Shown here: positions 1 through 64,000 of the stretch, one piece after another
Layout: each line of letters begins with the position of its first letter
How positions within the stretch are numbered: the stretch's first letter is position 1
Assembly: GCF_024054565.1 (NCBI RefSeq)
Contig: NZ_JAMXLR010000024.1
Span: 186,001 to 250,000 of the forward strand
DNA: 64,000 nt
Reading direction: 5' to 3'
Source: Aeoliella straminimaris
GTDB lineage: Bacteria > Planctomycetota > Planctomycetia > Pirellulales > Lacipirellulaceae
Made by a program: the position numbers and the translations under genes
Notes under the pieces: generated by a model
The model's database searches: none
Told to the model about the DNA's origin: nothing
Seen by the model: only the letters and a program-made list of their open reading frames with translations

Positions 1-1058
1 GCCACGGGGCCGTACAGATCGATGTTCGCGGCAGTGGAATGGTCGGCCGAAGGTTTGTAGCCCCGCGTCAGGTCGTCGGCCAACTGATACTCGGGGCCCA
101 ACCAGATGTAGCGATAGTCGGCCACGCGGTAAAAGATGCCACCATTGCCTTTGCGGGGTAGCCGCCACTCGGCTTCAAACTCAAAGTCGCCAAAGTCTCG
201 AGTGGTGAAGGCGTCTTCGCCCCAGCCTGTGACGGCCAGCGTACCGTCGACGATGCCCCACCCCTTGGGCGGTGCGTCACCCTCTTCGTTGGTCCAACCT
301 TCCAGCGACTTGCCATCGAACAGCGTCGTCTGTGCGGGCACCTTTTCGTCCATCAGCTCCGCGACCTTCGATTCAATCGCTTCGGCCCAGCGGCGGTAGC
401 CCTCGGGCGACAAGTGCAAGAAGTCGGGCATGATCTTCTTACTCAGCGTGTTGTCCTCTTCCAGGAAGACATGGCCGATATCCAGATAGTGAACGGTCTC
501 CCAGTCGGCAAGTTTGCTGATGCCCTGATTCACTTCTTCGATCTTTGTGCGGTACGGATCGTCGGCCGCTTGGGCGCGGGGAAATACCCCCAGCAGTAGA
601 ATCTTGGTTTCGGGGCACGCCTCTCGCACCGAATCGACGACGGCCGTGATTCCTTCGATGGTATCTGCCGGTCCAAACCGATTGCGCCCCAAATTGTTCG
701 TGCCAATCATGATGACCGCCAACTTGGGCGACTGCCCGGCGAGGTTGCCGTTCTGGAGTCGGAAGACCACGTGCTGCGTCTGATCGCCTCCGATGCCCAG
801 GTTGCCGGCGTTTCGTTTGCCGTAGAATTCCTTCCAGACTTCGCGACCCCCGCTTCGCCAGCCATCGGTGATCGAATCGCCGATGAACACCAGGTCCCAC
901 TGGTTTTGTTTCGCTTGCTCGTTGAACGCTTCATGCCGCTTCATCCAGCGGTCGTCGCGTGGCGAGGGCTTCGTCGTGGCATCGGACGCCCAACCGCTGG
1001 GGCACAGACACAAGCTAGCAAGAACCAACGAGAATACCGACGCGTACATGGATCGCAT
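1..1058 (-). CDS. Exported SGNH/GDSL hydrolase fused to a DUF1080 domain (3' end cut by window)
   Basis: The reading frame is open from an ATG at 1058 to the window edge, about 352 codons. The N-terminus (MRSMYASVFSLVLASLCLC) reads as a signal peptide, so the protein should act outside the cytoplasm. Block I of the SGNH family is visible as FIGDSITDGW (nucleophile Ser), followed by GIGGDQTQ, IGTNN and the closing PDFLHLSPEGY with its Asp and His. After about residue 240 comes a second domain (TLFDGKSLEGWTNEEG, later GGIFYRVADYRYIWLGPEYQ) typical of DUF1080, now called 3-keto-disaccharide hydrolase. Family knowledge suggests de-acetylation or ester cleavage plus glycan binding or cleavage; the substrate is not known. 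A second in-frame ATG at 1049 is possible. It lies divergent to recA. Confidence 0.85.
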   Translation of the reverse strand, partial: MRSMYASVFSLVLASLCLCPSGWASDATTKPSPRDDRWMKRHEAFNEQAKQNQWDLVFIGDSITDGWRSGGREVWKEFYGKRNAGNLGIGGDQTQHVVFRLQNGNLAGQSPKLAVIMIGTNNLGRNRFGPADTIEGITAVVDSVREACPETKILLLGVFPRAQAADDPYRTKIEEVNQGISKLADWETVHYLDIGHVFLEEDNTLSKKIMPDFLHLSPEGYRRWAEAIESKVAELMDEKVPAQTTLFDGKSLEGWTNEEGDAPPKGWGIVDGTLAVTGWGEDAFTTRDFGDFEFEAEWRLPRKGNGGIFYRVADYRYIWLGPEYQLADDLTRGYKPSADHSTAANIDLYGPV

Positions 1059-1296
1059 GCTGGTTGCCCCTGAGGATACGGATGCCTGCAAAGATTGCCT
1101 AGTTTACCACCCAGCCGGTCTCCGTGCGACCAACCTCCCGGGGCATTTTGAGCGAGAAATCTTCCGAGAAATCTTCTTGCTCGGCGTGGTGAACATCGAT
1201 ATAGTGTTTGTGCGTACAGATGGTCGTTGATGCCTCCTTCCCGGTCGCCCGCTTGCGTGCTACCTAACCTGTGATAAATAAAGAGGGAATTGAAAC

Positions 1297-2454
1297 ATGG
1301 TCGCCACCGCAACCCAGAACAAGCAAATGGCCAAGAAATCGCAGAGTAAGAAGGCCTCTAAGGCAGCAAGCAAAGCCAAAAGCCCCCCCAAATTGGACAT
1401 GTTGGAGAACAGCCCCGACTTGAAGAACACGGTGGCCGCCATCGAAAAGCAGTTCGGCGATGGAGCCATCATGCCCCTGGGCAGCGATGCCGATCGCCGG
1501 ATCGAGGGTATTCCCACCGGTAGCCTGTCGCTCGACATCGCCCTGGGCGGGCAGGGGGTTCCCCGTGGCCGCATCATCGAGGTGTTCGGCCCCGAGTCGA
1601 GCGGTAAGACCACGCTGGCCCTGCACGTGGTGGCTAGCGCCCAAAAGGCGGGTGGCATTGCCGCGTTTATCGACGCCGAGCACGCGCTGGACCCCAGTTG
1701 GGCCAGGAAACTGGGGGTCGACCTCGAGACGCTGCTGGTCAGCCAGCCCGGCCACGGCGAAGAGGCCATGCACATCACCGAAATGCTGATCAAGAGCAAC
1801 GCGGTGGACGTAATCGTGATCGACTCGGTGGCTGCCTTGGTACCCAAGAAGGAACTCGATGGCGAGATTGGCGATTCTCACGTCGGCCTGCAGGCCCGGC
1901 TGATGAGCCAGTCGATGCGTAAGCTCACCGCTGCCATCGCCAAGTCCAGAACGTCGGTGATCTTCATCAACCAGATCCGCGAAAAGATCGGCGTCATGTT
2001 TGGCAGCCCCGAAACCACCCCAGGTGGTCGGGCGCTGAAGTTTTACTCGTCCTGCCGTATCGATGTCCGCAAGACGGGCCAATTGAAGGACGGCGAAGAG
2101 GTGGTGGGCCAGCGAGTGCGGACCCGCGTGGTCAAGAACAAGGTCGCCCCGCCTTTCCGCGTTGCAGAATTCGACATGATGCACAAAGATGGTATTAGCT
2201 ACGAAGGCGATATCATCGACCTGGGACTGGAACAAAAAGTGGTCGCCCGTACCGGGGCATGGTTCCGCTACGGCGACATGCAATTGGGCCAGGGTAAAGA
2301 AAAGGCCCGCATGTTCTTGAAGGATAACCCCGATACGGCCGAGGAAATCAAGGAGAAGATCCTGGCCGCGGGCGGTTTCGACGACCTGTTGTCGGCTCAT
2401 CCCAATGGACAAGCGAATGCCGACGACGAGCCGGCAGACGACGAAGAACTCTGA
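1297..2454 (+). CDS. recA: RecA recombinase
   Basis: The 385-residue protein has the full RecA core: Walker A in [36 protein letters not shown] (Walker B), [13 protein letters not shown] and the strand-exchange region [10 protein letters not shown]. RecA coats single-stranded DNA, drives ATP-dependent strand exchange and triggers LexA self-cleavage. The first 35 residues are a Lys/Ala/Ser-rich extension ([17 protein letters not shown]) missing from E. coli RecA, and the C-terminus is acidic ([10 protein letters not shown]), as is usual. The ATG at 1297 has an AAGAGGGA ribosome site at about 1281; an internal ATG at 1327 is less likely. No LexA operator of a familiar type was found upstream. 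The next gene starts 26 bases downstream on the same strand. Confidence 0.98.
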
Positions 2455-2480
2455 AGCAACCAAGAGACTGGGACCTCGAT

Positions 2481-3989
2481 TTGAAACTGCAACGGGCAAC
2501 CTGGCTGCCAGCGGTAGCGTGTGTGTGGACCGCGGTGGCTTGCGCGCCACTTTCGATAGGGCAGGGGACAGCGGATCTGCCGCCGGCGTTGAAGCAACTG
2601 GCCGATCTGCAGGATTCGTTGGCTGAGCTGATCGCTCAAGTGGAACCTTCGGTCGTGGCGATCAGCCGTGCGCCGAGTAACGATGCTGCCAGCCGCCGAG
2701 ATCCGTTCTTGGACTTCGATAGTCGTTTCGGCGGCTTGCTCGGTACGCCCCGCGATCCATTCGACCCCGTGGGAACTGGGGTCGTTATTGGTGCGGACGG
2801 CGTAATCTTAACCCAGTACTTGAACGTCCGGCGGGGTGATCAGCATCTGGTTACACTGAGCGACGGCCGTAAGCTGCCTGCCACGATCAAAGCAGCCGAC
2901 CCGCGGAGCGGGTTGGCCGTGTTGCAGGTGAGCGCTTCGGGTTTGCCGGCCCTCGAGTTTGGCGATGCCGACGCGCTGGCCAAGGGGCATTTTGTGATGA
3001 CGCTGGGCAATCCGCAGTCGATCATCGCCAGCGGTGAGCCCACGGCCAGTTGGGGCATGGTCAGCAACATCGCCCAGCAGGCGACACCCACCACGAATCT
3101 TAACAACACCCTGGACGAGGGGGGACGATCCTACGCCACGACCTTGCACCACCTGGGGACATTGCTGCAATTGGATGCCAGGCTCAACTGGAGCAATGGC
3201 GGCGGAGTCGTAGTCGATATGTCGGGCAAACTGGTCGGCATTACCACCGTCGCGGGTACGCTGCCTGGGCATGAATCGCCGGCTGGCTACGCGATTCCAA
3301 TGACCAGGATCTTTCGTCGCATTGTGGACGATTTGAAAGCGGGACGCGAAGTGGAGTACGGCCTGCTGGGGCTGACGCTCCAGCCGCCGCAACTTCTACC
3401 GGCAGGGGCTGCTGGTGCCGTTGTCGACCGAGTGGTGCCAGGAAGCGCCGCCGCCAAGGCAGGCATTCGGCCGGAGGATCGACTGATCGAAGTGGATGGC
3501 GAGACCATCCAAACGGTTTCCGATTTGCAACTGAACGTCAGCAGTCTGCCACCCAATAAGCCGGTGACAGTGCGGCTGATTCGCGATGGGCGAGACTTGA
3601 AACTGCCCGTTACGCTGTCGAAGTACTACGTCCGCGGCGATAAGCTGTTTACCAGCGGGGTGCGAAGTTGGCGGGGGCTGAAGGTAGACTATTCCACTGC
3701 CTTTCCTACCTCCGAAATCGAGCAGGCCGCCATGCAATCGCGAGTCGATCCCGATGGTTGCGTGGTCGTGGTGGAGGTCGAACCCGGAAGTGTGGCCGAT
3801 CAAGCAGGCATCAAACGTGGGATGTTTGTCAGCCACGTCGGAGAGCAGCGAGTCACCACACCCGATGAGTTTTACGCCGCAGTCGAGGGTGCTGGTGAAA
3901 CGGTGAACCTCCGTTTCGCCGGTCCAGCCGCTGGTTCGGGTGCGGCGATGGAAGAGGGGCCCGGCGTGCAGATTCCGCCGACCGAGTAA
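2481..3989 (+). CDS. HtrA/DegP-like exported protein with two PDZ domains and no catalytic triad
   Basis: A 502-residue protein with a hydrophobic N-terminus (residues about 7-25, signal peptide), a chymotrypsin-fold domain (about 50-290) and two PDZ domains (about 293-380 and 395-480, each with an AGI segment). Aligned by eye to HtrA motifs, all three catalytic positions are replaced: the His of TNxHVV is Leu114 in TQYLNV, the Asp of TDLAVL is Gly144 in SGLAVLQV, and the Ser of GNSGG is Gly240 in SNGGG. The fold motifs around them are kept (GTGVVIGADGVILT, MTLGNP, GYAIPM). It is probably a periplasmic peptide-binding or chaperone-like protein and not a protease. The start is a TTG at 2481, 26 bases after recA, so it may be co-transcribed. 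Confidence 0.88.
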   Translation: MKLQRATWLPAVACVWTAVACAPLSIGQGTADLPPALKQLADLQDSLAELIAQVEPSVVAISRAPSNDAASRRDPFLDFDSRFGGLLGTPRDPFDPVGTGVVIGADGVILTQYLNVRRGDQHLVTLSDGRKLPATIKAADPRSGLAVLQVSASGLPALEFGDADALAKGHFVMTLGNPQSIIASGEPTASWGMVSNIAQQATPTTNLNNTLDEGGRSYATTLHHLGTLLQLDARLNWSNGGGVVVDMSGKLVGITTVAGTLPGHESPAGYAIPMTRIFRRIVDDLKAGREVEYGLLGLTLQPPQLLPAGAAGAVVDRVVPGSAAAKAGIRPEDRLIEVDGETIQTVSDLQLNVSSLPPNKPVTVRLIRDGRDLKLPVTLSKYYVRGDKLFTSGVRSWRGLKVDYSTAFPTSEIEQAAMQSRVDPDGCVVVVEVEPGSVADQAGIKRGMFVSHVGEQRVTTPDEFYAAVEGAGETVNLRFAGPAAGSGAAMEEGPGVQIPPTE

Positions 3990-4021
3990 CATCTGCTGGC
4001 AGCTGTTGCCTGCGGTGATAA

Positions 4022-4789
4022 TCACCCCCCGGCGCGACGCCATCCACCTAGGCCCACGGCCAACAGGGCGAGTGACAACACCACGGCACCTGGTTCGGGG
4101 ATCGATAGCGAAGCGGCGATCGGGAGAATTGCCGATTGGGGAGCCAATGCGACAGCCCCCAGATTGTTGCGCCACACCACGTAGTCGGCCAGGTCCACTT
4201 CCTCATCTGCATTGCCATCGGCCAACAACCCTGTGCCCGACTGGCCAAAGGAGTCTTTCCATAGCGCGTAGTCGTCGCCGTCCACCAGGCCGTCCTCGTT
4301 GTAGTCGCCTGTAGGGACGTAGCTGATATCAATCGATGCAAGCGAATCGCCTTGCTTGGCCGCCAGGACTTGAAGGTTGCGCAACGAGTCGGTGTCCCAG
4401 ATCGCTCCCAGATACAGGTAATCGCCCGGCCCCAGCACGCCGCCTGTGCCGGTGAGGGCTCCCTCGATCAACTCGTCGGAAGTCGCGGGCAGTTCGCCCA
4501 TCACTTCTTCGGGCTGAATGACGACCCAGGTTCCCGTGCCGTCGACGGAACCGTCTCCCGAGGTGTCTCTGAGTCCCGCCACGTGCAGCCACTGATCGAC
4601 CTGCAGTTCGGGGGCAGGCTGGCTGATGGAATACGCGACCAGGGTGTAGTTGCTGACGCCGATATTGGTGAGACGAAACTCGCCCGTGCCGAGTCGAACA
4701 GTCGCCATCAACTCAGCCTGTGCACTCACAGCCAGCGCGCAGAAACCCACAGTCAGCACAGCGATCGCGAAGAGTCTGGACAAGGGCAT
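4022..4789 (-). CDS. PEP-CTERM exported protein with dockerin-like repeats
   Basis: About 255 residues from the ATG at 4789 (a GTG at 4816 would add nine residues before the signal peptide). The N-terminus MPLSRLFAIAVLTVGFCALA is a signal peptide. Near the C-terminus are two EF-hand-like dockerin segments, DYNEDGLVDGDDYALWKDSFG-type and DGNADEEVDLADYVVWRNNLG-type, with Asp/Asn ligand spacing. The tail is IPEPGAVVLSLALLAVGL followed by GGWRRAGG, which is a PEP-CTERM sorting signal: PEP motif, hydrophobic helix, basic end. Such proteins are thought to be processed by exosortase and placed at the cell surface. The middle (about residues 30-180) matches no family I recognise. It is convergent with the HtrA-like gene. 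Confidence 0.8.
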   Translation of the reverse strand: MPLSRLFAIAVLTVGFCALAVSAQAELMATVRLGTGEFRLTNIGVSNYTLVAYSISQPAPELQVDQWLHVAGLRDTSGDGSVDGTGTWVVIQPEEVMGELPATSDELIEGALTGTGGVLGPGDYLYLGAIWDTDSLRNLQVLAAKQGDSLASIDISYVPTGDYNEDGLVDGDDYALWKDSFGQSGTGLLADGNADEEVDLADYVVWRNNLGAVALAPQSAILPIAASLSIPEPGAVVLSLALLAVGLGGWRRAGG

Positions 4790-4982
4790 GGAGAAAGCGA
4801 GAGGGGGCAAGCTCACAGTGGGTGTGTCACATTAAGGGGCAAGGCACACCCCGCAATATCTTCCAGTATATCGACTTCAGGAGAGTCCGGCGAAAGATTT
4901 GTGCGCCGAAACGGGTGGGAAGGACTGCATGTACCGATTATTCGGTCGGGTTCCCGCGAATTCGCCTCGGCGTGGACGCCTC

Positions 4983-5642
4983 CTAGCCGCCACGAGGTCT
5001 GCCACTGGCATCCACTTGCCAGATTGAATTGCTGGACACGTCCAATGCGGTGAGCCACTTGCCTCCGCAGCAATAGGTATCGATGCAGACCAGATGTCCT
5101 ATATCGAGCACCTCTCCGTCCTTCTGAGAGGTGTGCCCCACGATAGCAGTCTTGCCGCTCTGGTGAGGCTCGGGAAGCAGGTCGCGCAGCGATTGCCAAC
5201 GCTCGTAGCCCCACTCCTGCTGGTCCAGCGGCACCCGGGGGCTGTAGCTGCCGTGTGCAAAAAAATGCGTGTCGGTTTCGTAGTAGTCTTTCCAAGTTCG
5301 GATGTAGAGCAGATGTTCGCGCGGCAGCTTCTGGGCCGACGCAGCACCGTACGAGGCCAGCGTGTCGCTCCCACCGCAGGACAGCCAACTGATGGCGGTG
5401 CCCGGGCGATCGACCGCAGCTAGCAGCATTTCTTCATGGTTGCCGAACAGGGGGACCAGATTGCAGCGACCGTCCAGCTCGAGCAACAGCTCGATAACGC
5501 GTCTGCTGGCGGGGCCACGGTCGATGCAATCGCCCAGCACGACCAGCGTATCGTCCGCCGCAGGCTCGATTAGTCCGAGAATGGCTGTCAGGGCGTTGGC
5601 ACAGCCATGGATGTCGCCGATGGCAATCACACGTTCGGGCAT
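4983..5642 (-). CDS. PPP-type metallophosphatase (serine/threonine or bis-nucleoside phosphatase family)
   Basis: About 219 residues from the ATG at 5642 (MPERVIAIGDIHG). The frame stays open upstream to 5813, but that part has no family similarity and the metallophosphatase fold begins directly at MPERV. The metal-binding motifs are complete: GDIHG, GDCIDRG, GNHE, then a His in FFAHGSY and GHT. These place it with the PPP phosphoesterases such as PrpA/B and ApaH-like enzymes, which use two metal ions to cleave phosphomonoesters of proteins or dinucleoside polyphosphates. The physiological substrate cannot be told from sequence. It is divergent to thiC. Confidence 0.85.
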   Translation of the reverse strand: MPERVIAIGDIHGCANALTAILGLIEPAADDTLVVLGDCIDRGPASRRVIELLLELDGRCNLVPLFGNHEEMLLAAVDRPGTAISWLSCGGSDTLASYGAASAQKLPREHLLYIRTWKDYYETDTHFFAHGSYSPRVPLDQQEWGYERWQSLRDLLPEPHQSGKTAIVGHTSQKDGEVLDIGHLVCIDTYCCGGKWLTALDVSSNSIWQVDASGRPRGG

Positions 5643-5764
5643 AGGCGTCAGCGCTCCCGGCAGGGGTCTGCGAAACGATGCATTGTTCCCGAACAGGCGG
5701 ACGAGAGCAACGGGCCCGGCGGAGTGCCCCATCTTTGACATCAAGTCTCGCGGCGGTAGGATGA

Positions 5765-7189
<1,425 letters not shown>

Positions 7190-7212
7190 AATAGCAGCCG
7201 GTTACGCCCTCC

Positions 7213-7234
7213 GCCGCCGGCAGTCCTCGGCGGC
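7213..7234 (+). terminator. Weak hairpin between thiC and the HMA lipoprotein gene
   Basis: GCCGCC (7213-7218) pairs with GGCGGC (7229-7234) around a 10-base loop, followed by CAAAATC and not by a T tract. It may attenuate read-through from thiC, or be incidental in GC-rich DNA. Confidence 0.25.
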
Positions 7235-7263
7235 AAAATCTCCCCGAAAGAGGAACCCTTCCC

Positions 7264-7629
7264 ATGCGTATGATGTTCGCCATTGGATTGATGTCGCTAG
7301 TCGCCTCGGCTGGTTGCTCCGAAACGGAGTCGACGGCCGTTCCTGCCGCCGCTGATACTGCAGCCGTGCAGCCGGTGGCCGTGGTGTTTAACGAAGACAA
7401 CAACCCGACCATCGAATTTAATGTTCCGGGGCTGCACTGCGAGCATTGCGCAGCGACCGCCTGCCAGTTGGTGAAGGACATCGAGGGCGTCGCGGACGTG
7501 CAGGCCGATGCCGAGCAGAAGATTGTCACGGTTGCGGTGACGGACAAAGGCTTCGACAGCGAACCAGCTCGCAAGGTGCTGGAAGAGCAGTTTGGCGAAG
7601 CGACAGTTGTCGAGAGCGACGAGGCTTAG
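7264..7629 (+). CDS. Lipoprotein with a heavy-metal-associated (HMA) domain
   Basis: A 121-residue protein. The N-terminus MRMMFAIGLMSLVASAGC ends in a lipobox, so Cys18 is probably lipidated. After an Ala/Val-rich linker the domain from about residue 52 has the metal motif GLHCEHC (CxxC type) and the beta-alpha-beta-beta-alpha-beta pattern of HMA proteins (VADVQADAEQKIVTVAV). HMA domains bind soft metals such as Cu(I) or Zn(II); an outer or periplasmic lipid-anchored form would be a metal carrier or scavenger. A GAGG ribosome site precedes the ATG. No metal transporter sits beside it. Confidence 0.8.
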   Translation: MRMMFAIGLMSLVASAGCSETESTAVPAAADTAAVQPVAVVFNEDNNPTIEFNVPGLHCEHCAATACQLVKDIEGVADVQADAEQKIVTVAVTDKGFDSEPARKVLEEQFGEATVVESDEA

Positions 7630-7655
7630 TCCCCGGTCGATTTAGCTCCGCTCCA

Positions 7656-9101
7656 CTACTCGTCGCTGAGCGCCCGCTCTTCGGGGCGGTAGAACAGGGC
7701 GATAGGCAACATGATGGCGGCGGTCACGCCGAACACCAGGTTCTGACGCCAACCATTGGCGGCCAGCACCGCTGTGACGACGCCGAACAAAATGCCTCCG
7801 ATGAGGATGCCAGCAAAGTTGCACTGGTTCATCGTGGCAATCATGCGTCCCTTGTCGTCCGGCGGTGGCAGCACTTGCAGCAATACCTGTATCGGCACCA
7901 CGAACATGCCGGTGAAGAATCCCAGGGCGATCAGCACTGGGATCGAACCGTAGAATCCCAGTAAATGTCCCGTTGGTCCACCTGGAAGCGATAGCAATAC
8001 CAGGCAGACAAACATGCCGAACGCGCCGGCGGTTACCACACGAGGGTTGATGCGTCCCTTGGAGAGGATTCCGCCCAGCACGCAGCCGGCAGGGATTCCG
8101 ACCGCCATCATCGCGGCCAACAGGCTGGTCAAAGCGTCGCCGACGCCCAGTTGCATCAGCCCCACCAGGTTAACGCCCGCCTGCACCACGGCGCCCAGCA
8201 TCCAGAACACGCTGCTCACCAAGAGTGCCAGCAGTATCTGACGGTTGCTGCGAATGAGCCGAAACATTTCGCCGGGGATGAACAGATCCTGGCTGCGGAG
8301 CTTGGCGCCGGGTTGCGCGGCTGGCACTCGCCATACCATCAGCGACGTGAGCGTGCCCAGCACGGCGATGAATACGCAGACGCCCGAGACCATCCAAATG
8401 CGGTCGTGGCCCAGTTCCTGCTTCAAGAAGCCTGCCAGCGCTACGCCGAAGATGATGGCGATGAACGTGAACATCAAAAAAATGCCGTTGGCCCGCGGCA
8501 GGTCGGACGCGCGGATGGCTTCGGGCAAGATTCCATATTTGGGGGGACCAAAGAAGGCGCTTTGCAGCCCCATGAAGAACAGGACGACTAGCATGCCCTC
8601 AAAACCAATCAGGTTGTAGTGGTAGAATCCGATCATGCCGGCCAGCATGACCATAATCTCGGCCACCTTCGAGGCAATGATCAGCGTTCGCTTACTGGTG
8701 CGATCGGCTAGCCAGCCTGCCACGCCGGAAAACAACAGGAAGGCGGCGGCAAAGACCACCGTGGCGATATCCTGTTTGCCCTTGGGCACTGCGCCACCGG
8801 CGACTCCTTCGGCAACGGCGGCGCCAGCGCCACCGGCGCCACCCGCCCCGTTTACCGCAGCCACCAAACTTGCTGCCGCCACCGGGATGGCCAGCAGCAG
8901 GATGAGCTGCTTGAACAGATTGTCGTTGAACGCGCCCAGGAATTGAGTGGCTGCCATGCCCCAAAAGCTGCGATCGGATAGCAGTTGCGGCTGGTCCGCA
9001 TGCGAAATGGTAGGCGGCTCGGCCGAAGTTGGCTTGTCGCCAACGATCGATGGTTCATGAGGATTGGCTTCGTGTTGCATGTGGGCGATTATGGCCCGCA
9101 T
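7656..9101 (-). CDS. LplT-like major facilitator superfamily transporter
   Basis: 481 residues with about 12 predicted membrane helices. The N-terminal FWGMAATQFLGAFNDNLFKQ is characteristic of the lysophospholipid transporter (LplT) branch of the MFS, as are FFGPPKYGILPEAI and ANGIFLMFTFIAIIFG. LplT flips lysophospholipids inward for re-acylation. An odd feature is a Gly/Ala-rich insertion (NGAGGAGGAGAAVAEG) between helices 1 and 2. The start at 9101 has an AAGG element before it; the ATG at 9080 is an alternative. It is the last gene of the minus-strand run thrC-dapB-hypothetical-MFS. No fused acyltransferase or acyl-ACP synthetase domain is present. Confidence 0.85.
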   Translation of the reverse strand: MRAIIAHMQHEANPHEPSIVGDKPTSAEPPTISHADQPQLLSDRSFWGMAATQFLGAFNDNLFKQLILLLAIPVAAASLVAAVNGAGGAGGAGAAVAEGVAGGAVPKGKQDIATVVFAAAFLLFSGVAGWLADRTSKRTLIIASKVAEIMVMLAGMIGFYHYNLIGFEGMLVVLFFMGLQSAFFGPPKYGILPEAIRASDLPRANGIFLMFTFIAIIFGVALAGFLKQELGHDRIWMVSGVCVFIAVLGTLTSLMVWRVPAAQPGAKLRSQDLFIPGEMFRLIRSNRQILLALLVSSVFWMLGAVVQAGVNLVGLMQLGVGDALTSLLAAMMAVGIPAGCVLGGILSKGRINPRVVTAGAFGMFVCLVLLSLPGGPTGHLLGFYGSIPVLIALGFFTGMFVVPIQVLLQVLPPPDDKGRMIATMNQCNFAGILIGGILFGVVTAVLAANGWRQNLVFGVTAAIMLPIALFYRPEERALSDE

Positions 9102-9139
9102 CGAACCTTGGCCGCAAGATCAGGGCGTTGCCGCAGCAC

Positions 9140-9517
9140 TTACTGTTCGTAGCCGGAACGGTGGCGAATATTTTCGACCACTTCAGGTAGCGGGTATTCG
9201 ATGATCGGCAGGTCCTGTTGCACCAACTCTCGCAATCGATGCCAGCCGCGGGTCACCAGCTGCTCTCGCAGGTAGACGAACTGCGGATCGAGCGCCCGCT
9301 TGTCAAAGTCGCCTTCGGCTACGACGGGTTCGAACTTCTCGTCCACGATGAACTGAGCCAGCGTGGGATTGCAGCGGATGTGGCGTTCCTTCTGCGTGTG
9401 CAGCACTTCAGGATCGAGCATGCCGATCACGTACCGCAGGTACAGATCGCTGTCGACCAGCGACGAGACGTCCTGGCCACAGACTTCGCACAGATAGCCT
9501 TCGTCGCACTTGGCCAT
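9140..9517 (-). CDS. Conserved-looking small protein with an N-terminal CxxC pair
   Basis: 125 residues, no family I recognise. The N-terminus MAKCDEGYLCEVCGQDV holds three cysteines (C4, C10, C13), with a fourth in RHIRCNP about 36 residues on, which could bind a metal. The rest is soluble and mostly helical, with no signal peptide. It lies 30 bases after dapB and 38 before the MFS gene on the same strand, so it is probably co-transcribed. Codon use and the tight packing support a real gene. Confidence 0.65.
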   Translation of the reverse strand: MAKCDEGYLCEVCGQDVSSLVDSDLYLRYVIGMLDPEVLHTQKERHIRCNPTLAQFIVDEKFEPVVAEGDFDKRALDPQFVYLREQLVTRGWHRLRELVQQDLPIIEYPLPEVVENIRHRSGYEQ

Positions 9518-9547
9518 TTAAAACTCACTTCACGGCAGCGGACAGTG

Positions 9548-10351
9548 CTAGAGACTATTGAGCCCCAGCACGTCCTGCATGTTGTAGAGACCTGGTGGCT
9601 TGCCTTGCAGCCACTCGGCCGCGGCGAACGCACCGTGGGCGTAGCAGTCGCGATTGGTGGCCGCCACGCGCAGCTCGATCGTTTCGCCCAGCAGGCCGAA
9701 AATGATGGTGTGCTCGCCAGGGTTGTCGCCGGTACGGATGGCGTGGTAGCCAATCTCGTCGTGTGGCCGGGCACCCGTCTTGCCGGAGCGGCCGTGCTGC
9801 GACTGTGACTGCCCCATAGCGTCGGCCACGATCTTGCCAAAGGCCAGGGCGGTGCCGCTGGGGGCGTCTTCCTTGAAGCGATGGTGCCGCTCGATGATCT
9901 CGACATCGGCGCCCGAGGGATGATCCTTCAGGGCACGACTGGCGATCTCGGTGAGCTTCATGGTCAAGTTGACTGCCATGCTCATACTGGCTGCCTTGAC
10001 GATGGGAATCTGCTCGCTGGCTGTACGAATCAGTTCTTCCTGTTTGTCGCTCAGACCGGTGGTGGCGAACACCAGAGGTGTCTTGTGCTCCAGGCAGTTG
10101 GCCACGAGATTGTCGGTCGCGGCGGGCAGCGAGAAGTCGATCACGGCCCCTGCTCGGTCGGGCCACTCGGGGCTCAGGGGCACGCCAATCTCTCCGACGC
10201 CGGCCAGCACACCTGCGTCGGTGCGGGCCTTGGGGTTCATGGCCGATTCGATGGCCGCGACGATCTTGATGTTGGGGGCTGCCGTGCCGAGCGCGATGAG
10301 CCGCTGGCCCATGCGTCCGCCCGCTCCGTGGATGGCTACTTCGATTGGCAT
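9548..10351 (-). CDS. dapB: 4-hydroxy-tetrahydrodipicolinate reductase
   Basis: 267 residues from the ATG at 10351 (MPIEVAIHGAGGRMGQRL), which starts at the NAD(P)H-binding beta strand; the longer open frame upstream to 10549 overlaps thrC and has no family similarity. Visible motifs are GAGGRMGQ, DFSLPAA, FATTGLSD, the active-site region IIERHHRFKEDAPSGTAL with the catalytic His and Lys, and GYHAIRTGDNPGEH. DapB reduces hydroxy-tetrahydrodipicolinate in the lysine/diaminopimelate pathway. It follows thrC by 11 bases on the same strand, grouping two aspartate-family enzymes. Confidence 0.96.
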   Translation of the reverse strand: MPIEVAIHGAGGRMGQRLIALGTAAPNIKIVAAIESAMNPKARTDAGVLAGVGEIGVPLSPEWPDRAGAVIDFSLPAATDNLVANCLEHKTPLVFATTGLSDKQEELIRTASEQIPIVKAASMSMAVNLTMKLTEIASRALKDHPSGADVEIIERHHRFKEDAPSGTALAFGKIVADAMGQSQSQHGRSGKTGARPHDEIGYHAIRTGDNPGEHTIIFGLLGETIELRVAATNRDCYAHGAFAAAEWLQGKPPGLYNMQDVLGLNSL

Positions 10352-10362
10352 GTTGAAAGCTG

Positions 10363-11778
10363 CTAGCTGTTGAGTTGAATCGCCCGAACGATGGCGTCCA
10401 GGTCGTTTTCCACCTGTACCGCGCGGTTCGCAAACGCTGCCCGGCTGACGCCACGGCTGCCGAGCACGCGGTCGAATTCCTTCTGGTCGCTGGTGTGATA
10501 AGCCACCGTGGCGGTGGGGTCTTTGAGTTGATGCCCCGTAAGAATGCATACCACCCGCTCACCGGCGTCGATCACACCCTCTTCACGCAGTAGTTTGGCT
10601 CCGGCCACGCTCGCGGCGCTAGCCGGTTCGCAGCCGAGTCCGCTGGCGCCGACCTGTGCCTTGGCGTCTAGAATCTGCTGGTCGGTCACCTCGCGTACTA
10701 CGCCATCCATGCATTCCAGTCCGCGGATGCACTTGAACAGATTCACCGGACGGTTGATCTCGATGGCGCTGGCGATGGTATCGGCCCGGCGGTGGGCAGC
10801 ATCGAGTTCTGCGTAGTAATTGTCGACCACTTCGCTGTTGGGCACGCCGGCGTTCCATCGTAGGCCACGATTCTCATACAACTCGAAGAGCGTGTCGGCC
10901 CCCTTGGCATTGATGATCGCCAGGCGGGGAATGCGGTCGATGAGGCCAAGCTCTTTCAGTTCGTGAAAGGCCTTGGCAAACGCGCTGCTGTTACCCAAGT
11001 TGCCGCCCGGCACCACGATCCAGTCGGGCACCTCCCAATTGAGGCTCTCGAGCACCCGCAGCATGATGGTCTTTTGACCTTCCAGGCGGAATGGATTAAC
11101 GCTGTTCACCAGGTAGATACCCATGCGGCTGCTGACTTCGCGGACACGCTGCATGGCGTCGTCGAAGTCGCCAGTGATCTGGATGGTCAGCGCGCCGTAA
11201 TCGAGCGCCTGCGAGAGCTTGCCGTAGCTGATCTTGCCCGAGCCGATGAAGATCACAGCCTGCATCAGTTTACTGACGCAGCAGTACAGGGCGAGCGATG
11301 CACTGGTGTTGCCGGTCGAAGCGCAGGCGGCGCGTTTGGCGCCGATGGTGTGTGCGTGGGTGAAGGCGGCCGTCATGCCATTGTCTTTGAAGCTGCCTGA
11401 AGGGTTCATCCCTTCGTACTCCAGGAACAACTGCCCTGGCTTCATTCCGACAAAGCTAGCCACGCCGTCGCTGGGCATCAGCGGGGTTTGGCCTTCGCCG
11501 ATGGTAACGACCTTGTCTGGCGTAGCGAACGGCAGTAGTTCGTGAAACCGCCATACGCCGCTGCGGCAGAGCGGATCGTTGCGACGGGTCCACTTGGCTT
11601 CGAATTCGCTGAGCGTCTTGGGTACGGCGACCTTATTCCACTGATAGGTAATATCGAGCAGGGAACCGCAAGCGTCGCAACTGGTGCGAACCTCGCCAAC
11701 GTCGTACGTGGCACCACAGCCAGGCATGATGCACTGCTGTAAGGCGATGTCTTTAGTGGTGGCAACGGGGGGCGACAC
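10363..11778 (-). CDS. thrC: Threonine synthase
   Basis: About 471 residues from a GTG at 11778, which has GGAG nine bases before it. The frame is open back to 11961 but that part is not family-like. The N-terminus has a four-cysteine zinc-ribbon (C-x4-C, then C-x2-C in SCDACGS). The PLP lysine lies in [15 protein letters not shown], followed by [14 protein letters not shown] and [17 protein letters not shown]. The enzyme makes threonine from phosphohomoserine. The zinc-ribbon extension is common in archaeal-type and planctomycete forms. It heads the minus-strand run with dapB. Confidence 0.93.
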
Positions 11779-12109
11779 GGCGCGAACTCCGACGACGACG
11801 AAGGACTGGAAACACGGATCAGGCACCGTGGGGCGGTGTTCGCGCCGGCACGGCCAAGGGGTGAGAAAGTACAGCTCCAGGAGCCGTAACCCACCATCGG
11901 CAAACGAGTTACTGAAGTTTAATGCACTCCTGGCAGGTCCGCAACTCGTGGCTGCCAGCACTCCAATACGCCACCGATTCGTAGACCTGTCAAGTGAGTC
12001 GGGTTATAATGACGAGTCTCCCCCCATAGCGGGAAGCGACCCTTGATTCGTGCTCCTTTGTTACCTTACGGCATTTTGGCCGGACGGCCCCCGATTCTGG
12101 AGACCCTAG
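11779..12109. other. Divergent intergenic region between thrC and the DksA-like gene
   Basis: 331 bases. A long minus-strand open frame continues through its left half but resembles no protein. The right half carries the candidate promoter described separately for the plus-strand gene. Nothing else recognised. Confidence 0.6.
11982..12010 (+). promoter_or_regulatory. Candidate sigma-70 promoter of the DksA-like gene
   Basis: A perfect TATAAT at 12005-12010 lies 17 bases after TAGACC (11982-11987), which matches TTGACA at four of six positions. Transcription would begin near 12017, about 93 bases before the ATG at 12110. Confidence 0.45.
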
Positions 12110-12475
12110 ATGAAGAAGAGCGACACGCAGGCCTACAAGAATCAACTCCTCCTCCTTCGCGCTCGCCTCCGTGGCGACGTCAATGCCATGGCCGACGCCG
12201 CCCTGCGAAACTCCGGTCTGGAAGGCGAATCTTCTAGCATGCCGATTCACATGGCCGAGTTGGGAAGTGAGAACTTCGAGCAAGAGTTTACCCTGAGCCT
12301 GGTCGCCTCCGAAGAAGATACGTTGGCTCAAATCGACGGGGCGCTGGCGAGAGTGGAAGAGGGGAACTTCGGCAAGTGCGTTGAATGCGATGGCGTGATT
12401 CCCAAGACTCGTTTAAACGCGATTCCCTACACGCCCGTTTGCATTAAGTGTGCTGAGAAGCTAGAAAAAAGCTGA
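12110..12475 (+). CDS. DksA/TraR-family zinc-finger protein
   Basis: 121 residues. The C-terminal half has the family zinc finger C-x2-C-x17-C-x2-C (GKCVECDG ... YTPVCIKCAEK), and the N-terminal half is a helical coiled-coil (residues about 5-75) as in DksA. Such proteins insert into the secondary channel of RNA polymerase or act as related zinc proteins. The acidic tip of E. coli DksA (DxxDxA) is not clearly visible, so a true (p)ppGpp cofactor role is uncertain. CTGGAGA precedes the ATG. It is followed 78 bases later by lspA on the same strand. Confidence 0.88.
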   Translation: MKKSDTQAYKNQLLLLRARLRGDVNAMADAALRNSGLEGESSSMPIHMAELGSENFEQEFTLSLVASEEDTLAQIDGALARVEEGNFGKCVECDGVIPKTRLNAIPYTPVCIKCAEKLEKS

Positions 12476-12553
12476 ATATTGCCACCGACGAGCGTTTAGA
12501 GTCAAGCAGTCAGGGGCAAGACTCGAATGCTACGACCATGGGAGGGACAGCGG

Positions 12554-13153
12554 ATGTCCAACGAAGCGGGCAAAGCTGCCAACCCCTACGCTGGTGGCCA
12601 TACGAAGAGTGCCACGGCACCGGTTCCCAAGAGTCGCATTGCGCTGTTTGTGGTGCCGGCCGTTCTAGGGCTTGTTGCCGATCTGGTCAGCAAGTGGTGG
12701 ATGTTCTCGCAAGCGGAATTGCGCAACGGCAACATCTGGTGGGTGATCTCCGACTACGCCGGCTTCCAGTTGAGCCTGAATGAAGGCGCCCTGTTTGGCA
12801 TGGGCCAGGGATATGTCTGGGTGTTTGCGGCCTTTGGCATCCTGGCCGCCGTGGCGCTACCCATCTGGTTGTTTCGCTTCGGCGCGGCGTCCGACGCCTT
12901 GCTCACCTTTGCTCTGGGCTGTGTGATGGCCGGCATTCTGGGAAATCTGTACGATCGCTTGGGCCTGCATGGCGAACAGATTCATGGCGAATCGATCAAA
13001 GCGGTTCGTGATTGGATTCTGCTTCAATGGGGTGCGGAGTACCGCTGGCCCAACTTCAATATCGCCGACACACTGCTGGTAGTCGGGGCAGCGATCGTCT
13101 TCTACCGTTCGCTGTTCATGCCGGATAAAGACGCAAAGACGCAAACGAGTTAG
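12554..13153 (+). CDS. lspA: Lipoprotein signal peptidase (signal peptidase II)
   Basis: 199 residues from the ATG at 12554, chosen because GGAGGG lies about seven bases upstream; an ATG at 12527 would add nine residues. Four membrane helices are visible. The two aspartyl-protease motifs are present: GNLYDRL (Asp) and RWPNFNIADTLL (Asp). The first-helix region VADLVSKWW and the FQLSLNEGALFGM loop are also family-like. It cleaves the signal peptide of prolipoproteins in the inner membrane, which fits the lipoproteins coded in this window. The first 30 residues are a hydrophilic extension. Confidence 0.94.
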   Translation: MSNEAGKAANPYAGGHTKSATAPVPKSRIALFVVPAVLGLVADLVSKWWMFSQAELRNGNIWWVISDYAGFQLSLNEGALFGMGQGYVWVFAAFGILAAVALPIWLFRFGAASDALLTFALGCVMAGILGNLYDRLGLHGEQIHGESIKAVRDWILLQWGAEYRWPNFNIADTLLVVGAAIVFYRSLFMPDKDAKTQTS

Positions 13154-13622
13154 CTTCGCGCGTCGCCGACAGCCTGCTCTTACTGCTTTGTTCTCACTCA
13201 GGGTTGCGCTATGCGCAACTCTGATCGGAGGTGGTGCTCAGATCATGGGGCAACATCCCGTATGCGGAATCTGGTTGACCATGAGAACGGAGTATTCAAA
13301 ATCGGCAGGCCCCATTACGATTCCGATTTTTGGAATACAAGTCATAGAGATTTCCACATATTTGGAGGTTGGATTCGGGATTCCACTGGGGATCGTCGTT
13401 TAGATGTGTACAATGACCATGCTAATTTTGGTCAGATTCACGACCGAACTTGTCCCCCGCTTCATAAGCTGTCACGACCAAAGAATGGTCATTTAGTCGC
13501 TGCCTGTGAGGTCAGACGATCTTGTCCCGCGGCGGCAGGTGAGTGACACATCTTGGCGTATCGGCCTATGTGGCGAACTTCGTCCGGACGGATGGAGCGA
13601 CTTGAGCAAGGGAGACTCTGTT
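13154..13622. other. Non-coding or decayed stretch with lower GC than its surroundings
   Basis: 469 bases between lspA and the Rrf2-type gene. About 13260-13500 is visibly AT-richer than its neighbours. Two short open frames (13188-13403 and 13211-13546) overlap each other; neither has recognisable motifs or a good ribosome site. It may be a gene remnant or a long leader. Confidence 0.5.
13203..13219. repeat. Perfect inverted repeat 50 bases after lspA
   Basis: GTTGCGC (13203-13209) and GCGCAAC (13213-13219) pair around a 3-base loop. There is no T tract, so it may be a transcript-end hairpin or part of a regulatory leader. Confidence 0.35.
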
Positions 13623-14144
13623 ATGAAGGTATCTCGTTCCATGGCGTACGCCGTTCAGGCGTTGCAGCAGTTGGCTATTGCTGACTCCAAGTCTCCTATC
13701 CCCTGCAATCTGTTGGCTCGCGAGGGCCAGATGCCCGAGCGATTCTTACTACAGATCCTTCGTACACTCGTGAACAATGGTCTGCTGAACTCCATCCGCG
13801 GCGTGGAAGGCGGCTACGTGCTTGCCAAGCCAGCCGAGGAGATCAGCCTGTTGGACGTCTTCGAAGCGTTCGACACGCCCATCGTGCCGAGCATTCCGCC
13901 GTTGCCGTCCCTTTCGGAATATTCTCGGACTCAGATGTCGCAAAGCATGAACCGGCTGGCGGGGTTGGTTCGTGGTGAACTTTCGCAGACCAGTATTGCC
14001 GACTTGTTGGAGCCGACCTCAGAGTCGACCACGGATTCGGCTCCGCAGCCGACGGCGCAATCGCAGGGGGTACCGCAGCCAAAGATTCCTGCCCAACCCC
14101 ACGTGCCGGCCCAGCCAGTCACCCAATCGCCTTCGGAAGTTTGA
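13623..14144 (+). CDS. Rrf2-family transcription regulator lacking the Fe-S cysteines
   Basis: 173 residues from the ATG at 13623 (MKVSRSMAYAVQALQQLA), which matches the usual Rrf2 start; AGGGAGA lies 9-15 bases upstream. Residues 1-85 form the winged helix: PIPCNLLAREGQMPERFLLQILRTLV and SIRGVEGGYVLAKPAEEISLLDVFEAF are classic. The three-cysteine cluster that binds [2Fe-2S] in IscR and NsrR is absent; that region is PSIPPLPSLSEYSRTQM. The C-terminal 50 residues are Pro/Gln/Ser-rich and probably disordered. It is therefore likely a regulator responding to something other than an Fe-S cluster. Targets unknown. Confidence 0.85.
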   Translation: MKVSRSMAYAVQALQQLAIADSKSPIPCNLLAREGQMPERFLLQILRTLVNNGLLNSIRGVEGGYVLAKPAEEISLLDVFEAFDTPIVPSIPPLPSLSEYSRTQMSQSMNRLAGLVRGELSQTSIADLLEPTSESTTDSAPQPTAQSQGVPQPKIPAQPHVPAQPVTQSPSEV

Positions 14145-14199
14145 CGCGGCGCGGGCTGATTGTCGTGGGATTCGAAACGCTGTCGCCCAACCGACATGG

Positions 14200-15207
14200 T
14201 TACTGTGCGGCAGTGCCGCGTCCCTGTGGTGAGAAGGCGATGTGGTGGCCCACTTCCAGCAGTCGCAAGTCGACGGCGAACCCGCGCCGACGCAGCGCGT
14301 TTTGCAGCTTGCGTACTTCGGCCGTACTGTCCGGATAGGCCCACACCAGCACGACGGTTTGCTGGGGCGTCGTCGCCTCCAGGGCTCTGGACAGATCGGA
14401 TCCCTGGGCGAGGGCTTCGTCGACGGTGACCCCCAGGCCATCGACGACGGGGTGGATCTCCCCTGCCAGGGCGTATACCCCTCGCGGTCCCGCGGGGGGC
14501 TCGACAGGCAGGTGCGTGTAGTACAGGACGTAGTTGCCGACCGGTTCCAATTCGCCGATGCCGTTGTTGCGTTTCAGATCGCGCACCAGTGAATCGGGCG
14601 AACGGCCCTTCCACTTCTGGGTCAGGGCCTCCAACGGTACCAGCGCGACTTTACCATGCTCCACGCGCAGGTAGAGCCGTTTATCGCTTTCGCTCCTCAC
14701 CATGGGAGTGGGTGTGTGCACCAGTGTCTTGGCTTTCGCTCCCTGCGATTCGATGGCCACCTTCTCGAGCATCAGTTTTTGCCACTGCATGTCTGCTTTG
14801 GCCATGGCCGTGCGAAGCTTCAAACGCTCTTTTTCGGCTCCTTCCAAAGAGGACTTCTTGTGTTTGAGTTCCTCTTCCACCGCTGCAATGTGCGTGGCCA
14901 ATCCGATCCGATCCGCGTCGCGCTGGTCGGCTTCGTTCACCATGCCAACGAGTTGGTTGTGAAGTTTGGCGAGTGATAGTTTTTCATGGGTCAGCGATTC
15001 CACGCGAGCCGTGACTGACGCTTCGGTAAGAACAGGTGCTTGCTGTGCTACCGGCGCCTGGGCATCGAGATGGGGCTGCATGGCAGCGCGAATGCCCACC
15101 ACAATTACCAGCAGGATCAGGATGCCGACGATATTGGCAACGATGTCGAGGAACGAGTCCATGACGCCATTGTCCGACATGTCCGAGTCGCTACGGTGCC
15201 GAGCCAT
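14200..15207 (-). CDS. ExbD/MotB-like single-pass membrane protein with the conserved Asp
   Basis: 335 residues. After a short cytoplasmic tail there is one membrane helix (about 22-39, IVANIVGILILLVIVVGI). Asp21 in SFLDIV sits where ExbD/TolR carry the proton-carrying Asp. Residues about 65-140 are a coiled coil rich in Glu/Lys/Ala, then a periplasmic domain (SDKRLYLRVEHGKVALVPL onward) without an OmpA peptidoglycan-binding motif. It is the third gene of the operon starting at 18821, 24 bases after the previous one. By analogy it is a stator-partner subunit; what it moves is unknown. Confidence 0.75.
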   Translation of the reverse strand: MARHRSDSDMSDNGVMDSFLDIVANIVGILILLVIVVGIRAAMQPHLDAQAPVAQQAPVLTEASVTARVESLTHEKLSLAKLHNQLVGMVNEADQRDADRIGLATHIAAVEEELKHKKSSLEGAEKERLKLRTAMAKADMQWQKLMLEKVAIESQGAKAKTLVHTPTPMVRSESDKRLYLRVEHGKVALVPLEALTQKWKGRSPDSLVRDLKRNNGIGELEPVGNYVLYYTHLPVEPPAGPRGVYALAGEIHPVVDGLGVTVDEALAQGSDLSRALEATTPQQTVVLVWAYPDSTAEVRKLQNALRRRGFAVDLRLLEVGHHIAFSPQGRGTAAQ

Positions 15208-15231
15208 TGTGTTTGTCCCATCTCCATTTGG

Positions 15232-17049
15232 TTAGGGCAGCCGCGCCACGCGTACCTCGACACCACTTTGGCGGAGGTACGTCGCTAGTGAATTGGCGAC
15301 CTCTTCACCACCAGGGCCCACGGCGATGTCGAGCACCGGTTTCCAGTACAGGCCTTGTCCTGCGATTCCCCAGTCCGCCACTTCGGCCTGAATCGCTCGT
15401 ACGAAGCGCTGCGCAGCGTGCTTGGTACCCACGTCCAGCGGAATCGCGGTGCTGGCGCGTGTTCGACGTCCCGAACGGACCACTAACTGTTGCCCCGACA
15501 CGGTTACATGAATGGTGCGGACCATCGCCATGCCCGGGGGTCCCTCCTCGGGCGCACCCGCGCCGCCACCGGCCGAGTTGCCCGGCTTCGCATTTGCCTG
15601 CATCGAATTGCCGTTGGCGGCCGTGCCTGTGGCACCGGTGGGCTGCTGGCTGGTGCCATTGGATGCGACGGAAAACTCGCTGCCGGCCGCCTGCGGAGAC
15701 TGGTCATCTTCGCTCATCGCAGCGTTCGGTTGCGACTGGTTGGCCATGGCCGCCGAAGACTGCTGCGAAGGGCCCTGCTGACCTGAGGACATCTGCGATT
15801 GCTGTAGCGCCTGTTGGCGGTCGATCTCGGCGTAGCGGTCCGGTTGGGGGCCTTCGCCACGCATGTTGGGCAATCCTTCGCCCTGGGACAAAGCGCTGGC
15901 GTCGGTCGATTCCATCGGCCGAGATTGAGAGGCTTCCAGCAGCCGCGCAATCTCGCGGGCATCCAGCGGGCGATTGCCGAACGACACATGCGTGGCCGTG
16001 TCCGAGGTGACACTGGTGCCCATCGCGGTGCCCGCTAGCTTGCCACTGCGGACCTGGTCGAGCAGGTTTGGCCCCGGTTTGAACGACCGCACCTGACTGG
16101 CAGCAAACTTGGCGGGTGCTTCTTCCCGTCGTTGGGCGAGCCGCATTCGCCCGTTCATCACGGCATGCGACATCTCCTGCGCCAGGGCGGGGTTGGCCGT
16201 GCCGTAATCGATTTGCCAGTCCTCGTCGACGATCTCGTATCCGTGATCGATGTTCAACTTGGCCAGCATGTCCGTTGTCAGGTACAGCGTACTTGCCGCG
16301 TCGGGGCGAGCCACCACCAATGGATATGATTTTTGCTGGCTGGTGAGCCCATGAGCCTTGTAATACTGATGCGCAGCGCGAATGGCTGACACCAAGGGAC
16401 CGCCCGCCGCAACACTCGCATTGAAGTCTTCCGGCGTGAGTACGATGTTCTCGGGTTGGAACACCACCGAGTCCCGTCGGCATTCGATGAAGATCGGCTG
16501 CCGACGCACCCCGTTGGGACCCACGTAGGGAACAATCGCGTAGTAGTTGTCGCCGCGCTGCTCCGCCTTTTGCTTCAGGCTTTCAATCTCCTGCTGCATC
16601 TCGGCGATCAGCTCTTGCTGGCGGGCGAGGCGTTCGGTGGCCTGCTGCACATCGTCGGTGTTGCCCTCGTCGAGGGAATTCAACTCGTCGATTTCCGCCC
16701 GCAGCATTACCAGTTGCTCCTGACGTCGGCGGATGTTCTCCTCCACCAGGCCGAGCCGTTGCTGCTCCTCTTGCAGTTGCTCGGTCATCTCGGCGCGGCG
16801 CTGCTTGAACTGCTCCGCCACGCCATCCAACCGGGCCATCTCCGCCCGCAGCTTCGCCTGCAGCGCTTCATCCACCGGTGGTGCAGCGACTGGCTGTTGG
16901 GCCAGCTGCTTTCTCTTGGCCTGGTCGAGTTGCACGCTGGCCATCACCACCAGCAACACCACCAGCACCCCCATCGTGCACAATAGCACGGCCAGAAAGG
17001 GGAACAGCGAGGCAGTTGTCGAGTTGTCGCGACGGGATGCGCGGCTCAT
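15232..17049 (-). CDS. ExbD/MotB-like membrane protein, Asp replaced by Ala, with coiled coil and low-complexity region
   Basis: 605 residues. One membrane helix (about 16-38, FPFLAVLLCTMGVLVVLL). Compared with the ExbD motif PFIDV, the segment is P17-F-L-A20-V, so the Asp is Ala. Residues 50-150 are a long Gln/Glu/Arg-rich coiled coil; about 160-330 a globular part (YAIVPYVGPNGVRRQPIFIEC); about 370-500 a Gln/Ser/Asn/Gly low-complexity stretch; then a C-terminal domain (VSGQQLVVRSGR, LDIAVGPGGEEVANSL). Its ATG overlaps the stop of the preceding gene (ATGA at 17046-17049), indicating translational coupling. No OmpA-type motif is seen. Confidence 0.75.
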   Translation of the reverse strand: MSRASRRDNSTTASLFPFLAVLLCTMGVLVVLLVVMASVQLDQAKRKQLAQQPVAAPPVDEALQAKLRAEMARLDGVAEQFKQRRAEMTEQLQEEQQRLGLVEENIRRRQEQLVMLRAEIDELNSLDEGNTDDVQQATERLARQQELIAEMQQEIESLKQKAEQRGDNYYAIVPYVGPNGVRRQPIFIECRRDSVVFQPENIVLTPEDFNASVAAGGPLVSAIRAAHQYYKAHGLTSQQKSYPLVVARPDAASTLYLTTDMLAKLNIDHGYEIVDEDWQIDYGTANPALAQEMSHAVMNGRMRLAQRREEAPAKFAASQVRSFKPGPNLLDQVRSGKLAGTAMGTSVTSDTATHVSFGNRPLDAREIARLLEASQSRPMESTDASALSQGEGLPNMRGEGPQPDRYAEIDRQQALQQSQMSSGQQGPSQQSSAAMANQSQPNAAMSEDDQSPQAAGSEFSVASNGTSQQPTGATGTAANGNSMQANAKPGNSAGGGAGAPEEGPPGMAMVRTIHVTVSGQQLVVRSGRRTRASTAIPLDVGTKHAAQRFVRAIQAEVADWGIAGQGLYWKPVLDIAVGPGGEEVANSLATYLRQSGVEVRVARLP

Positions 17050-18821
17050 GCGGCGTGGCTAGCAGGGGTGCCGGTCGAGGGACCGTCGAACTCCACGTGG
17101 GGACGGTTGACGCCGTCGCGTCCCATGCGGGCGCTCAGCAATTGAATGGCGGCCGATAGGCTCAACAAGGTTTCTTCGAAGTTGTGCGTCCGACCCAGCG
17201 TGGCCAGGTTCTGGTTCAGCGTTTCTTCCAGTTGTTTCACCTGCCCTGTGGCGTCGACCACCTTCAGCAGGATGTCGCCCTGGCGGACCAGTTGCTGTTG
17301 TTGTTCCACCGTCGCGCCGGCGGCGTCGACCAGGGCCGCCTGCATGTCCTTCAGCATTCTCTCGCTCTGGCTCACCAGCTTCTCCTGGCGATCGGCCGAC
17401 AGCACCATGGCTTCGCCCAGCGCGGCTTCTACTTCCGAAAGGTGGCGGCGGTTCTCCTGTGCCAGCTCTTCCTCGCTGCGAGTGAGCGTTTCGCCATGCT
17501 TGTGCAGGGCTTCGACCAGCAGTTCGGCCATCCGTTCCAGGCCATCCCGCAGTCGCCCGATCAGGTCGCCGGTGCCTTGCTGCACCATGTCGGCTTGCGA
17601 CTGGATGGCCAGGCTCAGCACTTCGACCTGCTTGTTGACCATGTTCTCCAACTCGCCAATCTGCTTGGCGAACACATCGTCCACCAGACCCATCCGGTTG
17701 ACGACGCCGTTCTCGATGGCGTTCACATTGCGCTGCACGCCGTCGTTCAGCATGCCAATCTGCTTTTCGATGTTGGTGTTCATTGCCGACAGTTGATGCC
17801 CCAGCAGGTGTTCGAGTGCCTGCACCTGGCGGTCGGTGGCCGAAGTCAACGTCTGGGCGTGGCGTTCCAGGCTGTCGTGCAGCGTGGCTTGCAGCGATTC
17901 GTCCAGCAGCTTGCCCGTGGCCGAAGTAATGTCGGCCCAGTGGCGATGGCTCTCCTCGATGGTGTCCTGCAGGATCTGTCCCTGGCGGGTGCTCATCGCT
18001 TCGACGGTGCGGACTACCTGCTCGGCCATTCGCCGTACGGCGGCCACCTGTGGATCGTTCGCCGAGCCGTATTCGAAGAATCGGCCGACCAGTTCCTCCT
18101 CGGTGCGGGCATCCACCTTCTCCAGCACGTTTTGCTCCATTCGCTCGACAACGAACTTGCTGAACATGATGGGAATCGACAGGGCGAGCGACAGCGTCGT
18201 GGTGTCGAACGCCGAAGTTAGTGGCGGAATCACTTGCTTGAGCGACTCGACGATGTTGTCCGCGTCGAACGACAGATGCCCAATCGCCGCGGCGATACCG
18301 ATCACGGTGCCCAAGAAGCCGAGGCTCGGCACCGCCCACAGCACCACGCGAACCAACGCGTAGCCGGACGACATGCGATCCAGGTCGACTTCTTCCAGGT
18401 GGTGGAGTTGTTTGTCGAGCGTCTCGGCCGAGTCCTTGCGGCGCACGAACTCGAGCGCCGCACGAAGGCGGCGAACCAGGTAAGTCTCCTGCAACAGCGG
18501 CGGAACGTCGTCCAGTTGTTCGGCCAGACGCGGGGCGTCGCTCGTGGGTTGGCCGCCCACGGTGGGCGGTTCCAGCAGCGTTCGCTCCAGTACCATGTTT
18601 TGCGGAATCAGGCTCAACGCTCGAAACGCGATGGCCGCCATGGCGATGAAGAACAGCACGGTTGTGCCGACTTCAATCCAGTGCCCCATCAAATAACGAT
18701 CAAGCAGCGGGCTGTGGATGATGTCCTGCTTCAACAAGGCATACATGAACATCGACGCCATACCACCCCAGATCAGTGGGGAGCGTAACAGCCATTCGGA
18801 AGCGGAGGCAATGCGTGACAC
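17046..18821 (-). CDS. MotA/TolQ/ExbB-type proton-channel protein with long coiled-coil tail (ZorA-like shape)
   Basis: 591 residues from a GTG at 18821. Four membrane helices are visible: about 14-30, 50-71, 155-181 (VPSLGFLGTVIGIAAAIG) and 199-224 (PPLTSAFDTTTLSLALSIPIMF). The last two carry the proline/glycine and Thr pattern of the TolQ/ExbB/MotA channel. From about residue 230 to 560 runs a long cytoplasmic helical tail with many heptads (repeated Glu/Gln/Leu, TVEQQQQL), which recalls ZorA of Zorya defence systems and unlike MotA has no flagellar torque loop. It heads a three-gene operon with two ExbD-like partners. No ZorC/D/E-type helicase or nuclease is nearby, so a defence role is not supported. 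Confidence 0.82.
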   Translation of the reverse strand: MSRIASASEWLLRSPLIWGGMASMFMYALLKQDIIHSPLLDRYLMGHWIEVGTTVLFFIAMAAIAFRALSLIPQNMVLERTLLEPPTVGGQPTSDAPRLAEQLDDVPPLLQETYLVRRLRAALEFVRRKDSAETLDKQLHHLEEVDLDRMSSGYALVRVVLWAVPSLGFLGTVIGIAAAIGHLSFDADNIVESLKQVIPPLTSAFDTTTLSLALSIPIMFSKFVVERMEQNVLEKVDARTEEELVGRFFEYGSANDPQVAAVRRMAEQVVRTVEAMSTRQGQILQDTIEESHRHWADITSATGKLLDESLQATLHDSLERHAQTLTSATDRQVQALEHLLGHQLSAMNTNIEKQIGMLNDGVQRNVNAIENGVVNRMGLVDDVFAKQIGELENMVNKQVEVLSLAIQSQADMVQQGTGDLIGRLRDGLERMAELLVEALHKHGETLTRSEEELAQENRRHLSEVEAALGEAMVLSADRQEKLVSQSERMLKDMQAALVDAAGATVEQQQQLVRQGDILLKVVDATGQVKQLEETLNQNLATLGRTHNFEETLLSLSAAIQLLSARMGRDGVNRPHVEFDGPSTGTPASHAA

Positions 18822-19090
18822 GATCGAGCGTCCTTTCTCGGTCTCGGGTAGTGAACCACCTATCGGCCAACGCGCAACAGGTGCGCAGCCGACCAGCGGG
18901 CCCTCACCGTAAAGATCGGCCTAATCGATAGAGTCAACCAGCAAAACTGTCAAATTGGGTTTGGCGGTGCGATGGCATTGCTAGCGGAGCAGGGCGGTGC
19001 AAAGGCTGCGAAAAGCACGCAAAACGACAAGCCAGCACTGGTCCCAGCCCGACCCTCGGTTTTCACTTTTTCCAGCACCGTCCCGCCGCC

Positions 19091-19275
19091 CGCCGAGTTT
19101 TTCCACAACCTCCCCCAATTTTCATCCATGGGCCCAAAACCCCCCCGAGTTTTGGTCCCCCCCAGGTGGTGAAACCCCTTGTTTCATAGCCCTTGCCGAC
19201 CGCGGGGTGCGACAAAACCAGGAAGTTGTTCCCCACCGTTGTTCCCCAACCCTGGCCCAAAACTCTCGACCGGCT
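19091..19275. repeat. C-rich dispersed-repeat candidate, copy A
   Basis: It contains GGGCCCAAAAC (19130-19140), GAGTTTTGGT (19147-19156), GACAAAACC (near 19211) and GGCCCAAAACTC (19254-19265). The same set of strings occurs at 56774-56905. The strings are short, so common origin is an inference. Confidence 0.35.
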
Positions 19276-19289
19276 CCAGCACTGGCTTT

Positions 19290-19560
19290 CCCGCCTTCAC
19301 CCGCGGTTGGCCCCGACGACTTACTGATCCATCCACCACTGGCCTGTCCACGGCCTCCACGACCCCCCGCTCGCCGGGTGCGCGCAGCTTCACGCATTTC
19401 AATTGGATCACACCCCCACGCGATTTCAACAGCGAAGTTCTTACAGCTGGCACTTCGAGGGCAGATCGAAAGTGCCGCTCCGTATCTGGCCGACGCGTTG
19501 CAGATGCCGGGCGGAGTTTGCCGAGGTGATGCGTGCCGCGGAGAGTTGCGGATCTGCAGG
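19290..19560 (-). pseudogene. Possible decayed DUF1580-like gene
   Basis: Read on the minus strand, fragments such as RPASATRRPDTERHF, GGVIQLKCVKL and GVVEAVDR follow in the order seen in DUF1580 proteins of planctomycetes (helix-turn-helix, then a GV.LE.VK.GG strand and a TS.EAV.RF helix). The pieces are separated by mismatched stretches and there is no intact start. This rests on memory of the family pattern and could be chance. Confidence 0.22.
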
Positions 19561-20025
19561 TTGGACCTCTACCTCGACTTGCACAACGGCGGCCGGGTTG
19601 CTGATGCGGAAAAATGCTCGGCAGGTCTCCCCAATCCCCTCCAGTGGTTGGGTGGTTCACCCGCCGCCGCTCCGAATTCTCTTGGAAATACTGCGTGGTG
19701 GTTGTCGCTGGATTCCAGAGGCCCGTGCTGCTTCGTTTCTCGTCAGCAGCAGATTGAGGGGCTGGGTGTACCGCTATCATTTGGACGTCACACTCGTAGT
19801 CCGTCGACGTAAGGGACCGGCGACTTGAATCTGACCTTACATCACCAGCGATCTCGGTCGGTGCATGACATTCCAGGCGGCAACTAGCACCAACGTGCCG
19901 GTCTCAGTTCACCACCCCGCAATTGCTGCACGCGGCTGTTCACGAACGACTCAGGGCGCGTGCTGCAAGATCTGGTACGATTCACTGTCATCCATTCGAC
20001 GCCGTCCATAGGTAGGAGCCGGTAA

Positions 20026-20280
20026 ATGAAGATCACAATCAACGTGGACTGTACCCCTGAAGAGGCCCGGCGGTTCATGGGGCTACCAGACGTGGCACCA
20101 ATGCAAGAAGCCGTGCTCAAGGAACTGCAAGAGCAAATGCTCACCAACGTCAAAGCAATGCAACCTGCCGAAGTGATGAAGTTGGGGATGCCAATGGGCG
20201 TCGAGAAATGGGTGGATCTGCAGAAGCAGTTCTGGACACAGATCATGTCTATTGGCACCCAGAAGGATAGCGACTCTTAG
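20026..20280 (+). CDS. DUF6489-family small protein
   Basis: 84 residues. The opening MKITINVDCTPEEARRFMGLPDV is close to the DUF6489 pattern (MKI.VDIDCTPEEAR.FLGLPDV) known mainly from proteobacteria. It is a soluble, mostly helical protein of unknown function. GGAG lies about nine bases before the ATG. It sits just upstream of an oppositely oriented zinc-ribbon gene in a region that also carries aceK. Confidence 0.8.
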   Translation: MKITINVDCTPEEARRFMGLPDVAPMQEAVLKELQEQMLTNVKAMQPAEVMKLGMPMGVEKWVDLQKQFWTQIMSIGTQKDSDS

Positions 20281-20503
20281 GGCGTGCCGTACCAGCTTAC
20301 AGATTCTCGCCTGGTCGAAGCGGTTTCCTCCCATCCGGCGGTGAGGCCTGAACCTGGCAATAGGGATTCAAGCTCGCGCACGGAGGCGTGATTCACAGCG
20401 CCCCTATCCACGCCAGCAACAGGATACAGGCCCAGGTACCTGCTGTCGGCTGGTCCGGTTGATTCAATCCAAGGCGGGACCTGGCAGGCGCCTCGCGGCT
20501 CGA

Positions 20504-21187
20504 TTAGTAGGACCTGAGGTAGCGGTAGTTCCAAAGGGGATTGCCACAAGCTGCGCAATGTTGGCCCGGCGGCAACAGACGCCCGTTACATTCACGGCAA
20601 TCGTTGATTGCCGCCAACAACTCGCACTGTTCCCTGCGGAGTGCATTGGCGCGATCTTGGTCGCCAAAGGCTAGCACCGTTACAATCCGCGCCGCGCGAG
20701 AGTACAAGCGGAATAGTACCGCTGGTGCTCGTTTGCACTCGGGCAGTGCGTGATACACGAGCGACGCAAACCGCCCCCGGCGTTCGCGCGAGCGCAAGCT
20801 GTGGTAGAGCGGCCTCCGCCGCTCCTGGATATATGCGGCACGTTCGCCAAACCGCAAACGAAAGGCCCATTCCAAGAGCCAATCATTGGGCTGCCTTAAG
20901 CACGACATTCGCATGCCTTCCTCTTCAATCAGAACGCAAGCGTACGCGTCGGCCTCAGTCTGCGCCTTACGCACCTGCCTACGCTCTTGATCGACTGAGA
21001 GCGGTGCCAGCATCGAATCCATGCCGGTCTCCCTCTCCAGATCGACGTGTATTCGCTCGATCAATGCGTCTCCGAGTTGGGCCAGGCCCTGGTCCAGTTG
21101 GTCGACCACCACCTCTGCCTGAATCTCCGGGCAGCGCTGGCTCAACTCCTGGGCTACTTGCTCCCGTCGTTGAATGATGGAGAGCAT
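20504..21187 (-). CDS. Hypothetical protein with C-terminal zinc ribbon
   Basis: 227 residues, family not recognised. The C-terminus has two CxxC knuckles (DCRECNGR and HCAACGN), 12 residues apart, consistent with a zinc ribbon. The rest is charged and helical, with many Arg/Glu and no signal peptide. GAGGA precedes the ATG at 21187. It lies 55 bases downstream of aceK on the same strand and may share its transcript. A partner of the glyoxylate-shunt switch is conceivable but not shown. Confidence 0.6.
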   Translation of the reverse strand: MLSIIQRREQVAQELSQRCPEIQAEVVVDQLDQGLAQLGDALIERIHVDLERETGMDSMLAPLSVDQERRQVRKAQTEADAYACVLIEEEGMRMSCLRQPNDWLLEWAFRLRFGERAAYIQERRRPLYHSLRSRERRGRFASLVYHALPECKRAPAVLFRLYSRAARIVTVLAFGDQDRANALRREQCELLAAINDCRECNGRLLPPGQHCAACGNPLWNYRYLRSY

Positions 21188-21242
21188 GGCAAGTCCTCGC
21201 TAGTTAGAGCAGAATACCTGCTGTCAGCCTTTTCAGGATGTC

Positions 21243-23015
21243 TCAGCCGACTCGGATTGGACGTTGGAGCCGCTTCGACTCTGCATAAGGCGGAATGTGA
21301 AATAGCCTCCCTTCGGCTATTTGATGTTTGATGTGATTCCAAAAGTCAGCTTCGAGCAGGTCTCCGTGGTGCTGGACGAATAGCTCCCTCAGGGGCTGGG
21401 ACAGGCCAAGAAAATGGATGAACTCTTCGGGGAAAATGTCGTTTGGCCCCACGCCGAACCATGGCTCTGCCGCAATCTCGTCGTCGTAGTAGCCAGTGTG
21501 GGGGATTTTGCGGAAGTTACACTCCTCCACCAAGCACACCTCATCGTAGTCGTAGAACACCACCCGCCCGTTGCGAGTCACGCCGAAGTTCTTGGGCAGC
21601 AGGTCGCCCGGAAATAGATTGGTGAGTGCGAGATCCTTGATCGCGCGGCCATAATCAAGCACCGCCGTACGAGCGGCCTGCTCGTCGGCGTGCTGGAGGT
21701 AGACGTTCAGCGGGGTGACGCGCCGCTCTGCAAAGCAGTGCTTGACAATCACTTCCTTCCCTTGCACCATCACGGTGCGGGCCGCACACTGCGTCAACTC
21801 CTCCAAGAGTTGTTCGGTAAAACGGGCTCTTTGGAGCACGAGATACTCATACTCCTGCGCGTCGACTAATCGTCCGGCACGGTCGTGGCGGAATATCAGG
21901 TGGTAACGGTCAATCACTTCTTGCCGGGTTGCCTCCTTCGGATAGTCGAAGTGGTCGCGGATCACCTTGAACACCACCGGGTAGGTCGGCCGCGTGAACA
22001 CAACCATAACCATCCCCCGGTTTCCCTCCGCGATCTGGTACAGGTCGTCGGTGCGGGCCAAATGGCGGAGCGCGTTGCGGTACAGTTCTGTTTTGCCATG
22101 CTTGTTGTAGCCCAGGGAGATATAGATCTCCGCGACCCGTTTGCGCGGGATCAGAGACTGAATGAACTGCACCACGTCGTATGGTCGAAACACTTCAACG
22201 TGAAAGTAGGATCGCGTGAAGCTGAATAGCAGGCTCACGTCGTTTTCCTCCAGCAATACCGCTTCGACGTGCGGTCCGCGGTCGTCGTTCGTGAGGCAGA
22301 GCACCAAGGGAAGCCAGCCATCTTGATATGGCACACGGCCCATCAGGTAGGCGTGCTCGCCGCGGTAAAACAGGGCCTTGGCAACTTGGGTTTCGCATAC
22401 GTTCAGGACAATCCCTCGCTCTTTGAAGTCCTTTGCAACGCGCGACGCGACCAGAGCCGCGCCTTCTCTGATAGCATCCGGAGAGAGGAATAGGTCGGGG
22501 CGATCGGCGAGCATCTTGCCGATCAGATCTTCCGTAGACGCGGCACGGTAACACCGATAGACGTTCTCTTGCGAAGGCGTGGGGGGCTTGGCGAAATCGG
22601 TGTGGACAAACTCGATTTCCGGATCGACCCCCACCGTGCGGAACGCCCTGCGAGTGACCGAATTGTAGAAGGTCTCAGCCAGTTCCCAGTCATCGCGGGG
22701 CTGGATCAGACCCGAATAGACGGCCTTGATGCCGGCCCACGTGATTCGTGATTGGAGTCGATCGCCGAGCCTATCTTGCACATTCTCCAGCACCTGCTGG
22801 AGCGTTTGGTCGCGCAACTCGAGTCGCTGTCTGGCATCCTGGTGAAGCCCCCGCCAGTCGCGGCGGGCGAACCGCTGCGCCGCTTTGCGCGTAATGCCGC
22901 GAAACGTGTCGTGGAATCGCGCAAAGCCATCGCGAATTAGCCGAGCTACCTCGTTGGCGAGCCGGCTGGTAGAGAGCGGGCGGCCGGATACATCTCGTTC
23001 AGAAATGCGTTGCAT
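21243..23015 (-). CDS. aceK: Isocitrate dehydrogenase kinase/phosphatase
   Basis: 590 residues from the ATG at 23015; the frame is open to 23135 but that extension is not family-like. AceK phosphorylates isocitrate dehydrogenase and so diverts isocitrate into the glyoxylate shunt; the same active site removes the phosphate. The ATP-site region reads GNRGMVMVVFTRPTYPVVFKVI, and the catalytic block LFPGDLLPKNFGVT ... RVVFYDYDEVC keeps the Asp and Asn residues. The N-terminal regulatory half (DRLQSRITWAGIKAVYSGLI, FYNSVTRR) is also typical. It is divergent from the malate synthase-isocitrate lyase gene 495 bases away. AceK is known mainly from proteobacteria. Confidence 0.95.
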   Translation of the reverse strand: MQRISERDVSGRPLSTSRLANEVARLIRDGFARFHDTFRGITRKAAQRFARRDWRGLHQDARQRLELRDQTLQQVLENVQDRLGDRLQSRITWAGIKAVYSGLIQPRDDWELAETFYNSVTRRAFRTVGVDPEIEFVHTDFAKPPTPSQENVYRCYRAASTEDLIGKMLADRPDLFLSPDAIREGAALVASRVAKDFKERGIVLNVCETQVAKALFYRGEHAYLMGRVPYQDGWLPLVLCLTNDDRGPHVEAVLLEENDVSLLFSFTRSYFHVEVFRPYDVVQFIQSLIPRKRVAEIYISLGYNKHGKTELYRNALRHLARTDDLYQIAEGNRGMVMVVFTRPTYPVVFKVIRDHFDYPKEATRQEVIDRYHLIFRHDRAGRLVDAQEYEYLVLQRARFTEQLLEELTQCAARTVMVQGKEVIVKHCFAERRVTPLNVYLQHADEQAARTAVLDYGRAIKDLALTNLFPGDLLPKNFGVTRNGRVVFYDYDEVCLVEECNFRKIPHTGYYDDEIAAEPWFGVGPNDIFPEEFIHFLGLSQPLRELFVQHHGDLLEADFWNHIKHQIAEGRLFHIPPYAESKRLQRPIRVG

Positions 23016-23510
23016 GGGGGCTTGCTCGCTTCGATTGTAGTGTACTCGCTGAACTGGCCTCGCACTCAACTTCAAAGCTGCGACAAGTAGTCCTGAAAGA
23101 CTGGTCTCGCCATGGAATAACGTGGGTGTGCGCACTCACCCGTCGAGACGGACGCCTGGCACGACAAGGGCTCATCGTTCGCATCCTTCTGGCGGCTTAT
23201 CGACAAACCGACCGCATATTTGATGCCGCTGAATACGCTCGTCACGGGAACAAGGTTGCTCTGCCCCGCAATCGCATCAGACAGCGTGGTAGCAAACCGG
23301 GGCGCGGCGTGACCGCGTCACCGACCGTGGTCTATTCTCAAAAAGCCAGTTCTTCCCGCTGTGCAAATACGCACAGGCGAGGAGCGATGTTCGCACGAGG
23401 GATCCGCAGCAAGTCGCTACTAACCGGAACGGATGGCATGGCATCTGATTTGCTCCTTACCCTACTTTTGTGTTGCTCCTTCGTTCGCTTCTCTTTTTGG
23501 AGATGGATCA
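23016..23510. other. Divergent control region between aceK and the glyoxylate-shunt fusion gene
   Basis: 495 bases without a supportable gene. It holds the inverted repeat CTGTGC-N6-GCACAG (23359-23376) and a second TGTGCGCAC string near 23130, which could be operators. No clear sigma-70 promoter was identified. Confidence 0.5.
23359..23376. promoter_or_regulatory. Candidate operator upstream of the MS-ICL gene
   Basis: Perfect inverted repeat CTGTGC, six bases, GCACAG. It lies about 135 bases before the ATG at 23511. A related TGTGCGCAC palindromic string near 23130 lies on the aceK side. The binding protein is not known. Confidence 0.3.
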
Positions 23511-26500
23511 ATGACTCCTTCCACCGAACGCTCCGTGGCACCGCAAGCTCCCACAACCAGTTCCCAGGGACTGTTGATTCATGATGATCTGCAATCCAGT
23601 TATTCCGATGTCTACACCCCCCTGGTTCTGTCGGCACTGACGGCTATGGCCAGATTCAATGGCGACCAAAAGCAGTTGATGGCCGCGCGCATCGAGCGTC
23701 GTTTGCGCCGCTTTCGCGAGCAAGAGTGCATTCGCTTTTTAGACGCCGACTCCTTCATTCCTCGCACAGAGATCAAGGTACAACAGGCGCGGGAAGGTAA
23801 CTTTGTGGGATCGGAGATTCCTGCCGACCTCCAGCGGCAATGGATTCAGGGCACCGGGCCCGCTGCCAAACCGAACGCACCGATCGAATCCAGCATTCGA
23901 AACGTCGCCTACGCCTTGCTTTCCGGCGCTGATGGTTGGATGTTCGATGGCGAGGACGCCCTCGGGCAAATCGGCAGCATGTCATTAGATAATCAGCGCA
24001 ACCTGAAACTTGCCATCCACAGGGACGATGTCTTCATGGGGGTGGCACGCCGGGTGGCTGACGATATGAACGCCTGGTCTCGGAAGTTCCTCGGCCACGA
24101 CATCATCCAGGACTGGCAGGCACAACTGGACTTCACGACGAAAATCTTCCGCGCCCGCGGTCTTCATCTTGACGATCGGCACATTCGTGACCAACAGGGG
24201 AGGCCTTTCTCCGCGTCCATTGTCGACCTGACGCTGTACGTGGCGAACAACTATCAACAACTACAACGAGACGGATCGTCCATTGTCCTCTATCTCCCGA
24301 AGATTCAAACGGCCGAGGAAGCAGCTCTGTGGAACGAGATGTTGCTCGCGCTGGAAGATCACCTCGATCTCGCCCCGGGGACGATCAAAGTCTACGTGCT
24401 TGTCGAACAACTAGAGGCCACTTTCCAGTTGATGGAAATCCGCGCTGCCCTGGGCGAGCATTTTGTTGGCTACAACACCGGCCGGTGGGACTACATTAAC
24501 AGTGTCGCCGATGCACTTGCCTGGAAGAAGGATTTCATTAATCCCAACATCGACGCGATCACCATGACCTACGGGTATATGCGCGCCTACGAGGACCGTG
24601 TGCGCCGCGCGGTCAACACGCCAGACATCAAGGGCCGTTGTGCGCTTTGGCAAGGAGGAATGGAACCAAATATCCCCGTAGGCTCCCCGGAAGGCGTGGC
24701 CAATAGTATGGCGAAAGCCGTCGCTGGGGCAGAGCGAGAACAGCGGGAAGGAGCCAGCGGCAAGTGGGTGGCCCACTGGAAGATGGTGCATATCGTCCGA
24801 CCCGTTTGGGAAAAGGCGGGGCAGGACAATCAACTGGGGCGTGACCTTCCCCGACTAACTTACACCCAGGCGGATGCAGACGGCCTAATGCAATTAGAGG
24901 ATGCGCCCCGCACGATTCGGGGCGCGCGAGACCTGCTGAGTGTCGGCCTGCAATATGGGAATGCCTTTGGTCAGGGATTCCAGGCCGCGGCGCTCAAACC
25001 GGCTGACTTCTTTGGCAACGACGACGTGCTCTACCTGATGGAAGACGCGGCCACGGGCGAGATCCGACTCAGCATCCTCTGGGAATGGGTCCACAAGGGC
25101 GCCAAGTTGACCGAGGACGACGCGACCACGGGAGCCAACGCGGGCGATGTTTTTTCGATGGAGACATTTCGACGCCTGCTCGCGGAAGAGTACGACAAAC
25201 TGCTCCAGGCCAGTGATAAAGACGTGCATACGAATTCCAAGTCAACGACCCTGCCGATCGCGCGAGAGATTGTCGATGCCTATGTGCGTCATGAGACGAA
25301 GGTGCCCTGGTACATCGATCTGTTGAACGTCAATCTGAACAATCACGATCTGCAAACGGCTCGAGATAGGATTCACCGGTATCTGCGCCGATTCAATCGG
25401 GACGGGACGCGTATCACAGAGAATCTGGATACCGCTGACAGCGCCAAGACCGACGAAGTGGAGTTGTTCGATCATGAGGTGCGTGAAATCAAGCAGTGGA
25501 TGGAAAGCCCGCGATTCAAACAGACTACTCGTCTGTATGGGCCGCGGCAGGTCGCTGAACAGCGAGGTACGATCTGCCAAGACTACGCTATCGCCAGGCA
25601 GGCAGCCGAAGGCATGTACGCGCGTCTCCGTCAACTGTATCGCGAGAGGCAAGCGATAACGACCTTTGGACCCTATTCTCCCGGGCAAGCCGTGGTGATG
25701 AAGCGGGCCGGTATCGAAGGCATCTACCTTGGCGGGTGGGCCACGTCGGCCAAGGGATCCATCGAAGAAGATCCGGGCGCCGACCTGGCCAGCTATCCAC
25801 TGAGCCAGGTGCCCGACGAAGCTGCCCCCATCGTCCGAGCCCTGTTGACTGCCGACAAGAATCAGCAGTTTGCCAGGTCGCGGATGACTGATGATCAACG
25901 AGCTCTTGCACCCAAATGCGATTACCGGCCGTTCATTATCGCCGATGCGGATACCGGACACGGAGGCGATGCTCACGTGCGGAACCTCGTCCGCCGCTTT
26001 GTCGAAGTGGGCGTCCCCGGTTATCACATCGAGGACCAGAAGCCGGGGTGTAAAAAGTGTGGACATCAAGGGGGCAAAGTGCTGGTGCCGGTGGATGAGC
26101 AGATAAAGCGACTCAACGCCGCTCGCTTCCAGCTGGACGTCATGGGGGTCCCCGGTATCATCGTCGCGCGGACCGATGCCGAAGCAGCGACGCTGCTGGA
26201 CGGAAGAGGCGACGAACGCGATCAGCCGTTTATCTTGGGCGCAACGAATACTGACGTGCCCAAGTGGCGGTCGGCATACCTCGCCATCCTTAAGCAACTT
26301 TATGAAGTTGGTGACGTGGAGGTCTACGGGCACCTGCTGTACCAGATCTCGGACCGAGATTACGAAGTGGCGAATGCTTGGCTGCAGCGGATGGGTATCT
26401 TCCACCTGATCACGGCGCTGCTCGAGGCTCACAGGGAAGATCGGGTGCTCCCGATCGATGCGATCCTCAGCGACGTATCCAACAAGTTTGTAGAACTTTG

Positions 26501-27734
26501 GGAATTGCAGGCAGGTCTCAAGACGTTCGGAAAAGCTGTGGCCGACGCGATGGCCTTCCATATCGACGAAGGGCAAAACTTCGACATTACTGTGGACGAG
26601 TGGCTGGCTTGGTCGAGCACCGTTGGTCACCGCGAAGCCCGCGACAGGAGTCGACGTATGGGATTGAACGTCGTGTGGGACTGCGAACTAGGACGCACTC
26701 CCGAGGGCTTCTATCCCGTCTTGGGGGGCATCGGGTACGCCATCGCCAAATCGCTGGCGGTAGCGCCGTTTGCCGATGTGATTTGGATGGAAACCAAAAC
26801 GGCTAACTTGGACGATGCCAAGCAATTCGCCGACGCGATCCATGCGGTGTACCCCGATCAGATGCTGGCTTATAATCTCTCGCCATCGTTTAACTGGGAC
26901 ACGACCGGCATGACCGATGACCAGATGCGAACCTTCCCGCAAGAACTGGGAAAACTCGGCTTCGTGTTCAATTTCATCACCTACGGTGGACATCAAGTCG
27001 ACGGCATGGCCGCAGAGGAGTTTGCGACCGCGCTAAAGCAAGACGGAATGCTATCGCTGGCTCGCTTGCAAAGAAAGCTACGACTGGTCGAGTCTCCCTA
27101 CAAGACACCGCAAACACTGGTGGGCGGCCCTCGTCTCGATGGTGCCCTGATGGCATGCTCGGGTCGCACTGCGACCACCGCTGCGATGGGCAAGGGTTCG
27201 ACCCAAGTGCAACACCTTGTTCAAACAGAGGTCCCCGTACGGCTGTTGGATGAATGGCTCGAACTGTGGCGAGAAAACTATGATGCCTTCGGCCCGCTAT
27301 ACGCCGAACTGCGGCCGCATGCGGCTGGCTCGGAACTTCTGGCGCTAAACGTACTCGATGAGTTTGCGGTCAAGAAAGCTGGGATTATCTTCGCTCCGAT
27401 CAAGGACCGAACCGGAAACGACATCCTCTCCTTCCGCTACCAGGAAACCTACGATAACGAGTTCCGCCGAAAGCGCCTAATGACTTTGATGCACTTGTTC
27501 TTAATTCACCGGTACAAGGCGGTGTCGGTCCACTACGTGAGCCCGAATGATGACAACGAAAGGCAAACGGTTCGCATGCAATCGCTGGGCATCTTCGACG
27601 ACGTAAGTACTGAAGTCGGACACATTATTGTCGCCGCAGTAAATGCAGATCGTATTGCAGCGTTATTGAATCCGGATCGCGTCGAGTTGGCAAAATTGAT
27701 CGGAAAGGGCCGCGCTGAGTTAGCCACTCACTAG
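23511..27734 (+). CDS. Fused malate synthase-isocitrate lyase (bifunctional glyoxylate-shunt protein)
   Basis: 1407 residues from the ATG at 23511, with GGAG about ten bases upstream. Residues about 1-590 are malate synthase of the A type: [23 protein letters not shown] (324-331) and [17 protein letters not shown] (510-526), which includes the catalytic-Asp region. From about 615 to the end is isocitrate lyase of the long AceA2 type: [11 protein letters not shown], the active-site KKCGH at 848-852 (Cys850), [12 protein letters not shown] and [12 protein letters not shown] see no stop or frameshift between the halves. The single chain would turn isocitrate into succinate and glyoxylate and condense glyoxylate with acetyl-CoA to malate. 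The nematode fusion has the reverse order. aceK is the divergent neighbour. Confidence 0.95.
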
Positions 27735-28104
27735 CGCGGCCTGCTCCCGGCGGAGGGATAGACTGCCTGGCATCGCGCCCGATCGCCGATGCCAGATCCA
27801 CTGAGTAAGGTCGATGATGGCGACCTCTACGCATAGGTCAGGCCTCACCAGAGGCACAACGAGCCCCCATTCGAGGTGCTCCCGCTCCCCGCGGTGCAGC
27901 TTCGCTTCAGCGAGATAGAGTCCCCGTAGCCGCCGCTGTCTGAACTCGACCGACCCAGGCATCGGCGGTTAATCTGCCGGTGGAGATGCTCTCCTCTCCA
28001 GCAACTCCCCATCCGCCCAGCGCCGGCAGACGTTATACTTCTCTCACCACGAAAGTGTGCTGGGTTGCCAATCATGTTTCTCGTTTGGTTCAGGAACCTT
28101 ATCC
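27735..28104. other. Intergenic region after the MS-ICL gene
   Basis: 370 bases. Apart from the hairpin at 27767-27795 and a TATACT at 28034-28039 that may be a -10 element for the next gene, I see nothing to annotate. Open frames here are short and motif-free. Confidence 0.5.
27767..27795 (+). terminator. Hairpin 33 bases after the MS-ICL stop codon
   Basis: CTGGCATCG (27767-27775) pairs perfectly with CGATGCCAG (27787-27795) around 11 bases. There is no following T tract. Position and stem length suggest a transcript-end structure. Confidence 0.42.
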
Positions 28105-28581
28105 ATGGCAAGTGAGCTTGATTTCCTGCAAGAACGTATCCGTCGCTGGACGCTGTTTCTCGGTGTGCTGCAGATCTTCGTCGGCTGCTCGATCGGGTTC
28201 ATCCCGCCCACGGCCGTCGGCTGGTTTCGTGGCATTGTCATGGCTCATATCGAGTTCACCGCCAACGGGGTGCTGATGGTGGTCTTCGGGCTGTTGGTGC
28301 GGGAGTTGGCACTCGGCCGGGTGGGGCTGTGGGCCTGGTTTGTACTGCTGCAAGTCGGCACCTGGACCAACGGCACGGCGGGCGTCATCGCTGGCTTTGC
28401 CGGCGCTTCTTCGCCGCTGATGCCGACGATCAGTGAAAAATTCCCCCCGCCGAACGGCACGCAGAACCCGTTCGTTTCCGCCTCGCTGCAAGTGTGCGGT
28501 GTCACCATGATGCTGGCCCTGGCGCTCACGCTCTATGGCCTGGCACGTCGCAAGACGGCAAGTGCCGAACGCCGCGAATGA
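28105..28581 (+). CDS. Four-helix membrane protein resembling hydroxylaminobenzene mutase (HabA)
   Basis: 158 residues from the ATG at 28105; the frame is open to 28057 but those residues are not membrane-like. Four hydrophobic helices are visible: LFLGVLQIFVGCSIGFIPP, IVMAHIEFTANGVLMVVFGLL, WAWFVLLQVGTWTNGTAGVIAG and LQVCGVTMMLALALTLYGL. The order AH.E...NG...GL followed by TW.NG..GVIAG resembles HabA-type proteins (AHLEG.MNG...GL, then YANW...L.GA.WG). That assignment is from memory of the pattern and is tentative. It precedes the ECF sigma gene on the same strand. Confidence 0.6.
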   Translation: MASELDFLQERIRRWTLFLGVLQIFVGCSIGFIPPTAVGWFRGIVMAHIEFTANGVLMVVFGLLVRELALGRVGLWAWFVLLQVGTWTNGTAGVIAGFAGASSPLMPTISEKFPPPNGTQNPFVSASLQVCGVTMMLALALTLYGLARRKTASAERRE

Positions 28582-28742
28582 TGTCCGGCAACGAGTAATT
28601 AGCGGCTGGGCTGGTCCGCGGCCGTCGGTTACGCCGAACTCCATGAGCCATAATGCTCCCCTCCCGGGGTGGATCTCCGCCCGCCGCGGAGTAGTACGGC
28701 AAGACTGCAAGCCACTCGGCACAAAAAAAATCGCCTCAACTT

Positions 28743-28768
28743 TGTCACAGTCCCTCCCGGACGGTGTC
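28743..28768 (+). promoter_or_regulatory. Candidate ECF-sigma promoter of the sigma gene
   Basis: TGTCACA (28743-28749), 15 bases, then TGTC (28765-28768), 59 bases before the ATG at 28827. The same element with the same spacing lies before the SDR gene. It resembles the TGTCACA/CGTC promoter class reported for ECF41 sigma factors. Confidence 0.5.
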
Positions 28769-28826
28769 CAAGCAGTTGGCGAGGCCTGCCTTCGCGTAGA
28801 ATGACCTGATCCAATGCCCCACGGGG

Positions 28827-29717
28827 ATGACCATGCCAAATCCTTTCGCTGAAGCGACAGACGATGATTCTGACGATGCTGAGTTGGTGCGCCAGGCGAA
28901 TGGCGGCGACCGTGAATCCCTCGAAAAGCTGATTCTGCGGCATCAAGCATGGATCTACAATATTGCCGTTCGCATGGTCTTCGAGCCACAGGATGCCGAA
29001 GAGGTAACGCAGGAAGTGCTGATTAAGGTCGTCACCCGGCTCAGCACGTTTCGCGGCGATAGCAAGTTCCGTACCTGGCTCTACCGCATTACGGCGAATC
29101 ACGTGCTTAACATGAAACGCCGCGGTGCTGAGGCAACGCCGTACACCTTTTCCGCCTACGCGGACGCCATCAATGGCACTCCCGATCTGGATTTGCCCGA
29201 TCCGAAGAGCGTGCCGGTAGACGTGCCACTGCTGGTGGAAGAAACCAAGGTCGCCTGCACGACAGGCATGCTGCTTTGCCTGGATCGACGACAGAGATTG
29301 ATCTTCACGCTCGGCGAGATCATCGGCGCGAGCGACACCGTCGGCGGCGAAGTCATAGATATGACGGCCGACAACTTTCGCCAGTGTCTGGCCCGAGCCC
29401 GCCGCGACCTGTATCAGTTCATGAACCACCAATGCGGGCTGGTGAATCCGAGCAATCCTTGCCGCTGCCCGAAGAAGACCAAGGGATTTATCGACGCAGG
29501 GCACGTCGACCCACATCACCTGCTTTTCGCCACGCCTTACGTCCAGCGGATCCGAGATGCAGCGGCGGACACGATTCGCGAGATCGACGACGTCGCCGAT
29601 CAATCCTATGCGGCCATCTATCGCGATCACCCATTCTTGGAGCCTCGTGAGCAGGCCGGGTGGCTGCGACGAATCTTCGAGCTACCGGAAGTTCGCGCAA
29701 CTCTGAAATTAGATTGA
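28827..29717 (+). CDS. ECF sigma factor with cysteine-rich C-terminal extension
   Basis: 296 residues. Region sigma2 is at about 35-100 (LILRHQAWIYNIAVRMV, DAEEVTQEVLIKVVTRLSTFRG, FRTWLYRITANHVLNMKRR) and sigma4 at about 140-198. A C-terminal extension of about 95 residues begins NHQCGLVNPSNPCRCPKKTKG with C203, C212 and C214, then a helical part. It lacks the SnoaL domain of ECF41. The extension may sense metal or redox state, as C-terminal cysteine-rich domains do in CorE-type ECFs; that is inference. No anti-sigma gene is adjacent. The upstream promoter element is shared with the SDR gene, which suggests autoregulation. Confidence 0.9.
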   Translation: MTMPNPFAEATDDDSDDAELVRQANGGDRESLEKLILRHQAWIYNIAVRMVFEPQDAEEVTQEVLIKVVTRLSTFRGDSKFRTWLYRITANHVLNMKRRGAEATPYTFSAYADAINGTPDLDLPDPKSVPVDVPLLVEETKVACTTGMLLCLDRRQRLIFTLGEIIGASDTVGGEVIDMTADNFRQCLARARRDLYQFMNHQCGLVNPSNPCRCPKKTKGFIDAGHVDPHHLLFATPYVQRIRDAAADTIREIDDVADQSYAAIYRDHPFLEPREQAGWLRRIFELPEVRATLKLD

Positions 29718-29735
29718 GAAATTTGCCATCGGGCT

Positions 29736-29761
29736 TGTCACACTGTGCACTGCGGCGCGTC
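29736..29761 (+). promoter_or_regulatory. Candidate ECF-sigma promoter of the SDR-DUF1330 pair
   Basis: TGTCACA (29736-29742), 15 bases, then CGTC (29758-29761), 47 bases before the ATG at 29808. It is identical in its -35 block (preceded by T) and spacing to the element before the sigma gene. Confidence 0.55.
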
Positions 29762-29807
29762 TATGCCATTGAGAGACGATTTCTTACTGGTAAGGAGGAC
29801 GCAGATC

Positions 29808-30563
29808 ATGTTGCGACTAGAAAATCGGGTGGCCCTGGTCACTGGTGCATCGAAGGGCATCGGAGCAGCGATTGCCAAGGAGATGGCTGCGGCGGGAGCG
29901 GCGGTTGTGGTCAACTACCGGGCGGACCGAAGCAGTGCAGACGCGGTGGTGAAAGAGATCACGGAGGCCGATGGTCGCGCCGTGGCAATTCGGGGCGACG
30001 TTTCGAAATCGGAGGATGTACGCCGGCTATTTACGGACGTCGCCGAAACCTTCGGCAGGCTCGATATTGTGGTAAACAACGCGGGCGTTTACCAAGCGAT
30101 GAACATTGAGGAGATCACCGAGCAGGAGTTCCATCGAGAATTCGACACGAATGTGCTCGCCCCGCTGACTGTTATCCGCGAATCGCTCGACTACTTTGGC
30201 TCCAGCGGTGGCAGCATCGTGAATATCGGTTCTGGTGCATCGCAGATGTGTCCGCCCGGCTACTCGCTCTACGCCGCCAGTAAAAGTGCACTCGATGCCG
30301 TAACGCGGGTGCTCGCCAAAGAACTGGCCCCGCGCAAGATTCGAGTCAACTCCGTCAACCCGGGCGCAACGCTGAGTGAAGGGACGAAGTCGGCTGGCTT
30401 GTACGGTACCGGCAGTGAGTTCGAACGGCAGCTTGTCGCCATGACACCCCTCGGCCGCATCGGGACGCCAGCGGATATCGCCAAAGTGGTTGCCTTCCTG
30501 GCATCCGATGATTCCGGTTGGCTCACGGGCGAGGTAATCCTCGCGTCCGGCGGCCTGCGATAG
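29808..30563 (+). CDS. Short-chain dehydrogenase/reductase (SDR)
   Basis: 251 residues from the ATG at 29808, which has a strong AAGGAGGA site about ten bases upstream; the ATG at 29745 falls before the candidate ECF promoter and is rejected. Classical SDR motifs: [12 protein letters not shown] (cofactor loop), NNAG, the catalytic Ser in [20 protein letters not shown] (YxxxK), and VNPGAT. Similar proteins are often annotated FabG-like or glucose-dehydrogenase-like. NADP preference and substrate cannot be fixed. It is followed by the DUF1330 gene 47 bases later, probably in one transcript under the ECF element. Confidence 0.92.
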
Positions 30564-30610
30564 ATGGCGTCGACTTTAGAGATGTAGTTAAATTCCACAT
30601 AGGAGCGACC

Positions 30611-30898
30611 ATGTCAGCTTACATCGTGTTCATTCGTGAAAAAACGCTCGACCAATCAGAGCTGGAGACCTACTGGCAGAAAGCCCCTGCCGCGATGGAA
30701 GGCCAGCCGATCAAGCCGCTGGCCGCGTATGGTCGTCACGAGGCGCTAGAGGGGCCAGATGTCGAGGGCGTTGTCATCGCCGAGTTTCCAACGTTGGAGG
30801 AAGCACGCGCCTGGTACGACAGCCCGGCGTACCAGGCCGCAGCGCAGCATCGACTCCGCGGTGCAGTCTACCGCGGTCTGGTCGTAGAGGGAGTATGA
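30611..30898 (+). CDS. DUF1330 protein
   Basis: 95 residues from the ATG at 30611, with AGGAG just upstream. The opening MSAYIVFIREKTLDQSELETYW and the tail EFPTLEEARAWYDSPAYQAA are typical of DUF1330, a ferredoxin-like dimeric alpha/beta-barrel family of unknown role. It follows the SDR gene closely. Small dimeric barrel proteins often accompany ECF-controlled oxidoreductases, which fits the local pattern. Confidence 0.9.
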   Translation: MSAYIVFIREKTLDQSELETYWQKAPAAMEGQPIKPLAAYGRHEALEGPDVEGVVIAEFPTLEEARAWYDSPAYQAAAQHRLRGAVYRGLVVEGV

Positions 30899-30982
30899 CC
30901 GGCGATCGTCAGCCATCTCCAGAGACCGGAAAGATGACCCTTGGGATTGTCGAGAGCGGCCTGATGAGGGCTTGTTCGTAGG

Positions 30983-31008
30983 TGTTCGAAGCGCCGGCGC
31001 TTCGAACA
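30983..31008. terminator. 26-base perfect palindrome between convergent genes
   Basis: TGTTCGAAGCGCC and its exact complement form a continuous palindrome exactly between the DUF1330 stop (30898) and the esterase stop (31012). A bidirectional terminator hairpin is the simplest reading. Confidence 0.6.
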
Positions 31009-31011
31009 GCT

Positions 31012-31851
31012 TCAGCGGTTGGGTTCGTCGGTGGCCGTTGGCGCGGCATTCTCCACCAGCTGCAAGTACGTTTCGGCGTAGCGGCGACCGAACTTGCGCA
31101 GCGACTCGGCATTGAAATGAGTGTTGTCTGCCCGGCAAGTCAGCCCGTCGGACGACACGAAGCCGACCCGCGGCACCTGTTCGGCGATCGCGATGTGGGC
31201 CTGATTGACCGTTTGCCTGGCCTCGTTCCACGGTTTCTGGGGGAACTGACCAAGCTGGCCGATGACGAAGGGAAGCTGCGGAGCATCCAGGTCCTGACGG
31301 AAACGCCCGATGAGCTGTCGCAAGCGTTCTTCATAATCGGGGGCTCGCTCTGGGTGGCTATCACCCTCGCCCTGATGCCAAAGGATGCCTTGGAGGGTGC
31401 CGTCGCGAGTGGCGCGCCGCGTGCGGGCGATGGCGTCGTCGTAGGGATGGCTCTTGGTCTGATTGTGGTAACCGCCAGGTTCCCAGGTCGAAATCGGTGA
31501 GCCGCCGCAGGCGGCCGGGATCAAGCCGATGACGATGTCGTCACGCTGCTCGGCCAGCGCCAAGGCAAAGGATTTGCCCAGACCAACGCCCGCGGACCGC
31601 TTGTCGTAGTGGATCGGATCGACCGCCGGCACCCACTCGCCTTGCTTTGACAGGGCGAACACGCGGGGGTGAATCCGCTTGTCCTCGGGCCCCACTTTGC
31701 CACGTCCGGCCATGTTCGACTGACCGGCGAGCAGGAACAGATGCACTTGCTGTTTGGGATAGGATTCCAGCGGTTTGGTTTCATCCGCCGCGATCGTCAG
31801 GGCAGGGCAGAGGAGTGCCAGCAGGAGGGCAAACGATAGCTCGTTGGTCAT
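31012..31851 (-). CDS. Exported sialate O-acetylesterase-like carbohydrate esterase (CE6/DUF303)
   Basis: 279 residues from the ATG at 31851 (MTNELSFALLLALLCPALTIAA, signal peptide); the longer frame to 31911 would bury the signal. The SGNH-like core shows LLAGQSNMAGRG with the nucleophile Ser, PAACGGSPI, LWHQGEGD, and a closing DNTHFNAES with the Asp/His pair. The family removes acetyl groups from sugars such as xylan or sialic acid. It is convergent with the DUF1330 gene and belongs with the secreted enzymes common in this window. Confidence 0.88.
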   Translation of the reverse strand: MTNELSFALLLALLCPALTIAADETKPLESYPKQQVHLFLLAGQSNMAGRGKVGPEDKRIHPRVFALSKQGEWVPAVDPIHYDKRSAGVGLGKSFALALAEQRDDIVIGLIPAACGGSPISTWEPGGYHNQTKSHPYDDAIARTRRATRDGTLQGILWHQGEGDSHPERAPDYEERLRQLIGRFRQDLDAPQLPFVIGQLGQFPQKPWNEARQTVNQAHIAIAEQVPRVGFVSSDGLTCRADNTHFNAESLRKFGRRYAETYLQLVENAAPTATDEPNR

Positions 31852-31989
31852 GGTGGCCGCTTTCGAAATCAGGAAACCGAGGCGTGTCGATGCTCCTCGT
31901 GGATTGATCACCAGGTCCTATTGTCACCGCGTGCCGCGACAGAAGCAACTTGCCGCGGCCGCCGCGCAGTTCCGAGGTGAATCAAGGGA

Positions 31990-34749
31990 TCAATCCAGAT
32001 CGTCCTTGTCGAAGTCCTCATCGAGAGCCTCCTCATCGTCATCGTCGGCATCCGCAGTTACGGCCCACTCGGGATAAGGTGCCTGGCTGCCACGCATGGC
32101 CCGCCACAAGATGCGATTCAGCACGTCTTCGGGGGCGCGATCCACTTCGCGGAAGTTCAGCGACGCCGAGACCACCGCATCCTTCCGCAGCACTGGATCG
32201 TTGATGGCGGCCGGATCGGAGTTCATTTGGTCCAAGGCCACCTGTGCGCCGGCCGCCGTATAGGGAGTGAGATTGGGCTCGTCGACAAAACAATCGAACA
32301 TCGGCGTTGCGCTGGCGTCGAACTGGTTCATCGGGGGCAGGCCGAGGATCTGCTCGATGGTTCGCAGTACGCTGGTCGTATTGTATTGCGTGCTTACGTG
32401 TGCGCCGCGCTTTGCGTAGGGGCTGGCGCAGAAGGCAATGGTGCGATACCCGCTCACGTGGTCCCAGCCGGCTTGCGGATCGTCTTCGATGGCGAACACC
32501 GCCATGTTGTTCCAGAACCGCGAATGACTCAGCCCTTCCACGATGCGGCCGAACGCCAGGTCGTTGTCAGCCATGCAGGCCGCGGGCGTCGGGCACCCTG
32601 GTGAGGTGCCGCTGGTGTGGTCGTTCGGTAGGCAGATGATGACCAACTGAGGGTACTCGCCCCGCTTCTCGAACTCGGCCAGTTCGCGGAGTACGAAGTC
32701 GGCGCGGTACTGATCGGGTACCGACATGTCCCAGCCCACGTAGTCGAGTGGCGAAATCGCCCGCAGCGACTCCACACTGGGCCAGCAGCCAAACACGACA
32801 TCGTCCGTCTTGTTCTTCCACGCCAGGTAACAGGGCATGAAGCCGGGCGAGCCCGACTTCGATTTGTCGCGCCAGCGGACCGATGGTCCCATGAACTCGC
32901 CATAGTTGCGAATCGAAACGCCACGCTCCAAGGCCGCATCCCAGATGAAGCCGGACGGTGCGTAGGCGAGCGCGTCGTCCTCGTCCACGCCCATGCCATC
33001 GGGATAGCTGCGCGGAAAGCCAGCGAAGCTTTTTTCCATGTAGTCGGTCGAGTAGGCGGTGGTGCTCCACTGGTGGCCATCGGCACTCAGGATGCCGCAG
33101 CAGTAGGTGTTGTCGAGCAGCACGAACTCGTTGGCCATTTTATGGTGGTTCGGCGTTACGTTCGGCCCGAAGATGCAGAGCGACGGATCGCCGTTGCCAC
33201 GGCCGAGTGAGCCGAGCACCTGATCGTACGTGCGATTCTCTTTGATGATGTACACCACGTGCTTGATGAGGCTGGGCTCGCCGATTCGCTCGGGCACGGC
33301 GCGGGGCGGCTGATCGGGCCGCGCGGGCAGCAGTGCGTCGGCGATGCGCGGCGCGCGCAGGTTCCGCGATACGCGTTCCGACAACGCCGGCAACTGGTCG
33401 TCGGACGGGACTTCGAACGAGGAGAGCGAACCGAAATAGTGGTGGGTGTTGAATCCCTTGGCGCCCGGAGTTGCGCCGCCATAGGACTTGGGTTCTTTGG
33501 CGACGCCCTTGATGTTGGCCGCCACGACGCGGCCGCGGGCGTCGTCGATACTCAATGCGCCCGGGTACCAACCGACGGGAACCATGCCCAGCAGCGTGGT
33601 TTCTTCCAGCTCGTCGGCATCGAAGTCGAACACGGCAATGGCGTTTTGCGACCCGTTGGCGACGTACAGTCGGTTGCCGCTGGCGTTGAACGCCGCGGCG
33701 TTAGGTCCGGCACCCAGCAGGTCGGCCGGAGTCGACTTGGCCCACAGGGTTCGTGCCTTGGTGTTGGTGCGGGTGTCGATCACGCTCAGGTTGTCGCTGG
33801 CCGCGTTGCAGCACACCAGGTAAGGATGCGCCGCGGACGCCGCCAGGCCGCTGGCGTGCAGGCCGGTGAGGATCTCGCTGATCACTTCGCCGGCCTCGAG
33901 ATCGATCACGCTAACTGAGCCCTCGCTGGCGATGTGCCGCTGGGGGTCGACACGCACAACGGTACCACGTCCCGCTGGGCCGGTCAGGTCGCCTTCTTCA
34001 GGACGGCGGCCGCCCCAGTTGCTTACGTAAGCTTGCTCGCCCACCAGCACCACGTCGAACGGCGCCACGCCCACGGCGAAGGTTCGCAACACGTCGCCCG
34101 ATTGGGTGTCCAACTCAAGCAGTTGGTTGGAGAGGTTGCCGCAAACATAGAGCCGCGCTCCGTCGCTCGACACGGCCAGTCCGCTGGGGATCTCTGCATT
34201 GCGACGCGGCGCCTTGGCCGCCGGTAGCTTCCAGGCAAACGCGGGCTCAACTTTGTCGTCCGCGTCGACGCGAAACACTTTGATCGAGCCGTTCACGTCG
34301 CTCATGTAAATGCGATCGCCGGCGGGCGAAAACACAAGGCCCGTATAGCTGAGCTGTCCCTGCGTGTCCTTGGGCGGCGCCGCTTGCTTCGACTCCGGCT
34401 GCGAGCGATCTTCCGGCAGCACGCCAGGAAGCGATACACGCTGGCGGACGGTCACCTCGTCGGGATCGATGACCAGCAGTTCGTTTGTCTTCCCCGCGGT
34501 CACCAGGAAGCGTCCACTTGGCGCGAGCGCTACCGCCTGCGGTCGCAGGCCTGGCAGGTCCAACTGCTGCCCGTACGGAGTGAGCACCTGGTTAACCGGC
34601 GTGACCACCCGACCATCCTGCTGGTGGCCCACGGGCTCGTCCGTAGCCAGGCGATCGGCGGCCGGCGCGGCCAACGCCGCTGCGGGACAAAGCACCAGCG
34701 GAGTGATTAGCAACAACGAAGCTAGTCGCTGGAAGGATGGCGTGATCAT
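31990..34749 (-). CDS. Exported YVTN-propeller protein with C-terminal phosphoesterase domain
   Basis: 919 residues with a signal peptide (residues 1-28). Residues about 60-460 are beta-propeller repeats: ALAPSGRFLVTAGK, VFSPAGDRIYMSD, LAVSSDGARLYVCGN, FNASGNRLYVANGS. From about 515 comes a phosphoesterase (acid phosphatase/phospholipase C-like, alkaline-phosphatase superfamily) domain: HVVYIIKENRTYDQVLGSL, LLDNTYCCGILSADGHQWS, LPNDHTSGTSPG, FAIEDDPQAGWDHVSGYRT. Metal ligands appear intact. The C-terminus is strongly acidic (DADDDDEEALDEDFDKDDLD). It probably acts in the periplasm or at the surface on phosphoesters. Same architecture is common in planctomycetes and acidobacteria. Confidence 0.88.
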   Translation of the reverse strand: MITPSFQRLASLLLITPLVLCPAAALAAPAADRLATDEPVGHQQDGRVVTPVNQVLTPYGQQLDLPGLRPQAVALAPSGRFLVTAGKTNELLVIDPDEVTVRQRVSLPGVLPEDRSQPESKQAAPPKDTQGQLSYTGLVFSPAGDRIYMSDVNGSIKVFRVDADDKVEPAFAWKLPAAKAPRRNAEIPSGLAVSSDGARLYVCGNLSNQLLELDTQSGDVLRTFAVGVAPFDVVLVGEQAYVSNWGGRRPEEGDLTGPAGRGTVVRVDPQRHIASEGSVSVIDLEAGEVISEILTGLHASGLAASAAHPYLVCCNAASDNLSVIDTRTNTKARTLWAKSTPADLLGAGPNAAAFNASGNRLYVANGSQNAIAVFDFDADELEETTLLGMVPVGWYPGALSIDDARGRVVAANIKGVAKEPKSYGGATPGAKGFNTHHYFGSLSSFEVPSDDQLPALSERVSRNLRAPRIADALLPARPDQPPRAVPERIGEPSLIKHVVYIIKENRTYDQVLGSLGRGNGDPSLCIFGPNVTPNHHKMANEFVLLDNTYCCGILSADGHQWSTTAYSTDYMEKSFAGFPRSYPDGMGVDEDDALAYAPSGFIWDAALERGVSIRNYGEFMGPSVRWRDKSKSGSPGFMPCYLAWKNKTDDVVFGCWPSVESLRAISPLDYVGWDMSVPDQYRADFVLRELAEFEKRGEYPQLVIICLPNDHTSGTSPGCPTPAACMADNDLAFGRIVEGLSHSRFWNNMAVFAIEDDPQAGWDHVSGYRTIAFCASPYAKRGAHVSTQYNTTSVLRTIEQILGLPPMNQFDASATPMFDCFVDEPNLTPYTAAGAQVALDQMNSDPAAINDPVLRKDAVVSASLNFREVDRAPEDVLNRILWRAMRGSQAPYPEWAVTADADDDDEEALDEDFDKDDLD

Positions 34750-34929
34750 AATGCTCGACGGCCTCCAGGGAAGAGTAACGATGGATGCAAGTCACGCAGC
34801 AACCGTCTGGCCGCGGCGCCCGGCTCAATCGAGAGTCTACTACAACCTGGCCCGCCATGATACATACTTCACCGATTCTTCACGGCTGGCCGAGGTCGAA
34901 GGCGTTTGGTGCGCTGAGCCGGCAACGGC

Positions 34930-34935
34930 TATACT
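34930..34935 (+). promoter_or_regulatory. Possible -10 element
   Basis: TATACT at 34930-34935 lies 18 bases after TTGGTG (34906-34911), a weak -35. It would serve the exported protein starting at 34994. Confidence 0.28.
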
Positions 34936-34993
34936 GTGTGCCGAACCGCCGCAGGGGCAACTGAAAACTAGGGGAGCACCAGGGGACGTGAAG

Positions 34994-35647
34994 ATGACGC
35001 ACTACCAACTTGGGTTGGCATGTTTGGTGGTCTTGTCGATGATGGGATGGGCTGCGGCGCAGGATCCGCCCGCTGCGGAAGCTTCTGTGTATCCGCTTAA
35101 GATTGGCACTCGCTGGGTGTATCGGGTCACCGCCAACGACGAAGAGCTTGATAAGAAGACGAGTTATCAACAAACCGACACCATTGTGGGAGTTTTCGAC
35201 TTTCGCAGCGGACAGTTCTCGTGCAAGGCGTCGGCCTCTCCGGAGGCGACCTATAACTTGTGGCTACGCAATGCCGAGCTGGGAGTCGAAGACGTTGGCG
35301 TCGCCTGGGACGAAGGGCTGGAACGGCCGATTGCCCCTGTACGTCCCAGCCTCTTCATCAAGTATCCCGCCAAGCTGAATGAAACCTACATTTCGATGGC
35401 GAGTCCGGAAGGGGTAGCAGAAGAACGGGCAACCGTCGTGAGCATCGATACCGAGGTGAAGGTTCCTGCCGGTACTTACCGTTGCCTCGAGTACCGCTTC
35501 GAGGAGATCGATTCGAAGAAGAAGCTGATGACGCTGTTTGTTTCGCCTGGCGTAGGCATCGTTAAAGAGGAGGCCTACGACTACGAGAATGGGAAACTGG
35601 TGCAGGTGATGGAACTGCTGCAGCTAAAGAAAGCCGAACACGATTAG
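34994..35647 (+). CDS. Exported hypothetical protein
   Basis: 217 residues from the ATG at 34994, with AGGGGAC seven bases upstream; a GTG at 34988 is possible. MKMTHYQLGLACLVVLSMMG is a signal peptide. The mature part starts YPLKIGTRWVYRV, with mostly beta structure, and includes VPAGTYRCLEYRFE and FVSPGVGIVKEE. These phrases recall small secreted beta-sheet proteins related to DUF3108, but I cannot assign it. Its last four bases overlap the convergent symporter gene. Confidence 0.75.
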   Translation: MTHYQLGLACLVVLSMMGWAAAQDPPAAEASVYPLKIGTRWVYRVTANDEELDKKTSYQQTDTIVGVFDFRSGQFSCKASASPEATYNLWLRNAELGVEDVGVAWDEGLERPIAPVRPSLFIKYPAKLNETYISMASPEGVAEERATVVSIDTEVKVPAGTYRCLEYRFEEIDSKKKLMTLFVSPGVGIVKEEAYDYENGKLVQVMELLQLKKAEHD

Positions 35648-36888
35648 CCGGATTCATTCGCCTCGGGCTTCGTTCGCCCGTCCAGGATGCAGCTTACGTT
35701 CACGTCGCCCAGCACGTTGATCGTGGTGCGGCAGCGGTCGAGGAACCAGTCGACGGTCAGCAGGATGGGAATCTGCTCGATGGGCAGGCCGACGGCCGTA
35801 AACACCAGGGTCATAGTGACGATGCCCGCTTCGGGAATGCCGGCCGCGCCGACGCTGGCGATGATGGACGTGAGCACGATGATCAGTTGCTGGGTGATAT
35901 CGAGGTCCATCCCCAGCAGTTGCGCTACGAACAGTGCGGCCATGGCTTCGTACAGGGCGGTGCCATCGTTGTTGAAATTGGCCCCGACCAGTGCGCCCAT
36001 GCTGGCCGACTCTTCGCGTACGCCGACTTTCTCGGTCAGGCAGGCGTAGGTCACTGGCATGGTGGCCGTGGAGCTGTCGGTGCTGAACGCCATGACCAAT
36101 GCGTCGCGCACACCGCGGAGCACATCCATCGGCCTGGCCCACGAGAAGTACTTGATCCGCACCATGTACCACACCGCCTGCAGTGCCAGGGCGATGCACA
36201 CGGCCAGCACGAACGCCCCCATGGCGTAGAAACGCCCGAAACCCTCGACACCGACCACCTTGGCCACGATGGCAAACACGCCGATCGGCACCAGTTGGAT
36301 GATCCAGTGCAGCACCACCAGCAGGGTGTCGTAAGCAACTTCGACCAGGTCTTGCACGGTGGCAACTTCGCGCGACTTCACGCCCCGCATGGCGACGCCA
36401 AACGCCACGGCGATGAGGATCACGCCGATGATGTTCTGCTTACCGGCCAGCGGTCCGAGGATGCTCTTGGGTACCTTGTCGATCAGCAGTGCCAGCGGGT
36501 TAGGTCCGGCGTCGGGATCGAGTTCCGCCACCTGCTCGGGTTGAACCTCGACCCATGTGCCCGGCTTCATCAGGTTGGCCACGGTCAGGCCGATGGCAAT
36601 CGCGACGCACGTATTGAGGATCAACAGGAAGAACAGCCGCGCGGCCTGTTTGCCGCGAACTTCGCTGGTCATGAGTACGTGTGTGACGGCCACCAGGATG
36701 AGTGGCGGCGCCAGCGCGCCCAATAGTTGCAGGATCACTTGGCTGGGTATCTCCAGTACCCGTGCACGCTCGCCCAGTAATAATCCTGCAACCACTCCCA
36801 ACACGAGGGCGATAACGATTCGCAAGTAGAGCGGAATCGCATTCCAACGGGCCAACGCGCCTTGAGGCGGGGAAGGGGATTCTGTCAT
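35644..36888 (-). CDS. Dicarboxylate/glutamate:cation symporter (DAACS, SLC1 family)
   Basis: 414 residues with about eight membrane helices and two re-entrant loops. Signature segments are FSTDSSTATMPVT (serine-rich loop), NFNNDGTALYEAMAALF (NMDGT-like ion site; here NNDGT) and DWFLDRCRTTINVLGD (DR..TT.NV.GD, substrate Asp and Arg). These proteins take up glutamate, aspartate or C4-dicarboxylates with Na+ or H+. The first-position Met of the usual NMDGT is Asn. Substrate is not fixed by sequence alone. A perfect palindrome sits 58 bases before the start. Confidence 0.92.
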   Translation of the reverse strand: MTESPSPPQGALARWNAIPLYLRIVIALVLGVVAGLLLGERARVLEIPSQVILQLLGALAPPLILVAVTHVLMTSEVRGKQAARLFFLLILNTCVAIAIGLTVANLMKPGTWVEVQPEQVAELDPDAGPNPLALLIDKVPKSILGPLAGKQNIIGVILIAVAFGVAMRGVKSREVATVQDLVEVAYDTLLVVLHWIIQLVPIGVFAIVAKVVGVEGFGRFYAMGAFVLAVCIALALQAVWYMVRIKYFSWARPMDVLRGVRDALVMAFSTDSSTATMPVTYACLTEKVGVREESASMGALVGANFNNDGTALYEAMAALFVAQLLGMDLDITQQLIIVLTSIIASVGAAGIPEAGIVTMTLVFTAVGLPIEQIPILLTVDWFLDRCRTTINVLGDVNVSCILDGRTKPEANESG

Positions 36889-36945
36889 GAGAGCCTATTC
36901 GCTGGGGATTGGCGAACATTGGAGCGAAAGAGAGGAGTAGATCGG

Positions 36946-36959
36946 AACTGAATATTCAG
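36946..36959. promoter_or_regulatory. 14-base palindrome upstream of the symporter gene
   Basis: ACTGAATATTCAGT is its own reverse complement. It lies 58 bases before the symporter start and could be an operator for a dimeric repressor. Confidence 0.33.
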
Positions 36960-37164
36960 TATTCGAAGTCCTGTGTCCAGAGATTGAGCGTCGAATTGCC
37001 CGCTGTAAAGCAAGTCATCCCCACGCGCAGCGGCCCACGGGCTGCACCGTAGGATCTTGGACTGGGGGGCGTGATCGAGTCGTGGAACTGGTGTTCGCGC
37101 TACGCCGCAAGCTGGCAGGCAACTCGTCTTGCTGTGAGTCCACTCCGGCGAGTGGTCTTGCCAC

Positions 37165-37181
37165 AATGGCAATATGCCATT
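37165..37181. promoter_or_regulatory. Inverted repeat upstream of the glycosyltransferase gene
   Basis: AATGGCA (37165-37171) and TGCCATT (37175-37181) are separated by ATA, 57 bases before the ATG at 37238. Either an operator or a hairpin in the leader. Confidence 0.3.
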
Positions 37182-37237
37182 ACGGTTCTCCTCATTCCAG
37201 GCGGAAGTTGCTAGCTCTTAAACCATGGGTGGTTGTC

Positions 37238-38167
37238 ATGCGTGTTGTCAGCGTCACACCGGCGGGTCGGCGGCGGTACATGGAACTGTTGGTGACGCAT
37301 CTGCTGCGTCAGCGGCCGCTCATTGCGGAGCACCATTGGTGGCTCAACACCGATGTGCCCGCAGATATTGCGTTTGTGCACGAGACTTGCCGTCAGCACC
37401 CCGACTTCTTTCGCGTGTGCGAAAAGCCGTTCGATGCCAGCAAGCCGCACGGCGACAACATTTGGAAGTTCTTTCGCGACTTCGCCCAGCCCGACACCGT
37501 TTACGTGCGATTCGACGACGACATTGTGTGGATGGCACCAGATGCTGTGGAACGCATCGTGCAAGCACGAATCGACGACCGCGAGTCGCTGTTAGTGCTG
37601 GGCAACATCGTCAACAACTCCATTTGCACCGCAGCCCATCAACGCGCGGGGTTGATTCCCAGTGTCACGCAAACGGTGAACAGCGAATGCAGCGACGAAG
37701 TTGGCTGGAAGAATCCCATCACCGCCCGCAAGGTCCATCAGGCTTTTCTGTCGGACCTGACCTTGGGCCAGCAGCAGCGGTGGACGGAGGTCGAGATTCC
37801 GCTCGGCCTGGGGCAACGTTTTTCGATCAATGTGATTAGCTGGCTCGGCGAGACGATGGCTCAGATACCGGAGCTTCCCGACGACGAGATCGACGAAGAG
37901 CCGTTCCTCACGCAGGAGTTGCCCCAACGCTTGAACCGCCCCAACACGGTTTGCAGCGAGGCGCTGTTCGCCCACTTTGCATTCTGGCCCCAGCGTCCCT
38001 ACCTGGACTGGACTTCGTCCGATCTGCTCGAGCAGTACCGGGCCGCTGCCCAGTTGCAGCCAATTCCGACCATATCGAACTTGGGATACATGGGTCGCGA
38101 CCTTACGTGGCGACTCTCGAAGCCTGCCCGCAAGCTGCACCGCAGCCTTGCCAAACGCATGGCTTGA
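37238..38167 (+). CDS. GT-A-like glycosyltransferase
   Basis: 309 residues from the ATG at 37238 (MRVVSVTPAGRRRYMELL); upstream in-frame codons to 37082 are not protein-like. The nucleotide-sugar site is suggested by VYVRFDDDIVW (DDD, equivalent to the DXD motif), with LLVLGNIVNNSICT and FSINVISW downstream. No signal peptide; probably cytoplasmic and membrane-associated. I cannot name the sugar. It opens a four-gene surface-glycan cluster with DUF707, UDP-galactopyranose mutase and a GT2 enzyme. Confidence 0.75.
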   Translation: MRVVSVTPAGRRRYMELLVTHLLRQRPLIAEHHWWLNTDVPADIAFVHETCRQHPDFFRVCEKPFDASKPHGDNIWKFFRDFAQPDTVYVRFDDDIVWMAPDAVERIVQARIDDRESLLVLGNIVNNSICTAAHQRAGLIPSVTQTVNSECSDEVGWKNPITARKVHQAFLSDLTLGQQQRWTEVEIPLGLGQRFSINVISWLGETMAQIPELPDDEIDEEPFLTQELPQRLNRPNTVCSEALFAHFAFWPQRPYLDWTSSDLLEQYRAAAQLQPIPTISNLGYMGRDLTWRLSKPARKLHRSLAKRMA

Positions 38168-38197
38168 TCGCGGGCCGCGTAATCAGGGTAGTTTGAA

Positions 38198-38992
38198 CTA
38201 TGCGGTGCGTGCCAGAGTTTTCCACCATGGCGGGCCGGCTGTTGTGAGATTGCCGTGCCGGTCGATGGCCCGGGTGCGGGCGGTGCCGTACTTCATCTGC
38301 CGGCGATGCAGGCGGTGGGGCCAGTGGTTCAAGCGGTACTCGCGGAGCATTTGCCGCAGTTCGTCGGCGGGACGAACCCCCATGGCTTCGAAGCGGCGGT
38401 AGGCATCGCCCGAGCCGATGGGACGAGTATGGTCGACCCCCACCGCGTCGATTACCGCGATTCGCCGTCGATCGACCAGCCGGGTCCAGGCCCAGTCGAT
38501 GCCCCAGCCTGAGGCCGTTTGGTGGAACGTCGGCAGCGTGGCTTGCAGGGCCGCCTGCGACATGAGCGGGCACATCACTTCGACGTAGCGCGAGTATCGC
38601 AGGCGAAACTCCGCCGCCTGCTGCAAGGCCCGAAATGTGACGTCGCCCGAGCGGATCGCCGGCTGGGCGAGCATTAGTCGATATTGCCGGGCAATTTCGA
38701 ACAGCCGCTGAAGATCCTTAGGCGACGTCGCAATATCATCGTCTGGCAACCAGATGTAGTCGTACTGCGACACGGCCTCGCGGTGCGATTCGATAAACTC
38801 GGCAATCAGCGGAAACTTGCAGCCCCGGCGGGCGAGAAAGTACTCCGCCTGACCGGCCAACGTATCGGGAGTGTTGCCATAGTACACCAGGGCGACGTCG
38901 TACGCTCCTGGCGAGCGGCCATCGAGCCAGGTGTGGTGCTGCGAGTTGTCGCCCACCACGCCGATCACCAGGTTTTTCGCGGCGGAGTGCAT
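38198..38992 (-). CDS. DUF707-family glycosyltransferase-like protein
   Basis: 264 residues. The key segment is YDYIWLPDDDIATSPKDLQRLFEIA, the PDDDI motif of DUF707, preceded by DVALVYYG and followed by GWGIDWAWTRL and AVIDAVGVDHTRPI. DUF707 proteins have a GT-A-like fold and are believed to be glycosyltransferases. It begins four bases after the end of glf on the same strand, so the two are co-transcribed. It is convergent with the preceding glycosyltransferase gene. Confidence 0.82.
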   Translation of the reverse strand: MHSAAKNLVIGVVGDNSQHHTWLDGRSPGAYDVALVYYGNTPDTLAGQAEYFLARRGCKFPLIAEFIESHREAVSQYDYIWLPDDDIATSPKDLQRLFEIARQYRLMLAQPAIRSGDVTFRALQQAAEFRLRYSRYVEVMCPLMSQAALQATLPTFHQTASGWGIDWAWTRLVDRRRIAVIDAVGVDHTRPIGSGDAYRRFEAMGVRPADELRQMLREYRLNHWPHRLHRRQMKYGTARTRAIDRHGNLTTAGPPWWKTLARTA

Positions 38993-38996
38993 GTCG

Positions 38997-40115
38997 TCAG
39001 GCGGCCCTTCGAGTCAGACCGAGTTCGCGATCGACGCAGCTGAGTGCCTGCGCGATGACCTGGTGCATGTCGAAGTAGCGATAAGCTCCTAATCGGCCTC
39101 CAAACATCACGTGGGGAGCCTGGTGGGCCGCGAGCGTCTTGTAACGCTCGAGCAATTTCTCGTTTCGCTCGGTGGAGATCGGATAGAAGGCCTCCCCGCC
39201 GGGCCGGTAGGCCAGTGGGTACTCGCGCGTAATGACGGTGCTATCGCTCTTGGTCCGCGCGAAGTGCTTGTGTTCGACAATCCGGGTGTAGGGAACCTGG
39301 GCGTCGGCCGAGTTGACGATGGCCGCCCCCTGGTAGTCGCCAGCCAGCGTCTCTGTTTCGAATCGCAGCGAGCGATATTCCAGCGCGCCGAAGCGGAAGT
39401 CGAAGAACTGGTCGATCATTCCGCTGTACAGAATTCGCGGAGCCTGGGACTCCAGTTCCTGGCGGTGTTCGAGGAAATCAACGCCCAGTTCCAGCTCGAT
39501 GCGGGGGTGATCGAGCATGTTCTCGAACATGCGCGTGTAGCCGCCAACCGGAATTCCCTGGTAGGTGTCGTCGAAGTAGCTATCGTCCCAGGTCAGGCGG
39601 ATGGGAATGCGCCGCAGCACGGCCGCCGATAGCTCGCGGGGGTCGCGTCCCCACTGCTTCATGGTGTATCCGCGGATAAAGGTTTCGTACAGCTCGGGCC
39701 CAACCTGGCTGAGCGCCCATTCCTCCAGGTTCTGAGGGTCCGGACACACCACGCGCTGGGCGGCCAGTTTCTGCTGTGCTTCGGCCGGTGTGCGAACTCC
39801 CCACAGATCGTGCAATGTCTGGAGATTGATGGGGAACGAAAACAGCCGATCGCCCGACTGCACCACGCCACGATGGCGGTAATTGTTGAATTCGACAAAC
39901 TGGTTGACGAACTTCCACACCCGCAGATTGTTGGTGTGAAAGATGTGTGGCCCGTAACGATGGACGTCGATGCCCTGCACCTTCTCCGAGTAGCAGTTGC
40001 CCCCCAGGTGCCCTCGGCGATCGACCATCAGGACCGAGTGCCCACGCTCGGCCAGTTGTCGCGCGGCGACACTGCCGAAGAGCCCGGCTCCGACCACGAG
40101 ATATTTTACGGCCAT
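38997..40115 (-). CDS. glf: UDP-galactopyranose mutase
   Basis: 372 residues from the ATG at 40115 (MAVKYLVVGAGLFGS); starts at 40136 or 40223 would add unneeded residues before the FAD strand. Motifs: VVGAGLFGSVAARQL (FAD), RRGHLGGNCYSE, YGPHIFHTNN, GYTMKQWG, and a C-terminal FGGRLGAYRYFDMHQVI. The enzyme interconverts UDP-galactopyranose and UDP-galactofuranose using reduced FAD. Its presence implies a galactofuranose-containing surface polymer. Neighbouring glycosyltransferases are plausible users of the product. Confidence 0.96.
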   Translation of the reverse strand: MAVKYLVVGAGLFGSVAARQLAERGHSVLMVDRRGHLGGNCYSEKVQGIDVHRYGPHIFHTNNLRVWKFVNQFVEFNNYRHRGVVQSGDRLFSFPINLQTLHDLWGVRTPAEAQQKLAAQRVVCPDPQNLEEWALSQVGPELYETFIRGYTMKQWGRDPRELSAAVLRRIPIRLTWDDSYFDDTYQGIPVGGYTRMFENMLDHPRIELELGVDFLEHRQELESQAPRILYSGMIDQFFDFRFGALEYRSLRFETETLAGDYQGAAIVNSADAQVPYTRIVEHKHFARTKSDSTVITREYPLAYRPGGEAFYPISTERNEKLLERYKTLAAHQAPHVMFGGRLGAYRYFDMHQVIAQALSCVDRELGLTRRAA

Positions 40116-40325
40116 TTTGACTCTCAGTGTGGACATCCGTTGGGAATGTTGGTAAAGCTCACCTGCCATTGGCGCGTGGCGGACAGCGCGCGGTGGAGAA
40201 CCTTGCGGGACGGACTCTCGCAAACCCTACTGTGGGCGTCAATATCGCCTGCTCGGACAACCGAACCGTTTGCCGTTTTCTACGAGGATTCGGCAAGTTT
40301 TCCCGTTCCAGAGGCGAGCTGCATC

Positions 40326-41228
40326 ATGTCCAGCGAAGCAGATACTGTGATCATTGTGACCTCCTTCGAGAGGCCCAATAACCTGCGACGTTCGCTACTG
40401 TCGCTATCAATGCAAGCAGGCCTGCAGAGGTTGGTGGAAATAGTCGTGGCCGACGACGGATCATGCGATCACACCTGGTCGGTGGTCGAGTCGTTCGCCA
40501 AGCAAACCGGTCTCACCACTACCTTCACCACGCACCCCCACCGCGGCTTCCAGCCGGGCCGATCCCGCAACGAGGCGGTGCTCTACTCCTGCGCTCCCTA
40601 CCTGGCTTTCATTGATGGCGACTGCGTGATGCCCCCCAACTTTCTGGTGACCCACCTGGCGCGGCGCCGAGAGGGCGTGGTGCTATGCGGCGAATCGGCC
40701 CGCCTGGATCCGCACGAATCGGACCGGCTCACCGACGAGGTGATCCAGCGGTGGGCGGAGCCGCCCAACCTGACTTCGAACCAGCGATGGCACCTGCGGA
40801 AGAAAAGCTTCCGCGACCGGTTGTACTCGATGTTCAACGTCTCAATGCGTCCGCGGATGACGTCGAATCATTTCAGCCTGTGGCGTAGCGACTTCGAGTT
40901 GGTCAATGGCTTCGACCTGAACTATTTGGGGTGGGGCCTGGAAGATTGCGATCTGCAGCGTCGCTTGCAGAAGGCCGGTATTCGGTGCCGCAGCGTCCTG
41001 TCCGAAACCAAGGGCTACCACCTGTGGCATCCCCGCGACGAGTCGTTCGTGCCGGATGCCAAGAACACGGCCAACGAGAGGTACTTCAACCAGCAGAAGA
41101 ACGCTGGCTGCTACGCGAGCGATGGCCTGCAACAACTGGTCGGCGGAGACACTGCCTACTGGCACTGGCAAGATGGCACGCTGGCCGATAGCAGCGAACT
41201 GCACGGCCCCAATTCGCAGGCGGCTTGA
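40326..41228 (+). CDS. GT2-family glycosyltransferase
   Basis: 300 residues from the ATG at 40326 (MSSEADTVIIVTSFERP). Catalytic-site features: IVVADDGSCDHTW, FIDGDCVMPP (DGD as DXD), and GWGLEDCDLQRRLQKAGI, the ED-containing C-terminal block of the GT2/galactosyltransferase type. No membrane helix. In the frame the ORF opens far upstream over glf, but the family start is clear. It is divergent to glf and may add galactofuranose or another sugar to the same glycan. Confidence 0.88.
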   Translation: MSSEADTVIIVTSFERPNNLRRSLLSLSMQAGLQRLVEIVVADDGSCDHTWSVVESFAKQTGLTTTFTTHPHRGFQPGRSRNEAVLYSCAPYLAFIDGDCVMPPNFLVTHLARRREGVVLCGESARLDPHESDRLTDEVIQRWAEPPNLTSNQRWHLRKKSFRDRLYSMFNVSMRPRMTSNHFSLWRSDFELVNGFDLNYLGWGLEDCDLQRRLQKAGIRCRSVLSETKGYHLWHPRDESFVPDAKNTANERYFNQQKNAGCYASDGLQQLVGGDTAYWHWQDGTLADSSELHGPNSQAA

Positions 41229-41356
41229 GTGACGCACGCCTGCAAGCTCATCATCGATAGCCCTCGCCTTGCCAGCGAAAAGTCGTTTTGTGGGACCAGG
41301 TCGGCGAATTCACGACCACATCCGCTGCATGCCGGTGGTGCTTTTTTGTAAGGCTC

Positions 41357-41392
41357 GTAGGCCGGAAGTGCGAAGCGCTCGTTCCGGCCTAC
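41357..41392. repeat. REP-like hairpin
   Basis: GTAGGCCGGAA (41357-41367) and TTCCGGCCTAC (41382-41392) pair perfectly around 14 bases that contain the palindrome AGCGCT. It lies between convergent genes. Form and position suggest a REP-type repeat or terminator; other copies would have to be sought outside this window. Confidence 0.5.
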
Positions 41393-41487
41393 GTCCTTGG
41401 CCACTACAACCTAGCGCGTGAGTCACGGGGAAGCCTTGCTGGGTGGGACAGCTACCGTCTCAGTAGCGGTCCGTTGCCAGCGCGGCA

Positions 41488-42147
41488 TCACAGCGGGGAC
41501 TGATAGATCATGTGCGTCGCGGAATCGACGATGGGTTTCTTGTCGTCTTCGGAGTCCTTGCTTTGGACGTCTGTTACAGTGAACGAGACGACCCGATTGT
41601 GTCCATGCTGAATGCCTGACTCCTTAACAACTTCGGCGACACTAAAACTGTTCAGATTGATCATGCCAGTGTTGGGGCACACGAGCGTTTCAGCGGTACT
41701 CAGGCTGGAACCCCATGTACTACTGCTGAGACCATTCAGCGACATGTAGCAATCGCCTTGGCTGACCCATATCTTTTGCGTCCAGCGTATGACATCGCCG
41801 TTGACGTACAATTCACTGGCCGGGATCTCCTGCACGCTGAGCAGCGTGCCGTTGTCCCACACCTGACACTGCACACCGCCGGGGCAAAAACTGGGTTGGT
41901 CAAAGTAGTTCCAGGTAATGACGAAACACTTGTCGTTCCCAAGCGGCACACAGGTGTAGAACTGCGGCGAGCTCTTCATCACGTCGGTGTCGTTCAGCGT
42001 CAAGGCGAATCGTATCTCGACAATGACCACTTCCTTCGGCGCGGGGGCAGCCTGCGTCGCAGTCGCCATCAAACAGCCTCCGGCCGTAGCGGCCACAAGC
42101 AGCAAGTTCAGACGCCAATTGGTGAAGTGATGGGCAGTATTCGGCAT
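41488..42147 (-). CDS. Exported cysteine-containing hypothetical protein
   Basis: 219 residues. The N-terminus has a hydrophobic stretch (LNLLLVAATAGGCLMATATQAA) that is a signal peptide, possibly with a lipobox-like AGGC. The mature part has about five cysteines (in FYTCVPLGNDKCF, SFCPGGVQCQ, GDCYM, LVCPNTG), suggesting disulphides outside the cytoplasm, and mostly beta structure. No family recognised. It lies downstream of the TadG-like gene on the same strand and may be part of the same unit. Confidence 0.6.
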   Translation of the reverse strand: MPNTAHHFTNWRLNLLLVAATAGGCLMATATQAAPAPKEVVIVEIRFALTLNDTDVMKSSPQFYTCVPLGNDKCFVITWNYFDQPSFCPGGVQCQVWDNGTLLSVQEIPASELYVNGDVIRWTQKIWVSQGDCYMSLNGLSSSTWGSSLSTAETLVCPNTGMINLNSFSVAEVVKESGIQHGHNRVVSFTVTDVQSKDSEDDKKPIVDSATHMIYQSPL

Positions 42148-42264
42148 GGTTACATCCTCAATGGGGGGGTGCGATTTCTCCCGCCTCGGGGCAGGGCGAT
42201 GTGGCGCCGCGACCGGTCTATGGCGTGACGAGCCTCGAACGCCTCGATAGCGCGGACCTTTTTG

Positions 42265-43446
42265 TCATTCGATCAGGATCACCGGTGAGTAGACGTATTT
42301 ACTCGTGCCGACAGTCGTCGAAGGGATGGTGCCGTGTCCCCAGCAGGGGCCGACTTGGATGGTGACATGCTTCTTGCTCATCGGACCAGCCAGGTTAACC
42401 GACATGATGCGGATGCCCTGCCAGGCGCAGATTGTGTAGACGCAGTTCTCGCCTGGCCCGACACACGACTCGAAAATGGGAATGACGCGGGGCTCGCCAA
42501 TAATGGAGATGAGCGCGTCTTCCACGCCAGCGCTAATGCCGGTGTCGCCACTCAGGTCGAGATGTCCTGAGCTATCGAGTTCGAGAGTGTCACCGTGATA
42601 CGCTAAGTCTTCCGGCGAGACACCATACAGCACCTGGCGGACGATGTCGCTGGTGCTGTTGTTGGGACTGCCGATATCGACCATGCCACGGTTTCCGGCA
42701 TTGGTCATGCCGCGTGGGTACAGGTCGATCTCTACAAATCCGTCGTCGCCGGCAACCACGCGCTGAGTTTCCTTGATGTAGGTCCAATTGTCCGCCCAAC
42801 CAGCGGACACCGAATCGTCCAGCCAATCGCACCATGTTTCGACATCCAGTGTGATGGGCAGGATCATGACGTTGGTGCCGTCGCTGGGAATCTCAAATCC
42901 TTTGACATCGCGGATCAGAGCGGCGGTGGCCTGTGCCTGGAGTGCCTGGCTGTCGACGCCGAAGATCCGGGCGAAGAAAAGTGGTAACTCACCATTCAGC
43001 CCTGAATCGCGTCGCACTTTGACGCGAATGGCGTTGAATCTGTCGGTGGCCGTTGTATCGAAGGGGGCATTCGGGTCTTCGAAGTCGTTGATGTATCCGA
43101 ACACCATGTCGCCCGTTGGCGAGTTGGTCGCGTTCGTGTCCACAACCGGTCCGATGTTCCCGACTTTGTTGGCCGTCGAGTAGTCGTTCGCCTCGGTGCG
43201 GGCAAAGGCCTGGCAATCGGCCGAATCGTATTTGTCGTTCAGTTTGTCGACGAACTCCCAGGTAGCGGCCAGTGCCGCGGCATCGGCAGTGCGCTGTACC
43301 TCTTCACGCGACGATAGGATGTAGCCGATGTCGACCGCGAAAGCGACCATGCCCACCACAACAATGGCGAGCACCGCCGACAGGATGGTAATTGCACCCC
43401 GACGTGAGTTTGCGGAATGCCTCGACTTCGTAGCTATCAGGTACAT
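42265..43446 (-). CDS. TadG-like pilus-assembly protein
   Basis: 393 residues from the ATG at 43446, which has GGGAGA seven to ten bases upstream; the open frame to 43764 is not coding-like. After a basic N-terminus comes RRGAITILSAVLAIVVVGMVAFAVDIGYI, the TadE/TadG-type membrane helix with the characteristic AVDIGYI, then EVQRTADAAALAA, strongly diagnostic of TadG-like proteins. The remainder is a secreted domain with vWA-like beta segments. TadG proteins belong to Flp/Tad pilus loci, but no other tad gene is in the window, so this is an orphan here. Confidence 0.82.
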   Translation of the reverse strand: MYLIATKSRHSANSRRGAITILSAVLAIVVVGMVAFAVDIGYILSSREEVQRTADAAALAATWEFVDKLNDKYDSADCQAFARTEANDYSTANKVGNIGPVVDTNATNSPTGDMVFGYINDFEDPNAPFDTTATDRFNAIRVKVRRDSGLNGELPLFFARIFGVDSQALQAQATAALIRDVKGFEIPSDGTNVMILPITLDVETWCDWLDDSVSAGWADNWTYIKETQRVVAGDDGFVEIDLYPRGMTNAGNRGMVDIGSPNNSTSDIVRQVLYGVSPEDLAYHGDTLELDSSGHLDLSGDTGISAGVEDALISIIGEPRVIPIFESCVGPGENCVYTICAWQGIRIMSVNLAGPMSKKHVTIQVGPCWGHGTIPSTTVGTSKYVYSPVILIE

Positions 43447-43886
43447 CACTGTCTCCCGTTCTCGGCCAACTACCATGCCAGATGAATGAAAAGACCGCAC
43501 CATCGCGGTAGCACCTGAGAGCGGGCAATGACTGCCACTCTGTCGTGCTAATCGAAAGTCTAGTTCACAACCCAACATGAGGCGGAGGCGACCAGCGGAA
43601 AGCCTGCAAGCAAAGTTGCGCGTAAGCGCAGATAGGGTGACCGCCTTTGGGTAAACGCGGGAGAATTTGCCGATGGTGTTGCAGCAAAACTTGTTTGTGG
43701 TAACAGCCAGCTGCATGGTGCGCAATTGCGCATCAAGCCAAGATAAAAACTTGTCGACAGTCACACGAGCGACGCCACAGCCCTACTGGCCAGGCGATTT
43801 GATGCATGCAACAACGGTGATGGTGGCCGCCATGCTCCAGACCGCTTGTTCTGCGTCGCTCCCAACGTGGCAATCAAATCGGGGGC
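43447..43886. other. Intergenic region upstream of the TadG-like gene
   Basis: 440 bases with no gene I can support. A perfect 14-base palindrome, TGCGCAATTGCGCA, lies at 43719-43732. Short open frames are shadows. Confidence 0.5.
43719..43732. promoter_or_regulatory. 14-base palindrome upstream of the TadG-like gene
   Basis: TGCGCAATTGCGCA is its own reverse complement, about 270 bases before the TadG-like start. A candidate operator; no regulator gene is adjacent. Confidence 0.25.
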
Positions 43887-44204
43887 CTACTCGGCGCGTC
43901 GGAACGCAGCTGCGACCTCGTCCGCAACACGGTCTAGATCGCCGGTGTCGAAGAGGACGAAATGCTCGTAGCGAAGTTGTACGAACAGGCCGCGTTCTGA
44001 CTGGGCGATGGCGAGTTCTAGAGGCAAGTTTTCGCCTTCGGGTGCGAACTGCGTCCAGCCGCTCTCCGTTCCCGCTCGCTTGAGTACGGCATGGCTGGGA
44101 TTCGATACCACGAGCTCGAATCCCGCTTGCTGTACGATCTGCTTTGCTTCATCGAAGCTAACGCTTGGTTCGATGGTTCGGTCTGCAGTCTTCCAACCCC
44201 ACAT
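43887..44204 (-). CDS. Small hypothetical protein
   Basis: 105 residues from the ATG at 44204 (MWGWKTADRTIEPS), chosen because AGGAGG lies eight bases upstream; the open frame to 44270 has no such site. The sequence is soluble, alpha/beta, with phrases such as FDEAKQIVQQAGFELVV and LELAIAQSERGLFVQLRYEHFV. No family recognised. It stands alone with about 280 non-coding bases upstream. Confidence 0.65.
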   Translation of the reverse strand: MWGWKTADRTIEPSVSFDEAKQIVQQAGFELVVSNPSHAVLKRAGTESGWTQFAPEGENLPLELAIAQSERGLFVQLRYEHFVLFDTGDLDRVADEVAAAFRRAE

Positions 44205-44480
44205 TGGATATCCTCCTGCGAAATGGTTCCCGTTTCCGCAAAGTTTGTGGTCGCGGCCCCACGGAGACACCGACGCCCCCGCACATCTGGGCCATTCGTC
44301 GCTACGACCGCGATATTGGCTACTGCTCCTGGCTGGAGTGATTGCAGAGACGCAAAACGGCCCACCGAACCCGCTCGCCGACCAAAACGACAGCGCGCGC
44401 CATGCATTACAAGTCGGCAGCAGGAAGATCGGGGGCGAGTTGTACGTGTGGAGGGTGAGAGTGCCTTGTTGAGGTGGTAC

Positions 44481-44885
44481 CTAGCTCTCCCGATAGGTCG
44501 CAAAGCACTTCGGCGTTTCCCACAGTCGGGCTTCGACGATCGGGAAGCCGGCGCTCTTGGTCTTCTCGTAGATCACCCGGGCGATGTTCTCGGCCGTGGG
44601 GTTTACGTCCAACAGGTAGAGCGGCTCGCCCATCTCTTGTAGGATCGACACGGCGGGGTCGTCTTTGCAGAGGATCATGCGGTGGTCGAGATTATCGTCG
44701 ATCCAGGTGGAGACCACTTGCTTGATGTCGGAGAAGTCGAGCACCATGCCCCGCTCGTCTAGCTTGTCGGCCTCGACGGTGATGATCGCCTTGCCATTGT
44801 GCCCGTGCAGGTGGCGGCATTTGCCTTCGTAGTTCAACAGGCGGTGGCCGTAGCAGAAATCGATCTCGCGGGTGACTAGGTACAT
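44481..44885 (-). CDS. queD: 6-carboxy-tetrahydropterin synthase (QueD/PTPS family)
   Basis: 134 residues from the ATG at 44885 (MYLVTREIDFCYGHRLLNYEG). Zinc ligands are His14 (YGHRL) and the pair in HLHGHNGKA; VLDFSDIKQVV and the substrate-binding ENIARVIYEK and VRLWET-like ARLWETP are present. QueD converts dihydroneopterin triphosphate into 6-carboxy-tetrahydropterin for queuosine. Other queuosine genes are not in the window. The PTPS family also includes folate-route members, but the short length and motifs fit QueD. Confidence 0.9.
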   Translation of the reverse strand: MYLVTREIDFCYGHRLLNYEGKCRHLHGHNGKAIITVEADKLDERGMVLDFSDIKQVVSTWIDDNLDHRMILCKDDPAVSILQEMGEPLYLLDVNPTAENIARVIYEKTKSAGFPIVEARLWETPKCFATYRES

Positions 44886-45160
44886 GGGGGCTCGTCGGGC
44901 AAAGGCAGGGAGTGTCGAAGGCTTGCGAGCCGGGATGTCCCCGTCTCCTCCCGAAAAATGCTCCACATCGGGGAGGCTCGCTGGGAGTTGCAGCTCCATT
45001 TAGCAGGATACGGCAATTCCTATCCGGGGAGAACCGCCGAACCCGCGGGGTCGTGGCGGCTTGCCAAGGCGACTCCAACCGCAGATATTGGGGAGTTTAC
45101 GCAATCTGGCCGGACGGCATTCGAATCCTCCGAGCCGGAAGCTCGCCTCCCCACGCCACG

Positions 45161-46270
45161 ATGGCATGCAGTATGGCTCCCTTCGACGCCCGCCAGAAGA
45201 AACTTCGCAATCTGATCCGGAAGGCCAAGGCGGACGCCTTGCTGGTGACGAATCACTACAACGTCACGTATCTCACGGGGTTTACTGGCGAAGACAGCTT
45301 TCTGCTGGTCACGCAGGATGCGGCAACGCTCATCTCCGATCGGCGGTTCACGATTCAACTGGCCGAAGAGTGTCCAGGTCTCGACCTGGTGCTGCGGGAA
45401 CCAGGGCAGATGATGTTGCCGACCACCTGCGAGGTCGTGGAGCAGCAGGGAATCGAGCGACTGGCGATCGAATCGGACTCGATGACTGTGGCCATGCAAC
45501 AGGCCATTGCCGAGGGACTGGCCGGCGTGCGGTTTGTATTGTCCAGCGGCTGGGTCGAGAATCTGCGAACCATCAAGGACAAAACAGAAATCGACGCCAC
45601 ACGGCTGGCCTGTTGGCAAGCGGCCAAGGCCTTCAAGGCCACGCGGGCCATGTTGCGGCCGGAAACCAGCGAGCGAGAGGTGGCCGCCGAACTGGAGTAC
45701 CAGGCCCGGCGATTTGGCGCCAAGCGGTTGAGTTTCCCGCCCATTGTGGCGGTGGGGCCGCGGGCAGCGTTGCCGCACGCCCCCCCGACGGACCGGCAAA
45801 TTGGCGAAAGCGACTTCACCCTGATCGACTGGGGCGCCGATTCAGGGCTGTATGCCAGCGACTTGACGCGTATGGTGGTCACCGGTAGACTCTCGCCCAA
45901 ATTCGAGAAGATTTACCAAGTCGTTTTAGAGGCACAACTTGCGGCGATTGCCGCCATCAAGCCTGGGGCCAATTGCGAGGCCGTGGACAAGGTGGCCCGC
46001 GACGTGATCGACGCGGCTGGGTACGGTAAGTACTTTGGACACGGGCTGGGCCACGGTACGGGGCTCGAGATACACGAGGCGCCCCGCTTCGCCCGGGGCC
46101 AGGATCAGGTGTTGCTCGAACCGGGCATGATCGTCACCGTGGAACCTGGTATCTACCTGCCCGACTGGGGCGGAATCCGCATCGAAGACGATATTCTGGT
46201 CACCAAGACCGGACACGAAGTGTTAACCGACGTTCCGAAGCAGTTGGAAGATTGCTGCTTGGACCTTTGA
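45161..46270 (+). CDS. M24-family aminopeptidase (Xaa-Pro aminopeptidase type)
   Basis: 369 residues from the ATG at 45161; the ATG at 45173 is a close alternative, and the frame extends to 44912 without family similarity. The C-terminal pita-bread domain keeps all metal ligands: Asp pair in DWGADSGLYASDLTR, His in HGLGHGTGLEIHE, Glu in TVEPGIY and Glu in IRIEDDI. The N-terminal creatinase-like domain (DALLVTNHYNVTYLTGFTGED) marks it as a prolidase/aminopeptidase P relative. It precedes accB by 78 bases, the place where pepP/pepQ and efp lie in many bacteria; efp is missing here. Confidence 0.92.
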   Translation: MACSMAPFDARQKKLRNLIRKAKADALLVTNHYNVTYLTGFTGEDSFLLVTQDAATLISDRRFTIQLAEECPGLDLVLREPGQMMLPTTCEVVEQQGIERLAIESDSMTVAMQQAIAEGLAGVRFVLSSGWVENLRTIKDKTEIDATRLACWQAAKAFKATRAMLRPETSEREVAAELEYQARRFGAKRLSFPPIVAVGPRAALPHAPPTDRQIGESDFTLIDWGADSGLYASDLTRMVVTGRLSPKFEKIYQVVLEAQLAAIAAIKPGANCEAVDKVARDVIDAAGYGKYFGHGLGHGTGLEIHEAPRFARGQDQVLLEPGMIVTVEPGIYLPDWGGIRIEDDILVTKTGHEVLTDVPKQLEDCCLDL

Positions 46271-46348
46271 TTGACGATAAACACCAGGAGCGGCCTGTGG
46301 TGGCTCGCTCGGGTCGACCTGACACACACTGCGGCGGTGGAGTAAGAC

Positions 46349-46840
46349 ATGGCAAAAGACAGCAACGGCGCGAACCCCGGCGATGTATTCGATGTGCGTA
46401 AGGTTCGTCGGCTCGTCGAGCTGATGAACGAGCACGAACTGTCGGAGATCGATCTGCGTCAGTCCGACCAACGGATCCGACTTCGCAAGGGGGGCGACCC
46501 GATCGTCACCGCGGTGCCCGCCGCGCCGGTCCCCGCCGCACCCGCGCCAGCCGCTGGGGCGCCGGCGGCCGATGCCCCGGCTGCAGCCGCCCCCGAGGCG
46601 GTCACCGGCAAGGTGATCACGAGCCCGATCGTCGGCACGTTCTACGCTTCCCCGAGTCCCGATGCGGCGCCGTTCGTGAAGGTGGGCGATCAGATTGGAC
46701 CAGAAACGGTGGTCTGCATCGTCGAAGCCATGAAGGTGTTCAACGAAGTGCCGGCCGAAATCTCCGGAAAGATCGCCGCTGTGCTGGTCGAGTCGGGCGA
46801 TGCAGTCGAGTTTGGCCAGCCGTTGTTCAAGGTCGAATAA
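46349..46840 (+). CDS. accB: Biotin carboxyl carrier protein of acetyl-CoA carboxylase
   Basis: 163 residues. The N-terminal domain ([25 protein letters not shown]) is followed by an Ala/Pro-rich linker (about 54-85) and the biotinyl domain with the target motif EAMKV, Lys129, in the C-terminal half. The [24 protein letters not shown] stretch is the usual thumb region. It carries biotin for the first step of fatty-acid synthesis. accC follows 70 bases later on the same strand; an accB-accC operon is the normal arrangement. Confidence 0.96.
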
Positions 46841-46910
46841 GTGGCTCGCTTGAGCTAAACGCCATCGAATTTCCAATTGCCATTTCGAGTATTTTCAGCC
46901 GGTCGCCGCG

Positions 46911-48257
46911 ATGTACCAACGCATTCTAGTAGCCAACCGAGGTGAGATCGCCCTGCGAGTGATCCGCGCGTGCCGCGAGTTAGGCATCGAAACGGTGGCC
47001 ATCTACAGCGAGGCGGATCGCGACGCCCACTACCTGCAACTGGCCGACGAAGCCTACTGCATCGGCCCGGCCAAGAGCGCCGACAGCTATCTGAAGATCG
47101 CCAGCGTGATTAGCGCTGCCGAGGTAGGGAACGTTCAGGCAATTCATCCCGGCTACGGCTTCCTGGCCGAGAACGCCCACTTTAACGAAGTGTGCCGCAG
47201 CTGCAACATCGACTTCATCGGCCCCATGCCCGAGGCCATGGCGCAACTGGGCGACAAGAACGCCGCCCGCGAACTCGCCCGACGAGCCAACGTGCCGGTG
47301 GTGCCGGGTAGCGAAGGGGTCATTCAGTCGGAAGACGAGGCCATGCGGTTTGCTCACGAAGTGGGCTTCCCCGTGCTGATCAAGGCCGTGGCCGGCGGCG
47401 GGGGGCGCGGCATGCGTGTGGCGGCCAACGATCTGTCGCTCAAGTCGGCGCTGCAGCAGGCGCAGGCCGAAGCCCAAGCCGCGTTTGGCAACGGCGACGT
47501 CTACCTCGAAAAGTACATCGGCCAACCCCGTCACGTGGAAGTGCAGGTGATCGCCGATAGCCATGGCAACGTGGTGCACCTGTGGGAACGCGACTGTTCG
47601 GTTCAGCGACGTCACCAGAAGCTGATCGAAGAGAGCCCCAGCACCAGCATCGACGACGCGACCCGCAACGAGATGTGCGAGGCTGCCCGGCGCCTGATCG
47701 GTACGGCCGAGTACACCAACGCCGCGACCGTCGAATTCATTGTGGATGAACAGGGCAAATACTACTTCATCGAAGTGAATGCTCGCATCCAGGTCGAACA
47801 CCCGGTCACCGAGTTGGTGACCGGCATCGACCTGATCAAGGCGCAGATCAAGGTGGCGTCGGGTGAACCGCTCGGGTTCACGCAGGACGACGTGCAGCAG
47901 AACGGCGCTGCGATCGAGTGTCGAATTAACGCCGAGGATCCCGATCGAAATTTCCAGCCTTCGCCTGGCCGCATCGAGCGGTTGATCGCCCCCGGCGGCT
48001 TTGGTGTCCGTTGGGATTCGCACGTCCACAGCGGCTACACGGTGCCGCCGCATTACGATTCGATGATCGGCAAACTGCTGGTCCACCAGCCCACCCGCCA
48101 GGACGCCATTGCTTGCATGAAGCGGGCGCTTTCCGAATTGCGGGTCGATGGTATCAAGACCACGGCCAAGCTGCACCACGAGATTCTCAGCCACACAGCA
48201 TTCGTCGAAGGACGTATCGACACGACTTTTGTCGAGCGGACGTTTATGAACGACTGA
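46911..48257 (+). CDS. accC: Biotin carboxylase subunit of acetyl-CoA carboxylase
   Basis: 448 residues, the family's normal length. Motifs: [43 protein letters not shown] (ATP-grasp glycine-rich loop), [50 protein letters not shown] (metal ligands and catalytic Arg) and INAEDP. It carboxylates the biotin on AccB using bicarbonate and ATP. Forms an operon with accB. In RIQVEHP the usual RLQVEH has Ile for Leu, a conservative change. Confidence 0.98.
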
Positions 48258-48392
48258 ACAGTGTGCAGTTGGTGTGCCAGGTGGGGCCGACTGGAGAGGG
48301 ACCGACCATTCTCGACATGGCTACTGGCATGTACAATGCCGTTTCCACCGGGCGGACTACACTCTTTCACCTCGTAACTACTTGTACCAGCC

Positions 48393-49721
48393 ATGTCAGA
48401 AGCACTCACCCGACCATTTCCCGAACAAAGTAACTTCCGCCGAGTCGGTATTCTGTTCGCCGGTGGCCCCGCACCGGCAGCCAACGCAGTGATTTCGGCC
48501 GCTGCGGTCTCGTTCCTGCGTCACGGCGCCGAAGTGATCGGCATGAAGCACGGTTATTCGAGCCTGGCGGACTTCGACGCTTCGAAGCCGCTGGAGCAGG
48601 GCAAGGACTACGTGGTGATCGACCACGCCATGCTGAGCCGCACTCGCAGCAAGCAGGGCATCATGATCGGCACCGCCCGCACCAACCCCGGCAAGATGGT
48701 GTCGAGCCCCGCCCACCTGGAAGACCCGGAGCGTGTGGCCCCGCTGAAGGCCACCTACGAAGGTCTGCGTTCGTTGGGCGTCGAGGCGCTCATCTCCATC
48801 GGTGGCGACGACACCCTGAAGACCGCCAACAAGTTCAAGCTATATCAGGACACGCTGCCGGACGATGCTCCCCGGATCCCCGTGGTGCACTTGCCGAAGA
48901 CCATCGACAACGACTACCGCGGAATCGACTTCACGTTCGGCTACTTCACGGCCGTCGACTTCCTGGCTCGCGAAGTTCGCAACCTGCTGGCCGACGCCGA
49001 GGCGAATAACGCCTACTTCCTGGTCGAATCGATGGGCCGCAGTGCCGGTTGGTTGGCCTACGGTGTGGCCATCGCCGGTGAAGCCAGCCTGGTGATCAGC
49101 GTTGAGGACATCCGCGGCAAGTATCGCACCTCCGAAGAGTACACCAACCCCACGACCGGCGAGACCACCCAGCGCGACGTGATGGACCTGGAGAAGGTCA
49201 TCAAGAGGATCGTGCTGACCATGACCACCCGCGAGCGGGAAGGCAAGAAGTACGGTGTGGTGGTGATTGCCGAGGGCCTGGCTGAGTTGATGCCGCAGAG
49301 CTATCTGGAAGGCATCGGCCGCGACGACCACGGTCACATCAACATCTCGGCCATCAGCCTGCACACCATTTTCGGCAAGTTGATTGCCGAAGAGTACGCA
49401 CGGCAAACGGGTTCGAAGCGAAAGGTCACGCCGCTGCAGTTGGGCTACGAAGCCCGTTGTGCCATCCCGCACGCCTTCGACGTGATGCTCGGCAGCCAGT
49501 TGGGTGTCGGTGCATTCCGGGCGCTGGTCGAACAGAAGCTCAACGGCGTGATGGTTTCGGTTTCGGGTCAGTTGCAGCTGCACTACGTTCCGTTCGAGGA
49601 ACTGGTCGACCCCGAAACGTTGGTTACCGTCGTGCGATACATCGAAACGGATTGCGACTTCCAGTTGCTCACCCGCTTCCTCGAGACTTACGTCAACGAA
49701 GAAGACATGCCAATTTCCTAA
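48393..49721 (+). CDS. Pyrophosphate-type 6-phosphofructokinase
   Basis: 442 residues. The phosphoryl-donor site reads GGDDT (137-141); in ATP-using enzymes the last residues are usually GDGS or GDGT, while GDD goes with pyrophosphate. The fructose-phosphate motif PKTIDND is at 168-174, followed by GYFTAVDFLAREVRN and VESMGRSAGWLA. The reversible PPi-PFK acts in glycolysis or gluconeogenesis. It is immediately followed by inorganic pyrophosphatase, so the two enzymes that set pyrophosphate level and use are neighbours. Phosphate donor is inferred from the motif only. Confidence 0.92.
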   Translation: MSEALTRPFPEQSNFRRVGILFAGGPAPAANAVISAAAVSFLRHGAEVIGMKHGYSSLADFDASKPLEQGKDYVVIDHAMLSRTRSKQGIMIGTARTNPGKMVSSPAHLEDPERVAPLKATYEGLRSLGVEALISIGGDDTLKTANKFKLYQDTLPDDAPRIPVVHLPKTIDNDYRGIDFTFGYFTAVDFLAREVRNLLADAEANNAYFLVESMGRSAGWLAYGVAIAGEASLVISVEDIRGKYRTSEEYTNPTTGETTQRDVMDLEKVIKRIVLTMTTREREGKKYGVVVIAEGLAELMPQSYLEGIGRDDHGHINISAISLHTIFGKLIAEEYARQTGSKRKVTPLQLGYEARCAIPHAFDVMLGSQLGVGAFRALVEQKLNGVMVSVSGQLQLHYVPFEELVDPETLVTVVRYIETDCDFQLLTRFLETYVNEEDMPIS

Positions 49722-49785
49722 CGGAGTTGGCCGGTTGGTGTAGAGCAGCATTGGGCGAGAAATTCACTTCACTGGGAACTGCAAT

Positions 49786-50400
49786 ATGGGATTTCCCTCG
49801 CCGTTTTATCGTTGGCGGCCGCACCCTTGGCACGGCTTGGATGTCGGGCCGCAGCCGCCTACGATACTTAACGCGTACATCGAGCTGACGCCCTTCGATC
49901 GGGTGAAGTACGAGCTGGATAAGAAGACCGGCTATCTGCGGGTCGACAGACCCAATCGCACGTCGTCGTTTTGTCCCACGTTGTATGGGTTCATCCCTCA
50001 GACCTACTGCGGCAAGCGGGTCAAGGAGATGATGCCCGGAGCGAAAGCGGGCGATAGTGATCCGCTGGACATCTGTGTGATCAGCGAGCGGCCGATTCAG
50101 AACTCGGAAGTCATCCTCTCGGCCCGCGTAGTCGGTGGCCTACCGATGCTCGACAACGGCGAAGCCGACGACAAGATCATCGCAGTGCTGGATGCCGACG
50201 CGGCCTGGATGGGTGTGGAGGATGTCTCGCAGCTGCCCAGTGTGCTGGTCGACCGTCTGCGTCACTACTTCAGCACCTACAAGATGCTCTCGCCCGACGA
50301 AGATCGCGTGAAGATCGATGCGCCCTACGGTCGCAAGCACGCCGAGAACGTCATCAAGGCAGCCATGGAAGACTACGTCGACCACTTCGGCGGCGAATAG
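49786..50400 (+). CDS. ppa: Inorganic pyrophosphatase (family I)
   Basis: 204 residues. Family I signature [10 protein letters not shown] supplies three metal-binding Asp; upstream, [15 protein letters not shown] and [10 protein letters not shown] are typical. The C-terminal half ([33 protein letters not shown]) follows the family pattern but is less common in wording, as in planctomycete forms. It hydrolyses pyrophosphate to phosphate. It sits 64 bases after the PPi-phosphofructokinase gene, same strand. An N-terminal extension ([18 protein letters not shown]) resembles eukaryotic-type family I enzymes. Confidence 0.92.
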
Positions 50401-50495
50401 ATCCGCTGTGGGCCGTAGCCAACGAATCGACTTTCTGGCGACGCAATAGAATGCAGGCCGCGACTGCTTAGGCTGGTCGCGGCCTGTTGCTCTTG

Positions 50496-51089
50496 TCACT
50501 CGCTCAGCGTGCCCTTGGTGCTTGGCACGCCAGGACAGCGGGGGTCGTGTTCTACGGCCATCCTTAGCGCCCGCGCGGCCGCTTTGAACACTGCTTCGGA
50601 GATGTGGTGGCTGTTGTGCCCGTGATGCAGCACGATGTGCAGGTTGCACAGGGCGTTGGCCGACACGGCTTGCCAGAACTCTTCCAGCAGCTCGGTGTCG
50701 AAGTCGCCAATCTTGGCTGTCGGCGTCGGAGCGTTGTATACCAGGTAATGCCGACCGCTCAGGTCGATGGCCACGGTGGCCAGCGTTTCGTCCATCGGCA
50801 GGGTGAAGTGCCCGTAGCGGCGGATGCCTTGCTTGTCGCCCACGGCCTGGCGGATGGCCTGGCCCAGGCAGATGCCGACGTCTTCGACGGTGTGGTGTTG
50901 GTCGACCTCAAGGTCTCCTTTGGCGCGGACCGTCAGGTCCACCACGCCATGCTTGGCGAATAGCGTGAGCATGTGATCGAGGAAGCCCACCCCGGTGGCC
51001 ACGTCGGCCTTGCCCGAGCCATCAAGGTCGATCTGGAGTTGAATGTCGGTTTCGCCCGTCTTGCGGTCGATGTCTGCGGTTCGAGCCAT
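50496..51089 (-). CDS. hisB: Imidazoleglycerol-phosphate dehydratase
   Basis: 197 residues from the ATG at 51089 ([16 protein letters not shown]); the open frame to 51218 runs through the divergent promoter region and is not family-like. The two manganese-binding repeats are present: GVGFLDHML ... [10 protein letters not shown] and, in the second half, [21 protein letters not shown]. Final-domain phrase [12 protein letters not shown] is typical. It catalyses the sixth step of histidine synthesis. This is the single-domain form without the HAD phosphatase found in E. coli HisB. Divergent to a small gene at 51269. Confidence 0.97.
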
Positions 51090-51182
51090 GAAAGGAGAGC
51101 CTGTGGGTCGTAAGGAATTCTTCTCTGTTAGCGTACCAGCCACCACCGGCCGTGGGCAGGCGTTCCGCCCCGGCATTCGGGC

Positions 51183-51210
51183 TTGGGGGCGGGCGGACAC
51201 CGGGTATAAT
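51183..51210 (+). promoter_or_regulatory. Candidate sigma-70 promoter of the 76-residue gene
   Basis: TATAAT (51205-51210) follows TTGGGG (51183-51188) by 16 bases; the -35 matches TTGACA poorly, the -10 perfectly. Predicted start near 51217, about 52 bases before the ATG at 51269. Confidence 0.42.
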
Positions 51211-51268
51211 CGGAACAAGCGTCAGCACCCTCGCGGCATTTAGCACTTCCTTTGGCGGAGGAACTTTC

Positions 51269-51499
51269 ATGGCCCCCATGCACACGCCGGCCCCCACACG
51301 CGACAGCGCCCTGGCCGGCACAATGACCATCGACGCATACGCTCGGCAACATCAGCTCACGCCGCGCGAGGTGCGTCAGCAGATGGGTAGCGGGCTTCTG
51401 CAGTTTGTCCAGATTCGTGGGCAGATTCGAGTGCAGCTCAAACCCGAGAGCCCGGGAAACGAAACTGCTTCGCCGGATAGTTCACCCAGTACCGAGTGA
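51269..51499 (+). CDS. Small hypothetical protein, possible helix-turn-helix
   Basis: 76 residues from the ATG at 51269, with GGCGGAGG eight to fifteen bases upstream. The middle, MTIDAYARQHQLTPREVRQQM, followed by LLQFVQIRGQIRV, has the look of an excisionase-type helix-turn-helix (helix, turn, then a hydrophobic strand), though too short for certainty. The rest is Pro/Thr/Ser-rich. Divergent to hisB; its last 18 bases overlap the convergent fatty-acid hydroxylase gene. Confidence 0.6.
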   Translation: MAPMHTPAPTRDSALAGTMTIDAYARQHQLTPREVRQQMGSGLLQFVQIRGQIRVQLKPESPGNETASPDSSPSTE

Positions 51500-52345
51500 T
51501 GCTTCGCCGCGGGCTGGCTGGGTACCCACCGCCTCTGGTGATGCGGGATTCGTCGCCGTCGGTTGCTGTTTCTTCGGCAATAGCGGCACGATCATGTGCC
51601 CCACGTAGTTGCTGGGGCTTGGCTCTTCGACACCAAACTCCTCCGGTTCGTGGTCGGGGCACGTATAGGTACCGAACAGGACATCCATCAGCGGGCTGAT
51701 GTTCGCGTAGTTGCCCGCACGGCGGTCTTTTGCATGGTGCCAGTGATGCAGCTCTGGTGCGCCGATCAACACCCGTAGCGGCCCAATCGGCAGGCGGACA
51801 TTCGAGTGAATGTAGATCGCCCAGATGCCGCGGAACGCCACGAGCGCGGTGATCGTCTCCAGCGGGAATCCCAGCACCACGGCTGGCAGATTGATGATGC
51901 CGACCGTGTAGATGGAGTCGAGCGGGTGCTCGCGGTGCGCGGCCAGCCAGTCGAGGTGCTGGGCCGTGTGGTGCACCGAGTGAAAACGCCACAAGAACGA
52001 GTTAGAGTGCTGCAGCCGGTGCGCCCAATAGATCAGGAAATCGGAGAGCAGCACGACTTCGATGGCCTGCAGCCACCAGGGTTGGGCCGCCACCTGGGCG
52101 CGAAAGCCGCTCGGCACGTAGCCATCGACCCACATATTCACATAGTACAAGGCCCACAGTACCAAGCTGCTCCACAGCAGGTACTGTCCCAGGAAGAAGC
52201 AGAGGTCGGTCCACCAGTCGGGGCGAAAAAACTTTTGGTTCGCCTTGGCGGGGAAGACCATCTCCAAGGGGCGGAACACAATGCTCAGGAAGAGAAAGCT
52301 AACCGCCGCCGAGAGCAGCATTCCGCCAAGTGTCGTCCACTGCAT
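51482..52345 (-). CDS. Fatty-acid hydroxylase/sterol desaturase superfamily membrane protein
   Basis: 287 residues from the ATG at 52345; upstream frame to 52564 is not coding. Several membrane helices. The diiron histidine clusters are complete: HRLQH, HSVHH and HHWHH, in the order of the superfamily. Such proteins add hydroxyl groups or double bonds to lipids, sterols or carotenoids using O2. The specific lipid is unknown. Its ATG lies next to the stop of the upstream Ser-Lys-repeat protein gene, so the two are translationally coupled. Confidence 0.9.
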   Translation of the reverse strand: MQWTTLGGMLLSAAVSFLFLSIVFRPLEMVFPAKANQKFFRPDWWTDLCFFLGQYLLWSSLVLWALYYVNMWVDGYVPSGFRAQVAAQPWWLQAIEVVLLSDFLIYWAHRLQHSNSFLWRFHSVHHTAQHLDWLAAHREHPLDSIYTVGIINLPAVVLGFPLETITALVAFRGIWAIYIHSNVRLPIGPLRVLIGAPELHHWHHAKDRRAGNYANISPLMDVLFGTYTCPDHEPEEFGVEEPSPSNYVGHMIVPLLPKKQQPTATNPASPEAVGTQPARGEASLGTG

Positions 52346-52346
52346 G

Positions 52347-53045
52347 TCAGCCTCCTTTCGCCTTCGAACCTTTGCCCATGGTCGAGGGCGCCGTTTTGCG
52401 AACCGCCGGTGGCGAAGTCTCGATGAGCGGCGCCAGCGACTTGCTGCCTGGCAGCATCCTCGGCGGCGAGACCGGCCCGCCTGCGGGGTTGGGGGTGAAT
52501 TCGAACACGGGGGCCCGCTTCGAGCTGGGCAGAAACACCGGTTGGGAAGGCTCCTTCGAGACACTTTGCGCCGCCGCCGGGGCGTCGGCCACTGGCAGTT
52601 TCTCGGTATCGATTAGTGGTACCGCACTTTTACTGCCCCAGGCTCGCAGCTTGCCTTGATGCTGCTGGGGTGATTGCTCGATCAGGTGCTCCGGTGCGGC
52701 CATGGTCTCCGCATCGTACAGTGGCACCGCACTCTTGCTGCTGGACGCCCGCAGTACTTCGGAGCGGTCTATCTGCTCGGCGACGCTGGGCGGAGGGACG
52801 ATGGAATCCGCGCTGGTGTCGAGCCCAAACGGATCGCCATGGTTCAGGCCGACCGGTGCGAACTTGGAGCCCGGCATCATCTGCGGGGGTGGTTCGTGCA
52901 CGGAGCCGGCGCTTGAGTGGGGAGTCGACGAGCCACCGCGGAGATATGCGTTGAATGCTCCTGCTTTGAAGGCCACAAATCCGGCCAGCAGCGTGGCGCT
53001 CGAACAGACCACGGCCGAGCGGACAATCAGGGGGACGCGTCGCAT
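52347..53045 (-). CDS. Exported or membrane-anchored protein with repeated GSKSAVPL-type motifs
   Basis: 232 residues from the ATG at 53045. A signal anchor lies at about 5-30 (LIVRSAVVCSSATLLAGFVAF). The rest is Pro/Ser/Lys-rich and probably disordered, with five copies of a short motif: PGSKFAP (58-64), SSKSAVPL (102-109), GSKSAVPL (137-144), SSKRAPV (174-180) and GSKSLAPL (200-207). No enzyme domain. The stop is one base from the next gene's ATG. Function unknown; the repeats may be a binding or modification motif. Confidence 0.7.
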   Translation of the reverse strand: MRRVPLIVRSAVVCSSATLLAGFVAFKAGAFNAYLRGGSSTPHSSAGSVHEPPPQMMPGSKFAPVGLNHGDPFGLDTSADSIVPPPSVAEQIDRSEVLRASSSKSAVPLYDAETMAAPEHLIEQSPQQHQGKLRAWGSKSAVPLIDTEKLPVADAPAAAQSVSKEPSQPVFLPSSKRAPVFEFTPNPAGGPVSPPRMLPGSKSLAPLIETSPPAVRKTAPSTMGKGSKAKGG

Positions 53046-53143
53046 GGATGGGGGCTCCGGGGAACTGGGATCCGCTCGCCGTTTGACGTGGTATGGCAAA
53101 CAGTAGTTCCCGGCATCCGGACCGAATTATTTGGCGCGCGTCG

Positions 53144-53371
53144 TCAGGCCCAGTCGAGGCCGGTTTCGGCTTTGATGCGGTCCTCGAATTCGCCGATCAG
53201 GCCGCCAACGACATCCCAACCCTCGCGGCGGCGGACTTCGATGTCGCCTTCGCGGTTCACGCGGACAATGGTGCCATCTTGCACACCAGCCTCTTCGAGG
53301 TTGTCGTGGTGCAACTCGTCTTCGCTGATGATCCGGTCCAGGGTGGCCCCGGTCATTTCAATGAAAGCCAT
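53144..53371 (-). CDS. Small hypothetical protein
   Basis: 75 residues, compact alpha/beta: MAFIEMTGATLDRIISEDEL, then GVQDGTIVRVNREGDIEVRR and VVGGLIGEFEDRIKAETG. Nothing like a signal peptide. The composition and position within a same-strand run support a real gene, but no family is recognised. A ribosome site GGAGGAAT lies six bases before the ATG. Confidence 0.6.
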   Translation of the reverse strand: MAFIEMTGATLDRIISEDELHHDNLEEAGVQDGTIVRVNREGDIEVRRREGWDVVGGLIGEFEDRIKAETGLDWA

Positions 53372-53482
53372 CTGCTAGATTCCTCCGAAAGATTCACGCT
53401 CACCGCCGAGACGGATTGTAGCACAAATTGGGGGGCAGGGGACCCGCGGGGAATAATTGGGCCCTCGGTCGCTGGGCGTTGC

Positions 53483-54391
53483 CTAAAGCTTCCAGGCCGG
53501 CGCCACGGCGCGAACCTTTTCCGTAAACGCCAGCAGGGTTTCGACGGCGAGTTGCTCGGTGCGTGTGTCCGGCCCAAAGTCCATCTCGTCCATCAACTGG
53601 TCGACTTGTTCTTTGTTCAGGTGCTTCTTCATCGCCGCCACGACATTGGCCCGCAGGAACTTGCGGCGGTGCAGGAAGATCGACCTGACGAACTGGTGAA
53701 AGTAGGTTGGATCGGGAATCGAGTTGCGTTTCTCTTCGTTCACCACGATACGAATGATCGCCGAGTCGACCTTCGGCCGCGGCCAGAACACGCTGGGGGC
53801 CATCACCCGGACGATTTCGCAGTCGCATTGCGCCTGCATCCACACGCTCAGGGCGCTGTAATCCTTTGTCCATGGTTGGGCGACGATTCGCTCGGCCACT
53901 TCCTTCTGGATCGTGGCCACCATCGAGTGGGGCGTGTGCTCGCACGACAGCAGGTTCGACAGAATCGGCGTTGCCACGTTGTACGGCAGGTTGGCCACCA
54001 GCTTTAGCCGGCTGTCGGGCACCGCGGCCAGCCGCCCGCCGAGGGTGTCCAGCACCTCAGGGTTAAAGTGGTTCTTGTTCTTCAGGGCGTCGGTGTGCAG
54101 CATGGTCACGTTGTCGAACTCCAGCAATTGTTCGCTGGCCAGTTCGTACAGGTGCCCGTCGATCTCCACCGTAACCACCTGGGCCGCCTGCTGGGCCATC
54201 ATCGCCGTGAGCGAACCGGTGCCGGTGCCGACCTCCAGAACCACGTCGCGTCGATCGAGCTCGGCCGAGTCGACGATCATCTGCACCAGGTTCAGGTCGA
54301 TCAGGAAGTTCTGCCCATGGCGCGAAGCGGGCTCGACTCCGATTTCGCGGAGCCGCTGCATGAGGAACGATTTGGTTTGGCGCTCGGACAC
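53483..54391 (-). CDS. rsmA: 16S rRNA dimethyladenosine transferase (RsmA/KsgA)
   Basis: 302 residues from a GTG at 54391. Motifs: RHGQNFLIDLNLVQMIV (family opening), VLEVGTGTGSLTAMMA (SAM-binding), VEIDGHLYELASEQL, NLPYNVATPIL (catalytic NLPY), FWPRPKVDSAIIRI and the C-terminal RRKFLRANV. It dimethylates two adjacent adenosines in helix 45 of 16S rRNA. It is somewhat long for the family, with an insertion around residues 105-125. It is followed by ribE upstream on the same strand. Confidence 0.96.
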   Translation of the reverse strand: MSERQTKSFLMQRLREIGVEPASRHGQNFLIDLNLVQMIVDSAELDRRDVVLEVGTGTGSLTAMMAQQAAQVVTVEIDGHLYELASEQLLEFDNVTMLHTDALKNKNHFNPEVLDTLGGRLAAVPDSRLKLVANLPYNVATPILSNLLSCEHTPHSMVATIQKEVAERIVAQPWTKDYSALSVWMQAQCDCEIVRVMAPSVFWPRPKVDSAIIRIVVNEEKRNSIPDPTYFHQFVRSIFLHRRKFLRANVVAAMKKHLNKEQVDQLMDEMDFGPDTRTEQLAVETLLAFTEKVRAVAPAWKL

Positions 54392-54483
54392 TAGGTTGAG
54401 AGTTTGGAGTTGGAGTTTGGAGGAAATGTCATGCTGAAGGAGCCTAGGCGACTGAAGGATCTACGTTGCGACACCCAGTAGAC

Positions 54484-55089
54484 TCAGTTCGTCGGAGTGC
54501 CTGACCCCTCGAGTTGCCGCTCCACGTACTTGGCCAGCACATCGGTTTCGATGTTCACCGTGTCGCCCACCTTGCGGAGGCCCAGCGTGGTGACTGACAG
54601 GGTGTGGGGAATCAGGGCAATGCTGAATCGCTCGTCTTCCACGTCCACCAGCGTCAGGCTCACCCCATCCACGGCCACCGAACCCTTGCTGGCCATCTGT
54701 TTGGTCAGCCGCTGGGGGACGCGGAACCACATGGTCGACCACTCGGCGTCGTCGATCCGTTGGTCGACGGTGGCCAGACCGTCGATGTGCCCGGTGACCA
54801 GATGGCCGCCGATCTCGTCGCCCATCTTCAGCGAGGTCTCCAGATTCAGGCGGTCGCCCGGCTGCAGCTTGCCCAGGTTGGTCCGCGAGAGAGTTTCCTC
54901 GCCCGCCTGGAAGCTGATCAAATCGCCCTCGACCTCGACCACGGTCAGGCAGCATCCGTTGTTGGCGATGCTGGCGCCCACCTCGGTGCCGGCCGCCATC
55001 TCCGGCTCGCGAACCACCAATCTCACGCCACCTGGTTCGGCAATGAGTTGGGCGACTTCCGCAAGGCTTTGGACGAGTCCGGTAAACAT
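54484..55089 (-). CDS. ribE: Riboflavin synthase alpha chain
   Basis: 201 residues, opening with the diagnostic MFTGLVQSLAEV. Two similar lumazine-binding halves are seen (about 1-95 and 96-195): GASIANNGCCLTVVE and GSVAVDGVSLTLVDVE, and HLVTGHIDG in the first. It dismutates two lumazine molecules to form riboflavin. In the first half the usual SIAVNGVCLT is SIANNGCCLT. It lies between rsmA and a secreted glycosidase on the minus strand. Confidence 0.95.
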   Translation of the reverse strand: MFTGLVQSLAEVAQLIAEPGGVRLVVREPEMAAGTEVGASIANNGCCLTVVEVEGDLISFQAGEETLSRTNLGKLQPGDRLNLETSLKMGDEIGGHLVTGHIDGLATVDQRIDDAEWSTMWFRVPQRLTKQMASKGSVAVDGVSLTLVDVEDERFSIALIPHTLSVTTLGLRKVGDTVNIETDVLAKYVERQLEGSGTPTN

Positions 55090-55171
55090 GGCTGCAACGT
55101 AGGTTGGCGAATGAGTGGGTCGGGGAAACTTGCATTGTACCCCGGCTCGCCAAGCTCCGAAACGGACCCAT

Positions 55172-56605
55172 TTACTCGCCGGAGGGCTCTACCACCACGC
55201 CCTGATACAGGCCGCCGAAGTTGATGTGGCCCCAGCCTCCGGTGCCCTTATCGACCACTCGCAAGCGGACCGTCTGGCCGACGAAAGCCGACGTGTTTAG
55301 CACGTGATTCTGCATCGTGTTCGAGTCGACCGCCGGGCTGAATCGCGCCAGGCGTCCGCCCGTCTCTTCGTCGATCAGCTCGCAGTACAGACGCCGACTG
55401 TCCGAACCGCCCGACAGCTTTGCGATGTGCCAGGGAGCTTCCACGCGGAACGCAGGCGATTCGATGACGCCCGTCAGATCGTCGTCGAAGCTGCCACCTT
55501 CCAGCTCGGCCGTACCGATGAAGTGCGTCATGGGAGCAGCGAAGCCGCTGCGGCTCGACTGGGTGAACACTGCGGGCAGGTTGCCTTCAGTGACTTGCCA
55601 GTTGCCACGCTGTTCGGGCGACTCGAAGTCGAACACCAATTCACCTTGCTTCGGCGGCAACGTCCAACCGAGCTTGGCGATGCGGACGCCATCGAGCTTC
55701 GGGTTGAGCGCTGCGATGTAGTCCTGACCTTGGTGGTCGATCACCAACTCGGGCGCGGCGACCGGCATCTCGCCCACCAGGTAGAGTCGATCTTGATTGA
55801 GGCCGAAGTTCAGTGGATCGGTCGAACTGTAGATTGAAGTGCGGCTGCTGATGCCGTAGTCCTGCGTGCGGAGCAAGTAGAAACGGCCATGCTTGCGCAC
55901 CACGTGCGGGCACTCGGCCGCAAACGGATCGACACCCGCTGCACCGCCGAAGGCCACGTTGGTCGACTCGCTCCAATGCTTCAGATCGTCGGAGGTACGG
56001 CAGTACACTGCGCCCTGACGATTGGGATAGGCCGTGTAGTAGCCGTACCATTTGCCATCGTGCTCCAGCGCTACGATGTCGCGAGTGTTGGTTCCCAGCC
56101 CCTCGCTGAACAGCCCGGTGGTGCCGTTGGGGCGGACGTAGCGTTCGAAGTTCTTGCCGTCCTTACTGGTGGCCAGGCAGATGTTCTCCCAGTCGCCATA
56201 TAGCATGTGGTACTGGTCGTTGTGCTGCACCACGTGCGGCGCCTGCATGCCGCCGGGGGTCTCGCCGTATTTGGGTTCGGCCATCCACCGAATACCGGTC
56301 GATTTCCAGTCGCTGTCAGTTATCGAGTCGGCCTCCCAACCGGCCAGCAGCCGGGTGTTGCCACCGCAAGCGGTCTTGCGAATGCAACTCCACAGTTGCC
56401 AGGTGCCATCGGCCGCCTGCCAGACGGCAAAGTCGACGGGCTGCTGACGATCGGTCGTGTACTCGCCTAAATCGGGATTGCCCGCCACCTGCCACCAAGG
56501 GCCATCGATGTAAGGCAGCATCACGGGCTCGTCGGCCACAGCGGCACGACCGAGCATGAAAGCAGCCAGCACAACTACCAAGCACAGCAAAATATTTCGA
56601 CGCAT
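55172..56605 (-). CDS. Exported five-bladed-propeller glycosidase-like protein (GH43/GH32 type) with C-terminal beta-sandwich
   Basis: 477 residues from the ATG at 56605 (MRRNILLCLVVVLAAFMLGRAA, signal peptide); the longer open frame to 56773 is discarded. Residues about 30-310 form repeated blades: VDFAVWQAADGTWQLWSCIR, GGMQAPHVVQHNDQYHMLYGDW, IVALEHDGKWYGYYTAYPN, FAAECPHVVRKHGRFYLLRTQDY. Acidic residues at blade starts fit a furanosidase active site but I cannot fix all three. The last 150 residues (ELVFDFESPEQRGNWQV onward) look like a carbohydrate-binding sandwich. The substrate is unknown. Confidence 0.8.
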   Translation of the reverse strand: MRRNILLCLVVVLAAFMLGRAAVADEPVMLPYIDGPWWQVAGNPDLGEYTTDRQQPVDFAVWQAADGTWQLWSCIRKTACGGNTRLLAGWEADSITDSDWKSTGIRWMAEPKYGETPGGMQAPHVVQHNDQYHMLYGDWENICLATSKDGKNFERYVRPNGTTGLFSEGLGTNTRDIVALEHDGKWYGYYTAYPNRQGAVYCRTSDDLKHWSESTNVAFGGAAGVDPFAAECPHVVRKHGRFYLLRTQDYGISSRTSIYSSTDPLNFGLNQDRLYLVGEMPVAAPELVIDHQGQDYIAALNPKLDGVRIAKLGWTLPPKQGELVFDFESPEQRGNWQVTEGNLPAVFTQSSRSGFAAPMTHFIGTAELEGGSFDDDLTGVIESPAFRVEAPWHIAKLSGGSDSRRLYCELIDEETGGRLARFSPAVDSNTMQNHVLNTSAFVGQTVRLRVVDKGTGGWGHINFGGLYQGVVVEPSGE

Positions 56606-57094
56606 CACGGACTCGCTAACAGGAACAGGGGAGGGCAGGTTCAGCACGCCGCCTATCTTGCCGCCGGGCTCCGGCAAACTCAACCAACATTCGTCCCCCC
56701 GCCGCGGTTCGCCAGGCGCCGTCCGCACGGGGGCCTGGCCGTATTGGGCCAATGCAGGGGAACAACGATTCACGGGCCCAAAACTCGGTCGATTCGGGAG
56801 GCGGGGGCGTGCGTAAGTCCTTTTATATAAGCGGTTTATGGCATCGAAAATGCCAGGTTAGCCGAGAGTTTTGGTACAGGTTGGCGCCCCGGTGGGACAA
56901 AACCCTTGGGAAGGAAAGTAGCAACTTGGGGGGAGTCAGAGTCGCCGTAAAAGCGGAACACGCCGAATGGAAATAATGAAAGATCGCCGACGATAGATTT
57001 CCCCATGCCGGACGATCCCGCGCAGCACGACACCTCGCCACCACCAACGGCCAAGTCGCCCAACCGCCGACGCGAGCAGAGTGCCGCGCTATTA
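56606..57094. other. Intergenic region with dispersed-repeat strings
   Basis: 489 bases upstream of the glycosidase and downstream of the pentapeptide gene. No supportable gene. It contains the repeat candidate at 56756-56945 and an AT-rich patch TTTTATATAA at about 56821-56830. Confidence 0.5.
56756..56945. repeat. Dispersed-repeat candidate, copy B
   Basis: GGCCCAAAACTC (56775-56786) and GAGTTTTGGT (56866-56875) face each other, followed by GGGACAAAACC near 56894. All three strings, the first two exactly, also occur at 19130-19265. The pair CCAAAACTC and GAGTTTTGG is itself an inverted repeat about 90 bases apart. Confidence 0.38.
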
Positions 57095-59950
57095 TTAGAT
57101 CAGGTCACTACCGGAGTTCAACGGCGTTTTTCTTACACCGACTTGGCGAGCTTGCACTACCCAGGCGGCAAGACCGATTGCCACCCATGCCAGAAACACC
57201 CCCGCAGGCTCGGGCACCGCTGACACCAGAGTGACTTCGCCCGTGGTGTACAGAGCGGAGGTGTCCCACGTCGCCCGCGGATCGGCGACAATCGTGGCAA
57301 ATTCACCATGGGGATCGACACCCGTCCAGTTGAACAGTTGGAATGTGGTGCCGATCAATCTTCGCGGAGCGACGTGCCCGTCGAACAGAAGTTCTAGAGT
57401 ACCTGCCAGTTCGACGGGGATGGCCGATTCGTAGTGGACCGTCGACCCCCACTGGTCGTCTTCGAAGACGATGCGGAGCGTTCCGTCGGTGTGGATGGAC
57501 ATCGCCTGGGTGACGACAATGGGGATATCGCCGATGGGCTCTGATTTGTACCGAGGGATCAACTCCGGGTCGAAGTCCCACAGTCGCATCGTCTCGCTGG
57601 CCTCGATGTGGAGGCCTTCGATGTGGCCGTCGGGGTAGATGAAGTTGTGCTTGATGATATCGGAAGTATCAAGGGCGCCACCCCGAGTGTCAGCACCGCT
57701 CAGATTGGTACCTATCAACCTTCCAGAAGGCAACCAGTCGGTTGAAAACCAGGTGCTGGCCAGATTTGCTCCACGAAGGTCGGCGCCAACCATTGTCAGC
57801 GCACCGAACTCGCACCCGACCAGCTTTATGCCCGATAGATCCCAATTGCCTGGGATTGGACTGGCCAACTGAATTCCGGACAGGTCGCTTATCTCGTAAC
57901 TCAGGGTGGAGTAGAGTTGTGACGGAGTGAAGATCGAATCGCGCGTATGGAAGAACCGGGTCCCGCGAATGTCGGCTCCGCTAAAATCAGCGCCAACGTA
58001 GTCTATTTCTTGAAAGCGAGCATTCGTAATATTCGCTCCAGTAAAGTCTGCGCCGGCAAGGGAGCCGAACATGAAGAATGCCTCGTGCAGGTTGACCTTG
58101 GTCATGTTGGCCTCGGCTAGATCGGCTCCCACGATGGATGACTGTCTGAGGTTCTGGCCTTCGAGATTCCAACCGCCGAGATCGCTATTGGTAAACCTAA
58201 CACCACTGAGATCGCCGGTTTTGTAGCTTGCAGTGCTGTAGAGCTGGGCAGCGGAAATGGCATTGTTCCCTCCACCGTGGGTGGTCCCAGATACGATCGC
58301 ATCGGTGAAATCGATACCAGTGAGCGTAGCGCCAGTGAGATTCGCATCAGTGAGGTTAATTCCACGGAAATCGCAGCCGGCGAGGTCGTTTTCGCGAAGG
58401 TCGATACCAGTCAGGTCACCTGACTGGTAGCTGGCCGTGGAGTAGAGTTGCGTTACCGATATTCCCGCGCCCGATGTCGACGTCTTATGAAAATTGGCCT
58501 TGCGAACTTCTGCTCCAGCGAAGTTTACTCCAGTCAGCGTGGCACCCTGAAACGACGCTCCCGTGAGGTCTTTCCCTGCAAAGTCCCAGTTGGTGAGGTC
58601 GTTGTAGCTTAAATCCATCTCGACGAGGTCGCCTGTCTGATAGCTCTCGGTCGAATATAAACGTTCCGATGTGAACCCTCGCGTGGTTGTCGACGCGAAG
58701 CTCGCCCCGCGTACTTTGGCAGCGGCGACGTTGGTGTCTTGCAGGTAGGCGCCTTTGAGGACGGCCCCCGTCAGGTCGGCGCCGCTGAGGTTGGCGCCCT
58801 GTAAAGATGAGGATCCCAAGTTGGCGTAAGCGAGTTGCTGATCGGCGAGATCCAGATTCCTAAGATTGCCGCTCGTGAAATTAATTCCCGCTAGGTCGCC
58901 GACTTTGTAGCTGGCAGTGGAGTATAGCTGGGTAGCTGTCAGGTCAGTATGTGCAAAAGATAACCCAGCGATCACTGCGTCGGAGAAGTCAGCAGTCGCT
59001 AGACTTGCATAACTGAAGTTGGCGTTCGTCAAGTTTGCACGGCTGAAGTCGGCGCCGTTTAGCCATGCGCTTTCAAATCCACTATCAGTCAGGTTCTGCC
59101 CGGCGAAGTCCCAATCTCTGAGATCGCACTCGTGCAGGATTATCCCTTCTAGATCGGCGTCCTTATAACTGCGCGTGGAATAGAGTTGGTCATTTGTGAT
59201 TCTCCCATGCGTCCAGTAGGGGAATGGCATCCTATGAATCGGCGCATCATTGAATATCGCCCCGCGAACGTCCGCATCAATGAATGACGCTTTGTCGACT
59301 GTCGAATCAATGAAACTAGCATGGCGGAGATCGGCGCCACTAAGATCTGCTCCATCTAGTCCTGCTAGATCGAAATTCGCATAGGTCAAGTTCTGATCGG
59401 CAAAATCCCAGTTCGCCAAATCGTTGCGTTCTAAGCTTATGCCTGTCAGATCGCCGCGCTTATAGCTGGCGGTCGAGTAGATTTGCTCCGGCGAGAGTCC
59501 GCCGTCCGTTGTGTTTCCAAAGCTAGTGTTCCGAATTTCTGCATTGGTGAAGTCGGTGCCAGTCAACGTTGCTCCCGAGAAGTGAGCACCTGCCAGGTTC
59601 GTGCTGCGAAGATGCGCAGATTCCAAGTTGCTCCCGATGAATCTCACGTAACGCAGATTGCTGCTACTGAAATCGGCGTTGACCAACGTCGTGTTGTAGA
59701 AAAAGGCTCCTGAGAGTTGTGCACCGCTCAGGTAAGCCTTCGTGAGGTCACCAGAGGAGCCAATCATTCGCGGCAATGGCACCAACCCTGCCCCATCTGG
59801 CGCAAGCGTTGTCGACTGTTGCCGGCCCTGCGAGGGATCGGTAGGGTCGATGTACTCCCATTGATAAATGTCTGCGCGGGCCGGTGTCGGACCCCAGCCA
59901 GCTTGTAGCGCTAGCGCCGTAGCACAGCACCATAACAGTAAACGTGTCAT
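57095..59950 (-). CDS. Exported modular pentapeptide-repeat protein with PEP-CTERM-like end
   Basis: 951 residues with a signal peptide (MTRLLLWCCATALALQ). Pentapeptide A(D/N)LxG-type repeats fill about residues 50-740. A higher-order module repeats seven times, each opening with a variant of QLYSTASYKxGDLxGI and continuing with NDLxxWDF and GADFSGA units. Module starts in DNA lie near 59470, 59175, 58918, 58648, 58440, 58233 and 57905. After a beta-rich domain the C-terminus has VPEPAGVFLAWVAIGLAAWVV and a basic stretch, resembling PEP-CTERM. Pentapeptides form a right-handed beta-helix; a structural surface role is likely. Confidence 0.85.
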   Translation of the reverse strand: MTRLLLWCCATALALQAGWGPTPARADIYQWEYIDPTDPSQGRQQSTTLAPDGAGLVPLPRMIGSSGDLTKAYLSGAQLSGAFFYNTTLVNADFSSSNLRYVRFIGSNLESAHLRSTNLAGAHFSGATLTGTDFTNAEIRNTSFGNTTDGGLSPEQIYSTASYKRGDLTGISLERNDLANWDFADQNLTYANFDLAGLDGADLSGADLRHASFIDSTVDKASFIDADVRGAIFNDAPIHRMPFPYWTHGRITNDQLYSTRSYKDADLEGIILHECDLRDWDFAGQNLTDSGFESAWLNGADFSRANLTNANFSYASLATADFSDAVIAGLSFAHTDLTATQLYSTASYKVGDLAGINFTSGNLRNLDLADQQLAYANLGSSSLQGANLSGADLTGAVLKGAYLQDTNVAAAKVRGASFASTTTRGFTSERLYSTESYQTGDLVEMDLSYNDLTNWDFAGKDLTGASFQGATLTGVNFAGAEVRKANFHKTSTSGAGISVTQLYSTASYQSGDLTGIDLRENDLAGCDFRGINLTDANLTGATLTGIDFTDAIVSGTTHGGGNNAISAAQLYSTASYKTGDLSGVRFTNSDLGGWNLEGQNLRQSSIVGADLAEANMTKVNLHEAFFMFGSLAGADFTGANITNARFQEIDYVGADFSGADIRGTRFFHTRDSIFTPSQLYSTLSYEISDLSGIQLASPIPGNWDLSGIKLVGCEFGALTMVGADLRGANLASTWFSTDWLPSGRLIGTNLSGADTRGGALDTSDIIKHNFIYPDGHIEGLHIEASETMRLWDFDPELIPRYKSEPIGDIPIVVTQAMSIHTDGTLRIVFEDDQWGSTVHYESAIPVELAGTLELLFDGHVAPRRLIGTTFQLFNWTGVDPHGEFATIVADPRATWDTSALYTTGEVTLVSAVPEPAGVFLAWVAIGLAAWVVQARQVGVRKTPLNSGSDLI

Positions 59951-60404
59951 CGGATTGCTCGAAATAACAGGAATGAATCAATGAAAAAGCAATGAATCTG
60001 GCACTTCGGTAGCGCACACACCCGGTGTTCCGCCAAGGGAAAATAGCGAAGGAAATATAAAGGAGGCGGCAGAGCAATGCGCTGAGACTGCGCGCGGTCC
60101 AACGATGCGTCGAACCCATAGAATCCGCGATCATTAGCGGTAAGAAGACTGCCGGGTACATTATCGCCCAGCCTGCGCAACGAGTCGTGCCCCTGACTGA
60201 TCCGCACCTTAAGCATATCAGGTGCAGCGCCAGTTGCCTAGATTCATTCCACCGACTTCGCTGGCTCGCCGAGGCGAGCATCCTGCGTTTGGTGGATGTC
60301 TTCCTCACTGCGTGCACCTCCGCCAACTTGCCGTTATACTTCCTGCAATCATGTCACTGTGAGTGGAGTCCAATTGGGGCAGAGTGCTTAAGTAGGTTCG
60401 AGTG
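59951..60404. other. Divergent intergenic region
   Basis: 454 bases between the pentapeptide-repeat gene and the protease/A-type fusion. The minus-strand open frame continues through it but is not protein-like. A TATACT at 60335-60340 could be a -10 for the plus-strand gene; its -35 is unclear. A short perfect inverted repeat GCTCGCC-GA-GGCGAGC lies at 60264-60279. Confidence 0.5.
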
Positions 60405-61484
60405 ATGAAGCTGCATTGTTTACTGGTTGTCGTTGTCTGCTTTGCCGTGTGCGGTTGCGAAAAGGCGCCGACTGTTCCCCAGCCGACGGGGCAACTGGTT
60501 TTTCAGCCGCGGTTTCAGTTTGCGGATGGGGAAACTACGCACCAGGGGACGGGCTTTGTGGTGGCAACCGCCGATGGCAAACGAGTGGGCGTGACCAGTG
60601 CGCACTTTCTCGATTTCGAGGGGGCGCCCATGGTCTCGGCCGAGTGGCTTGCGGTTCCTGACGACAGCGAGGTCTTTCAATTCACGCATTCGCTTGGTGC
60701 GCCGGGCGATGGAGGGCAGGTGGGTCCCGATGTCTTCGACTTGCGCCGCGACTATTTCATTATCGTGGGCGACGAGCCGGCTACCGTGGATTGCCAGCCG
60801 CTGGAGTTGGACGATCGTCCGCGGCCGAAAGTTAGCGAGCGCGTCTGGTTGCCCAACAAGGATGCGGATGCCCCCGAGGGCTACGAGATGGTCGCAGGAT
60901 TTGTCGATGAGGTGGCCGACGAGTACATCGGCATCGAGCTGGTCGATGAGATCCAACTGCAGTCGCAAAGTGGTTCTCCCATCATCAGCCAACGCACCGG
61001 CAAGGTGCTGGGAACCTTGGCCCGTGGTGGCAGCGATGCGGGAAAAACGTTCCTGCGTTTGTGCCCTGCAAAAGACATTCTTGAAGTGATCGCGGCGAAT
61101 CCGCCCACCATGAAACTGGAGCAGGCGGTTGGCGATCCCTCGCTCGCCCGGGATCCCAGCAGGACAACAGCTGCCGAGCGAAGCGTGGTGCAGCTAACCT
61201 CGGCGGCGGCCAAAGAAATAGCTCGACGTATGGAGGATCTTCCGCCCGCGCATCTGCGGTTTTCAATCGACGGTGATGACACACAGGGCTTCCGCCACGG
61301 CATGCAATTCGATGAGCAGATCGACCCGGTGGATGACTTCGTCTCCGTCAGCCACGGCGTTAACGTTGTCGTCGACCGCGCAAGTGTCCGCTACCTGGAT
61401 GGCACGACGGTTGACTGGCTGGATGACGAGGAAGGAATGGGATTTCAGTTCGATAATCCAAACCTGGTACAGGACGAAGAATAG
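60405..61484 (+). CDS. Lipoprotein: trypsin-like protease domain fused to a cysteine-free A-type (IscA/HesB) domain
   Basis: 359 residues from the ATG at 60405 (a GTG at 60402 overlaps). MKLHCLLVVVVCFAVCGC is a lipoprotein signal with Cys16 or Cys18 to be lipidated. Residues about 45-225 look like a trypsin-fold protease: GTGFVV, His67 in TSAHF, Asp116 in RRDYFII, Ser189 in SQSGSPII, then GKVLGTLARGG. Residues 261-353 follow the A-type Fe-S carrier pattern: VVQLTSAAAKEIARRM, LRFSIDGDDTQGFRHGMQF, DRASVRYLDGTTVDW, GFQFDNPN. The three family cysteines are gone (GGCSG reads GDDTQG; CGCG is absent). An A-type fold outside the cytoplasm is unexpected. Confidence 0.82.
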   Translation: MKLHCLLVVVVCFAVCGCEKAPTVPQPTGQLVFQPRFQFADGETTHQGTGFVVATADGKRVGVTSAHFLDFEGAPMVSAEWLAVPDDSEVFQFTHSLGAPGDGGQVGPDVFDLRRDYFIIVGDEPATVDCQPLELDDRPRPKVSERVWLPNKDADAPEGYEMVAGFVDEVADEYIGIELVDEIQLQSQSGSPIISQRTGKVLGTLARGGSDAGKTFLRLCPAKDILEVIAANPPTMKLEQAVGDPSLARDPSRTTAAERSVVQLTSAAAKEIARRMEDLPPAHLRFSIDGDDTQGFRHGMQFDEQIDPVDDFVSVSHGVNVVVDRASVRYLDGTTVDWLDDEEGMGFQFDNPNLVQDEE

Positions 61485-61499
61485 CCCGCGACTATCCGC

Positions 61500-63227
61500 T
61501 TACTCCGCCAACTTTCGCACCGTTGCCTTGCGAATCAAGTACTTGTTGTACTCGTTTCCGTCCGACTGCAGCAGGAAGTTGTAGCCCCAGTAGTTGACGA
61601 ACTGCGGGTCGTCGATCCGGAAGCGGGCGGTGTGCCACTCTTGATTGTCGGGCACGGTGTACCAAGTGCCCGCGGTTTTGAAGCCGTCCTGCGACTCGTA
61701 CACCAGTTTAAAGCCCGAGTTGTCGTTGGCCTCGTTGCGGCGAACTTCGATCGTGATTTCGATGGGCACCGAGTCGTAGCACAGGAAGCCAGGGTCGACG
61801 ATAAAGGCGTTGCCGCCCGGCACGTCGCCCGCCCGAGCCGATCCGCCATAGGCCACCACGGCCTTGGCAACGTCGGCGCCTGCTCGGGTGTGCAGGCCGC
61901 GCTCGATGATCTGGTCGCCGAAGGTGATGGAAACTTCTTGCGCGTCCGAATAGTCGCCGCCCCAGTCGAGAGGGCGAGCGGCATTCGCGCGGGCGTCCTC
62001 GAGCATGGCCGCCGGTGGGGCGAGCACCAGCATCGGCGCTACGCCCAGCTGCAATTGGCGTGTGGAAGTTGCCTCGCCCGTAGTAGGGTCGACCAAGCGG
62101 ACATCCTGGGAAAACCCAATTTCGGACGAACCGCCATCAGGACTCCACGCTACAAGGACCGGTTCACTGGCTCCTTGGAACGCGAAGGCGAGCGCCTGGT
62201 CGTTGGGGCGGGTCCAGCCGATGTACTGCGGGTACTGCCCAAGATGTTTGATCATCGTGGCCAGCGCATGATAGGCGGGCCGCGGGTTGCCCTCGCGATC
62301 GATCAGACCCATTGGCCCGCTATCGCCATCGCGACCTTCAAACCATTCGAGACATTCGACGCCTTGGGCAATCGACATAGTGTATGCCTTCACTAACGCG
62401 TGGGCTTGGCGATCGGCACCCGCGTCGGCGCTGGCGCCCAGTTCGGTGAAGATCACCGGTACATCCTGCTTGGCGGGATTGACGTGGGCGAGCATCTTTC
62501 GCACCACCGGCACGATGTTCATGAACACCGCCTCGCAGCCGGTGTCGTCGGCCACGCCATCGAGCACCTCGTAGGGGTGCAGCACGACGTAGTCGAAGTG
62601 ATCCTTGGCCCCCGCGCGAATGACCTGCTCCAGATAGTTGACGTGCACACTCTTGGCCGCCAGGCCGATCTTGAAGTCGGGATCCACCGCCTTGGCCGCA
62701 TCGTACGCCGCCACGACGATCTTGGCATAGTCCTCCGGTGTTTGGTCCTTGCCCGTGAAGTTGGGCGGCTCGTTCCAGACTTCCAGCCAATTCGTGCGTC
62801 CGCGAACATGCTGGGCTAGCTGCGTGACGTAGTTCGACCAGCCATCGAGGTTGTTCACCGGCAAATGGCCGCGGGGGTCGGCCTCGTTCCAACCGGGATT
62901 GCCGATCAGCAGGCACCCATAGCGAAAGCCGAACTCGTCGAGGTAGTCCATCTGGGCGTCGAGTTCGGTCCAGTCCCACTCGCCCGGAGCCCGTTCAAGG
63001 GCGCCCCAATCGCAATGGGGGGTGCGATGCGTCGTGATGCCAATGGCTTCCATCTGCGGCATCCACCGCTGCATGTCTTTCAAGGAACGGTTGTTGATGT
63101 AGCAGCTGCCGATGCCGAACGGGCTGAAGGGCCGATCGTGGGCCGATGGCTGTGCCGCAGCCATGCTGGCGGCGACGAGCAGTACCGAGAGAGCCTTCGC
63201 GGCGAGCCAACCAATTCGCCTGGTCAT
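61500..63227 (-). CDS. Exported clan GH-A glycoside hydrolase (GH39/GH5-like)
   Basis: 575 residues from the ATG at 63227 (MTRRIGWLAAKALSVLLVAAS, signal peptide); the frame extends to 63542 without similarity. The TIM-barrel shows WLEVWNEPPNFTG with the acid/base Glu in NEP, and VIFTELGASAD with the probable nucleophile Glu, plus VLHPYEVLDG. The C-terminal 180 residues (SFGDQIIERGLHTRAGADVAK-type, then YESQDGFKTAGTWYTV) are a beta-sandwich, perhaps a binding module. Exact family and substrate unresolved. Convergent with the protease/A-type fusion. Confidence 0.85.
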   Translation of the reverse strand: MTRRIGWLAAKALSVLLVAASMAAAQPSAHDRPFSPFGIGSCYINNRSLKDMQRWMPQMEAIGITTHRTPHCDWGALERAPGEWDWTELDAQMDYLDEFGFRYGCLLIGNPGWNEADPRGHLPVNNLDGWSNYVTQLAQHVRGRTNWLEVWNEPPNFTGKDQTPEDYAKIVVAAYDAAKAVDPDFKIGLAAKSVHVNYLEQVIRAGAKDHFDYVVLHPYEVLDGVADDTGCEAVFMNIVPVVRKMLAHVNPAKQDVPVIFTELGASADAGADRQAHALVKAYTMSIAQGVECLEWFEGRDGDSGPMGLIDREGNPRPAYHALATMIKHLGQYPQYIGWTRPNDQALAFAFQGASEPVLVAWSPDGGSSEIGFSQDVRLVDPTTGEATSTRQLQLGVAPMLVLAPPAAMLEDARANAARPLDWGGDYSDAQEVSITFGDQIIERGLHTRAGADVAKAVVAYGGSARAGDVPGGNAFIVDPGFLCYDSVPIEITIEVRRNEANDNSGFKLVYESQDGFKTAGTWYTVPDNQEWHTARFRIDDPQFVNYWGYNFLLQSDGNEYNKYLIRKATVRKLAE

Positions 63228-63410
63228 GGTGCTTTCCTTCGTGTGGAATTTGTGGCCAGCGTGCAGCAAAGTATACCGGCCAGGCGACCGCACCGCCAAA
63301 CAGAGACAAAATAACGACCTGGCGAACCGCAGGTTGGCCTGCGGAGGACGGACGGAACACGTTAGAATGCCGGCAAACGAAACAAACGAACTTTCATCGC
63401 AAGGCCTGTA

Positions 63411-64000
63411 ATGCTCCGTACGATCAAACGCCGTCTGAAGTCGATTACGCCCAGGATCCGCCGCCACACGCCCCCCGGTGCCATGCCGGGCACGATTAAG
63501 GTGAGACGCGATGCCCATCAGCCGACCATCGAATTGATTCACTATACGAATGGCAATTTCGAAGAGCGACCACTGAATTCGGCCGACGACGTGAGGCCGT
63601 ATCTCGGTGCCGAAGGCGTGACTTGGATTAATGTCGAGGGATTAGGCGATCAGGCCATGCTCGAGCAGGTGGGCGAGATGTTTGGCCTGCACCGCCTGGC
63701 CATGGAAGACGTGGTGAACGTGCACCAGCGGGCGAAGGTGGAAGAGTACGACGACCATCTCTTCATTGTGGTGCGGATGCTGGCCGGCGAGGAAGAACTC
63801 AAAGACGAGCAGCTGAGTATCTTCCTGGGCCAAAACTTCCTGATCACCATTCAGGAGTTGCCGGGCGATTGCCTCGACCCGGTGCGGGCACGGTTGCGCA
63901 AAGATCGAGGGCGGATTCGCAAGGTCGGTCCCGATTACTTGTGCTACGCCATTATCGACGCAGTTGTGGACGCGTACTTTCCCATCGTCGACAGTCGCGG
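63411..64000 (+). CDS. corA: CorA-family magnesium/cobalt transporter (3' end cut by window)
   Basis: The first 196 codons are in the window, from the ATG at 63411 to the edge. The N-terminal cytoplasmic domain of CorA is clear: WINVEGLGDQAMLEQVGEMFGLHRLAMEDVVNVHQRAKVE (shortened here by naming its ends), then YDDHLFIVVRML, LSIFLGQNFLITIQEL and DAVVDAYFPIVD. The pore helix with GMN lies beyond the window. CorA is a pentameric Mg2+/Co2+ channel. The first 30 residues are a basic extension. Confidence 0.93.
   Translation, partial: MLRTIKRRLKSITPRIRRHTPPGAMPGTIKVRRDAHQPTIELIHYTNGNFEERPLNSADDVRPYLGAEGVTWINVEGLGDQAMLEQVGEMFGLHRLAMEDVVNVHQRAKVEEYDDHLFIVVRMLAGEEELKDEQLSIFLGQNFLITIQELPGDCLDPVRARLRKDRGRIRKVGPDYLCYAIIDAVVDAYFPIVDSR

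Follow-up and report, generated by a model that had tools for sequence, protein, structure and literature searches.

In the window, i.e., the whole stretch of 64,000 nucleotides of Aeoliella straminimaris DNA that was analysed, we identified a gene for a predicted exported protein in which a serine-protease-like domain is fused to an A-type (IscA/ErpA-like) domain devoid of cysteines (Table 1). The initial annotation had suggested that the A-type fold may be reused here, perhaps as a binding or regulatory module for the protease. This appears to be the best reading and is partly supported, as sequence comparison points to a core that was kept while the ligand sites were lost, and NfuA provides an analogous precedent. 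The candidate catalytic His, Asp and Ser are also unchanged in homologues that belong to another planctomycete family and to another phylum. Three points were absent from that annotation: predicted exported Cys-poor A-type lipoproteins in related genomes, stand-alone homologues of the protease that are devoid of the A-type domain, and a second fusion comprising a Cys-less A-type domain, encoded by the same genome.

Table 1 Features of the fusion gene and of the related small lipoproteins. Positions are those of the window unless a locus is given.
Feature	Position	Strand	Basis
Whole gene, predicted exported serine-protease-like/Cys-less A-type fusion, 359 aa	60405..61484	+	Single open frame, ATG to stop
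Predicted lipoprotein signal peptide, lipid-modified Cys18 (codon 60456-60458)	60405..60458	+	PROSITE PS00013-type rule, Lys2 present
Predicted chymotrypsin-fold (HtrA/V8-like) protease domain, residues about 28-232	60486..61100	+	Trypsin_2 0.0016, sub-threshold; model against S1C, Z 16-17; homologues L112, L113
His67, catalytic candidate	60603..60605	+	Invariant in window protein, L112, L113
Asp116, catalytic candidate	60750..60752	+	Invariant in window protein, L112, L113
Ser189 within SQSGSP, catalytic candidate	60969..60971	+	SQSGSP invariant in window protein, L112, L113
Flexible linker, residues 233-260	61101..61184	+	pLDDT about 42 over 241-260
A-type (IscA/ErpA-like) domain without cysteines, residues 262-354	61188..61466	+	PF01521 1.2e-9; IscA 1r94 TM 0.87, rmsd 2.0 (model)
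Thr293 at first cluster-cysteine position (GGGCSG replaced by GDDTQG)	61281..61283	+	Alignment against 64 canonical copies
Small predicted lipoproteins, degenerate A-type domain (0 and 1 Cys)	L143:5416-5826; L144:5547-6017	+; -	Inside pyrimidine-breakdown-like cluster

The gene belongs to a genome of 7.8 Mb in 98 contigs and stands alone, since its neighbouring genes are on the opposite strand. A GTG codon immediately precedes the ATG in frame, which is of no consequence. An artefact of the reading frame was rejected, as one frame is open, the GC content by codon position is normal for coding DNA in both halves, and both halves have independent homologues. With regard to the N-terminus, residues 1-18 conform to the PROSITE PS00013 lipoprotein rule (lipobox and charged N-region), with Cys18 and Lys2 at the expected places. 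The lipoprotein signal described in the initial annotation is thereby confirmed, and the extracytoplasmic location that it had assumed stands as a predicted export based on this signal. Another gene of the window, at 57095-59950 on the minus strand, encodes a protein of 951 residues which exhibits pentapeptide-like repeats within a larger repeating unit (LYSTASYK... blocks) and a PEP-CTERM-like anchor at its C-terminus.

The protease half was matched by the Trypsin_2 profile (PF13365) at residues 48-203, below the cutoff (E 0.0016, 19.7 bits vs 27.6), as were loci L067, L064 and L068. The AlphaFold2 model of the fusion protein, based on an alignment of 20 rows, has a mean pLDDT of 79, and its protease domain is predicted to be close to the HtrA/DegS/DegQ, V8-type and RsgI9 proteases (Z 16-17 over ~180 residues, Foldseek and VIA-align). 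With a profile of the protease, nothing relevant was found among the sequences of solved structures. The protease domain with the His67-Asp116-Ser189 triad of the initial annotation is recovered as a predicted HtrA/V8-type fold, in which the three candidates occur in the expected order and are invariant across the three homologues, i.e., the window protein, L112 and L113. All three exhibit a serine (Ser187 in the window protein) at the position usually occupied by the oxyanion glycine, so that proteolytic activity, judged from these residues, is likely but not certain.

One of these homologues is L112, from a Gemmataceae MAG, which shares 47% identity across 210 residues, keeps the triad and terminates just past the protease domain, the A-type domain being absent. 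The proteins of L067 and L112 are identical, which suggests that they represent the same locus; if this is the case, the Gemmataceae MAG is a class-level relative of the genome analysed. L113, from a Polyangia MAG of another phylum, also keeps the triad, and its contig ends before the C-terminus of the protein. The lipobox pattern is matched in L112, but its first arginine is only at position 8, and the PS00013 lipobox pattern is not matched in L113. Locus L039/L064 was rejected as a relative of the protease, being a GYF_2-type membrane protein whose catalytic His and Ser are lost. More distantly, L064:286-2154 and L068:298-1938 encode predicted membrane proteins whose C-terminal trypsin-like domain is akin to that of the window protein; in L064 a weak GYF_2 match lies at the N-terminus, and L068 apparently keeps the catalytic His and Ser. 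L224 encodes a predicted exported protein in which a related trypsin-like domain without the catalytic Ser (GWGGAP) is followed by an apparent von Willebrand A domain.

For the C-terminal half, the initial annotation had proposed an A-type fold that had lost all three cluster-binding cysteines, to be checked by comparison with the Fe-S_biosyn profile and by structure prediction with a fold search; both approaches agree with the proposal. Residues 262-354 matched Fe-S_biosyn (PF01521) with an E value of 1.2e-9 and 38.8 bits, above the curated cutoff of 26.3, whereas the TIGR00049 match (6.9e-16) fell 0.4 bits below its cutoff. Among PDB sequences, HI1723 (2.1e-10) and IscA (about 1e-7) were matched. 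The scores missed the equivalog cutoffs of IscA (39.1/150.6 bits), ErpA (54.7/117 bits) and SufA (38.0/136.2 bits), and the protein falls outside NfuA, as the Nfu domain is absent and the NfuA model reached 11.5/269 bits. The modelled domain superposes on IscA (1r94_A) with a TM score of 0.87 and an rmsd of 2.0 over 96 columns, a likeness which is not independent of sequence because A-type homologues were in the AlphaFold alignment. This match was taken from the Foldseek list, and the VIA-align matches listed were proteases. The domain alone, modelled with no alignment, gave a pLDDT of 37 and no usable model. Nevertheless, the A-type assignment, as made from profile and sequence matches, stands on its own, apart from the model.

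None of the three ligand cysteines is present in this domain, which contains no cysteine at all: the first motif is altered, and the chain ends at the point where CGC would begin. In the 64 canonical planctomycete copies of the order that served as reference, 45 positions reach at least 90% conservation; of these 45, 32 are retained in the window domain, from which the GGGCS stretch is missing. A core that is kept while the ligand motifs are lost is the pattern expected if selection acts on the fold and not on the cluster.

The same genome comprises a canonical A-type copy with all cysteines (C29) and a third A-type domain, which is C-terminal and Cys-less as well (C61, P0004; L033:4674-5693, plus strand; G000 C61). 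The latter is part of a protein of ~340 residues that is otherwise unrelated to the window protein, and no Pfam family matched its N-terminal part of ~230 residues, which is found elsewhere in the order without the A-type domain (L047). Its homologue in genome G027 exhibits an identical layout, with the ligand-site cysteine absent.

The best relatives of the window A-type domain are the small predicted lipoproteins L004 and L006, from two genomes of the same family, both of which carry predicted export signals. The A-type domain of L004 is without Cys, and that of L006 keeps one Cys but has lost CGC. These two sequences and the window domain were combined into a profile, and when 397 genomes of the order were searched with it, only the same three were clear of the canonical copies. 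In the tree, the window domain groups with L004 (support 83/83), a link that is weak because the branches are long. L004 and L006 are each flanked by genes for a nitrilase-type amidohydrolase and an NCS2-type permease, with those for a semialdehyde dehydrogenase and an aminotransferase nearby (names assigned by inspection of the sequences rather than by family search), and this layout reads as a probable reductive pyrimidine breakdown cluster. The own genome of the fusion has a nitrilase gene at 88% identity without an A-type neighbour, and no remnant of an A-type lipoprotein was seen beside it on the ORF map. As the protease part was not found in the genomes carrying the stand-alone A-type lipoproteins, co-occurrence gives no support for a shared function. 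Long frames at canonical copies, such as L014/L036 (366 aa), were rejected as fusions: they look like upstream read-through, since the part preceding the domain is rich in Arg and Ala, and the domain comes with a Met of its own and with CGC.

The two halves thus also occur separately, each in proteins predicted to be exported: the protease in the Gemmataceae and Polyangia MAGs, and the A-type domain as small lipoproteins. A search for other proteins with both domains, as suggested in the initial annotation, returned none, and the complete fusion is a singleton, known from this genome only. No second genome with both halves was found among 60 relatives. Beyond the proteins already named, no close relatives of the protease were found in overlapping sets of genomes from the order (297), the class (298) and the phylum (392). 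In scans of 84,980 genomes with a pattern method, whose reach is limited to close relatives, nothing was found for the whole protein and two loci for the protease pair. The fusion is therefore rare, and perhaps recent. A search of plasmids gave no match.

A-type domains have been studied as cytoplasmic Fe-S carriers. The window domain resembles the IscA/ErpA/SufA carriers (PF01521, TIGR00049) in sequence and predicted fold, but it is without the three ligand cysteines, predicted to be extracytoplasmic, and fused. The protease resembles HtrA/DegS/DegQ and V8-type enzymes (S1C, S1B) in its predicted fold, its triad order and the presence of an accessory domain after the protease; however, this accessory domain is A-type and not PDZ, and SQSGSP is found in place of GNSG(G/S)P. 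In the best structural match, the S1C-NTF2 pair of RsgI9 of Clostridium thermocellum (7sjy), a small accessory domain likewise comes after the S1C-like domain; it is NTF2-like in RsgI9 and A-type in the window protein. DsrR of Allochromatium vinosum (PDB 2k4z), which matches the window domain at an E value of 0.019, is an IscA-like protein described, in a title cited in PMC11406059, as binding neither iron nor Fe-S; in contrast to the window domain, it is a single-domain protein involved in the regulation of sulfur oxidation and is not known as exported. The A-type domain of NfuA, which is without ligand cysteine, targets NfuA to apo-proteins (PMC8593673; also PMC10301553). NfuA and the window protein thus share an A-type domain that lacks ligand cysteines and is fused to another domain, used in NfuA for client targeting (PMC8593673), but NfuA is a cytoplasmic protein with the A-type part at its N-terminus, and the partner there is an Fe-S carrier domain instead of a protease. 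Cys loss in A-type domains is therefore already known from NfuA and DsrR, and it is the compartment and the partner that are new, as far as the searches and the literature covered here show: our search found no description of an A-type domain outside the cytoplasm, as a lipoprotein, or on a protease.

Tentatively, and with a likelihood that we place a little below even, we propose that the A-type domain serves as a docking or dimerisation module on a lipid-anchored envelope protease, without Fe-S binding, and that the protein derives from a joined IscA-like lipoprotein and protease. The N-terminal lipid would anchor the protein in the cell envelope, where the trypsin/HtrA-like serine protease domain would be followed by a flexible linker and by an A-type domain that has ceased to bind an Fe-S cluster. 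This domain may bring to the active site either a target protein or another subunit of the protease, a role that would parallel that of NfuA, whose degenerate A-type domain directs it to its clients. As for its origin, a lipoprotein protease may have been joined to a copied IscA-like domain, which was probably an exported small lipoprotein by then. Export, catalysis and docking are all inferred here.

The singleton status of the fusion, together with the end of L112 right after the protease domain, would also fit two lipoprotein genes having fused recently and by chance, with an A-type domain that is functionless and a protease that works alone. We consider this improbable: the A-type domain is full length, its conserved positions exceed what unconstrained drift would be expected to leave, and an unrelated second protein of the genome bears the same kind of C-terminal domain. 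The protease fold is closest to S1C/HtrA proteases, which have a C-terminal sensor domain, and it is also near the RsgI9 pair, in which the domain order is the same. The A-type domain could therefore act like a PDZ domain in HtrA, sensing a ligand or a misfolded protein and switching catalysis on or off. However, no sign of allostery is apparent in the sequence or structure, and a homologue stands alone without the A-type domain; such a switch has a low probability in our judgement.

Doubt may also be cast on catalysis itself. If the protease were inactive, the whole protein would be a binding or scaffold protein of the envelope, which would be in line with the replacement of the oxyanion Gly by Ser187 and with the loss of the catalytic Ser in the wider paralogues L064, L066 and L224, the His being lost too in L064. 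The invariance of His, Asp, Ser and SQSGSP between the planctomycete and Polyangia homologues argues against this, and we regard an inactive enzyme as quite improbable.

The wider finding is a small planctomycete set of ligand-less A-type domains, some of them predicted to be exported, with at least two different partners. A broader interpretation, which we regard as speculative and rather unlikely, is that in some planctomycetes the A-type fold has moved from Fe-S biogenesis to the envelope as a Cys-free recognition module, present as free lipoproteins and fused to a protease whose targets it would select. This bears on the extent to which degenerate A-type copies persist as plain protein-binding folds. 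Predicted exported copies without cysteines, both free-standing and joined to a protease, would set the protein-binding role of the fold apart from cluster chemistry, and this role would become testable in a compartment without Fe-S machinery. For annotation, a profile match names such proteins as iron-sulfur assembly proteins, yet, judging from their residues, they should be unable to hold a cluster in the known way.

A-type proteins are also encoded by 78 IMG/VR viral contigs (L145-L222); those that were aligned keep the CGC motif or the variants CGCS/CACG.
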